Source: Scatophagus argus (lineage: Eukaryota > Chordata > Actinopteri > Scatophagidae). Taken from it: a DNA stretch of 64,000 nucleotides. The notes under the pieces were generated by a model, which ran no database searches, was not told where the DNA came from, and was given only the letters and a program-made list of their open reading frames with translations. Shown here piece after piece: positions 1 through 64,000 of this stretch. The position numbers were made by a program, and so were the translations under genes. Where the stretch lies: contig NC_058501.1 of NCBI RefSeq assembly GCF_020382885.2, positions 18,906,001 through 18,970,000 of the forward strand, in the 5' to 3' direction. Numbering within the stretch: position 1 is the first letter of the stretch; each line of letters starts with the position of its first letter.

Positions 1-1569
1 AATTGTAAAGAAAAATGTCACTTTGTTGTGATTTCATGGAAAAAAAAAATATCTATCTTCATGGTCATAATGAATTGCAAGACAGAGACATTCTTTCTTT
101 TAATTTCATTTATTTAACAGTCACCAGATGATGAGATACATTCTCTTAAAAAAGAAATAGACAACAAAACTGTTATTATTATTTTGAGATTTTAAAAACT
201 ATTATACAATATTCTTAATATATAGATTTTGTACAAAATAAAAGTCAGTAAAGGGGGCAAAGGGAGAGTGACATCTTAAAAAACAGAGAAAAAAAGAGGA
301 AGGGGATAGGAGTTGACTCAAACAACTACCACATTTAAGAGTGACAAAGACCAATCTTCTTCATAAATAAATATAGGAAAATTAGACATCATATATAGCT
401 CTCTTTCCAATAGCAGGACATTGCTAAATGTCTGTAGCATAGGTTATAACACAACTGCTTTGTGAGGCCCATTTGCTTAGAAAATTCCACACATTTTCCA
501 CAGAGATTAACTGGAACCAGCGCGGCTAAAGGCCCTGAAATAAAGGTATTTACCTCAGTAATGGGTCTGATAGTCAGTGCCGTGCTTGACCTTTGGCTGT
601 CATAATAACCCCACCCACCCCCCTTTTCCTTTGTGTGCCGTGCTTGGTACAGACCAAGCACAGAGTCTCCTTGAGGGAACTAGAGAATAGGGGTGTCCTC
701 TTTTTTTCTCTCTCAAGGCCAGTGAGAAACAAACGTCAGACTTCCCCACTCACAAACACAGAGACAGTTAAGCAGAGAACATGTGGGAGGGGTGCACGGT
801 ATCGGAGCATAGGAAGGTCATACTGCACAACCAACATTGTTTCACCATTGAATTCCATCCTTACATTATGGATACTTCAGCGCTGTCCTTGTTGGTCCGT
901 AGAATTTCAATAATACAACAACAACTACAAGACAACAGAATAAACACACAAAACATGGATGTGCATGGCTGTGGGGCATGATAACCCTGTTTGACATAGA
1001 CTTATGCCACTTAGATTGGCTGATTGTTTTCTCCTTAAATCTCTCCCTTTGCACCTATTTGAGTATTTGAGGCTCAGGGCAAAAGCACTGAAAACGTGGG
1101 AACAGGGGAACACAAAACACAGATAATGGAGATGATTTACAATACAAATACACTACGTGTTTTCAGACACACACACCCAAAGAGCATGGAAACTGAGGCT
1201 GATGATTGATCCCACTGTAACAATAGTCTTTTGTTCTCTCCTTGTCTCCATCTTTTCCTTTTTGTACCCTCTGTGAGCAGGCAAGTGGACAGGAACAGTG
1301 GCCCTTCTCAGAGCAGGACAGCAGGCAGAGTGACTTGGCGTTAATCACAGTTTTGTCTCGCTTTCTTGGCACATTGAGTGGGAGAGGCAGGCGGCGAACC
1401 CGGACGGTCGAGGTGAGAGATGGGAGGACAAAGCTCTAGATTCTCAATAATGACGTATTGCTGCCGCATCACTTCGGAGATTAAAAGCAAGATGCTGAAT
1501 TTCAATCAAGCAACATTAATGGCTTGGTGTGAGGAATGGTCACTTTGTCTCCACTGGCAAGCAGATAGA

Positions 1570-1605
<36 letters not shown>

Positions 1606-2610
1606 CTAAGAGAGAGAGAGAGAGAAAAAAACTGGCACAAGAAGGCCAGGTGAGACAAGGTGATACAGCATTTTAATTTACCAAACTGCAAGCCAGTAAT
1701 GATAGAATCCGTTTAACGATGTAAAGATGATTCTCTAACCGATGGGAAAAGGGCATTAACAAAATGTTACATCCAAGAGAGAAGTCAAAGCGCCAAGGAC
1801 TAATTGCATGAAGCTATAAATAACAGGACTGCTGATGTCAGAGAATTAATTATATCTAATATAACACATATGAATGTAATAGTAATTCAAACTGGTTTTC
1901 AGATAACAGAATTATTTATTTAAATATATTGTATTGTATATATTGTAAATCCATTCAAACCATTGTCAAATCTGGGTTAAATTTAATAGCATTTTAGTAA
2001 TTCATATTTTTAAATTAAGGTGAGTGAGGAGGTGATGTCTGAGGATTTGAGGTAACAATGAATTTTAAAAAATGAGGATCACAAAACAACAAAGAATTTT
2101 CTGAAAATTACTATTCATTCCACTGACACTGACTGCGTATGAGAAAAGCAGTCTAATTTTAATTCAATGCCAAAATCTGACACTTAATCAATGATTTCCT
2201 CATTTCCTCATTTGTTGCTGACAAGTCCTGCAGCCACCTTAGAAAACATGCCAAGCTCTGTCTGAGCTGCTCTGTGAACGCATTGCACTGCAAGATGTGC
2301 CCCACTTGCAATAAAGTGCATTGAGAGTTCAGTTCTCATGGTAGATGAGAAGCGATGTTGGGCAAGCACAGCTGAGAGATTGTCATCACAGTATAGCTGA
2401 TATGAAGAAAAACATAATGTGACATGTACTATATCTCTCGGGGGGGGAGGTCAAAAGAGAATAGGGTGACAGAAGAATTGTCAAGACAACAAAGAGAGAC
2501 GGGAGCGTTGGTCCTATAGTCTCTGTGTCAAGTCAGGAATGTCACAGTTGAGCACAGTGCTTCATGGGGAGTGAAGTTCATTCAGGGGGTAGGATATGTT
2601 GTCCTAAGCT
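1..2610. other. Presumptive foxo6 3' UTR and downstream sequence
   Basis: There is no supportable coding region here. It follows the foxo6 stop codon on the minus strand, and FOXO genes usually have long 3' UTRs. Minus-strand AATAAA signals occur at roughly 1914 and 108, so the transcript may reach the window edge; the true end cannot be placed from sequence. It contains a (GA)n microsatellite at 1564-1625 and an AT-rich stretch at 1850-2000. Confidence 0.5.
1564..1625. repeat. (GA)n microsatellite with GATA interruptions
   Basis: About 60 bases of GAGA repeats start as GATAGAGA units, become pure GA and are interrupted once by CTAA. It lies in the presumptive foxo6 3' UTR. Confidence 0.95.
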
Positions 2611-4332
2611 TCAGCCAGGCACCCAGCTCTGGTTGCTATGGGCTTGCTGTGGACCAGCCAAACCGCTCATTCCCATCCCCATGCCCATAGTCACACCCAT
2701 GCCCATACCCATGCCGATGCCCACCCCCTGGGCAAGGGAACAGTCAAAATTAAAGTCCATCTCCTCCCCAGAGTCCATAATGTCATGGAGGAGGATGGAC
2801 TCGACGTCACAGTCCAAGCTGCCATGGAACATGTCAATGTCCAGATCAGCTGGTAGTCTCTCATGGGGGTGAGGTTGGTGATAGCCATGGTAGTTGCTAC
2901 CTACATTACCATTCCCCATACCTTGGCCATGGTGATATGGTCCGTTAGTCATGCCTTGGTGTTGTGGGTCAGGGTAATGGTTGTGACGAGGGTGTGGGGC
3001 GGTGGCCACATGGCAGGAGTCCTGGGGCATGCCAAGCATACCTGCTGGGTTTGGGGGGAGGGTGGTAGAAGCTGGGAGGTGGGCATGTGATGGCGGGCTG
3101 TACAGGTAGGGAGCTTTGTGGTTGTAGGTGTGCAGCTGATTGCTGTTTCCGCGTGGGGTCAGGGCCACAGCCCGAGGCGGTGTGTGATTATGACTCTGGC
3201 TGAGGTTGTGACTGTTGTGAGCGAGGTTGTGAGGTGAGTTGTGGTTGTGGTTGGTTACATTGTTGTGACTATGATTATGGCTGTGAGTTCTGTTATGGCT
3301 ATGAGCTGAGCTGTGACTAAGAGGTCCATTGTGGCTGTGGCTGTGGCCATTGTGGTGGCCAGGGTGGTGTCTGTGATGGTTAGAGCCTACTCCATTACTA
3401 GCTTGACCCATCATAGGATGGCTTTCCCTCTCCTGTCCCAGCATCATGTCCTTGGAACAGTATTGCTGCCCAGCTGGACCCCCTGTTAACAGACTCTGCA
3501 GGGCATTAGTGCTGGAATATGCCCGCATGGTTCCAGAGAAACTGGCTGGCTTGTTCTCCTGAATGGTCTGCATGGGTGAGTGATGGCACAACATCCCCAT
3601 ACCTGTTGTGCCATAGACACCTGCGCCATAGGGGCTCTGCCCCTTTACTCCAGAGCTATAGTGGTAGACAGGGGTTTGTTGCTTATGTCTGCCAACAACT
3701 GGATGCTGCTGATGTTGCTGCTGAGATGGGTGATGGTGATGATAACTATCCTCCATCAGTTGCTCATCCAGACTGATGGCACCTGTCAGGTTTGCTAGCT
3801 GAGGCAGCTGCTCCAAGGGAGGACAGCGATTCCCTGCCCCCATGGATGGAGAGCGTGCAGTGGTCGGTGAAGGGTAAAGATGCGGGGAGGTGGAACAAGA
3901 CAGACCACCCTCCTCTGGTTCCTCTGGCTCTCCCTCTGCAAGGATAGGTGACAAGCGTCCACTCAGGGTAGAAGCTGATGAACTAGCCCTGGAATGGAGG
4001 TCTGTCCAAGCGTCAAACTCTCCATCTGTCCCAGATGCACCTCCGGAACCTTGGAGGCCTTTCCGTGGTGGGCTGCCATGGTCAGGGGAACCCTGGAGCC
4101 CCACCACAGCAGACGCCGCTCCTATCACAGGACGGCCAGCCCTCTTGCCTCTGATGCGGCCTTTGGTTTTTAGATATCTGGTGCTGTTGTCCATGGAGAC
4201 CGCTCGCCGGCGGGGGGCTTTGCCCATCTTCCCTCCATCTGGGTTCAGCATCCACCAAGAACTCTTCCCTGTTCCCTCATTCTGCACCCTGATAAAACGT
4301 GTGTGTAGGGACAGATTGTGTCGAATGGAGTT
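2611..4332 (-). CDS. foxo6: Forkhead box O6 transcription factor, second coding exon (C-terminal part)
   Basis: This exon encodes residues 164-736 and joins in phase 0 to the exon at 29275-29763; a CTGCAG acceptor precedes AAC at 4332. It finishes the forkhead domain (NSIRHNLSLH, then GKSSWWMLNPDGG) and carries the second AKT site, RRRAVSMD, with Ser209. Downstream are an LxxLL-like LQSLL, a His/Asn-rich stretch (about 480-552), and the conserved FOXO transactivation box (DIDMFHGSLDCDVES then EMDFNFD, about 655-688). The protein ends NQSWVPG, as human FOXO6 does; this ending and the absence of a recognisable third AKT site favour FOXO6 over FOXO1/3/4. FOXO factors bind TTGTTTAC-type sites in the nucleus and are inhibited by insulin/PI3K/AKT. 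At 736 residues it is clearly longer than the mammalian protein, mainly through low-complexity His/Asn and Gly-Met repeats. Teleosts have two foxo6 copies; a or b cannot be assigned here. Confidence 0.93.
   Translation of the reverse strand, partial: NSIRHNLSLHTRFIRVQNEGTGKSSWWMLNPDGGKMGKAPRRRAVSMDNSTRYLKTKGRIRGKRAGRPVIGAASAVVGLQGSPDHGSPPRKGLQGSGGASGTDGEFDAWTDLHSRASSSASTLSGRLSPILAEGEPEEPEEGGLSCSTSPHLYPSPTTARSPSMGAGNRCPPLEQLPQLANLTGAISLDEQLMEDSYHHHHPSQQQHQQHPVVGRHKQQTPVYHYSSGVKGQSPYGAGVYGTTGMGMLCHHSPMQTIQENKPASFSGTMRAYSSTNALQSLLTGGPAGQQYCSKDMMLGQERESHPMMGQASNGVGSNHHRHHPGHHNGHSHSHNGPLSHSSAHSHNRTHSHNHSHNNVTNHNHNSPHNLAHNSHNLSQSHNHTPPRAVALTPRGNSNQLHTYNHKAPYLYSPPSHAHLPASTTLPPNPAGMLGMPQDSCHVATAPHPRHNHYPDPQHQGMTNGPYHHGQGMGNGNVGSNYHGYHQPHPHERLPADLDIDMFHGSLDCDVESILLHDIMDSGEEMDFNFDCSLAQGVGIGMGMGMGVTMGMGMGMSGLAGPQQAHSNQSWVPG
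2658..2722 (-). repeat. Hexanucleotide-like coding repeat (Gly-Met)n near the FOXO6 C terminus
   Basis: CCCATGCCCATA-type hexamers on the plus strand encode GIGMGMGMGMG, then VTMGMGMGMG on the minus strand. The tract sits between the acidic transactivation box and the NQSWVPG end (about residues 701-721). The near-exact 6-base periodicity points to slippage. Confidence 0.85.
3170..3376 (-). repeat. Degenerate coding repeat for the His/Asn-rich tract of FOXO6
   Basis: Within foxo6 exon 2 the plus strand reads as repeated TGTGG/TTGTG/GGCTGTG words. On the coding strand these give CAC/CAT (His) alternating with AAC/AAT, AGC/AGT and GGC codons, about 69 codons in all. Mixed codon use shows it is not a recent pure-triplet expansion. 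The frame stays open throughout. Confidence 0.85.
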
Positions 4333-5756
4333 CTGCAGAGAGAAAAGAGACACACAATGAAAAATGGATCAAATTAAATTGTCGTTATATATATATCTCA
4401 CATTACATATCATTTGTACAATAGGAACTGCTTTTCTGAGGTGAATGAGTTACATAAAATTCACATAAAATGTTCCAGAGGAAAATAAACTTTGACATCA
4501 AATGTAATAGGAATGCAGACAAACCTAATCACATCCATGGCTGTCACAACTGCTTATAAATCATTCAGTCTATGCATGCTGAATCATAGAAAAAATGTGC
4601 AAAATTATCAGGTCACTTCTATGTCTATTATTGCACATCAAACACAGAAGCAGATACACAACCCTCTATGCAATCGGTGTCAACTCAAGTAAGAAAATTG
4701 GGAGCACATTCAAAAACGCAAACGTATTCAAAGGACAGCTGCAGCTGGCACGGAGTAGGACCCTGTCAGCCTCGACCAACCTGAAACGACCTGAGACTCA
4801 GTTTTGAGACGCTCTTCTGATGTACGTCAATCCTCCCACTTTCATTTCCGTCAATCCATCTGTCCTCCTCTACTTCTCCTTTCAGCCAGGCTGATGTAAG
4901 CTGCTGTGGTTGGGCGTACTGTATGTTTGAAGTCGGTGCCAGTCTGGCTTAGTGCCAGCCCTGTCTCTTTCGCTCTCGTAGCTTGAATGGAGGGGGTGTA
5001 TCACAAGATTGAGCCGGGAGCAAGGAAGGCTAATGGATGTATCCCACCCTCCGACATCTACCTTCACCGCCTATTTCCCTTTCCCTCCCTTCTTCTGTCT
5101 TTATCACAATCCCTATTTCCCTTTTGTCACTACATATTTTGTGACTTGAAATTCCTTTTTCTTATTTCACACACTTCTTTGCATACAACAGTCATTTTCT
5201 TCTTATGCTTTCAATCCCTATGCCTTCAATTTTGCAGTGTGTCACAAATTATTTTCCCATTATCCTCTACAGCGGCTCGTACAGTCACCGACTCAGTAAT
5301 TCATGGGATATAGTTTTATAGTGTTTATTATCATTTACATCTCAAGGGCTGCTGAAAGCTGAAGGTTCCTGATGTGCAACAGAGTCTGTCGTTACAATTC
5401 TGGTCTTTGTGGTGCGTGAGGCATTTTGATGCTCAAGCAGGAAAATATCAAATCAAAAGCACCTCCTGTGGTTTTGGAATATACTGGTACAATAGATGGT
5501 TTCAGATTGAGGGGTGCTCACACTTCTACCATCTCCATTATGTTGCAGATTATTTGTATTCGCACTGAATTGCACGGCAGGGAAACAAATAAATCAAATT
5601 GCGGCAGAAAATACATAAATGAGAGGCAAACTGAATTCAGGTGATCTGTGAATGCCTCCTTGGGTTATCTTGCTGTGACACCTCCGGCATTGGGTAACCA
5701 TGACAACCGGGTAAACGTGCAACGGCAGAACTATATCATATTGTGGTAAGAGGCAT

Positions 5757-5762
5757 GAGAGT

Positions 5763-5794
<32 letters not shown>
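5757..5794. repeat. (GA)n microsatellite
   Basis: An almost pure GA dinucleotide run with one AAAG interruption, in the foxo6 intron. Confidence 0.95.
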
Positions 5795-7456
5795 TGGAGG
5801 GAGAGTGGGGGATGGGGGAAAGGATGCAATAGGAGGCGGTTGTTTGATGCTGCTGCTCCAACACTAAACAGCCTTTCATCTCGGCAGTGCAGGTCCGCAG
5901 GGGATGCCCGCTCCCAGCTTCTGACGGCTTCTCTACGTGCCGCGCCAACTCCCCGTCTCACCCTGGCTGTATCATCCACCTATCATACCACTCCAAACCA
6001 TCCCTATAAACTCCTGTGCATGCCTGAATTAAAACATATGTAAGCTTTCATGCCATTCCACCGCGGCCAGTTGAAAATAGGGCATTTTTCAGAGAGCTGA
6101 ACCACTTCATGCTGCAACTCTGTGTGACCTGTCTGATTCAAATCGCAATTTATCCCTGTGTGAGGGAAGAGCAGCCCCATTGAACTTGGAGGGATTTGTC
6201 ATCATCCCAAACCCTCTTTATCTGATGAATCCACCTGCTAGAGAGATTTGAGAGATTTCGGACAGTGGCCAGCCATGGCATCATCATCACGAGCTGATGG
6301 CTTTCTGTCGTGTAGTTTTCCACCACACATTTTTTTTCTGTCATCCTGTTTGTGTGTGTCTAAGAATAGTTCAGGTTGCAGGTGGTTCCTCTCTGGGTGT
6401 GGTTCTGTCCGCCTGAGTCTGAGTCAGGGGCAATTTGGCCAGCCTATGGCCCTCACGCCCCTGAAACAAGCAGTCACTGCTAATCCCCTTCCATCCCAGA
6501 GTAATCCCAGACAATCCTGGGCTAATCCCAAGTTGATTCAGGGGCACTCCCAGCTGGGTGTCTCACACAGAGCCATGCCAGGTCACCACAGACGCAGCAG
6601 GCGGCTATGATCCAAGAGCAATACAGCATAAAGGAAGTATGAGATGTGTAAAATAGGCACACTGTAAAACCCTTATAGGGTATAGAATTAAACAGTTGTT
6701 TCTGCATGTGCATTTTAGAAGATGATTTCTGAAGCAGTGAGCTGATGTTAACCGTATGCTTGATGCCTCCATCAAATCAACTACCTTTACTCTGTGTTCT
6801 GTCCTTGAGGGTTGGCTTTGCCACATTTTTACCCCTACGGGTTGAATAGAATAAAATTGAAAACTTTATTATGTATTAAATATTCATAAAATGGAAATTC
6901 TCTTTCAGCCCCCTGGCTTGCTGAGGCAGACGGATGAAGCCCACAGAAACATACAATGACAGAGAGGAACACACACATCACACGCCTGGGTCCAGGAAGC
7001 TGCTTCCTATTCAAATCATACCCCTTTAATACAATGGGCCTGGTGGAGAGGGCTCTAAATAATGAATGCACCAGTGGCTGTGCTTATACAGAGAGATGCA
7101 CTGCCTGGTCTCATAATACTGAGAAGAACAGACAGAGTCATAAGTAGGTGGTGTGAGTTCTTTGTGTCGTTATCAGGGATATCCACCACAACTAAATCAG
7201 GCTGAAAGGGGTTAATTTGGCCATAAAGTATAAGAGGATAAAGGTAATAGTTTATGGACCAATCAAAGTCAATTAAGGTGAACAAGGTTCTCTTGGTTGC
7301 AGGAAAACAATCAACTTGGGTTCAATTCTCATTAAGGTCTAAATATCCTGATAGCTGATTTAGATATTTAGACAATAGATACCAAGCTGCAGCACAGTTC
7401 TCTTTGTCCTCAGATTAAAAGCTTAGGCTCTTTTTGAACAAATCTGACATGCTAAC

Positions 7457-7458
<2 letters not shown>

Positions 7459-7488
<30 letters not shown>
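7459..7488. repeat. 30-base poly-T tract
   Basis: Thirty uninterrupted T residues in the foxo6 intron. It could be the poly-A tail of a minus-strand retro-insertion or simple slippage; no matching element body is recognisable beside it. Confidence 0.95.
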
Positions 7489-7490
<2 letters not shown>

Positions 7491-8744
7491 AACAGACAGG
7501 TGGAGTAAGCAGTAAGAGGTTCTTTTTATTGGCTCAAGGAAAGAAGAGTGGTGTTCAAACCAAACAAACACATACATTTTTGTGTGTGAATCTGGTTGAG
7601 AAGATTATTGTTCATTGTCCGCTGATAAACAGAAACAGGTTCCTGCATGAATACCATGGCTCAAGTACCATTAATTTAGCTCTTGGAAATCTTACAATAC
7701 TAATCAATTGCTCCACTGTTCCCCCTCTCTTCTTCCATGCAAATTCATTTTGATTCTGGGATTGGAGTGGGCTATTTACTGTTAGAAATCAATGCGGTTT
7801 AATGGCTATTGGTGCTGAGGCTTAGCCAACATCAAGGTTTAACTAACTACACAATGCACCTGTACTATGAGACCAGTATTGGTGCTCGGCATACTATATA
7901 TGCCCACAACAGTGTTTAATTGCCACAGGTTTGTGATTGTGCCCACTTGCCCAAATTGGCTTAGTTCACAACGTGTCCCTATGTTGGCACTCCTAAGATG
8001 TCAATCGACCATTAGCATTGGGAGTAGATGTAATAAGGGGGTGGGAGTTGTTATGTTGGCCCCAGTGCTTCATCTGGGACAACCTGAGTGACTGGCATGG
8101 GGATTGTAGCAGGAGGTTGAAGGCTTTGAGGGGGGGGTGGAGAATATAGAGATACTGCAAGGGGCCCCTCCAAGCCACACAAAGGGGTGCCCTCAAAATG
8201 CCCCCCACTCACACCATCCCCCTCCATTAGCCCCTCACCAGAACCCACTCAGGGTTTTTCCCGCTCACACACCCACTCACATGCTCACACAGAGAGGGGC
8301 AAGGAAACAGGTCAAACGGTTTATAGAACCCATCTTGTGGCAAATGTGCATTCATTCAAACAGAACTGAGTGAGGAACTAAGGACTGTGAGTGGGGTCTG
8401 GGAACCAGCAAAAAGAAACCACTCACCCGATTCAAACAACCTCAAGGGTGAAGCAGCGTGGTGCGCTTGCCCAGCTAAGAACACAGCAGCTGTTCTTGTA
8501 GTGACACCGGGTAAAGCCGTTTGCCACACTCGACTGGTATTACCAAACCATTTCATGCAGAATGGAGCCATTATGTATTGTCAAAGGGTATCCCTCTATG
8601 GTGCACATTCATTTGATAAGCCTAAATCAAGGGGGAGTAACAGAAGCACTAACTGTGTTTATTGTGATGCCGTTTTTGCCTGTGCAGAAGGCAGGAGGGA
8701 TCAGGGGGAGGGGAGGTTTCAACACAAGCAGTTTTGTTCGGCAC

Positions 8745-8892
8745 AGGAATGAGTTTTGTCAGCTAAGCCTGTCTCCAGGCTATTGGTGGAAATTAGCAGC
8801 GGCTAAATATTCGCTTTCCATGATTGATGTCACGGCTCGCGTTGTCCCTTTGAAGGGAAATAAAGAATTTAGAGCCATGTGGATTAATAGGG
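8745..8892. promoter_or_regulatory. Candidate conserved non-coding element in the foxo6 intron
   Basis: This is a non-repetitive, balanced-composition island between repeat-rich flanks. It contains AAATTAGCAG, GGCTAAATATTC, TGATTGATGTCA (fits a PBX/HOX or PBX/MEIS composite), CCCTTTGAAGGG (a near-palindrome with a TCF-like CTTTGA) and GGATTAATAG. Enhancer function is only inferred from motif density. Confidence 0.3.
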
Positions 8893-11800
8893 ATGGGGTA
8901 GGGGGAATTTTTTGTGTCTAAGGGGGACTTGAAGAGGGACTGAAGGGCCTAATGGTTGCACCGATATGACACAATAGAGCTGAGATGATATGGTGTATCG
9001 GAGAGTGAGAGAAGACAAGTGAGACTATGACAGTGAGTACAAGGAAGAAAATTGGAAATTGTTTGTGTGTATGTATGTGTGTAACGGAGAGAGAGAGTGA
9101 GTGTGTGAGCAAGAGAGATTTAGCTATTTGCCTGAGAAGCCCAGAGTCAGATGATTAAAATCCCTTTAGGAGGCTTCTTTAAGAGAGACAGATGGGCAGA
9201 CAGGCCTGTTTTTGGAATGCAATCAAATTGAAAAGATTAAAAAGGAGTCTCTTTTATTAGGAGGTGAGAAACAGTTACTTCTCTGCCACATGCCATCATC
9301 GCCTCCACAGTAGTGGTCACGACTGCATTGGCATGCAAGGCACATTACAGCCCTTGTTGGGGAAGAAATAAACCTGGGATTAGGAATTGCATCTATCTCT
9401 GTATATCAGTGTGAGGTCTCTGAGGATTGGCAGAGTTTGTAATTTCTTTTTGGATAAATATGATTTACAGAAAAAAGGCCAAAACAACAGGCTTTCATTT
9501 CTTGCAGCAACATTACAGAGAAGGCTAAAGCGAGCCTGAGTAACTGAAGGACTTTACACCAATAGATGTCCTATTATGGACAGAACTTTCACTTAATCTC
9601 AACGCGAAATCTGAACAGGTGCAATTCAAATGTGCATTCCCTGGGCTGCCATTGTACTTGAATAGACAGAGTTTGCACAGTAGAGTGATTCGAGCACTGT
9701 GAAAGGTGCTCTGTATAGGACCCTATTATTCCACAACACTGCAGGAGTGCCATTTATAAAAAGGCTTAAAATGGAAAGCAAGTGTGTGGTAGTGTCTGGT
9801 AGCTCCAGATCAGGAAGTGGCTGTGGAGAGGGGTGTAATGGAGTTGGTAGGGGATTCCTGCCTGACTGTGCACTAATTGCATCCAATGGCTGGCGAGTCA
9901 TCAACCGTGCCCACCCTGGCGCCAAAGTAAGGGTTGGCATTGGGGTGGGCAGGGTGTGGGATAGAGAAGGGCTGCCGCAGCTTTGGAGGGTAAAAATAGA
10001 TGCTGACAGATTAGGAGAGCATCTGAGACCCGGATAGGGGATCGGAAAATCCAGTCTCCTGATGCCAGGGACAGCTGAGTGTTTCCGGTGGGCACAAAGG
10101 GGACACGATCTGGGCATTATGTCTGATGCCCACGCGCAAAACGGGGGAGCCTCAGAGTGGGTGTGGGCACATGAATGAGCACGTGCCACAGTATAGCATG
10201 GGTGTGGTTTTTCCACCGGGACCTGCAAGGTAGGCAGAGCTCACGCCCTCCCACTGAGAATTCACACAACAGGTGTTTGGGCTAGGCCACCTGTGGGGCT
10301 GGCCGCCTGCTCGCACTTCACACCTCGTCTAGGGAGCAAACTAACATTTTCCACTGGGCTTGCCATGCTTTTGTTAAAGACCAACACGTTTCTGGAGAGG
10401 CTTTTACAGCTCTTTTTACAAGATCTGCAAGATAGAAAAAGTGTGTGCGCTAGCGTGCACAAGTCAGTCTGCATTTATGTGAGCGCTTGTGTGTCTATAT
10501 TTGTGTATCAGTCCATTTAATAGCCAACAGGCGCAGTGTGGATTTGATTATACAGAAACCTCCCTCGGCTCTATACAAAGAAACTGTTGGCCAACAATGG
10601 AATCAATGCAGACCCAGGCTTTTTTCACACTCGGCCTTTGCATAATCTCATTCATAACATTGAGAATCTCATTTCCCACATTCTAAAGGTCAGTGCACAC
10701 CTCTGATCACACTTTAATAAACATCATTCTCAACATTTAATTTAATTTCAGCAGAGCAGGAAACTCATAGGCAGCCATGCACATGGCATGCAAAATTCAT
10801 TTGATCATCCCTTTAATTGCTTCACTTTTACAGTACAGAGAAGAATGACCACAATCACAGCGGGAAAAAAAATGCCCAAATACATAGAAACACAGGCACA
10901 CATCTGCCAAACACGCAAATATACCCGTCCAGGTGGAGGAAAGATAAGTGGAGTCAGTCAAGTGCCAGTTTTGGTTACATTTTAATAAAATAAGCCCCAC
11001 AATTTTTTGAACCTGCACCAAGCAGTGGCTCTACATCTCTTTGTCATCACACATTTTTCACTCTCACCTAAATTGGCAAACTGTACCAAACAACCACACA
11101 TACATGGTCAAACACACATGCACACACTCGCCCTCTCACACACATGTACACTGCACACACATGCTAACATGACACAAAACCTGGCACACCGGGCACGCTC
11201 ATTACCGCAATGCCAAGCTACCAGTTGCTAAGGAGACGTGTGGGAGAGGGAGGGTTCCTTGTTGTTGCCATAGCAGCCGGCTTGCTCCCTGCCAACTCTC
11301 TCCCTCGGGGAGAAACAAGGCGAGAGGTGGGGGGTGAAGTGGGTAGAGGTAGGGGGCAGCGGTTTAATAGGGCTATGAGGTGCAGAGGAACTTCATTAGC
11401 CATCAGTGTGTGCCGCACCAACCACTGTTCCCTATGAATGCCTATCCACATGCAACACTTCAGCCTTCAGACTTCCACTTACTCACGCACAGCCCATAGA
11501 CTCCCACTTATTTGCACACCTATATGGAGAAGAAGATGAAGAATGGCATGCTTAGAATGAAAAGCAGGGAGTTGTATTGGGGGTGGGGGGGTGGTGGGGG
11601 CAGAGGTGGGTGAAGAACAAAAAGAGGATGGGGGAACAAAGGAGAGTTAGAGAGGGTCTTGAATGTGGGGGCCCGCTTGGAAGAAGCTTAGGTAGTTAAA
11701 GGCTGTATGCAGGCTTTTCTCTCTGTAGCCTCCTCCTCCTAACCAACCTTGACCTTCAGCTACAGCCTCTATCCTTCAAACCACAGTGCGGCCAAACACA

Positions 11801-11987
11801 CAGAAAATATGGTTCATATGCTTTTCCTGTACTCAATGCAACTACACAACAAGGTACACAAGTGCAACCTGTATAGCCTGTAAGGTTATTTTAGAACATA
11901 CTGCAAGCTGTTGTACCATTTGTGATTACATTTTTCTCTTCTGCCATGTCCAGTCGTAAAGTAATTTCTGTTGCGCATGGAAAGACG

Positions 11988-12008
11988 GCAAAAAAAAAAA
12001 AAAAAAAA
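11988..12008. repeat. Poly-A tract
   Basis: About 20 consecutive A residues in the foxo6 intron with no recognisable retroposon body attached. Confidence 0.9.
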
Positions 12009-13087
12009 CTGTTGGATGCTGTACCAGGTATCAGGAGGTAACGCTCCGTTCAGCCATCTCTGAATCTCTTATGTGTGAACTCCTTTTTTACTTTTTTGTT
12101 TCACACACTATGGTTGCAGAGATGATGAAAGGACATAACAACACACCGGGTTTTTAAACATACATGGCCTCCAGCATAAAGATGAAATCAAGGAGAGGAG
12201 TGGTTTCACTGGTCATATCATCAAAAACTGTTTTGAGATCATTTTGTACAAGGCTGCTGTCGTAACTGAATTGCTAAAAATATCTTATTTCATAAAAATT
12301 TTATAAAAAATATTTTATTCAACAAGTTAAGGCCACTTAGAAATTTAAGTGTTGTGGGTTGTTTGTTGTTTACAAAGCCAGTATGAAGAATAAAGTGCCA
12401 TCATGATTCACAAAAAAAAAAGGATAACAAAATGCATGAGAATAAATTGACAATTTATTAAAAATGCTCTGTCCATATTACAGAACCTACAAATCTTTTT
12501 TGTTTTTTTGGGGGGTTTTTTTGTGATATCGACATCTGATGCTCAAAAGTGCCACTTTGTGATAAAAAAACTTCCAAATGAAACGATAGTGTGGGCATGG
12601 CCAAAGAAGCATGAGGCTCGTGAAATCAAGGATAAGACATCTCAACTTTGGGGTCAAAGTCATTTCTGTATTCAGGAGGAGTCCTTCAAATATTGACTGC
12701 CTGATAACCCACGATGCTCCTGGCTGCCTCCAATTCCAAGTACCAGAATACAGGATGAACGAAGGAGAGTATTGATTAGGTGTGAATGAACTCTGTGTGG
12801 TTACGTACAGTTAAGAATAATATCACCCACCTCCCACCTCAACTTCTCTGACTCCAACCAAAGCCTGACCAATTCAATGTGAGCTCATAAGGAGAGAAAA
12901 GGAAGGATGGTGAGAAAAAGATTCTCTGGACCAACTGAGAGGAATAAGGAAAGGGGAGGGGGGGTTACTGTGTAGGGGGAGACAGGATTTACCCCTCCTC
13001 CTCCTCCCTCTTTCCTCCCCTCCGCCTCTCTCCTTTTCCTGAAACAAAAAGAGCCCAATTAAGTCAGTTTGAGTTAGGGTCTTGTGA

Positions 13088-13117
13088 GTGTGTGTGTGTG
13101 TGTGCGTGCGTGTGTGG
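13088..13117. repeat. (TG)n microsatellite
   Basis: Alternating TG with two GC-containing interruptions. It lies about 150 bases from the CT/CA composite at 13271. Confidence 0.9.
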
Positions 13118-13270
13118 GCAAAAATGTGTAACCAAACCATCAGTGTGTACGCAATAAATGGAAATAGGGGGGTAACGTACTGTAAGTTGCAGAGAGTGTC
13201 TGAGAGGGGGCAGAGGCAGAGGAGGAAGGTTTGTATAGGGGTTGGGGGGGGGAGAAAGGGAGGGGTGAAG

Positions 13271-13316
13271 CACTCTCTCTCTCACACACACACACACACA
13301 CTCTCACTCTCTCTCT
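13271..13316. repeat. Composite (CT)n(CA)n(CT)n microsatellite
   Basis: CTCTCT runs flank a central CACACA run of about 20 bases; the whole tract is a compound pyrimidine/alternating repeat. Confidence 0.93.
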
Positions 13317-13334
13317 AGCCTAAGAGGGCCAAAC

Positions 13335-13625
13335 TTGCTCTCAGCTCCTCGACGGGAGACGCTGAAATATTAATCGCCACGCTCCAGCCGCAGACTAGTG
13401 AACACAATCGCTTCAAACTCCCACCCTAATGAGTGTGTTCATGAATGCCTAATGTGCACAGATGGGGGGCTGATGACTGGATAGATCGCAATGGAGAGGT
13501 GAAGGGAGGGGGTGGAATTTTGGCGGGGTGTGGTGATGGTGGTGTAGAGGCATGCCATGACCTTTTAAGAGCCTCCTGAAAACTTAATTAAGACTAGTCC
13601 TGCGTTACTCTCGTTCTTTTACTCC
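13335..13625. promoter_or_regulatory. Candidate conserved non-coding element in the foxo6 intron
   Basis: Between two microsatellites lies complex sequence with AAATATTAATCGCC, CCCTAATGAGTG, ATGAATGCCTAATGTG and ACTTAATTAAGACTAG, a cluster of homeodomain-type TAAT cores. The function is inferred and needs cross-species alignment. Confidence 0.25.
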
Positions 13626-13967
13626 ATCTTGCACACACACACACACACTGTGGCTCATGTTCACACGCCTGTACACACACACGCACGCAGACATAACAAA
13701 AAATTTTCTATGAGTCCTCATTCTCTCTCATCCACTCTCCTCCCAGTGTATGCTGATTCTTCCCCCCCTGCACTTTGCACACATCCCACTGATGTACAAT
13801 ACATTTCTGGGTATGAAACTTCAAAATGACTCACGCAGGCTTTTTATGAACACGTCATGTATGGGGTACAGCGGGACAATGTTTCATCTTTGTACCTGTT
13901 TGTACTAATCCTGCACTCTCACTCCTCCTTCCTCCGCGGCTCACCTGCAGAACCAGGGGGGCAGGAG

Positions 13968-14036
13968 GAGAGACAGAGACAGAGAGACTGAGAGAGAGAG
14001 AGGGAGAGAGAGAGGGAGAAAAAGAGGGAGAGGGAG
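13968..14036. repeat. (GA)n-rich purine microsatellite
   Basis: A GAGA/GAGGGAGA tract of about 70 bases, all purine except isolated C or T interruptions. Confidence 0.93.
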
Positions 14037-15683
14037 TGCAGGTACTCGCCATACCCCTTACAGCCAATTTCACAATCAAGTTAACGCACATATGCATCCT
14101 GAAATAAACAAAAACACGAGTAGACATTAAAACTGCAGAGGCCCTGGTATGTCACTCCTCACCCCCTACGTGGATACATCTCAGAAAGAAGATGGTACAA
14201 ATCCTTAGGGCTCCAAAGAACAAGGTGAAGAGCTCTTTCACCTTAAATGCCATTTATTTCCAGAGAGAAGCTGGGAGTTACATGTCACTGATGGTCTGAA
14301 CCCTCACTGAATCCTAACCTGCTGGCAATGCAAGGACTGTAGGCCAAAGCACCCTCTCAACTAGAGCTTGTTCTCCGGGAATGTTAATGCCTCACATGCA
14401 TCTTTTATAGCTGTATCTGACCTGTTCTTTTACTCCTGAGATACATTAGGCCTCTGTATCCCCCATCATTAACTGGTCTCCTCATCATCTTTTCAAGTAC
14501 TGACATCCGAAACATTTCGACAACGTGTGGAGAGTGACAGAAATGCAGGTTAACGCATTTTCCCAAGTTTCTCCATTACCATAGAGGCCATGTAAGGATT
14601 AAGAGCACCCAGCGTGCAGACGCATATACAGACACACACACACATGCACAGACATGCATACACTTCTGCATCTAATTAGTGGAGTGAGATGCTGTGACCT
14701 AATTCCTAACCTCTTCTCGGTAGTCGGGATCAGGGCCTCCGCTTGGATCAGTTGGATTACAGCAGGAAAGTATGGGAATGGAAAGGGACAGTAGCGACAT
14801 ATGAGAAATTATTAGCCCATGTATGGGGGACATGGCAAAATTTCACACATAAGCACACATAATTTCATCAAAATGTCAGACAAAACTTCATACCTTCAAC
14901 ATATCTGCAAAATGGCCTATTTCATTTTCTCAGTTTATATGTGCAAGGTATTGAGACTGCTGTATTCTTCCCTCACTATCATCCAAAGGTGATATAAGAA
15001 AGACCTACAATATAGAAAAAGACTAAGACAAAGACTATTTCTTACTTATAAATCCCAGCAAGAAAGGATGCTCCCAACCTAAAAACTAGCAGCACCACAA
15101 GCTCCCCTCCTTGAGCAGTCCTGGCTTGACTGCTAACAAACTTCAGGCATGGTAGAAGGAAACCACTGGAGGGACTGAGGGGGGAAATTAGCCTTTGGAA
15201 AGGGACTGTATAGGCAATGCTCACTGTACTTATGAAGATGAGTTCAAGAGAGATTGACAATTTAGCTTTGCTATCAACAGAATACTTCAATGCACCTATC
15301 AAACCCCATCTAATTATGACATCTAAATTGCAAAATAAAGTGGATTACATATGTATTTTATCAAATGACTAACCAGCAACTTTGATTTCGTACCTGCAGA
15401 AACAAAATGAAAAATTCTATGTAGCCTCTATGCAGACGATTTTATATCCATGGGTATTGGTATTTGTATTGTCTTCTCATAGTCCGATTTAACAAATTTG
15501 TTTGTCATCACGCTCAGAGGCCAAAAGAAAGACTGGTAGCATCATTATCAAGCGAGCTGTACCCTGTGATTACCTTGATGGCTCATGTCTATCCATCACA
15601 TAAAAATTCCTGAAGACAGAGATGCAGCTGGATGGATGTATATTTACAGTAAGTGCGTGACTGTGAGCACCACTGGGGGCTTC

Positions 15684-15703
15684 TGTGTGTGTGTGTGTGT
15701 GTG
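15684..15703. repeat. (TG)n microsatellite
   Basis: About ten TG units in the foxo6 intron, roughly 110 bases upstream of a second, longer TG run. Confidence 0.9.
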
Positions 15704-15814
15704 GAGCGAGAGGGCGATGGTTGCATACTCTCTCTCACACAAACAAATACACATCAGTCAGCAGCTTTGCATGAGATGATACATGTATGTGAGAAAGTGC
15801 TACACCTCAGTATG

Positions 15815-15842
15815 GTGTGTGTGTGTGTGTGTGTGTGTGTGA
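15815..15842. repeat. (GT)n microsatellite
   Basis: About fourteen uninterrupted GT units. Confidence 0.95.
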
Positions 15843-17321
15843 CAGCACTCCTGGAAGGGGGCTGCAGCGTTTCCGCCTGAGTGCGGCTGTCAGTGGGCAT
15901 CACTCAGCTTGGCAGTGTGGCAGGACGCGAGGATCATTAGTGGACACGGAGGGAGCGAGAGAGGGAGCAGAATGGAGGAGAGTAAAGGAGAAAAGGGGAG
16001 AGAGGGGCAGTGACTGTGTGAGTCGGGCAGTGCGTCTTGATATCCGTCTTGAGAGCATTACACACACAGCAGTGCACTTTCCTCTCAGTCACGCAATCGC
16101 CCCGCTGCAGAGACCCCCCTCGCGGCCCCCTCCTCTGTCATTTTCTCCCCTCTGTCACTCTCCCTCCATCCATCTTACCCCCTCTCACTCTGCATCTCTG
16201 ATTGACCCCCTCTGTCCCTGCGCACATTTCTCAAGCCTTGCCCTCACTTAAGCACGGTGCGTTGCAGCTTTTCATTTCCCCAGCTCCAAATTTATCCATC
16301 CTTCCTTCTTCGCTTACATCTTTCCATTTCAGCCCATTGCTCCCATTTTCACCCGCTCTGCATCGCACAGTCGCTCCTCTCCTTGCACTAAGCATCATTG
16401 CTAGTTGACCTACTCTTAACCGCAAGCAAGGTGAAACAACTGTTCTACACGTGTGAGACATGAGCTCTTTTCACTTCTTGTGCCGTCCTTCTTCACTCTA
16501 TCAGCACTTCGTCACCTGCGATTGTTCATGCCACTACACCACAGTGTTCACTACTTCCACCACAAGCTTATTCATTTGTACATTCACCCATTGAGCCATC
16601 CATTTGTCTCACACTTTGTATCAGTACACTCCATGTGGACAGCCACTGGCCCACCACTCCACTAGCTCTCTTTAGTCAGAGTGATTCCTCTGATCTCCCT
16701 CTATCCCTCCAGGTCTGTGACCTGTGCTGCGATGCCCTATGCTGAATACCAGAATCAACATGCCTGACATTTAACAAACAGAACAGTGTCTACAAAGCTA
16801 ACTGTGTTAGGACAAGTGCTAATTCTCCCCTAGTTTGCTTACTCAGAGGGTTTACAGGTTCAGGGATCCATCTGTTTGCCGTACTGACGTAGTATTTATC
16901 ACACACAGATTAGGCCTATTCTGTAATACATTTGTCCCAGTGAAACATTTGCGAGCTTGGTTTTGGCACCTGCTGTGAATTTAGTTTAGCATTACAGCCC
17001 TGCTGATGACAACAATACAAGCTGGCCAGAAGCCAGCTCTGCTGAACGACTGAGAGGGTTTTAGATGGCACCGAGTCAGAGATGAAACTGTCATGTGAGC
17101 ATTTGTGCAAGGAACACGGGACAAATCAGGTGCAAAAGTGGACAGTGTGACAGCTACAAGGCAAATGAGGCCATGGGATTTTACACTGGACCCTAAAATC
17201 TGGTGCTGAAATTAATTGATGATGATGAAATGATCCACTGAAAAATGCCAGTATTTTCCAGCTTTGCTGTTGTCTGTCTCACATAACTATATCCTGCATC
17301 CTTCTCTGAAATAAGACTTAT

Positions 17322-17667
17322 TCATCCATCCATTTTCTATACCACTTATCCGTCAGGGTCGCTGGGGAGCTGGAGCCTATCCCAGCTGACTACGGGCCAG
17401 AGGCGGGGTTCACCCTGGACTGGTCGCCAGTCAATCGCAGGGCCAACACACAAAGACAGACAACCACACACTCTCACACTCACACCTAGGGGCAATTTAG
17501 AGTAGCCAATTAACCTAATGTGCATGTTTTTGGTATTGAGGGAGGAAGCCGGAGAACCCGGAGAAAACCCTTCTATGCAAACTCCACATACAAGGGCCCA
17601 GACCGGGATTCGAACTTGGAACCCTCTTGCTATGAGGCGACAGTGCTAACCACTGCATCACCGTGAA
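17322..17667 (+). mobile_element. Dispersed teleost retroelement-like repeat, non-coding
   Basis: The block begins CATCCATCCATTTTCTATAC, contains GAGCCTATCCCAGCTGACTA and CACCCTGGACTGGTCGCCAG, and ends with a segment reading TGCTAACCACTGCATCACCG. I recognise this order from a very abundant interspersed repeat of ray-finned fish genomes; I cannot name the family with certainty. A GGATTCGAAC string near 17608 resembles a tRNA B box, but no tRNA fold is evident. The copy has several short gaps relative to the pattern I remember, so it is probably an old, inactive insertion in the foxo6 intron. Confidence 0.75.
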
Positions 17668-18366
17668 AGGTGATGCCTTGGTCCTTGGACGATTGCATTA
17701 AGGCTTCGTCCCTATGCCCTTTTCATTTTATACACTTTTTTTACTTAATCTATTAATTAAAATAATCCATAGCTTAAGCAGTAAGTAAATAATCATGAGT
17801 TGCAACCTTATTAAAATCTGAATCATGCTTTTATTTCCATGAGGGGATTTGGCAATTTCAGAGTAATTACTGATCTTCATGGTCAAACAGACTGTAAAGC
17901 TCCCAACCACGCCATTAAACACCCATCTATCCACTCTCTCATCATACAGTAGGTAGGTAGCATTGCACCTTTACCACACATGTACTGCCACACACATCCC
18001 TCCCAACAGAAATGTTTATCCCTCTCTCACATACATACACATTTTGCCTTGCATGAATTACAACCACAATCACGATTCTAAACACACAGCAGTCCTGGAA
18101 ACGTCCAAACAAAGCTTCACAAACACACACATTCACACACAGCCTTGACCCGAGAAGCATCCCTCCAGCTGCCCCTCTTGCACCTCCATGGCACTCATCT
18201 AGATCTCTCCCCAGCCGGTCTTTGGGAATGGATCACTTGTAAGGATTTGAGAAAAGACTTCACTAAGCTGATTGCTAAAGGGGAGGGGGGCAAATTACCG
18301 TTGCACAACTGAGTAAAAACCTTCTTGGGTCATGACTCTGCTTATGTAATAGACTGTGTGTATGCG

Positions 18367-18371
<5 letters not shown>

Positions 18372-18399
<28 letters not shown>
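18372..18399. repeat. (TG)n microsatellite
   Basis: About fourteen TG units after a short TATA-rich lead. Confidence 0.95.
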
Positions 18400-19302
18400 T
18401 CCCGAAATACCACTCTGCACCCTCCCCCCGCAGCCCGTACCCCACACCATTTACCCATTTTGCACTAATTGAGGGATCTTTTTTCGGAAGCTGTTATTGC
18501 ACACATTTAATTATTTATTTTGACGGGAAGCAATCTGGTGGTTAGTGAGGAGATTGTGAATGTGTGTGTGTGTATATATGTGTGTGTGTGTGAGAGAGTG
18601 AGCAGGAGAGAGAGACAGAGCAACACTAGGTCAGTGTAGCTTTTTTGGTGTGTGAGGGCAGAGCTATTGTAAGCTAACTGTGCTGTATGTCTGTGGGGCT
18701 TTGCATGTATGAACAGCATATAAGAAATTTACCATGTGGGTGCATGTGTGCATGTATGTGCGTGTGTGTTGCATCTCAGAGTGCATGGCTTTCTGAGTGC
18801 AATGGGAGTGCACTAATGGACACACACTTGAGCTGAAGTGTGCAGAGTGTAGCTGAAGTGCAGCCAAGTCTGGCTTCCAGTCCTGCTTGGAAGCCCTATA
18901 ATCTACTCTCTACTATTCTAGCTCTCTTCTCTCTCCACTTCTCCATTTTCCTCACTTTCCTCTCTGTGTCTCTCTATCTCTGTCTCTATCAATTTAATAT
19001 TTCCATGCCCTCTTCATTGACTGAGCCAGCCGCTCCCATCTCCACTGTCTCCCCATTAAATATCTTTATCCTGCTTCTGAGAATGAAGACACACAGATCA
19101 GCATCGTCACTGGCTGGCTGTGGACTTTCCTTTCTACCCCCCTCACCCCCCACCTCCCCTGCTGTGCAGTGAAGAGGATGAAATAAGGGAAGACGACATG
19201 TAACCACCAGTAGTCTTGACCTTTATCAAGCTCCAGTGCCTGAGGCAGGGTGAATGAGACATTAAGAAAATGACTGAGCATTATTAACCCCTACTTACTT
19301 GG

Positions 19303-19326
19303 ACACACACACACACACACACACAC
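19303..19326. repeat. (CA)n microsatellite
   Basis: Twelve uninterrupted AC units in the foxo6 intron. Confidence 0.95.
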
Positions 19327-19933
19327 GGCCCACTGTCTGGTCTGAATAATGGCTCTGGTGAATATTTCCTCGGCCCACACTTTTCTGACAGGGTAAGCTA
19401 CAGCCAAACGATAAAGCTGGGAATAACACTTATGCATTCTGCGTCGTGTCACTTTAGAAAGAGAAGAATGGAAAGACCAGACCGGCCTGCCATCTCTGAT
19501 TGTTTAACTGTGATTGATCCCTTGTTGAGCTCTAGCTTCCCAGCACTCCTGTGAATGCCAAGTCCTGTTGAGAATTGATGCTTCATTATAAACCAGCCGC
19601 ACAAAGTTCTTCAAATGATGCATCAGCCTCTGAGAGAAAACTGGACCTGTGAGGGCCAGATGTCAACCCCTGACGGCTGCAGTCCCAGCCAAGCTGCACT
19701 CCTAATGATATATCATTTCCCTGTCTCTCCTCTTCTTCTTCTTCTGTCTTTCTCTTTTTAGCCCGTGTGCGCGTGTGTGCGGATACTGCATGTGCATGTG
19801 TGGCCATCCTTCTACTCCAGTCAATCAATGAGCAGAGACAATTCCCCGAGTGACATTTACAGAGAAGAAAGAGAGCCATTTATCACTTTAGTTTTGGGAT
19901 AATAAAAGAATGACTGAATGAGCTAGTGTGCAC

Positions 19934-19992
19934 GCGCGTGTGTGTGTGTGTGTATGCGTGCGTGCATGTGTTTGTGTGTGTGTGAGAGAGAC
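19934..19992. repeat. Imperfect (TG)n tract followed by GA
   Basis: Alternating CG/TG/TGCG units start near 19930 and pass into GAGAGA near 19983. Confidence 0.85.
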
Positions 19993-20129
19993 ACGGAGAG
20001 AGCAGGCAAGAGAGAGCAAGCTAAAGATGAAAAGGGGATTTCAAAAGCACATGAAAGGAGCAGGAGAAATGAGCGAGGGAAGAGGGAAATGAGTGATAAA
20101 AAGGCTACTTTGTAGGGAGGACTGAGAGT

Positions 20130-20390
20130 GTGAAATAGAACAAGTGAGGAGAGAAGAGAAGGCCATGAGTGACTGACAGGGAAAAAGAGAGCACGAGAAA
20201 GAAGGGTATGAAAAAAAGCCTGGGGTACGGAAAGAAAAAAAGGCAGAGAATCAGAGGAGGGGATAGAAAAAGGCTCTCGGCGCAGAGAGAAGACGAAGGA
20301 GAAAGAAGGGGAAGAGACAGAAGTGGGGAAAAATGGTCCAAGAGAAAGAGCGAAAAGGGGGAGAGGAGACAGTGAGGCAGACGTGCTGGG
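20130..20390. repeat. Purine-rich block
   Basis: About 260 bases in which the plus strand is mostly A and G, with words such as GAAAGAAGG and GGGGAGAGGAGACAG. There is no tandem unit and no convincing coding potential; the predicted peptides are only Lys, Arg and Glu-rich read-through. Confidence 0.8.
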
Positions 20391-20552
20391 TTCATTCAGG
20401 GCTATGAGCAGACTCGGAGTTCAGACCTCACACGGTCAGCATACTAAACACCGGACCCAGTGTCCTGACCCAGATTCGTGTCACTGACATATAAATCCAA
20501 TTGGGGAGGGAAGAATTTCCTCCCCCCCCCCTTGCTTGGCCATACCTCCCCT

Positions 20553-20555
<3 letters not shown>

Positions 20556-20597
<42 letters not shown>
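20556..20597. repeat. (CA)n microsatellite, about 21 units
   Basis: The longest pure dinucleotide run in the window, preceded by a C10 homopolymer near 20522. Confidence 0.97.
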
Positions 20598-20599
<2 letters not shown>

Positions 20600-23500
20600 C
20601 CCTTCCCCCTGAATTGCAGCTGGTCTCACAGTCACCTCACAAACCAAACAACCTCACCCCAATCCTGTAACCTCCCCACACATATGCTGGCTCCCACACA
20701 GATTTGCTCACACATGGCTTGTTTTACACATACAAATGCACATGCCCAGGCTAAAGCGTACGTGAAAAGTGTTTTCTTTCCAAGGTCAGTTTCCGCTCTT
20801 CAGCTCAGGTGAGCAGATATTACAGTTCAGCGGGGCGCCGCGCCGGTTCCTGTCCAGCCGCTACCCGAGGTGACCTCCAGAGCCGCATCCATCAACCGCG
20901 GGCGCATGCATGGCTCAGCCGCAGCGTATCCACCAGCCATTAGCATAACAAGCATCTTTCTTGAACATAACTCTTGCTACCCCTCCTCTCTGCTGCCCTC
21001 CTTTTTTCTATGCACCTGCTCCAATCAGTCAACGTTAACTACATTTCCCTTTGTGAGGCGGCTCCCTCCATCACTTGCCAGGACGGCCAAGATCAGGTAA
21101 ACTGATCGACGGCCCTTATACGCTCCCCTTTCCCCTCCCACAGTCCTTTGGCTCATGACAGGGTCTTGATGGACAGGCAGAAAGGAGCGAGAGACCCGGC
21201 ACGTGGCTGCCAGGAAGGGTCCGAAGATGGAGCATTGTGAAATACGCCGTTTAGCTCAGCATACATCATCTCTTTCTCAGGGACAGACATGGCAATATGC
21301 ATGCATGTAAACACACACATTTACACACATGCACATGCACATGACCATCAATCCCTTGCATACAGGAAGAGATATCCAACGAGGAGAAAAATTGAATTAG
21401 GAAATATGGGCACCGTGATTTGTGGGGAGCGAGTTTTGTGGCCGGGAGAGAAATACAGCTCGGAGCACACTTCATCTTGTGGCGAGAGCAAAGAGGAAGA
21501 AGCATCTGTGTTGTTTATCTAAAGCCCCCATCGAGTTACAATGGCTTGAATTGAAATATTCATATACATGTATGACAAGATCAGGCCCATTATGTTGCTC
21601 TCTCAGCAGGGCTTCGCTGAATTTACTGAATGGAAACCCATCAGTCAGTGTAAATTATAAAGACAAGATACATTACATAAGTGTATAGATGGGCACGAAG
21701 AGGAGTGTTATTGTAGCCTGATATCAATCATTGTAACAGTCGTTCTACAGTGTCATCAGTATGATAATATGCTATAGGCTATTTCAAGGATATACCAGCC
21801 ATTATAATATTTCACAACGCATAGAACCAAAGGAAAACACATTAGGCTTTGTGTAGTGTGCATCATCATAAGGCATTATATGGCTTATGTTTTAGATGGA
21901 TATGTAAGTATACAAGAGGTACTTCAATCACAATGAACCATAAATCATATAATTTACTGTGGCAGCAGCTAATGACTATTTACCTTATGAATTGAGGGGT
22001 TTTGTTTGTTTTTTTTTGGTTTGTTTTTTTACAATTAACAGTCTACAAAATGTCAGACTGTGACGGCACCGACATCTTGAAATTTGCTTTTGCCTAACCA
22101 GCAAGCCAAACTGCAAAACATTAATTTTATAGTGATATAAAACCAAGAGAGGCAGCACAACATCACTGATATTAATCGATTATCAAAACTGTGGATTACT
22201 ACACTTATCACCTCATACCATTAATCGACTTATTGTTTCAGCTCTATGTCCTACCTGAGGATTACGTCTTTGTTGGCAAACATAGAAAAACATTCCACAG
22301 TGATGCACAAACAGTGCATGGTCTGCATTTAATCAGAAATACATGAGGCACATCTTTAAGTACAAATAAATAGCATGTTTATAGTATGTTACAGCTATTA
22401 AAGGTGTACGCTAATATGTGCTGGCCTGAGGCTGTCTGGCTGCGATAGGGGTGAGTACTGGAGACAGAGCAGAACACAGTGGAGCAGAGCAGGCCCTGTA
22501 GTGGTGGAGAGAAAGAGAGAGAGCGAGTCGACCCAGCGTGACTACCGCCTGCCTGAGTGGAGCAGCCTGCCTGCAATTAAGGTGGAATCAGGGAGAAATC
22601 TGCGCTGCCTTGATAATGAGCCTCGTCTGAATTATTAACGAGAGCTGTTCCCCCGGGACCGGGGCTCCCACTGAGCCCATCAACCCCCCCCAACACACCC
22701 ACATGCACACACACAGACACACACACGCACACACATACATACACTGATGGAGGGAAAAGGGAAAGAAACACGCTCATAAATACACATACACACGCACAGA
22801 CAAGGACAATCACACATTATACACATTGACACAGATGAGCGACAAGCGCGGCTGCCACAAAACAGACCAAAAATTTCTAGCACCATGAGAACACATTTTC
22901 TCACACATTTTCTTGACACGCTGAAGTGAATGTCCAAAGCCAATCACAACATTTGCAATACAAACAACATATCTCCAGGACAAGATAACTTCATCTGCTG
23001 CCATCTGACTGAGAATGTCAGACTTTTCTCTGTATCACATTAAGATACTTCAACATGAGATTCAACTGAACTTAATAATAATAGAAGGACCCTTTTAGTG
23101 AGTGAATTTTGTCCACCCAGCTTACTCTACTGATAAGTATGTGAAATAACGATGGGAATTTTCTTAACCACACTGGAAAACAGCATGCTGAGGTATTTCA
23201 ATTCTGAGGCAGTTATTAGATGATGAGTCATTTATTGCCGATTAGTCATTCTGGCAAGTATTTATGGTCATGAATGAAAATACTTTATTGTAAGAAGTGT
23301 ATTTATGGGAATAATATTAATATTAATACAATGGACAAAGATCTGCCTCTATTCTCCCTCAGCAAACCCACTAAAAACTGGCAGGATATAAACCATCCAT
23401 GGAGTTTTTATCAGTAGAACTACAAGTCACAGGGATACTGGTGAAAATAGAATGTGGCTAGAGGGTAACTGAGGAGGAACACAGTGTCTTTTACTCCAAT

Positions 23501-26500
23501 TTTATTGAAATGTGGGTATTGTGGCTTTATGCCTACAGCTCACAGGGTCTAGGCAGCATTAGCATGATATATAGACCCCTCAACAGAAGAAGACCTTTTC
23601 TGTTTCCTGCCCTCCTCCCAAACTTCATAACCCGTTCACTTGAAATAAAAAGAGATGTGTTCTAATCACACAGCATTGGTGCAACACTCCAGGCTGTCCC
23701 TCCTTCCCATCAAATCTCCATGACATCAAACTTGCACACCCTCAAGAGAGAAACACACACCACATTCTGTCCCCGCAGCTGTGAACGGTTTTGCCAAAAA
23801 ATCCACGGGCGTTTACCAAACAGCGCCACGCCTTCTATGTGAGCCAATCGCCGCAAGTCAGACAGATTTCAAAACAAATCAGACAGCAAAGCGGCACCGC
23901 AGAAAGTCGCTTCCGCTCTCGGTCAGCCCCCTCCTCTCCCAAAAAAATGCTTCACCCCACCCAAGAACAGAGTGTTCCTCCATGGGTGGTTTGAGGAGGC
24001 ACAAGTGTGTTGTGTGTTTCATGCAAATGCGTGTGTGCATGAGCCAAAGGGGAATAGTGGAAACCATCACCCTAAGTGCAATGGGAAAAGAATGACAATC
24101 TCTCTGTGCGTCTTCAGTTTAGGGGGGGAAAAAGGAACTGAAAGGAGTATTTAAAATTCCAAGAAATGTCACAAAATGACAGTAAAAAAATAAAAAATAA
24201 AAATGCAGGGCTATGAGTAATGGGTTTGGTAAGAAATGCTTCAACAGTTGAAGTTCAGTTCATCTGAGAAGAACATCGAAATTAGTTCAGCCCTGTCAAA
24301 TTGGGAACTTGATGGTCTTATCCCCTTGTATTCTGCTCCAACAGACCTGGTACAACTGAGAGGAGTCACACTGGGGAAAATTCAGCATTGTTATCCCATT
24401 ATCTCTGAGACAATTTGAGATATGAGATTTCTCTTAGATAAGAAGAGGCACGCTGCATGAGGTTGTCTAGATCAATGGCAGAAGACTGCCAGAGCTCAAA
24501 ATCCTGACGCCACAGCTCCCTTGAGACAGACTCCTCACCTCAATTGGCCCTTGTACCAAAACCACTAAGACAGAAAAAATGTATAGAATGTCTAATAGAT
24601 GGATGGAGCGAAAGAAAGGCAGAGAGATTAAAGACGAGATAACATGGGTGTCTGCTAGATGGAGTGATAAAATAGACTGAAGTAATATCAAAGGCAAAAT
24701 TATATTGTTTTTCATATTACAGTCTCCTGATTGCTGTCTCCCATATTTGAATGCGTGCCCATGCTTTGGTAATTTGCATGTACATTAATCATTTTCAGTG
24801 AGAAATGAACTGCCATGGCTGCCTGAAGGCTGCAGGGGGAAAGACAGTGAGAACGGGCTTCTTGGCATCAGATACCCAACTCAACCTGAATATACTGCCT
24901 GAACCCAACCTGGCTGAGGCTGCAAGAGCCAAGGGGAGATGTAAGGTGCTTATAATCCTACACCATAAATCTGTCCAGCATGCATCATATGCTCTCATTT
25001 TCTGAGTGTGTGTGCGTGTCTGTGTGTCTGACACACTCTCAAATTACTCTGCTCCCCTGAGCCAAGACGAAGGATAAAATATGAATCAGCTAAAGTCTAG
25101 GATAGTTTCCAGTCTCTCCAGATTCTACTACCATCAAGTGACACGAGCATGCATTCCTACACACACACACACACACACATACGCATGCATGCACGCACAG
25201 CAGACACGCACAAGCAGCTCTGAACACTCAGAAAGTTTCAAGTCTCTCCACTTCATGCTAAGCTTCTGTCAAACACACTCTCTGCTGCACATTTGACATG
25301 CATATCCCTCATGTTTGACAAGTGTCTCTCTACTGCAGCTTCTGGAGCCTGCACTTAGTGACAGGATTATGAGAGTCTGTCTGTCTCTTTACCTATAAAT
25401 CAATTAGTTAAAGTGATATGATCCAACAGGGCTATAAATACTACTGCCTGTGGAGACAGGGGTTATGTGCCTTTACAGAGGATGAGACTATGAGTACAGT
25501 ATACCTGAAAAGACATCTTTCTCTTGTCTTCATTTCCTCACATGGAAATTTCTTTCTCTTTTTTTCCATCTCTCTGGTCTGTGTGATTCCTTTCAATAAA
25601 GGAAGCCCCATGAACTTTTGTCCTGCTGGCCCCACACAGACCACTTCCTAAAGATACTTTATAAACAACAGTCAAGTCGCTTTATATTAAAGTGTCTCGG
25701 TGACTGCCTGGCACCCCTGCTGACCTGCTGCACAATCCCCTGGCGTCTGACTGCCCTGAGTGTTGGAAAAAGCTTGGCACTGTAAACACACACAAGGAAA
25801 ACTATGTCTTGGACATAAGACACAAGCAGGCAGAAAGAGACAAATCTGACACAGGAGTTGCAATTGCATATACCCCAAATAAAATATATTTTAGAGGCAT
25901 GCATCACACATTTGTGTTTAAATATACTTAATACGCCAAAAGCAGTATGGATTATGGATTTTTGTATCCCATTCCAACCCATGCTGACATATACAATAAA
26001 GCAAACCCCGCCAGTATAACAATGGCATCATCTAACCCCCTTGAAGTTAATGAACTTCTGGGCGCCAACAGGGCAATCCCCACACCAAGTTCCCTTAAAA
26101 CCCCACCATTAAAGGCATTATGAAGTCAAGAGCGAGACTACACACTATTCTCAGCAGTGACATGCTGTCAGACCAATCAGCGGGCCCAAACACACACGCC
26201 TATAGAAGCAGACAGCCCCTCCCCCTACACAAGCCCCACAAAGACACAAACACACAACACAACCGACCCTGATGCTTTGTTGCAATTGATGCGTGTTTCT
26301 GCACAAATGCAGTATGCACCCATAGATGCTTGCATTCAGGTATAATGAGTCATAAAGACCCAAAATGCGGACATACATTCAGGGTTTCAGAATCAACCTC
26401 TAACTTAAGTTCAGCATCATGCAAATTGTTGTTGCACCAACTTAGTTTCAGAGCACTGGAAAGAAAAGGCCAGTGAGGTTGCCACTAATCTACACTGAAG

Positions 26501-29274
26501 CAGTCAGTGGCACCTCAGTGGAAACTGTAATCGGTTCACAGATACACAATTCTACGTAACCTTCCTTCAGTAAGGAGGTGATTAGCAAGCCACGACCTCA
26601 GAGTACTGCAGGCTTCCTAGAAGTCAGAAACCATTAGGTATTTATAGGAGCTTAATGGTACTGTCTCGGCATACTGGCTGTCTAGTACCCATCATCAAGC
26701 CAACATAACATCTCTTTCCAATACCACTCATGGCAGCATAGTCTACAACACACAGTCTGCTTTTGAAGATTATTTTCCTAGAACTACCACACATACTCTG
26801 GGTTTGATGAACTGTCTCAAGAGGCTTTGCTTTTAGTTGGTCATCCACCGCCCACCACCACTACCAACCCTCAACTCAAACCCCAGTCGGCCCACTTCCC
26901 ACGCAAACCGCCATGCTATACCACTTAATTTCATTTTATTTCATCAGCAGCTTAACAACAATTCCTTAATCTTTTTTTCTTTGCCCATCACAACAGGAAA
27001 AAAAGAAGACCGTTTTGCATCAAATGATTTGCTCATGCGTGATACTGTTGATTGATATGAAAATGCAATGAATGATACAAGTTGTGTTTTCCAGCTTGCA
27101 AATGCTGCTGTCAAATTTAACTGCATGATATGCTAGTTAAATTACATGTATGAGAGTGCACCTGTTTTCAGTCAAGTGTGTGTGTGGGGGGGGCGTTAGC
27201 AGGATTTTGGGTTCTTGCTTTGTGGACTGAATCTTATCATGTGAATTCATGTTAACCTTGTCAAACTTGGTCTTACAAGCTGACTTCACATGCATACTTA
27301 TTGTTAATCTTTCATTAAACAGATAATGTTTTAGCTGTCCATACTCTTTAATTCTATAACTACACTTAATGAAGTAACTTTCATGTAAATTTCTTGCCAT
27401 GTGAGCAAATGTGGACTTAGCACGGTCTGCAAAAATTAAGATTTATGGACCTTCTCTCATACTGCCAACAAAAAAATGCCTTCTAAATGCCTTTATTAGG
27501 TATTCAAAATGCTATAAATTCAAATGGGATTACCCACTTGATGAGCCAAGTTCATTTAAAAGTTGAACACATTCACGGCAAGAGCCCAGATAGGAAGTTG
27601 GAGGAGAAATTAAGGTTTTACTGTGTCTTTCTGAGTGACAATATTTCTGTCTGCCGTTTGTCCGGTTCCTGTAAGTAAGCTACACATGTAACTCCTAAGT
27701 GTATGTTTACATTACTATTCTGACCAAAACCAGGTCAGCCCTGTGACTGACATTATGGCTGCCTGCTTTAAACAACTTGTTTAATGCCCCGTCATTACCT
27801 GGAATGGGCCCCATGTCTCGCCTGTGGCCTGAAATAGCCCAGGATCTCAGACTGCCACTATTGACCCCCCTCCACCACCACCCCAATTTGCAGTTTCATA
27901 AATAGCAGACTGAAACGTTGTTGCTAAAGATAAAGAGGCCCTGTGGTTGAAGACTCTTGTAAGTGCAGGACTAATGAGACAAAGTCTACCTAGAGACACA
28001 TAGAGACACACCTTAGCAGGGTTCAGTTTAATGGGACGGGCTTAAGGTGTCAGTCAGGTGCTTGGAATTAGAGCTGAGGCCGACAGAGACTCGGTGACAG
28101 GGTTCATGTGATGCAATGGCAATGCAACAAGTTTTGGCAAGAGATTCCTCAGACACACAAAAAAATATGAACACGTACTGATAGACACGTGCCATTATTT
28201 TGGTCTTTGACTAAATCTGATCATGTGAAAGTGTCTAAAATTCTAAACAGTTCTGAATGAGTAGAAATCTGCTGCCAACTCGATAATTCTTCTTGTAATG
28301 CTTACTTTTAAATTTATCACAATAAAAGTCTATTTAATTACAGGTTTATGCTGGAAAAATAGGTAGAGCTGGTCCATGCGCTGTGGCCAACACTTGCTTT
28401 GTTAAATAAAACAAAAAAAGAAAAACAAAGCAGATCCAAATTCAACATGATGAACAGTTTAAAGCAAGATTCTCATGACTGACAAAGCCTCTACAAAGAG
28501 CTATTAAACTACTACCGCTTCCTTCTCACACATTGCCATGGAAATGATGCAAACTCTACATCTACAGGTGCATCATCAGGGCAAACACCGCTGTGTTGCT
28601 AGTCACCCTGCCCCTTTCCTCTGTCCTCAGATGGCCATAATGAATAGAAACAAGATGAGACTGAGCAGAGGCTGATAATATGGGCAGATGTCCAGGAGGT
28701 TACTCTAGGCACTAAGCCAGACAGGCAGCAGTGGTGGACTGTGGTCAGTTTTGAGCACCCCTCTCAATATTTACATCGTGGACAGTAGACCTGTGATATC
28801 CTACAAGTTTCCCTCAGTTGATATGATTGTCAGGTCTGTTCTTCAAGTTTTAAGTTCAAGTTTTTCTAACTACCACGTTCATTTGCTGCAGATATGGAAA
28901 GAAATCATTAAGCACTGTGGTGTTAATGAAAGGATTTCACGTACTACAACGGACGCTGTTGCCCATCATGAGCTGCTCTCAGCAGCTGGATGAGCGCAGC
29001 TTTGTCACACGTACAGCAAGTGATTCCACTCCAGACTACATTCTGCCATCATTGATCTATTAGAATGACTGACGGCAGTAATGAAGTAAGACCAGATAAC
29101 GCATGGCACCATTCATGCGTAACCGACACGGAATCCCACGGTGACATGTGTATGGCACGAGGGGTGGGGGAAAAAAATAGAATGATCATTGGATATACTC
29201 AATGTTATGACTTGACACTTTGTGATCAATTTTACACGTTAAAGAAACCACGCTGGCTCGCGTTTATCCCTTAC

Positions 29275-29763
29275 CTTCCAGCCAGCTGAGCTATTACTGT
29301 CACCCTTATCCTTGAAATAGGGCACATAACGGACCATCCAGTCGTATATCTGTGACAGCGTGAGTCTCTTTTCTGGGGTGCTCTCAATGGCGCGGGTAAT
29401 GAGATCCGCGTAAGACTGGTTCCCCCACGCGTTCCGCCGCGAGGATTTGGCTTTGCGCAGCGGTCCGGTCACATCGAGCGCCGCGCCAGTCAGGCATGGG
29501 TGCGTCGCGCCTGTGGGTGCCGGGGCGCCGGCTGGATGCTTCAGCTCTCCTGGCGTTCCGCCCACGAGCCCCGCTCTGCAAGCCGGGACGTCCTCTGGTT
29601 CCACCTTGATGTTGGCCAGTGGAAGACCCCCGCTGACCTCGTGTCCACCGGGGAAATCCTCCGGGCAAGGCAGCGGCCAGGTGCATGAGCGAGGCCGGCT
29701 TTGCGGCTCGAAATCGGAATCAACCTGATGAGCGTCTAATTCGTCGTCCTCCATCATCAACAT
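29275..29763 (-). CDS. foxo6: Forkhead box O6 transcription factor, first coding exon (N-terminal part)
   Basis: This exon encodes residues 1-163 and ends GCTGGAAG|GTAAGG, a good donor that splits the forkhead domain between GWK and NSIRHN, the usual FOXO intron position. The start codon at 29763 follows an in-frame TAA directly, so the N terminus is fixed apart from a choice among Met1, Met3 and Met4. The region around [23 protein letters not shown] matches the FOXO6 N terminus and holds the first AKT/14-3-3 site, with Thr28. The forkhead begins near residue 103 ([20 protein letters not shown]) and includes [20 protein letters not shown]. An IKVEPED string at residues 52-58 fits the SUMO consensus. 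The partner exon lies 24.9 kb downstream at 2611-4332. Confidence 0.93.
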
Positions 29764-32700
29764 TTACCCTTCGGTTGAGAACGGAACGAGTCAAATGAGG
29801 AGCAGTTGAAGGGAATACCTCCACGATCCCCGTATCCGGCTGTCTTCAACGAAATTCACGTTGAAATTCACCTCGTAATGCCTCTGTTAAGGTTACAGTC
29901 TGAATCAATAAGAGGTAATTCAACGGAGTAGAAGAATCATGGTGAACACGAGCAAAATCACAGCATCGCGTGGAGAGATAAGAGAAGTAGTAAAAGTAAT
30001 AACAATTTTTCGTCCATTTTACCTGGAGTAAATTATCAAACGTTGATGAAAATGTCCCTTATTCAACAGTCAGACTCAAGACAGTCAGTCTCAAACGCTT
30101 GTCAGAGCCAGTCATGGGGGCTTTTCAATCCAGTTGCAGCAACAGATGATATTTCAGATAAGGGGCATATTTGCCAAGCAGTCGACGTTAAATCCTCCAG
30201 AAGACAACAGGAAGAATAGGGAAAGGGGGGGGGGGGATCACCAGGGCTGCGTAGAGTGCATCCACTGAGGCGATAATGCGTGATTACCGTGAATTATTAA
30301 ATCTTCCAGTCTGCACGGATTAAGCTGGCAGCGGCACATTCAAGTCCATTCAGCCTGAACAGCACCCAACTGTCTGCAATTATAATGAAAAGGCGTACGC
30401 ATGTGACGAATCGATAAATTCCCAGTCTGAAAAATATAAAAGGAAAAAAAAAAAACAGTCCAGCAATCAAATTTCGTATCCACTTGTCAGGTTGATAAAA
30501 CTGGCTTTTATCACTCCTCCTCTTGCTCCCCTCTACCCCTCTTGCCTTTTCACTCTCTCTCTCTCAGATCCCACACATGTTCTCATTTGCTTACAACTCG
30601 TTCTGTCGATGTGAACCGAGGATGACGCGCCGGCGCTGTAGTGGAGATGCTGCCAATTGGAGTGCGCTCACGAAATCAATAGCCTACTCTCCGAACATGA
30701 TTACAGCGAAATCCCGTACTCTCTCTCTCTCTCCTATACCTTCTATCTCTCTCGCTCTTCCTCCATCATCTCTGATATGAACGGAGGTAGCAAAACCTAA
30801 ATTCTTAACCAAAAACTCTGCATAATGATCTTTTCTGGCGGCTCTTTGTGTGCCAGCCTCCACGTCCTGACGCGCTTAAACAAGACAATGCGAGAACTAC
30901 ACGGGGAGAAATTCCTACACAATTTCGAATAGGGTTTTCTTAAAAAAAAAAAAAATAGTGTCTGATCCGTCTTTGTACGTAACAAATTGCCCAGTGCAAC
31001 GTGTGCAGCGTTCAAATGCCCTCCAGGGAGAAGTCTCGGTGCGCAGGAGGTTTCTCTGCTGATCATTCGCGGGCTATACCTCAGTGAGTGTAATTTTCTA
31101 TGCCGATTAGACAGATTTAGTTCAGATTAAGAGAGATTAGGTAACCCTAGATTTTAATCCGGGAGGAGTGAGATGAAATGGGACTTTTCAGAGGCCAGAA
31201 TGAAAAATCATCTCTGCCCCACACTCCAACTGAGGTGAGAAGACATAAAACACATATTATTATCATCTCAAAACGCATTTGCCAAGCCTCAACGCCAAAA
31301 GCACGCTGCTATGGCACACACAGCTGTGGTCAGACCTGTGTGTGTAATTCTGCTACACTGATTGTGTGTATGTGTGTGTGTGTGTGGGGGGGGGGGGGTA
31401 AATTCCGCCCCTCCATCCCACCACCACCCTCCCAAACTCTGACAGCAATTCTGACAGATGGGCGGGCACACAGTCAAAGGTGCTCTATTCCAATTGGTTG
31501 TTTATTTCACTCATGTCATTAGGTGTTTTCCTTTTTTGTGGGGTGGTACCTCCACTCCACTGTACCTCAACCTCTCAACTTTATCCACCCAAAAAACGAT
31601 TTGCTGAGCTCACTATCTATTTCCTTTTTCACATTTTTATGCTCATTCACACCTGTTATGTTGATGACTGCTGTGGGGGAAAATATTACTTATTCATGGT
31701 CTTTTATAACTAGCCCTGTCTCTACATACTCACTCACACACAGGAACATGCAGCTACAATTTCTGACATTTGGAGGTTAGGCAGCCGTTCCACTGCAAGC
31801 ATTTTTCCCACCCTTGGGTAAGACCTACGAGGGTGTATTCTTGTGAATGCATTGCAGTCAAAATATTCAACAGCTAAATAATAAATTGTCCCTCAACACT
31901 GGGATCCATAACTCTGAAACTTAATGAGAGAGAATTCTACTCAGCATATTTTGCTCCTTGTTGATACAACACATCCTCATACTCTTCAGCGAAGCACACA
32001 CATTTCACGGAAACTATCAAAACAAGCACCTGTGCAGCAAAGTGCAGACCTCGCCCTCTTCGTGCAAAATGTGCATGGACATAAGCCATACTTAAAAGTT
32101 GCACAACGTGGCCACAACGTGTGCACTCAGACATGACTAATGTTGGGAAATTTGTGTCAAAAATAGCGTTCCTTGAAATGCAAGCGGATGTGTCATACTG
32201 TGTCATGGCTTGACTTAATGTTGAGCATCAGGGGGATCAGATGGTAGAAATGCCATGTTGCTAATTGTTTGTTTGAGTCTATGATCCCTATTGCACCTGC
32301 CTGTTTGATCAGTGGGAAATTATTATTTAGTGTACTTTTATTATAATTTGGCCACTTATATGTAGCAAGAGTAACACTCAAACCAGTGTTGGAGAGAGAT
32401 GAGCCATTTCATATCCTCTAGTCTCTAACACAAAGTGCTACTCGTGATGCTAGCTCACAAGTTATATTCCTGAGTGCTAGAAAAATTGATGACACTAGAT
32501 TACACAATGTGTCTTGATTGCACATTAAGTGAAAGAAAAGTGATTGTAAACACGAAGAAGGCAAATGAGGCTCACGACAGGACTGAATCTGCAGAAAAAC
32601 AAGACGTGGAGGAACAGGAGAGGACTCAGGCAGACGGAGAGGTGAGAGCCCCAGGCAGCAGTTTAAAAACTGTATGTGTTTGGTCCCTTCCAGGCTGACT

Positions 32701-35700
32701 GCTATGCTGCCCCCATACCAGACATTCCAGAGGCAGCGTGGCTGGCTTCAGGCTCTGCGTGGCTGATCCTAGAACAGCATGTTCTTCACAGCAGTAATCA
32801 CCTCAGCCAGCCACAAGCAAGGCAGAGCACCACATCAACAACAAGGCAGAGCTTTGTGCCTGTCAATTTTCACCCTGAAAAAGTGCTCTGGAATTTCAAT
32901 CACATAAAGAAAAAGAACATATTTTTCCACCCACTTCTGCAAGGCCCATCCTCATTTTCTCGGCCCTGCCACTTTACACATACCTCGCAACCTCATGATG
33001 TTGTGCAACTTATCCCTGTGCCCCATTGCCCAGTGGGATTAGGACGAGAGGAAGCTAGAGAAGCCACAAGAACACCCTTGGGAGATCGATGAATGTCTGG
33101 GGAAACACCTCCCCTGGTTTTCCTCCCCTCTCAGCTAACAACCCACACCCTCTAACAAGCATATGGGCTCCCAATGACAGATGAAGGAGAGGGCTCAAAT
33201 CCAAGTACTGGGAACGCTCCTGAGTAGGCAAAGCTGGATTTCACCCCTTTGTGGCATTGGCCCAAAGTAGGCTAACTTTAAGACTTCCTGCCCCAAGCAA
33301 GAGCCAGCTTTTCTGTGGCATCTTGGCATCTGCGCTGCCAGCTTATGAACATTATGTTCAGAGGCAGCAAATACAATTGGTGCCAAGACTTTTAATTAAG
33401 ACTGTGTTGCGGAATGGAAAGTAAAGACATGTGCAGGTAATGGCTTCTATGCCAATTTCAAAGGCCTAACAAAATATGATTAACTAACACTATCTGCCTT
33501 AGCCAATTAATTATATTTAACAGTTTAAGACCCAGAACAACCAAATGGCCCAAAGAGGAAACTCAGTGTGCAGCAAATATAATTGTATTGCAATAAAGTG
33601 ATGATGTCAAAGATGGTTAAAGACTGTAAAGGTGAGTGAACAGAGTAGTTATGTTGTTGCACTGCAGTTGTGCACTATATGTATATATAAGGCTATGTGT
33701 GAGTACAATAGAACAAACTTTAAAAAATATTATTTTAAAATAAATAACTAGGATTTAGACTGTTGGGTAAACAACAACATGTAATTTAAACATGTCATCT
33801 TGGGCTCTTAAAACCTGTAAGAGGCTTTCCCCCCTATTTTCAGATAATGTATAAAATAAATGATCAACTAGTAATACGAAAATGTAAAAAGCAGACGTCA
33901 GTTTGAAGCAGTTGAAGAAATTTGATGACTGAGTTGAATGAAACCTTTTCAAAACATTCTAACAAACTACGGGATAAAATAAAACTTTAAAACTTGTTGC
34001 TGTAATAACCAAAAGTCAAAATACTTGCAGCTTCTATGACCCCACACACAAATTTCACATTGCTGTGACCCTAAGCCCGGATGAAACCTATACTCATAGA
34101 TTCATCAGGAGTTTTGCATGTATGTGTTAGAAGAGGGTGTCACTTCAGTTTCAATTTCTTAAAATAAACCATGCAGATTATCATATTGCCTTTGGCAACG
34201 AGTTAAATTCCTCAATTGTGCATGTCAGTGGTTGGCTACATGCACAATAGCCGAGCAGGCCTGATGCCAAGACGCTGATTAGCCTAGCTATGCCTCTGTT
34301 CTCCAGGCAATGCGGAGTGGAGGTGCAGTGGGAGTCCAGCTCATCACCAAAGAGCACTGTGCTAAACACAAGTTTAAGTGGAAGAAAGCCAGCATACTGT
34401 AGAGTATTCATGCTGGACACATAAAGCCTTGGGCAATGATGCATCTGCCTCTTTAATACATAATTCACTCAGAGCTGAAACATCACGCTTTAGTCCTAAG
34501 CGCCAGTAGCCTGTCTCTGGTTTTTGGAACATAAGACTCCATTAGATAACCTGGTCTCATTGACAGACAACTTTGTGTATTAAATAACTACAATCGATAT
34601 AGCAGACATAATAGTCAAGCGCTCATAGGGTGGTTTTCAAGGTGTATCTAATAAATGTTGAAGCAATGTCCTCTCACCTTTCCACCTCAGCAAGTTTGTC
34701 CCCGTCAGCCTTGATGTGCAGGTAGGTCAACATGTAGAGACAGCCATCTGCCCTCGAGCTCTCACTCCAGACATATTCGCGGTCACTTTACATTGCAACC
34801 CCTGCAAATGCACCTTGCTGTAGGAGTATTATTAGAAGCACTCATGTCATATAGCTCACGTCATTATCATAACTGACAGGATGTGCATTAGTTACTTCAG
34901 TCTCCACAGCAGATTGGCCATAACGTTGACACACTAGTATACAGTCCATTTTGGAATTCGGCATGAAGAGTGAAGAACCCAAGGCAGTTGTAGAGCTTTC
35001 ATGTGTAGCAGGCCCAGCTCAAGTTCCCATGAAAGAGGCACTAATGGGTTAACAGTAGAAATGAGAGGGGAAGAGAGGGAAAATCAATGCTTTTGTTGAG
35101 GGGAAGAAAGAAAGGCTTTCACAGGTCTATGTATCATTAAGCAATTGAGAAAGCTAATTAGAGTGGGGAGAAAAGATGTGCAGATCTCACAGCTAATTAT
35201 TTCCATGGCAACCACAGCTGCTATAGATGATCCGAGGGAGCGTTCAGCAGGCGAGTCAACCATTTACACAAAGAGCAAGAGAGACCCCTAGTGAGCCAAG
35301 TTGAAAGTGTTCACGACAAGCTGCAGACTCAATATATTGATTAAATACAAGCAAACAGCTTTAAACATAAAACACAAATCATAGAAAACTTAGAGGTTAC
35401 TACAGTGGGACATATAAAGTTCTTTGTGCAACATACATCATACTCTGGCAGGAGTGACAGGAGTTAATTTATATGGTAGCAAATTTGTATGAAATTTTTT
35501 GAAATTTTGATATATTTTTTTTGTTTGTTTTGTTTTGGGTTTTTAGGTGTTAAACCTGCTCCACAGAGGAATTTTTTTCAAATTACACAAGACCCTAAGA
35601 ACTATATTTCACATTGTAAACATCAATTACGGCAAATAACACTTGTCTGGTACATGTTCTGTTTTCTGTAAAAGGGGCCATCCTATGATTGCTTTACACT

Positions 35701-36838
35701 CAGTGCAATTACTCTTTGCAACATTTGTTCGGTTTATTCTCAGAACCACCACTAATGCCTGTTTTGTTTTAATTATTTATTTTAAAGAAAAGCAGATTGC
35801 ACGGTGCAGCAGAGGACTATTCTGCAGGTGCAGCCTCATGCTCATAAGCCCGAAACAATAATTATGTTATCGACTTATCATACAATATGGACATGACACC
35901 GATATTTTTTTCTGACCTCTGTTGTCCGTTGTGTTTATATACATGTTTATTTATATAAGAACGTCACCAACATGATGCCAGAATAAACTCCTGGGTTTTT
36001 CCTACCATGTAAGACTTGAGTTGCCTGAAATTAGAATGATTGTCAACTCTGTTTTCATCATCAGTCGACTTTAAGATTCGGCAGATTCGCCGGTGTGGAC
36101 CCAGACGAAGACTTGGGTGCAGCGCCTTAGTGTTTTTCACAGCACCTAAGCTGAATGAATAGAGGAAAACCTATGCTGAGACAAGTATGCTCTCAGTGTT
36201 GAAGCTTCTCCATGGGTGGGACTCAGCTCAGTGCAGCTCCTCCACCCACAGAGGCAGATACAGGGAACCAGATAAAGTGAGGATAACATGTTACTCACAG
36301 GTAAAATGTGTCTTTCCCATTGACTTCTATTCCAGACAGAGGGTTTGGAAGAGCAAATCCATAAGAAAGTGGAGGATCCACCAACATGAACAAGCTTTTG
36401 ACTTTTCTTTTTTTTAAACTGTGGAAAGAAAAAACTGGCAAAATCGAAAAGTCAAAAAATGACAGTGTTGCTTATCACAATTATTTCTGTCATCTCACAA
36501 AAACTAGTTACACGACAGTCCTATACGGACATACTACAAACGTTAAAACTTAAACGAACTACCGATGACTTTCACCAAAATGTGTGAAGTCAATTAGTTC
36601 AAGAGTGATTTGGTTACTGTGTCAAAACTTCGGTGACCACGCTTTAGTAAAAACTGAATATTTTGTGGACATTTTCAGGCTCACGAAAAAACTGACTAGA
36701 AGTGTAACCGTTAAGTCGAGGTAAAATTGTATTTAATTTTAGGCAAAATGTGAAAAAAAACATAGGAAATAATGAATAACAGGATGTGTAATTTGTCCGT
36801 AGTAGTCAGAAATCACTTGAAAGACTAAATTATGTCAT
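29764..36838. other. Intergenic region between foxo6 5' end and med18 3' end
   Basis: About 7 kb without a supportable gene. The first few hundred bases upstream of the foxo6 start should contain its 5' UTR and promoter; no clear core promoter element was found. A T/G microsatellite with a G run lies at 31363-31398. The remainder is AT-rich sequence, with a T-rich segment around 35505-35545. ORFs above 100 codons here have no family character. Confidence 0.7.
31363..31398. repeat. (TG)n followed by G12 homopolymer
   Basis: TG units run directly into about twelve G residues near 31387-31398. It lies upstream of foxo6. Confidence 0.92.
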
Positions 36839-38236
36839 TTAATGTCTCTGTTTGCTGGGGTCAATCTTCTCCAGGTGAACCAGGGGTTTGAGCTGCTCGG
36901 CAAAGCTGCGCATGTCCTCCGACACAGTGTCCTGGCCAGCAGGAGCCAGTACACTCAACTCCACAAGGTACGAAAGTGACAGACGCTCCGTGTTCTCTGT
37001 ATTCCCTGGTACCAGGATGCGCGACAGCTTGCTCACCACAATTTTCATAGCACCTTTGCGGAATATGTGTCCATTAGCAACAAACTCATGGTCCATGCGG
37101 AAACCCATCTCATTGAGGAACTCCGGCAAACTGTGAGAGGCTGCCACGTCGACACAGTTGCGCACCAGGGCATGCCGGCTCTTGTCTCCCACTTCAGGTT
37201 GGCCTAGGTAGCGGAGATGCCATGGAGATGTGGGATGGGAGAGAGCGCGTCGGGCACGCAGAATGAAAGGGTTTCCTTGTTGGCCTTTCAGAAGATAAAC
37301 TAGTTCATGATCTGTGAAGGTCTCGGGTTCCATATTGTCACACAGACCTCGGAGGCGATGCAAAAGGCTTTCCAGGGCCTGGTCTAACACACTGCCTGAT
37401 TAATAAAGGATAGAGAAGCAGATGTGTGCATATATATATAAACAATATGATGTGGTGTGATGACTGGGAGAGTGGAATGAATGTATTGTGCATGCAGAAA
37501 AATGTCATTTTAATGAATTCCTATTTGAATGGATACAGAATTGCTATACACAATTGTTCTGCTGCAATTTCAACAGAAATCTACAGACCCTTTGCGACTA
37601 ACAATCCTGTAGAAAATCCTACTTTTTCAAGGTTGTAGTATTATATTTTTGATGAAACTGTTTTAAAGAGCTGTTGAATCAAGTTCATGGTCAGACTGCA
37701 TGTTATGGTAATACTGAATTCCATTTTTATGTTGTGGGTTTCTAATATCTTGTAACCCCATTTCTACAGACTAAGGATTCTGGAAGGACTGTGAGACAGT
37801 GCATTTCAACACCTTGTCAAAAGATCAAATGAAGGAATGCTTTTAGGAAGAGCAGTGTTCACCCCACCACTAGAGTTACAGAGAATATATGCCAAAAAGT
37901 ACTACATGCTCTGGCTGATCACTGTGTCCTGCATACTGTGTGTGCACTTCTGGTTTCTGGTTTTCAGTGGCAGCAGAAACACTGTGTTTTGTCAATTTCT
38001 TACTGATTATATGATGATACAGAACACGATGTAGTTGTGATGTTATCATGTGATCACCGTTGGCATGTTTTCTTTGTATCACTATCCACTTAAAGTCAGT
38101 TAAAAGTCTGCCAAAATGTTTCACCTTCTTTCCTCAGCTGGGGATGTTTGTGACATATTTTACCTTGCAGCAGATATTCCATCATATTGATTGTGCCCCC
38201 GGTGACAGGCATCACTGTTACTGGTGGAGCTTCCAT
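36839..38236 (-). CDS. med18: Mediator of RNA polymerase II transcription subunit 18
   Basis: Coding exons are 38164-38236 and 36839-37395, giving 209 residues; human MED18 has 208. Exon 1 encodes MEAPPVTVMPVTGGTINMME and ends CAAG|GTAAAA; exon 2 opens after ATCAG with GCAGTGTGTTAGAC, restoring YLLQGSVLDQALESL. Further matches to vertebrate MED18 are HRLRGLCDNMEPETF, APAGQDTVSEDM and EQLKPLVHLEKIDP at the C terminus. An in-frame TGA lies three codons before the start. A TTTTAG acceptor at about 38251-38256 and a CAG|GTAATG donor at 38492 suggest an upstream non-coding 5' exon. MED18 forms the movable jaw of the Mediator head with MED20 and contacts RNA polymerase II and TBP in the nucleus. 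No truncation or frameshift is seen. Confidence 0.97.
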
Positions 38237-38371
38237 CTTTTCTCAGGCACTAAAATGTTATTCAGTCGAGAGGAGGAAAGTTTTATTAGCTAAAATTTAT
38301 CAGTAGGGTTAAGGCATCATCTTCATTTGACCGTTAACAACTTTCAAAATCGAATGTTACCTTGCAGCCCA

Positions 38372-38672
38372 AGCTAGCTAGCTAACAATATAACGAGATA
38401 GCTAACGTTAACTACCTTAGTTCGTGTAATTTTAAGAAGTTTCCGAATAACACCAACTAAATATAAACAATAACGTTAGCTGCTTCATTACCTGAGATAC
38501 CCGGATATCTCCTTGGTGTGCTGGTCTTCGACAGAGCCTTCACAGTAATGACAGAGGATCCGATAGGCTTCACTTGTAGTTAAAACTACACACCGCTAGA
38601 AGCTACCCAGCTAGCTAGCTAGCTAGCAGCTAACCGGCTAAATTTAATATCAGTTATGTAATGTTAGCTGTG
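38372..38672. promoter_or_regulatory. Cluster of GCTAGC / GCTAACGTTA palindromic words near the med18 promoter
   Basis: Within 300 bases there are AAGCTAGCTAGCTAAC, GATAGCTAACGTTAACTA, TAACGTTAGC, CCAGCTAGCTAGCTAGCTAG and ATGTTAGCTG. The cluster spans the inferred med18 non-coding exon, so it is promoter-proximal. A regulatory role is inferred from position and from a similar cluster beside ppp1r8. Confidence 0.45.
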
Positions 38673-39374
38673 TTAATGCCGTTCTAAACCTCTCAATTTT
38701 AAGTTACTGGAGTGGAGTGGCAAATATCTGCGAAAATAAAGACTCGTGTAAAACAAAAATAACCAATCCCTCGCTTTCGTTTGTTCTTCTTCGTCTTCTT
38801 CTACTTCTTCGTTGGTTTTCACTGGCGTTATTCATCAAACATGTTGATTACCGCCTACCGCTGGACTGAAAACGCACCCAATATTATATCTAATCTAACT
38901 ATATTAAAACGGAGGGTAAAGTTTTTATCCATCCCTCGTTTCATTCCCTCATAGCAATATCCAGCTCAATCTAGGCTTTGGGAGGGCCTGAAAGCCTCCC
39001 CAAACAGTCTTTGCATTTGATCTTCACCAATGACCACAATATGCCAAACTTTCTTGCAGCATCTACAACAACTATTTGACTGATCTTCATGATTTGCATC
39101 TCTTTCATTCTCTTTACAGCCTGTTTGCAATGCTTCTTGACTTCCACCATACTTATTACATTTGAGTTTATTTGTACTTTGTCCCCTACTGCACATCTCT
39201 TCTTCACATTTACTCTGATTCACTCATCCTCTTGCATCAACATTATATAGAACTCCTGCGGCACCATTTACAGGAACTCTTCCATTTCGAGGAAAACATG
39301 ACACTTGATTACCTCTTCACTTAATTCCAAATCTTTTTTAGCTGTGTCTGTGTCACACATCTAACATTTATTAT

Positions 39375-39760
39375 AATAATAATAACTTTATTCATATAGC
39401 ACCTTTCAAAAACGGGTTTCCAAAGTGCTGAACAATCATTAAAAATACACATACATACACATAATAGCCAGTCTGTAAAAGTGTGTTTTGTGATTTAAAA
39501 GAAGTCACTGACCTTGTAAGCCCCATCTCCTCCAAAGCCAAGGGGCTCTGACAGCAAAAGTCTTGTCCTTTTATTTTGACTTAGGAGTCAAAGCTGAGGT
39601 TTGAGTGAAATATAACACAGAGTTTTTGACTGGTGGACAGATGACGAAGACTGATTGGTGTTTGGGAATGTGGAGGGCTAAACAGCATAATTTCTGTTTT
39701 TGAATTGTTGAGTTGAAGAAAGTTTTGGGCCATCCAACAGTTTACATCACTGAGACAGTC
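39375..39760. mobile_element. Probable old interspersed repeat fragment
   Basis: ATAATAATAACTTTATTCAT is followed by ATAGCACCTTTCAAAAACGG and CAAAGTGCTGAACAATCATT, the wording of a common teleost repeat as I remember it. The rest of the block is diverged, so the boundaries are approximate. Confidence 0.5.
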
Positions 39761-40493
39761 GGTGGCACTTCTTTTTACATCAGTTAGCTTGACCTTCTTT
39801 AACCTTACTCATGATTTCATGACAAATTCAAAATCTGTTGCTTCCAGTCAGTTTTGTTTGAGTCAGCTGGGTTTCCGTTTAATTTCTATCATGACATCTC
39901 TGCTTTTCCTCCCCCTGTTCCTTTCCATTGCCTCATTCAAACTGATTCACCTCCAGTTTCTCTCCTTCCGCCCACCCCTGGATTTTTTTTTTGTTTCGTT
40001 TTGTGTTTTTTTACATAGTGATTTGCAAAACCCTCAGGCACATTACAGCCACCTACAGGAGCACAGTTTGTACCTATAGGGCAAGTCATGAAAGAAATAA
40101 TTTATAACATTTTCCTACTTAGCATGCTATTAAATACCTGTTTCAAGGTAAAAGTCCTGATTGCAAAATTTCCCTCTATTAAAGCCTATCTGTAGGCTAC
40201 CAAAGCCATATTCTCTCATACATATATATATAGATATATCTACATCTACATAGATATAGATCTAGATTATAGATCTAATTTTAATCTACAGCCAAACTTC
40301 TTTGCATGCGCAGCTTGTTAGCTTACACTGAGATGTGTCAAACATGTAACAAATTGGGCAAGTACTGTGCGGTCTTGTTGATGCAACTTGTTTTCAAACA
40401 GCGATAACTGATCCCTTAGAAGGCAAAATATGCTTTAAAAATATCAAAGTAAAAGTGATCTTTGTACTCATACCGTTGAAATATTGTGTATTT

Positions 40494-40518
40494 ATGTGTG
40501 TGTGTGTGTGTGTGTGTT
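40494..40518. repeat. (TG)n microsatellite
   Basis: About twelve TG units in the med18 to Ig-receptor intergenic interval. Confidence 0.93.
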
Positions 40519-41231
40519 GTAATGCTTTCTAATACAATTTACAATGTAACTGTGTCATATACCAATGAAACGCTTGCCAGTTCATAAATGGTTAACTTCA
40601 AAGCTAAAGGGCACAGCTATGAAAGAAAACAAGACTGTTGGAAAAAGAGAGTAATAATTGGGTACTTTAGAGGAAAAGAGAAATATAAAAAAAAGTCCCT
40701 GTTCTTTCAGTGTTAATATGGCATCCTACTGCAGAGCTGAAGTGCCACCATAAATGTCATGTGGAAACAGTGAGCTTACTGGATAGGTGAGGCTCATGTT
40801 AGTCTCATTCAGTGCGCATAGCTGATACTCCTGCACAGTTTAATCTATAACAAAATCTAACAACATAAATGTAGTGGAGTAAAAACTACTGTATTTCCCC
40901 ATAAAATGCAGTTAAGTAGAAAAGTTCCTTTGGAAGGTGAGTAAACTTGTGTTTTTTTAAATAAAGTTAAATCTAATCTCTGCAAATAACTACAGCTGTC
41001 AAATAAACGTAGTGGAGTAAAATAGTGCAATATTTCTCTTTGGCTTGTGATAAAAAGTACATTACATTACACAATCAGTTCTTATCAGTCAGCACTCAAA
41101 GTTTGGAAACGTCCTAAAATACCCAGCGCTTCAAAGTCACAAACATTCTTTTAATGAAACATTTTTTGTTTTCTCAATCATATAATATCGGAGGTGCACT
41201 CTGTGTTCATTATGGACCATTTTTATTTAAT

Positions 41232-43102
41232 TTAATGAACACCTTCCATATATATTTCACTGTACACACAATCAGTGCAGGGCTTATCACAGTTTTCTGT
41301 CTTAGTGGGTCTGATGACAAGTGATGAATAAACCACGGCCGTCCCTTCCTCCTCCGCCTGCAGTAAAGAAGAAAGAAATGTCACCACCCGAACAAGACAA
41401 CGCACATGCTTGCTCACTGCCGCATGTTCAGTTGCATTTGGTTACCCCATCATCAGTATATAATGCTTACCCCGTCATTCAAGTCGCTGGAAAAAAGGCG
41501 CACAGGAAACGCTTCAAAAGGTAGAAACAGAAACAGAATCATCAGCCACACACAAACTTGCCTCACCCAGCGTCACATGTGAAGCTCTGTTTCAAGGCAG
41601 TGGGCCACAACGACCAACGAGAAATAAACAGGAAGTTTAATAAGACAAAGAGCTACCTGCTTGCAATGTTGATCTGAGATACAAACAAATTAAAAGTGCC
41701 ACAAAAACAAGACATGTGACCGCTGCTGACGTTCCGTAAAGAAGAATCGGATATTTGGGCCCTGTAGATGCACCTGTAACACCAAAAAACAAAAGAACTG
41801 CTAGTCTTTCTTATCCAGGTCATGAGCTTTTTAAAGAGAGATGAGGCGAAACACCCACCTGTTGTTTTGCTGAAAACATTCGACGGACTGCGAGTGCTGT
41901 CGGCTGTGCTGTATCCATCAAACATCTGTTTTCTGCTGCAGTTTAAAAACCTGTGTTGATCTACAGACACTGTCTTTGCGTCTGTCTCCACATCTGATGC
42001 GTTGTTTGATTTGATGTTACTGAATTTCGTGTCACACGTCACAACGCAAGAAACAGATGAATCCTCATGGTGATGTACTGTAAGACAACAAAAAGATTAT
42101 AAGTTTAAATTTAATTTTGACATAAATCATCGCATGTTTTCGTGTTATTTTCTCACCTGTAATTACACACAAGTTGATAGTAAGTAGCTTCTGTCCGTGT
42201 CCATCACATCCACTTGTCCAGCAGCTATATTTCCCAGCATCCTCTCTTTTGACATTTACTATGTGTACAGACTTGTTGGAATTCACAAAGTCAGATTCTG
42301 GTTTTTGGGCCGAGCTCCAGAGTGCAGTCGTGTTGCTTGTTTTAAAAGTCCACCATATGTTAGTCAGCCCACCCACACATGCATGAGTAAAATTGCTGCC
42401 TTCCTTAACGTACGATGTTTTAGTTTCTGTCGGAATTTCTGAAAAGAAAAGAAAATGTAGCATTTGCTTGACTAAAGCTTTGGCTTTGGCAAATGTATAG
42501 AAGTGGATACACAAGACGGTTGGGTACTTTATATATTCACTTATGAAATAAAATCGTTCTGACCTTGTTTCACACTGATGACTCTGTAGTCTTTATTCTG
42601 ACAACTGTCTTGAAAGCAGTTTTCACACCAGTAACGGCCTTCATCATCCTCCCTTAGATGATCAATGACCAAGGAGCCATTGTGCCAAACCTTTATTCTG
42701 GGATTTAAGGGTCGGTGATAGTATGGTAGCCCTTTCTTATCTTGAAAAAATATCCGGATTGAGCCACTACGTTCATCTTTCTTGTAAAACCATTTGAGGG
42801 AGTTTGAGTCACTTCTGTAAAGTCGACATGGTATCACGACTCGACATCCCAGTGAGAACTGAAGGTGATTTGTGGCTGCTAAAATACAAGTTTTCTGTTA
42901 TACACAGACAATAGCTTGAAAAGTGCAAAAAAAATTAATAATGTAAAGCCAGACAGCAGAAGCTTCCTAAAACTGTATTTTTACTACAGTGTAAAATAAG
43001 TGTTTTAGTCGGTTACTTACTGTTTCCTGAGGCAAAACAAGAGTTCCAGATCATCAGTAGCAAAGTAAAGCTTTTTTGCATTTTCATTCTTGAGGTAATC
43101 AT
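41232..43102 (-). CDS. ITIM-bearing two-domain Ig-superfamily receptor (family not identified)
   Basis: Seven exons are inferred: 43021-43102, 42564-42878, 42157-42438, 41859-42077, 41657-41773, 41471-41511 and 41232-41357; 393 residues. All junctions are GT-AG and exons 1-5 end in phase 1, as usual for Ig genes. Residues 1-27 form a signal peptide (FTLLLMIWNSCFASG). Domain 1 is V-like: cysteines, KWFYKK, and REDDEGRYWCENC. Domain 2 has THACVGG, NIWWTF and REDAGKYSCW. A Ser/Thr/Asn-rich stalk follows, then a membrane helix (TSAAVTCLVFVALLICLYL). The tail has VVYSSL at Tyr362, a fit to ITIM [SIVL]xYxx[ILV], and CVYSEI at Tyr384, one residue short of ITSM TxYxx[VI]. An inhibitory leukocyte receptor is inferred. 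CD300-like, DICP or other teleost receptor families are possible; the 41-base exon has a weak acceptor and is the least certain part. Confidence 0.8.
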
Positions 43103-44168
43103 GTCTGTGAAGAAATGCAGACAATAGTGAACACAAAGAAACACCCCCTCAATGCCACTGCTCTTCAAAACGCAGATCAGAGATTCTGCATCACATCAGC
43201 AGGTTTTTTACATGTAAAATGAAATGACATATCGGAAGTGGTCCCACAGCTTCTGCAGAGGAAATTTACACTGGGTACTGCTCACCCACTCTTCTTCTGA
43301 TTGCGTGACATTAATAACGCTTTTTGTAGCAGTTTGGATGTGCAACAGCAACATAGAGGTGTCAGACAGTTTACACTTTCCATACATCTGTGAGATAAGC
43401 TGTAAATTATCTGCGTGAAACAAATAAACAAAGAAAGAATTGTCATTGTGCTGTTAAAGTAGTTTACTCATCTGCCAAGCTTTGACTTTAACTAGTTCTT
43501 ATCTTATCTTAACCAGAGTGTCTTGCAGTGACTGACCTACTTCACTTCATAAAATGTATGCTGATAAGTTCACAGATGTTTTAGAGCAGACACTGATAGA
43601 ACAACAGCTGGAAAGAACAACAATGGAAAAGTTTACGTTAGTCACACTGAGCGCAACAAGCTTATTAACGTTTACAGAAGATTTTCACCCGCTTGCTTCC
43701 CTCTTTAAAGGTTAGATAATTCTGACTTCAGTCTTGAAGAAGTTTAACACGACAACCCGTTGTGGTTTGAGCTCAACAAAGGCACGCACGTTCGTCAGTA
43801 ACGAGTGTGATTTCTCACGTGAAGGCGCCAACAGTTGCGGTTTGCACTCAATGCTGTTTATGCATCATAATTAAGGCTGTTTTATACACCAATGAGCTCA
43901 CTTGTAAATCAGTTGAAAAGAACAAAAGCTTATACTTAAACGTCTGTTCGTACTCTTTCACTGGCGTGGATTTCATGTTCTTAATAATAAATAATTTCTA
44001 ATTTAATATCCCTCCCTGTTGTGGGACAGGCCTGACCGAGCAGATGCCCCGCCCACCGTCCGGTGATTACGTCACACCTATCTTTTTCTGCATATTACCG
44101 TTTGCCATCTTTTACCTTCTGTCATCTGGAAAGAGGCTTTCCTCCAGCGGGACTCAGACGTCGCCGGG
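43103..44168. other. Divergent intergenic region between the Ig receptor and the P450 gene
   Basis: About 1.07 kb separates two start codons that point away from each other, so it should contain both promoters, possibly shared. No TATA box at a convincing spacing was found. Short ORFs here have no family character. Confidence 0.6.
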
Positions 44169-49925
<5,757 letters not shown>

Positions 49926-51482
49926 GTGTAAAGGGAAATAAATAACTGCAGGAAATTCTGGAAAATAGATTGTTCAGTTAGATGAAATTTGAGTTCAGGT
50001 ATCTTCATTTCCTGATAAGTCTTGACACTGATACATAATTTAGTTAATGATGAAACTTTAAACTCCTGTTGAATTTTTATTTTGTAATTATTTTCTCACA
50101 CTGGGCTAGTGTTTATGGTGCCATTGTTTCCCTTACTGTAAAAAAGAAAAATTTTAGGGCATTTAAGTAGCTTTGTAATTAGAAATGTTTCAAATAACAT
50201 TTTTATGTGTTCATTTGTGAATGAGTTATTCAGTGTATTTAATCCTCAGTTCTGAGCAGGCTTCTGGAGCCTGGAGCCTGTGACTGTCTTCCTCCCCCCC
50301 CCTCCATAAAGAGTGCTTAAAAATTAACAAAACGTAATCCCACTCGGTGAAAAGTTGCTTTCGGCCTCTTGTGAAAGTGATTTTGTCTGTGCCCCATGAA
50401 CCTGTTTATAACCAGAAAAGAGAGTCAACGGTCGTGTGAATGAGCAACATACATTTGGAGGAAAGGCAGTTAAAATCAGAGCCAGGACAATATGGCACTA
50501 TTAAACCACAGTCTAAAATCAGAGTTACGAGTCAAAAGTAATTCGTTTTTTTATTTACAGTCATATGATTACAAAATCCACACATCCACAAAGACAAGAA
50601 GTCACCAGTACAGTTTGCAAATGTGAAACACCCCGTCGGTCCTTGATGTCGAACCCAGACTTCACTCTGTGTAAACCTGTTAGCTGTTCACCAGTTCATG
50701 GCGGCCAGTCACATCTTTATGCTGCTACGCAAACACACAGTTCCTATGTCTCAAGTCAGTTCAAGGCAAAGAAAATATAAGTATACTGTATAAACGTCTT
50801 TGTTCTCTGCTGAATGTGACAGATGTTAACATGCTCCTTGAATATTAAAACACTAAATCCAAACCTTTACTAGTTTTTTCTTTTGCAGCAAAGTTGGCAT
50901 TTGTTACTGTGTTTCCAATTATGTTATATTCTGTTACTAACTTAACATAAAAAGCAAATCTGTGGTTATGATAGAAACTGACTTCATGTGTGGATCCTGA
51001 CTTTTCTGACTTCTCACAGTAAAATTTCTTATATAAAAGTCCTTGTTTTGCCCTTTTGTTTAACATCATTATCAAAATACAAAAGGAGTGAAAAAAAAAG
51101 TTCAAACGTGTTAAGTAGAAAAAAAAAATCTAACTTTACATCCACCACATCAAAAACATCCATGTAGCCTGTCACTCAGAGACAAACATATGACTGACTG
51201 CCAATCCGAGGATCAAACGCTCACTGCAGAGTCTTTTAAATTAATTTTGTTTGCAATCGAGACATCTGTTCTGTTTTCTGGCCGACCGCTCAGCTGTTGT
51301 ACATGTAATCTCGATGACAGCTTGTGACAGACCACAAGGAACTTCGTGTGCCTTTTCGAGGTGACAATGAGTAACAGAACAAATCTGGAGAAAACTGCAA
51401 AGTGAATGACTCAAACTCTGCCAGGTCACAGTCCCTGATGTATCCGCTAGTAACCTGAGAGTCAGCAGCTTTAAGAAACTGA
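49926..51482. other. Convergent 3' region between the P450 gene and ppp1r8
   Basis: Both flanking genes end here, so the region should hold two 3' UTRs. An AATAAA lies only about 12 bases after the P450 stop, near 49938, which may be too close to be the main signal. No further gene or clear repeat is seen. Confidence 0.65.
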
Positions 51483-54400
51483 TTAGATGAGTAGTGATGG
51501 GGTGGGTTTCTTGCCTGGCCAAGCTTCTTTGGCATACTTCTTTTTGCGTGGCTCGTTGTGGGTCTCTGGTAGGTAAGGGGCTGTGACAGGGGTGGGGTTG
51601 AGAGTGACAGGGGGCTGGGGAGCCTCTGGGGCAAGGTCCACCTCTGGTGCTGGATTGGGAAAGGGTAGAGGAAGTCCTCCCTGCATAGCAGCACCTCCTG
51701 GGGCCCCTGTTGGCTGGTTCTCATGACTGGTGGGAGGCAAGTCCCCATAGAGACCAGCGCTCAAGCTGTAGCCATGAATGCGTTTTGAAGCCAGGTCATC
51801 AAAACCCAGGGTGTTCTGACTTTCTGATCTACGTTTCTGCAGCAGGAATGACAGAATATTAAATTCACAAATCACACATTTTGCGCCTGACAACTGTGCA
51901 GGTCACACAGCTAACCCACTGAAAATTCTGCAAGGGTTGTATAACACCATATGAGTACACTACTTATTTTTGATTGAAACCAATCAGAACACAGATGCTC
52001 ATCAAAAGACGACAGGACAGGCCAACAGTTATTATTTTATTATAACGCTGTGACCAGACTGCCCAACACAGTAATACTTTGTAGCTGCTCAACTGCAACA
52101 TGCATCAAAATACAACTGAATCAGTTTTTAACTGACAAAAATCAAAGCTTACCTTGATGGGAATAACAGCAGTCTGCACCAGATTTCTAAAGCGTCCCAC
52201 AGAGGGGTCTATATCCTCTGTAAGTATTTAAAACAAAAGAGTTACTTCAGAGTGCATCTCAAAAGCAAATGACTTCAAATTTACAACAGGTCTATTTCAG
52301 CGTGAACGTTTCTCTGTGTGTTCCATAGCACTGCCTTCACTTTAGTTCATACCTGGGTTAATGATGGCGTCCTCCTCACTGAAGGTGACCCTGGAGTTCC
52401 TCCGTTTCCTCTTAGGCCTCTGGATTTCCAGGTTGCCCTCCTCAATCGTCAGTAGAGAGATGCGCTTGTTGTGAGCCGTGTTGAACTCTGTCAGGTTCTG
52501 GCAGGATGCAGACATGGGAAGAATAGTGTGTAATGTGGCTGCATTGATAAAGACATTTTTATGTTACAACATAACATCACACCAGACTGAGCAGAAAAAT
52601 AGCAGGTAGCTGCATAAAAATTGGGTAACTATAACGACTTGTTAACCGGTAAGGATAAACTGGTCTTTTAAACACTAGGGGGCAGATGTATAGATTATAC
52701 ATAATAACAGTTGTTCGGATGAAATGCTGTCAATTAAATTGCATCGTCTTCAATGCTATTCTTCTCTAGTCTAAAGATTGTTGGAGCAGGCATAAGTATC
52801 AATAAGCAAACAGATGTTTAACAGCATTTCTATATTTCTATATTCTCTTTTGGATAACTGTGGGAGTTGAAATTAAGATGAAATGAAGTTGAAATGCAAA
52901 CGTGTGCCCGTTTCCACAACGACTGAGATTTGTTGTTTATAAATCATGGAAAAAAAATGCCTATGCAGTTCTAGTTGTGAATCTGCACGTTTTAGAGTGC
53001 ACTGCAATCTATGAAGATAGATAGACAGATAGATAGATACTTTATTGATCCCGAGGGAAATTAAAGAACTAATTACAACAAAATGTTAAATATTACACTT
53101 CATAAACATATCTATAAAAATAACTAAAAAGGACAAAAAGACATTTCAAACATTGATGAGTCCAACAGCAGTCAACCTAAAACAGCAATTTCAGAATACA
53201 AAGGTGATAACTGAGACACAAGATACACCCATTTTCTCTTTTCTGTAGTTCACGTTCGAGGGCATTAGAATATTGTTATTATTAAAAACTAAATGTACCT
53301 CCAGCTCCGTCTCTTCCTCAGGAAGTCCAAGCAGTCCTTTTAGCTCCTCATCCTCTCCCGTTTTGCTGTCTCCTGTACCAGCGGTGCCTTGGGTTTGGGG
53401 TTTCTCTCTGATGGTGTAGGTCCGCGTTGAGGCCCCAAAAGATATTGTAGAGTCTATGGGAACCTGCTGAGGTTTGTGTGCCTCCAGACGAATGTGTCCA
53501 AGGAAAGTACCATGTGCTAAAACAATGATGATCAAATGAGGTTTGAATATGCTAGGACATGTTACTCACAGTTTTATAATGTTATGTCATAGTGGAATTG
53601 AATCAAACATGATTGACACCCAGTGACAAAAGATCTAACAATAATAGAATAACAATACTTTAAGATGGTCCCGTGAACCAGTCAAAGCATACATTTCTTC
53701 AGCGCCCGTGTCAACCCTTTCCAAACACTGATTCTAAATGTAAAATGAGTGTACAAGTATGATTCTGAATGATGTCTTACTGCTGTTGAGGTCTATGAGA
53801 AACACCCTTTTCAGGTGCTTGTGGTAGACCAGGGCAGCATGAACACGTGAGCATGACTGATGGTCGATGGTGAAGTCGCACCAGTCGGGGTTCCTCCCAA
53901 ACAGGTAGTACTTCTTCTCATCTATGATGAGTTTCTACAGACAGAAACAGTTTCAGTGAATCATGGCCATTAAAACAAAAACAAACTCTAAACGGTCAGC
54001 ACCGCCTCTGTGCCCCAGAGTCATAACTTAACAATGTTGCTTCCCAATGAAAAGCTTAAATCTCGGGGCTGATGCTGTTGTTGCACCGTTTGAAACCATG
54101 CAGCCATAGAAAATCCCATTTGTGCAGCACATCTGGGACAAAGTGGGCTGTCAGGCTCGTATCTGGTGCATTCAACTAACGTACCTCCCAAAACAGTAAG
54201 CATGCTCTTAAAGGACAATACATAACGTTAAGCTGATGGTAGGGCCCCCATGTTCAGTAGTAACTTCTTCAATCTTCCGGTTACCTCTATCAGTTTGTCT
54301 CCCTTCATCACGTCTAGATGGAGCCCCGCCGGCGGCTTGCCTGCCCTGGAAGAAAACAGTTTTGTGAACGTTTTAAAACGTATATATACAGTTCACACCC

Positions 54401-54904
54401 CCAGAATTTGTGCAAAATTGATTACAAGTGACAATGGGTGTCCTGGCTAGGCTGTTTGAGCGACATGGACCTCAAAGTTACAGTCAGTGAATGGATACAT
54501 CTTTTATTTCGTCAACTATTCACGTGTTGCTATCACAGATCAATACAAAGGCCAGACGTGTTATAGTGTCTTATCTTTTTCGCTGAACGACTTCCTATTT
54601 TAACATGCTAATTTAATGATGCACAGCATCTCCTCCAAACTCCATTGGTAAACTGTAGGCAACGCTAACGAGTTAGCCTACTAGCTAGCTCACCGCTAGC
54701 TGCTAACGTCAGCTGCAGCAATGTTAACTACAAACTCCTCTGAGCAAGGAGTGAGCCATAGGAATAACCATGTGGCCGATGTTTTGCTCATTTGCATCTG
54801 ATACTGCTTTACATACACACAATTACAACTTTAGCGTGTGTATTTTCTCACCATGATGGACAATCAAAAGGAGGAGGACTTTCTTTGCTTGTTTTAGTCG
54901 CCAT
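51483..54904 (-). CDS. ppp1r8: Nuclear inhibitor of protein phosphatase 1 (PPP1R8/NIPP1)
   Basis: Seven exons, 54852-54904, 54285-54345, 53781-53934, 53299-53516, 52353-52497, 52153-52217 and 51483-51836, encode 349 residues against 351 in human. The start MATKTSKESPPPFDCPSWAG precedes an FHA domain at about 39-110 (YYLFGRNPDWCDFTIDHQS, SRVHAALVYH, NSTHGTFLGH). It is followed by ELKGLLGLPEEETELE, a basic nuclear signal RPKRKRR (189-195) and the PP1-docking RVxF motif RVTF (198-201). A proline-rich stretch leads to the conserved C terminus KKYAKEAWPGKKPTPSLLI. NIPP1 holds PP1 in the nucleus, binds phospho-splicing factors such as SF3B1 through the FHA domain, and contacts Polycomb proteins. 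The gene diverges from themis2, about 2 kb away. No defects were found. A six-codon upstream ORF overlaps the start. Confidence 0.97.
53016..53066. repeat. (GATA)n plus adjoining teleost repeat tail
   Basis: GATAGATAGACAGATAGATA is followed by CTTTATTGATCCCGAGGGAA. That junction is characteristic of the 3' end of a common fish retroelement as I remember it. It lies in the intron between ppp1r8 exons 4 and 5. Confidence 0.7.
54662..54731. promoter_or_regulatory. GCTAGC/GCTAAC word cluster in ppp1r8 intron 1
   Basis: Seventy bases contain ACGCTAACGAGTTAGCCTAC, TAGCTAGCTCACCGCTAGC, GCTAACGTCAGC and ATGTTAACTA. It lies about 170-240 bases downstream of the ppp1r8 start codon. The vocabulary is the same as in the cluster beside med18. 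Confidence 0.4.
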
Positions 54905-54914
54905 CTTGCTTCAT
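54894..54914 (-). promoter_or_regulatory. Six-codon upstream ORF overlapping the ppp1r8 start codon
   Basis: On the minus strand, ATG at 54914 opens a reading frame of six codons that ends in TAA at 54894, inside the ppp1r8 coding sequence and in another frame. The ppp1r8 ATG lies 10 bases downstream with A at -3 and G at +4, the stronger context. It acts only if the transcript starts upstream of 54914, which the sequence cannot show. Confidence 0.45.
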
Positions 54915-56903
54915 CTTATCGAGCCGAGCTGCATGTTGGGTAAACGTCTCTGAGGATTTACGGCAGTCTGCGTCCACGCTGTTGCATTATTGCCACCTTT
55001 AGGTATTATTCACCCAACAATATTCATTCGCTTTAAAGTCGTCTTTACACCCCAGTCTGCCTTAACAACAGTAAATAATACTTTCATCCCTGTCCTCACA
55101 CTCTGATGTAGAGAGCATTGTTTCCACATCTGCCAACCCTATTTTTCATAATTTCATAAGTATTTTAAGTCCCACTGTTAGCCTGCTTATTAAGTCACAC
55201 TCATTCCTTTATGTTCCCCAAATTCTAACAGGCCACTCCACTGTTTCACCAGACTCTTTATCACATGGCCCCTTATCTTTTGCCTTTTGAACTCCTGTCC
55301 AGCCAATGCTTTCTTTTTGTGTCCTCTGTGCTTCAGCCAACATGATGACTTTTGACTTTTGTTGACTTTCGCCATACCCCCTTAAACTGACCTAGTAACT
55401 GTCCACCAGTTGCTTCTAATGCAACTGTAATGGCAGTTTGCCTGCTTCAACCTGAGGTGCATACACTATGCATTCAGTTCTAACTGCAGAGAAATACAGA
55501 CTTACAGGCCGAACTTGCCCAATAATCAAGTCAGCCAACAGACTTTGATGTTGATTTATGGGCCTATACAATACTCCCCATAGCCTAATATTGATCTTAT
55601 TAATATATTTCAGAGACGCAAAATTGACTATCCACTGCAACCCTGCAGACACCTTGAGACTTTTATCACCTTTTCTCTCCATGTTAATCTTAAATCAGGC
55701 AACTGGCAATCTACAGCGTATGAGCTTGATTATGTCCCTAACTTAAGATGAAACTGTGCAAAGTTATCATGCTCACACAGTTGTGCTAAAATGAAAGAGA
55801 AAAACAGTGAATCCCCTCAACCACTAGGTGGCATCACATCCGAGATATTTGACTTGAAACTACAGACTGTATTGCATCAAAAGTTTTAAATGGATCTCGA
55901 ATTGTTGTGGGAAGTCAGTGGTTTGACAACCTAACAAACACAGGTTTTTGTTTGTGGTAAAGACTTTGCACTTTGTGAGATGTTGTGTATTGAGTGTGGT
56001 TACCAAGAGGAGCATGCTGTTAAATATTCTCGACACAACTCAGTGTATTGTCACGCATTTGGAGCGCTAACAGCTTCATCCAGCAGATCAGTGTGAACGT
56101 TGAGACTGTTGTGGGCTCATCTGGAAAGTGTTGTGGGTTTTTGTCCTGTGCTGTGAGGGGCTGCCTCGTCATGTCACAGATGTGGGAGGTAGCTCAGGTT
56201 ATTCAACAGTGCACATCAGCAGAAGGAAATGAGGGTGCTGTCTTTTTTTTTTCCTGCTATGCCTCTGAGAGAATAGAGGGTAAATTCCCCTCTTAAAGAA
56301 TGTGTCATAGGCTTAGAAGGGCACTGGGACCAGGATATATTTGGGGAGCAGGGTGTTACAGTGACTAAAATGAGATTCTCCCAGGAGTTCCGCTAACCCT
56401 CTTCTGGCTCAGCTGGGTGAAACATGCCTGTCAAATAATAACCATCATTATTGTATGTGGAATATTTTCTGTTTGGAGCTGTGTAATCTGTTCACTTGGT
56501 TATTATGTGATAGCAGCACTTTTGCCAAACAAAACCACATCAATCTGCTTGACATACAAAAGGCAAGAAACTCAAATTTTTACTTTGCAATTTCCTTGTA
56601 GTGGTATACACCTTGTTGCCTTGGTTGATTTTCTTTCTGCAATGGGAAACGAAAGCTTTATGATGGATCAATTAAACCACAGAATAATAAATTATATTTC
56701 CTTGCATAAACCTCACAACATTGCGAAGCTCAAGTTGTAAAACTAGGCCTCCATCTGTGAATGCAAGCATCGTGCAAACAGCTCATGTTAACTTCCTCAT
56801 TCAGTTTTGTGGTTTTTGACTGTGAGAGCATCACCCTTTTATGCTGCTCTTGTCATCTGCGATCTGCGTACACTTTTGATCGCGGCACACTAAGGCAGCA
56901 GTC
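54905..56903. other. Divergent intergenic region between ppp1r8 and themis2
   Basis: About 2 kb between two outward-pointing start codons. It should hold both promoters and the 5' UTRs. No gene, tRNA or clear repeat is visible; only short ORFs occur. Confidence 0.65.
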
Positions 56904-59900
56904 ATGGCAGGTATGACTGCTTTGCCTCTTCAGCAGCTCATTGCATCATTGGACACCGCTTGTCTGCCGAGAATTCTACAAGTTTGCTCTGGAGTGTATT
57001 TCCAAGGTTGGTCTTTAATCATTTTATCCATCATGAGCCAAACGTGTGAGAAGATTAGAGATTATCTGAAGAGATGAGATCGCTACATATTGTAATGGGT
57101 CTAGATTTCTGTGTTGTGTCTGTATCTCCTGAATACTTTTATTCTCCATAGCATACGTGTTTCCCTCTTTTCTTAACCCAGATGTTACTGAAGCCGGATA
57201 ACACAATGAGCATTTGTTTTAGTTGAAAAGTTAGTACCGATCATGATTGGTAACTGGAAATGACTGTTATATGTGAGTACATAAGATTCTGAAAATAAGA
57301 CACAAATAAGAAAAACATCACGTTACATTATGTTATATTATACGATAGTTCTTCTTAATCCCGACTGCTGATCTTGCATTTTTGGTTCCTTTTTTATTCC
57401 ATTTCTTACTTTCTGTTTCAGGGTCTATATATGAAATTTCTGGGAGCGAAGTGTGCTTTTCTACTGGGGATCTCATCAAGGTCATTGGCTTTGAGCTCCA
57501 ATCAGTTTGCTGTGAGGACATCAGCAACAATGAGAAGTTTGAGCTGCCTATCAACCACACAGGTCGGTTTGAGCTCCTAACAAGATTCTCGTGAGAACAG
57601 CTAATTTGGGTTTGAACGCTGACACTTATTGCTATTTCTCAGGCTTGTTCAAGGTTATTCCTGAGGAGATGCCGTACAGTACAGTTGAGGAGATGGTGAG
57701 CCTGAGGCCAGTGGACCTGGAATCCTGCCTTCCCTTCACTTTCACCTGCCGCTCCAAGTTGACATTTGACAATTTCACAGTGGGGCCTGGGAAAATTTTG
57801 ACAGTACTCTCCATTGTACGGCATGAGGGTGAGGAGGCTAAACTGCGTTGCCATGTTCAAGGGCAACAGGAAGCCTCTGCAGAAGTGTGTATCCCACTTT
57901 CTTCTCAAGGGGAGTTCAGGGAGTGCGAGAGCGAGGAATGCTTCACTCTGAGGGAGATCATGTCTTCGCTTTGCCTACGTAGTCGAAGATTTCACTTCAT
58001 GAACACCGCTAAGAGTGACTGTCCACTTGTCCTCACGCCAATATACCAGGTCCACGCCATAATGAACAGTAAGAATATCCAAGTTTGTAGTTTTTATTTA
58101 AGAAAAATTAAACGTATCTGCATCTTACATACATAATATTTTGTTTTTTTTATTTTCAAGTAAATTACAGTGGAATATAACTGCTCTTAAATATGATTTT
58201 GAAGTACTTGCACTTAACTTAAGTGTTTCGTCTTTTATGCTACAGCTTTATTCCCCAGTTTAGAGTTGTGTGCAGATTAGGGTGTTACCCACAAAACCAA
58301 AAATGAGCTCATTAAATATTATCTCTATAGTTTAAATTACCAAATATAAACGAACATCAACTCATCAGAAGAAATAGAAGTCTTTATTTTCACTATACAA
58401 GGACAGTGAGATGTTGTTCGGAGCAGGCCAGCAGATGCACAGAGTAAGAAGGAGTAGATAAGAACAGTTAAATAGAATGAAGGTTCTAAAATGTACGACA
58501 ATATATACAGCAAAGATAAATAATATAAACAGATACACAAATCTACCTAAGAAAAATATACAGTTGCTAGGAATAAATTGATAATGTGTAGAATATGCAC
58601 AGCAGCAAAGTGGTATTTCGCAAGTCCAAGTATTGCACGACAGAGTAGTATTATTGCGCAGCAGTACGATACGAAAAAGTATTGCACAGCAGAGTAGCAC
58701 TGGTATACAGTGAGGTGCAATGTAGCAGGGGAGGTAGAACAGCGAACGCTGCACCAGACCCATGAGTGCTGGAGTTGCAGCGTGGAATGTGTGCTGAGGT
58801 GTGTGCAAAGGGGTGAACGTCGTGGGTGCAGCAAGTCCTGGGGCAGTGGGGGGGTGGGGGGGCAGGTGGCATAGAGAGTTCAAATGAGTGATGGCGGTGG
58901 GATAGAAACTGTTCTTAAGCTGCGTTGTGCACATCCCAGATGGCAGCGGAGTAAAGAGCCTGTGACCTGGGTGGGTTTAGTCCTTCAGTATGTAATGTGC
59001 TCTCGCTGCCAAAACCCGGGAGAGAAACAGGGACCTTTAGATCTGCAAGCTAACGCACTCCCAACTGAGTTATTTCATCGCACAGTAAAGTATAAATAAA
59101 AACATAATTAAGTTATATACTGTACATTATAGTGTTTTTCGGGAGCAAAATAATGTCCCTTGTTCCTGAGTTCCTCTGAACGTCCCTTTGGCAAACTTCC
59201 TGCAGTGGAAACACAGTTATCGTTAATGACTAAAGAAAAAAGAAAACCTTAGGGTGGGGGACATGATCTTCTTTTGGATTCTGACGGATGAGGGCATGCC
59301 AGAATGAGTTTTAGAACCACTTACAATAGTGTGATATGACACAGGGACCATTTTTCTGTATAATGGATACTTTTACTTATGATACTTTAAGTACATTTTG
59401 TTTTTGATATCTTTACTTTTATGATCTTTTATTGCTTCTTGCAAAAGTTCTGAATACTTCATCACTGAACACTATTTCGATTTCACAGTGTCAATGTTTT
59501 CTAATATCATTTATCTCATTTTCGCACAGTGAGGAAGAATGTATTGCAGTTTCCTTCCAGCTTAGAGGTGGATGTGGTTGATGTTACCGACGGGTGTCAG
59601 GATGTGCATTTTGTGACGCCGCTCAGTCTGACAGAGGTCATTTCCCAGCCAGATGAATCCTTCCCTTCTGTCATGGAGATACTGGAAGGCCCAGAGGCTT
59701 GCTCTCTGTTCAAGTCCAGCTGGCTGACAGAACTTAAATGCAAGAACCAACTGATTTTCCACAAGAAAGGAACCTCAGCCATGATTTTATTGTCCAGCTT
59801 GAAAAGCCGAAAGGTACAGCAGTACTTCCTCGTTTCTCAGCAATACGGTGGACGATTTCGGAGGCGGCCAAGAGAGTTTAATTCGGTGTACGAGCTGTAT

Positions 59901-62163
59901 GTTGCTTCAACCCAAGCAAAAGTTCTGAGGGTCAGTGTGACAAAAAACTGTGAGGAAGTGGAAGAGGAGGGTCTGCCTGCCCTCAGCGTGGGAGAGCAGC
60001 TGGAGGTTGTGCGCTGTGAAAGGATGGAGTTGCCTTGTGAAGGTAACACGGGACAGAAGCAGTCTGTTGAGGCTCTTTTGTGTCAACGTCTCCAAGATCC
60101 GGATGACGGGGAAGATGACGATGAAGAAGATGTCCAACAGGACGATGAGAGGGAGGAGATTTTTCTGCCTCTGTACATGCAGGGACACTTTGTAGAGGTG
60201 CTCACTGATAACAAGAAGTACAAGCTCAGGGACTTGGGTAAGGAGTTCAGTTTGCCCCTGGATGTTAAAGTGGTGAGCCGTGACACTGGACTTGAGACTG
60301 ATCCACTTGTTGGGTTTGCATGTCTCAGAATAGAGGGGGCTATGTTAGAGCCGACCATCCAGGCAAGCTTTACACACAGACCAGCCCACTGTTTCGAGAT
60401 CCCAGCCCGGTGGATTTCTATGTCTGTCTCTTTTACCAAGGACCCCCTGCCATGGCCCAGCGATCAACCACCTGAGTGCCGTACGGAGAGGGTCACTGAG
60501 GTGACAGACACGTTCCTTTATGAATTTCACAAACAAGAGAACTCAGATGCAGCTCCTCCGCCTCGACCACCAAAGCGAAATCTGTCATCTTCCAAGTCTT
60601 GCAAAAAAACGTCAAAAAAATCATCCAAGTCCAAACATCGACAAGACAAAAGTGTCCCGACCAAAGAATTAGCCGACTTGACTTTAAATAGCAAAAGAAG
60701 GCCTCCTGCTCCCCCTCCTCCAGTAAGTACGGCTTTTCACGCCAGACATACACAGAATCTACTGCGGTTTCAACAGGTCTTCTTGCCATCTTCTCACACG
60801 TCTCTGTAGAAATGTACGTTTATACATATGCATATACCACAGCTTCCCATCTAAATATAACTAGTACAAATATCACTAACTATGCAAACACAAACGGTTT
60901 CCTCTTTTTGTTATGATACAGAGGTCTTGCATTAATTTGCTTCTTCCCCTTTCCCTTGTTTTACAGGCTTTCTTAGATGAAGAGCCTCCACCAGTCGTAC
61001 CCCGAAAGCACTCGGACCATGAGAGGCCAACAGCCATGGCTTTGCCAAACACTTATGTGAAAATGCAGAAGCCTAAGACAGATGGTGAATGTTTTTGCAA
61101 ACATTATAACAGATTTCAACCATACTGACATCACTTTAAGGACAATTCTGATGTTATTCTGTTTTTTTAATTACAGTAGATAAATTCCATAAAAAGACTA
61201 AAATCAAAAATACTTTCTTCACCTCCCTGTCTGTGGCTCTCAGCTCCTGACTTTATTTGTTCAAACAGAAGATGTAAATATTTACAAGTCACAAATTTGT
61301 ACTTCGTTTTAAGTAATAAGTTGAAACAAAGGAAGGGCTACAAATACAGAGCACAGTATTCTTATTTATGACACAGTGTGCATGCATATTCCCTGCTTGC
61401 TTCCCTTTAGAAATCGCAGACAACCCAAAATGTGACGCACATTTATGCACCTCCTGTAACGCATTATAATATAAGTGAAATGTACTTGATATTATGTACC
61501 TGACTTGATGAAGTAAAGAAAAAAATGATTATGGCACACAGCAGGCGGAGGGGTTAAATAAGAAAAGGAAAGAAAAGAAAAAAGAAAGAAAGAAAAGAAG
61601 AGAAAAAAAGAAGGACAAGAACATTTCACAGTCTCAAATCTGAGTGTCTGCTGGCGAAGCTCAGACGGGAAAAAAAAGACGTTAGCTGGCAAACAAAACG
61701 TGAACAATTTTAAACTGTTTCTCACACTGCGTCCTTGTGCCACTGCAGTTGCAGTTTCACATTTCTCCTGTTTACTGCACGTACGCTTGGGTCAGCGTTT
61801 CTGGACCATTTTCAAGTTTGTTTTTACATAAATTCAAAAGTTTTCTCAGAAAGTGGTGAACGCAGCCTTTTTAAAAGTGGCCCCCAGCACAGTGCATGAA
61901 GATTTGACTCAAAAGTGTTCACGACAATGAAGAGACATGTCGCCCAGTGAAACACTACGGCTCACTGAAGAATGTGACAACACTTTTTCTTTTTATAGAA
62001 TAGAATAGAACATTACTAACTAAATAACCACACGTTCTTTTCCTCCCCAGAGTCAGAGACTGACGTTGCAGCAGATGTGGATAGCGACCATGACTATGAA
62101 ACCGTGGACGATGCGTTGGTGACAATGATGAAGGCAGCGCAAGAGAATGTCATGTTCTACTAA
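56904..62163 (+). CDS. themis2: Protein THEMIS2 (CABIT-domain immune signalling adaptor)
   Basis: Six exons, 56904-57006, 57422-57562, 57643-58068, 59530-60722, 60967-61084 and 62051-62163, encode 697 residues (human about 643). The start MAGMTALPLQQLIASLD and PRILQVCSGVYFQGSIYEIS match the THEMIS family. Residues about 15-260 form the first CABIT region (SGSEVCFSTGDLIKVIGFEL, LFKVIPEEMPYSTVEEMV) and about 261-525 the second, interrupted by an acidic run near 411-434. The tail has PPPRPPKR (about 565-572), fitting the Grb2 SH3-binding site of THEMIS proteins, a Lys/Ser-rich basic stretch, a second proline run, and a C-terminal Tyr676 in DYETVDD. In mammals THEMIS2 is expressed in B cells and macrophages and lowers the B-cell-receptor activation threshold through Grb2, PLC-gamma2 and Vav. 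The large exon 4 opens with the split ATG codon A|TG. No truncation is seen. PPP1R8-THEMIS2 adjacency also occurs in human. Confidence 0.95.
58369..58930. mobile_element. Interspersed retroelement remnant in themis2 intron 3
   Basis: The block opens GAAGTCTTTATTTTCACTAT and later contains GTATTGCACAGCAGAGTAGC, CAGCGAACGCTGCACCAGAC and GATAGAAACTGTTCTTAAGC, wording I recall from a widespread teleost LINE-type 3' region. Short TATTGCACGACAGAGTAG-like units repeat at 58631 and 58680. No reverse transcriptase ORF is present. Confidence 0.6.
61555..61620. repeat. (GAAA)n-like purine tract
   Basis: AAGAAAAGGAAAGAAAAGAA and related units form an all-purine stretch in the last themis2 intron. Confidence 0.9.
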
Positions 62164-64000
62164 AAATTATGCTGGAATTACAAAAGATCACGTATGGGTG
62201 GCGGGAACTTAAAGAGTGACTGAAGAAGAGGTCGTATTGCAGTTTTTAAGTTTTCCTACTGAATGTTAAATTAATGTTACTTTATTATTAAGGTACACAT
62301 ACTCATCATTAACCAGCTGCTTACTGGCATGCATATACACTGTATAGACAAAAGTATTGGGACACCTGATCAATACACCACCATTTTATTGCCCATTCAT
62401 GCAGTAGAGCATTTGTGAGGTCAAGCACTGATGTTGGACGAAAAGGCCTGGCTCACAATCTACGCTCCTGTTCATTGCAAAGGTGTGGGTGGGCCAGTCA
62501 AGTTCTTCCACACCAAACTCATCCAACCGTGTCTTCATGGAGCTTTGCTTTGTGCACTGGGGCAAAGTCATGGTAAAATAAAAAGGGCCTTCCCCAAACT
62601 GCTGCCACAAAGTTGGAAGCATAGCATTGTACAAAATGTCCAAAAAGATTTCCCTTCGCTGGACGTAAGGGGCCGAACCCAGCCACTGAAAAACAGTACC
62701 AATACTTTTGTCCATACAATGTTAGTGGCATAGTTGCTCTTTATTAGTCACTATATAAAGCACAAAGAATATTACGATTGTTATCCACGTACAAATAAGT
62801 CCTTACTATTGATAATTAATCAGGAAGATACTGAGGGGAAAACTGGTAGAATACGGTTGTAGAATGTGGATGCGGAATAAGACATTATTAAGTGCTTTAT
62901 AATGACTAATAATGCAATTAAACAAGTACTTAATTGTGACTACATATATATTAATTTGACATGTTACTCTTTCGTTTCAGTATTTCCTGAGATATGAAAC
63001 GATGCTTTTGTGCTTTTTGTTCAAACTTGTAGCAAGTAGTTCAAACCATATATGGTAGTTTTGGGGGTTGCAGAATGTAGTTGTGTATACAGTGTCATTA
63101 TATTGTGCAATACTAAACAGTTACTGTATGTCGTCCACCTTGGGACGAAACAACAGCAATGCTCCACAGTATACAGCCTAACATTACACCACAAACAACA
63201 GCCTTAAAAATAACCTGATAAAGGGACATTTCTAAGCACTGTAAAGATAGACATTTGTGGTATAGTGACTTTATGTATATGCAAACTCTAAACAGGAAGG
63301 AACATGTGTCCCCACCAATAAGCAAATCCCTTAGCCGCAAAGATGATAAACAGGCAACTCTTCAGCTTCTCACATGTAAATGCATTCTAATTTTGGATTT
63401 AGCATAATACCTGTCAGCAATTACAGAAAACTACTGATCTGAGAACCAAAAGTTTGTATTACATGTTAATGTTATGTTATTAAATGTTGCATGACAACAA
63501 TTTCCAAAGAACTAATATTGGTTTTGCACCTTTTCTTTTATTGCCATTAAGCCTCACTGCAAAAGTAAGAGTAAGATGATATAGAAGTTCATTTTGTGTC
63601 TCTTGTCCATTGAAACTATTAATTCAATTCATTTCATTAATTTGTGTTAATGTATTTCTATATTTAACTCTTAATAAAACTACAAAAACTGCTTGTTCAT
63701 CATATGTATGTGTAAATTAAGACACAAGAGGTCCTGGCAAACGGCCCGACTGCATTTTGTACAATCTTTTAATTTTGGCAAAAGTTACAGACAAAGAAAT
63801 AAATTGACTTACTTATGTTTCAAGTCTTTAAAATTACAAAATGCTTTACAAAGGAGCGGGGAAAGTACAAACAAACAGTCTTAACTGCCAACAACAGCTT
63901 CTTCAAATGCCTCCCTTTTGGGCTTTGCAAAATAGCAGAAGTAAACTCAGGAATACAGGATGTGTGAACCAAGTGTCAGTGAACCATGTGTTTTCTTTCT
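62164..64000. other. themis2 3' UTR and downstream sequence
   Basis: The region follows the themis2 stop. A candidate AATAAA lies near 63673, so the 3' UTR may span about 1.5 kb and include the transposon at 62337-62722. No second gene is evident before the window ends; the last few hundred bases have no recognisable coding sequence on either strand. Confidence 0.6.
62337..62722. mobile_element. 386-bp non-autonomous DNA transposon with 24-bp inverted ends
   Basis: The left end ACACTGTATAGACAAAAGTA (continuing TTGG) at 62337-62360 and the reverse complement of 62699-62722, ACATTGTATGGACAAAAGTA (continuing TTGG), agree at 22 of 24 positions. The TAGACAAAAGTATTGGGACA start is one I recall from a common fish element. 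No transposase is encoded. It starts about 170 bases after the themis2 stop codon. Confidence 0.85.

Follow-up and report, generated by a model that had tools for sequence, protein, structure and literature searches.

The window analysed here, the whole stretch of 64,000 nucleotides, contains a minus-strand gene at positions 41232–43102 that lies between MED18 and a CYP4B1-like P450 gene (Table 1). The gene comprises seven exons that join in phase to encode a 393-residue product, and re-derivation from the sequence returned the same span, exon number and product length as the initial annotation. The predicted product has the layout of a type I membrane protein: a signal peptide, a V-set domain, a second Ig domain, a stalk, an uncharged membrane helix, and a cytoplasmic tail carrying an immunoreceptor tyrosine-based inhibitory motif (ITIM). 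The left flank contains, besides MED18, a FOXO gene (Pfam forkhead, FOXO_KIX_bdg, and FOXO-TAD), and the right flank contains the P450 gene, a CABIT-domain gene (Pfam), and a frame at 53194–53565 that matches NIPP1/PPP1R8 (3.8e-20). By eye, we take the CABIT gene to be THEMIS2 and the FOXO gene to be FOXO6, place RPA2 and SMPDL3B immediately outside the window (L010), and take the gene order to agree with human 1p35.3.

Table 1. Coordinates of the receptor exons and flanking genes in the window, and of the exons of the L040 receptor gene as modelled.
Feature	Coordinates	Strand	Basis
Exon 1: start codon and signal peptide, 82 nt	43021..43102	-	gene model; signal peptide by eye
Exon 2: V-set domain, 315 nt	42564..42878	-	gene model, Pfam
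Exon 3: second Ig domain, 282 nt	42157..42438	-	gene model, Pfam
Exon 4: stalk, 219 nt	41859..42077	-	gene model
Exon 5: transmembrane exon, 117 nt	41657..41773	-	gene model
Exon 6: short first cytoplasmic exon, 41 nt	41471..41511	-	placed by phase; AAG acceptor
Exon 7: phase-0 cytoplasmic exon, 126 nt, with VVYSSL, CVYSEI, and TAA stop	41232..41357	-	gene model
MED18 coding frame, one flanking neighbour	36839..37399	-	Pfam Med18 5e-41
CYP4B1-like P450 gene, head to head with the receptor gene	44067..47562	+	two open frames, 44067-44345 and 47287-47562
L040 exons	3014-2757, 1736-1467, 1286-1218, 849-736, from 369	-	model without signal-peptide exon

The P450 neighbour named in the initial annotation is borne out by the frame at 47287–47562, which matches Pfam p450 (4e-13) and cytochrome P450 4B1 in the PDB (1.2e-14); the frame at 44067–44345 has no Pfam match and was assigned by eye. 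The start codons of the receptor gene and the CYP4B1-like gene are about 1.07 kb apart (43103–44168, head to head by eye), and the sequence CGGAAGTG between the two genes, at 43233–43240, presumably represents an ETS-like motif (by eye). About 1.4 kb past the 3′ end of the receptor gene, a minus-strand frame at 39581–39808 resembles a LINE reverse transcriptase by eye and has no Pfam match. Our literature search found no paper joining MED18 synteny with a teleost immunoglobulin receptor, and no title or abstract start among the matches listed names a receptor at the MED18–CYP4 locus. The passages of a perch study available here mention PPP1R8 and THEMIS2, contain neither med18 nor cyp4, and refer to immunoglobulin in one passage, on spleen (PMC12288802).

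All six introns of the receptor gene are GT–AG, with phases 1,1,1,1,1,0. Splice sites were scored with rough consensus weights and were ranked against the other GT and AG sites over 4 kb surrounding the gene. All six donors fall in the top 0.4–6.2% of GT sites, and four acceptors, those of exons 3, 4, 5, and 7, are within the best 4% for AG; the exon 6 acceptor (AAG) stands at 15.6%, and the exon 2 acceptor is weak, at 69.6%. A frame of 392 codons would be open by chance with a probability of about 4e-10, as calculated from the local stop frequency with the domain matches left aside. A codon-bias score, with four neighbouring frames as its training set, failed to tell the model frame from the other frames, and codon usage therefore gives the gene no support. 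The reading frame starts at M1 (43102), with M6 and M8 as alternative starts. A pyrimidine-rich, splice-acceptor-like stretch ending in CAG lies at 43105–43122, 2 nt 5′ of the first ATG, and because this site is directly upstream of the ATG, the gene may have a 5′ untranslated first exon. Polyadenylation-like hexamers starting at 41236, 41231, and 41227 overlap and follow the TAA stop (41234–41232).

The ectodomain has clear Ig character. Pfam reports Ig_3 (1.9e-12), V-set (1.7e-10), ig (4.6e-10), and I-set (1.2e-5), and NCBIfam reports no match. The V-set domain has cysteines at residues 39, 45, 112, 115, and 120 and none between residues 46 and 111; Cys45 and Cys112 fall in columns that are invariant across 14 aligned Ig domains, leaving residues 39, 115, and 120 as extra cysteines. 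The second Ig domain, which fits generic Ig models in Pfam and the PDB, has cysteines at 153 and 205, plus 210 and 223. Judged by position, Cys39 and Cys210 might bridge the two domains. The initial annotation had described a Ser/Thr/Asn stalk; the stalk is only moderately rich in Ser and Thr (24 of 78 residues), has five Asn and one Pro, and carries three cysteines (237, 241, and 273). The product contains six N-glycosylation sequons. Folded alone, the V exon gives a mean pLDDT of 47.8, a poor predicted fold.

PDB searches return generic relatives. The top entry for the whole protein is DSCAM (5.2e-6); among the best 60 of 1994 matches for the V exon, the top entry is the polymeric immunoglobulin receptor (pIgR; 2.7e-7 as a sum over its domains), with DSCAM and antibody light chains next; and among the best 60 of 125 matches for the second Ig domain, the top entry is carcinoembryonic antigen (3.5e-8 summed over repeats), none of whose domains taken singly exceeds 9.5 bits. 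As scored, the PDB matches are generic Ig and V-set similarity and provide no predicted family placement for the receptor.

The membrane helix (residues about 307–331) contains no charged residue and is followed by a tail of 62 residues with one strict ITIM, VVYSSL (360–365), and one near-ITIM, CVYSEI (382–387). When the tail was shuffled 100,000 times, 16.7% of the shuffled versions contained a strict ITIM and 10.2% contained two YxxI/V/L motifs; because shuffled tails so often yield the motif, the ITIM supports an inhibitory reading only jointly with the gene plan. That plan, recorded in the initial annotation from signal peptide to VVYSSL, is recovered in full by the gene model and Pfam: the product combines a signal peptide (by eye), extracellular Ig domains, a single helix, and a tail motif of the form [SIVL]xYxx[IVL], the features by which ITIM receptors are recognised. 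The two tail YxxL/I motifs are separated by 18 residues (L365 to Y384). ITAMs have YxxL pairs 6–12 apart, as given in the part of PMC3528668 consulted, and an ITAM reading of the tail was rejected on this spacing.

A search of the source genome with the whole protein (570.7 Mb, 48 contigs; 21 candidates scored after a loose first look) gave 13 matches, six of which are the receptor's own exons, the 41-nt exon 6 being too short to show. The other seven have E values from 0.013 to 0.25. Ranks one, three, and four (E 0.013, 0.02, and 0.039) are DSCAM-type adhesion frames by eye; rank two (L036) and the lowest-ranked match (L041) are Ig frames; L039 (G000:C19:2866991-2867380; E 0.18) is a V-type Ig frame that has two additional cysteines inside the canonical pair and represents another type of receptor; and L040 (E 0.183) is part of another ITIM receptor gene. 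Thus, among the 13 matches from the 21 scored candidates, the assembly holds no close paralogue (best non-self E 0.013), and the predicted receptor seems to be present only once, with no close relative elsewhere in its own genome. Since the search began with a loose first look, far-diverged relatives may exist in the same genome. Within the window, tblastn found no second copy (best E 0.26, own exons aside), and across 28 loci (25 from V-set hits and three window flanks) tblastn found no match to the receptor better than E 0.012.

The V-set loci of this genome include, by eye, Ig heavy, Ig light, T-cell receptor, and NITR-like V segments, among others. On C18 (22 Mb), C25, C27, C36, and C41, V-set frames score identically or almost so, are open for 338–386 residues, and are perhaps recent copies or unplaced duplicates. 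A viral capture or viral relative of the V exon was rejected after a pattern scan of viral contigs, in which seven stretches fit the pattern and none was confirmed; the V exon had no match among phages.

Comparison with NILT, CD300, NITR, SLAM, and G6f-like places the gene inside none of them. NITR, DICP, and LITR are clustered multigene families. LITR and other Fc-receptor-like proteins have Ig domains of the Fc-receptor type, and NITR V domains end in a J-like motif, F/WGxG; the NITR motif is absent from the 23 residues after Cys112, and NITR membership was rejected. SLAM-family receptors carry an ITSM, TxYxx[VI], which occurs nowhere in the 393-residue product, and SLAM membership was likewise rejected. 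An exon plan like that of the window receptor is common to many inhibitory receptors.

In gene structure, the receptor matches NILT, the novel immunoglobulin-like transcripts of salmonids and cyprinids. In the parts of the NILT source used here, two-domain NILT genes have the exon order SP/Ig1/Ig2/connecting peptide/TM/Cyt1/Cyt2, with all introns in phase 1 except the last, which is in phase 0 (PMC3022915), and the window receptor has the same exon order, intron phases, short Cyt1 exon, and last-exon ITIM. Specifically, the TM, Cyt1, and Cyt2 exons measure 117, 41, and 126 nt in the window receptor, compared with 117, 35, and 132 nt in zebrafish NILT1, and the single strict ITIM resembles zebrafish NILT1 and NILT2, with one each, and is unlike the six salmon NILT genes, with four or five each (PMC3022915, same parts). 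The same source describes salmon NILT V domains with an extra cysteine pair, CX3C or CX6-7C, and describes NILT as a clustered multigene family; the window receptor, with zero cysteines between residues 46 and 111, lacks the extra pair and, among the 13 genome matches from 21 scored candidates, has no close paralogue. NILT membership was rejected on the missing cysteine pair and the absent cluster, despite the equal exon plan. CD300 receptors, as described in part of PMC3031540, have a single V domain, a YWCR motif, and two disulphides. The window receptor has in common with CD300/pIgR-like receptors a V-set domain and a weak pIgR match in the PDB, and differs in having two Ig exons rather than one V domain and no second disulphide pair (PMC3031540); its YWC (110–112) sits at the second canonical cysteine, whereas YWCR of CD300 is in strand C. 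CD300 membership was rejected on the two Ig exons and the lack of an extra cysteine pair.

Membership as these families are defined is distinct from descent, and the receptor could be a derived NILT, CD300, or pIgR-like member whose V domain has given up its second disulphide and which has moved out of the multigene cluster, a possible though somewhat unlikely history. The NILT exon plan and phases in the window receptor are consistent with such a derivation, as is the position of pIgR as best PDB entry for the V exon. A two-sequence profile of the V domains of the receptor and L040 has pIgR domain 2 as its best single pIgR domain (19.7 bits); the summed E of 1.4e-14 from that profile was rejected as a sign of pIgR kinship because the single-domain E is just 0.0078. 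Against the derivation stand this modest value, the missing CX3C, CX6-7C, and CD300-type second pairs, the genome without a close paralogue, and the wide occurrence of the exon plan.

A second alternative is that the window receptor and L040 are distant sisters, remnants of an undescribed small teleost family. L040 lies on the minus strand of G000:C17 at about 1.0 Mb and comprises two Ig exons, a stalk, a membrane helix, and an ITIM tail with two ITIMs, VHYASL and VIYSSV. The two V domains share 32% identity over 82 residues (4e-9 as a single comparison). Exons for two Ig domains, a stalk, and a TM segment, together with an ITIM tail, are present in both genes, and the tails, VVYSSLVIRPTK and VIYSSVITRPAAK, are alike by eye. 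Overall similarity is nevertheless weak: L040 ranked below DSCAM-type frames in the whole-genome search (E 0.183), and among the 1054 ORFs of the fetched loci it was beaten by three DSCAM-type frames with the V query and by four frames with the whole-protein query. The genes also differ in chromosome, in ITIM number, and in the phase at which the last tail exon starts, 1 rather than 0 in an L040 model that is incomplete and could be missing a further tail exon. We consider a sister relationship unlikely.

The product could instead belong with adhesion or thrombocyte receptors such as G6f/G6b or CEACAM, and not with the immune receptors of leukocytes. Carcinoembryonic antigen is the best PDB entry for the second Ig domain, albeit with low single-domain scores, and the V domain ends in GRYWC, which we take to resemble human G6F. 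Fish thrombocytes use the Ig receptor G6f-like, a collagen receptor with four Ig domains, a YxN motif, and a tail ITAM in the parts of its description used here (PMC3528668); it shares with the window receptor an Ig ectodomain and a tyrosine-signalling tail, and the window receptor has instead two Ig domains, an ITIM, and no ITAM. Membership of G6f-like was rejected on the two Ig domains and the 18 residues between tail motifs, and no G6f-like locus was recognised among those of the 13 genome matches that were assigned. An adhesion or thrombocyte-type receptor thus seems quite improbable. That the gene is a pseudogene or a chance chain of exons, as the weak exon 2 acceptor, the AAG acceptor of exon 6, and the lack of a coding-bias signal would allow, is very improbable given seven of seven exons open and in phase, two Pfam-significant domains, and an intact signal peptide, helix, and tail.

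The predicted window receptor keeps a NILT-type exon plan, yet for every named family open to testing it lacks one or more of the defining features. The initial annotation could match the gene to no named receptor, and among NILT, CD300, NITR, SLAM, and G6f-like this still holds; among the families it had singled out, the CD300, NITR, and SLAM features are absent and pIgR offers only generic V-set similarity. We consider it probable that the gene is functional and present in a single copy, and that it encodes an inhibitory receptor of the immunoglobulin superfamily in blood or immune cells. Phases in register over seven exons, Pfam Ig domains, an uncharged helix, and the lack of a close paralogue argue for this reading; the chance rate of ITIMs, the weak exon 2 acceptor, the uninformative codon bias, the V-domain pLDDT of 47.8, and a genome search with just 21 scored candidates count against it. 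The narrower proposal, a teleost-specific single-copy inhibitory lineage outside NILT, CD300/pIgR, NITR, DICP, LITR, and SLAM that has been kept between MED18 and CYP4, is tentative and, in this full form, doubtful.

For an inhibitory receptor, the most likely mechanism would be ITIM-based inhibition through SHP-1 or SHP-2 after phosphorylation of Tyr362 by a Src kinase. The V domain would bind a ligand; the receptor would cluster with an activating receptor, allowing a Src kinase to phosphorylate Tyr362 and probably also Tyr384; and SHP-1 or SHP-2 would dock on the phosphorylated tail, dampening the signal. The uncharged helix would have no charge able to pair with an activating adaptor. We infer the ligand, the cell type, the phosphorylation, and the inhibition from the observed layout, and inhibitory function is, as in the initial annotation, a prediction from sequence only.

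Many described fish inhibitory receptors belong to large, variable clusters, and their ligands are hard to find. If the single-copy lineage is real, a conserved self ligand would be more likely than a polymorphic one, because the receptor is single copy and is not in a fast-changing cluster. A lone receptor gene at a fixed place could be compared across species and cleanly knocked out, which would make its ligand and cell type testable, and, if orthologues exist, it would provide a simple reference point for inhibitory signalling in fish blood cells.
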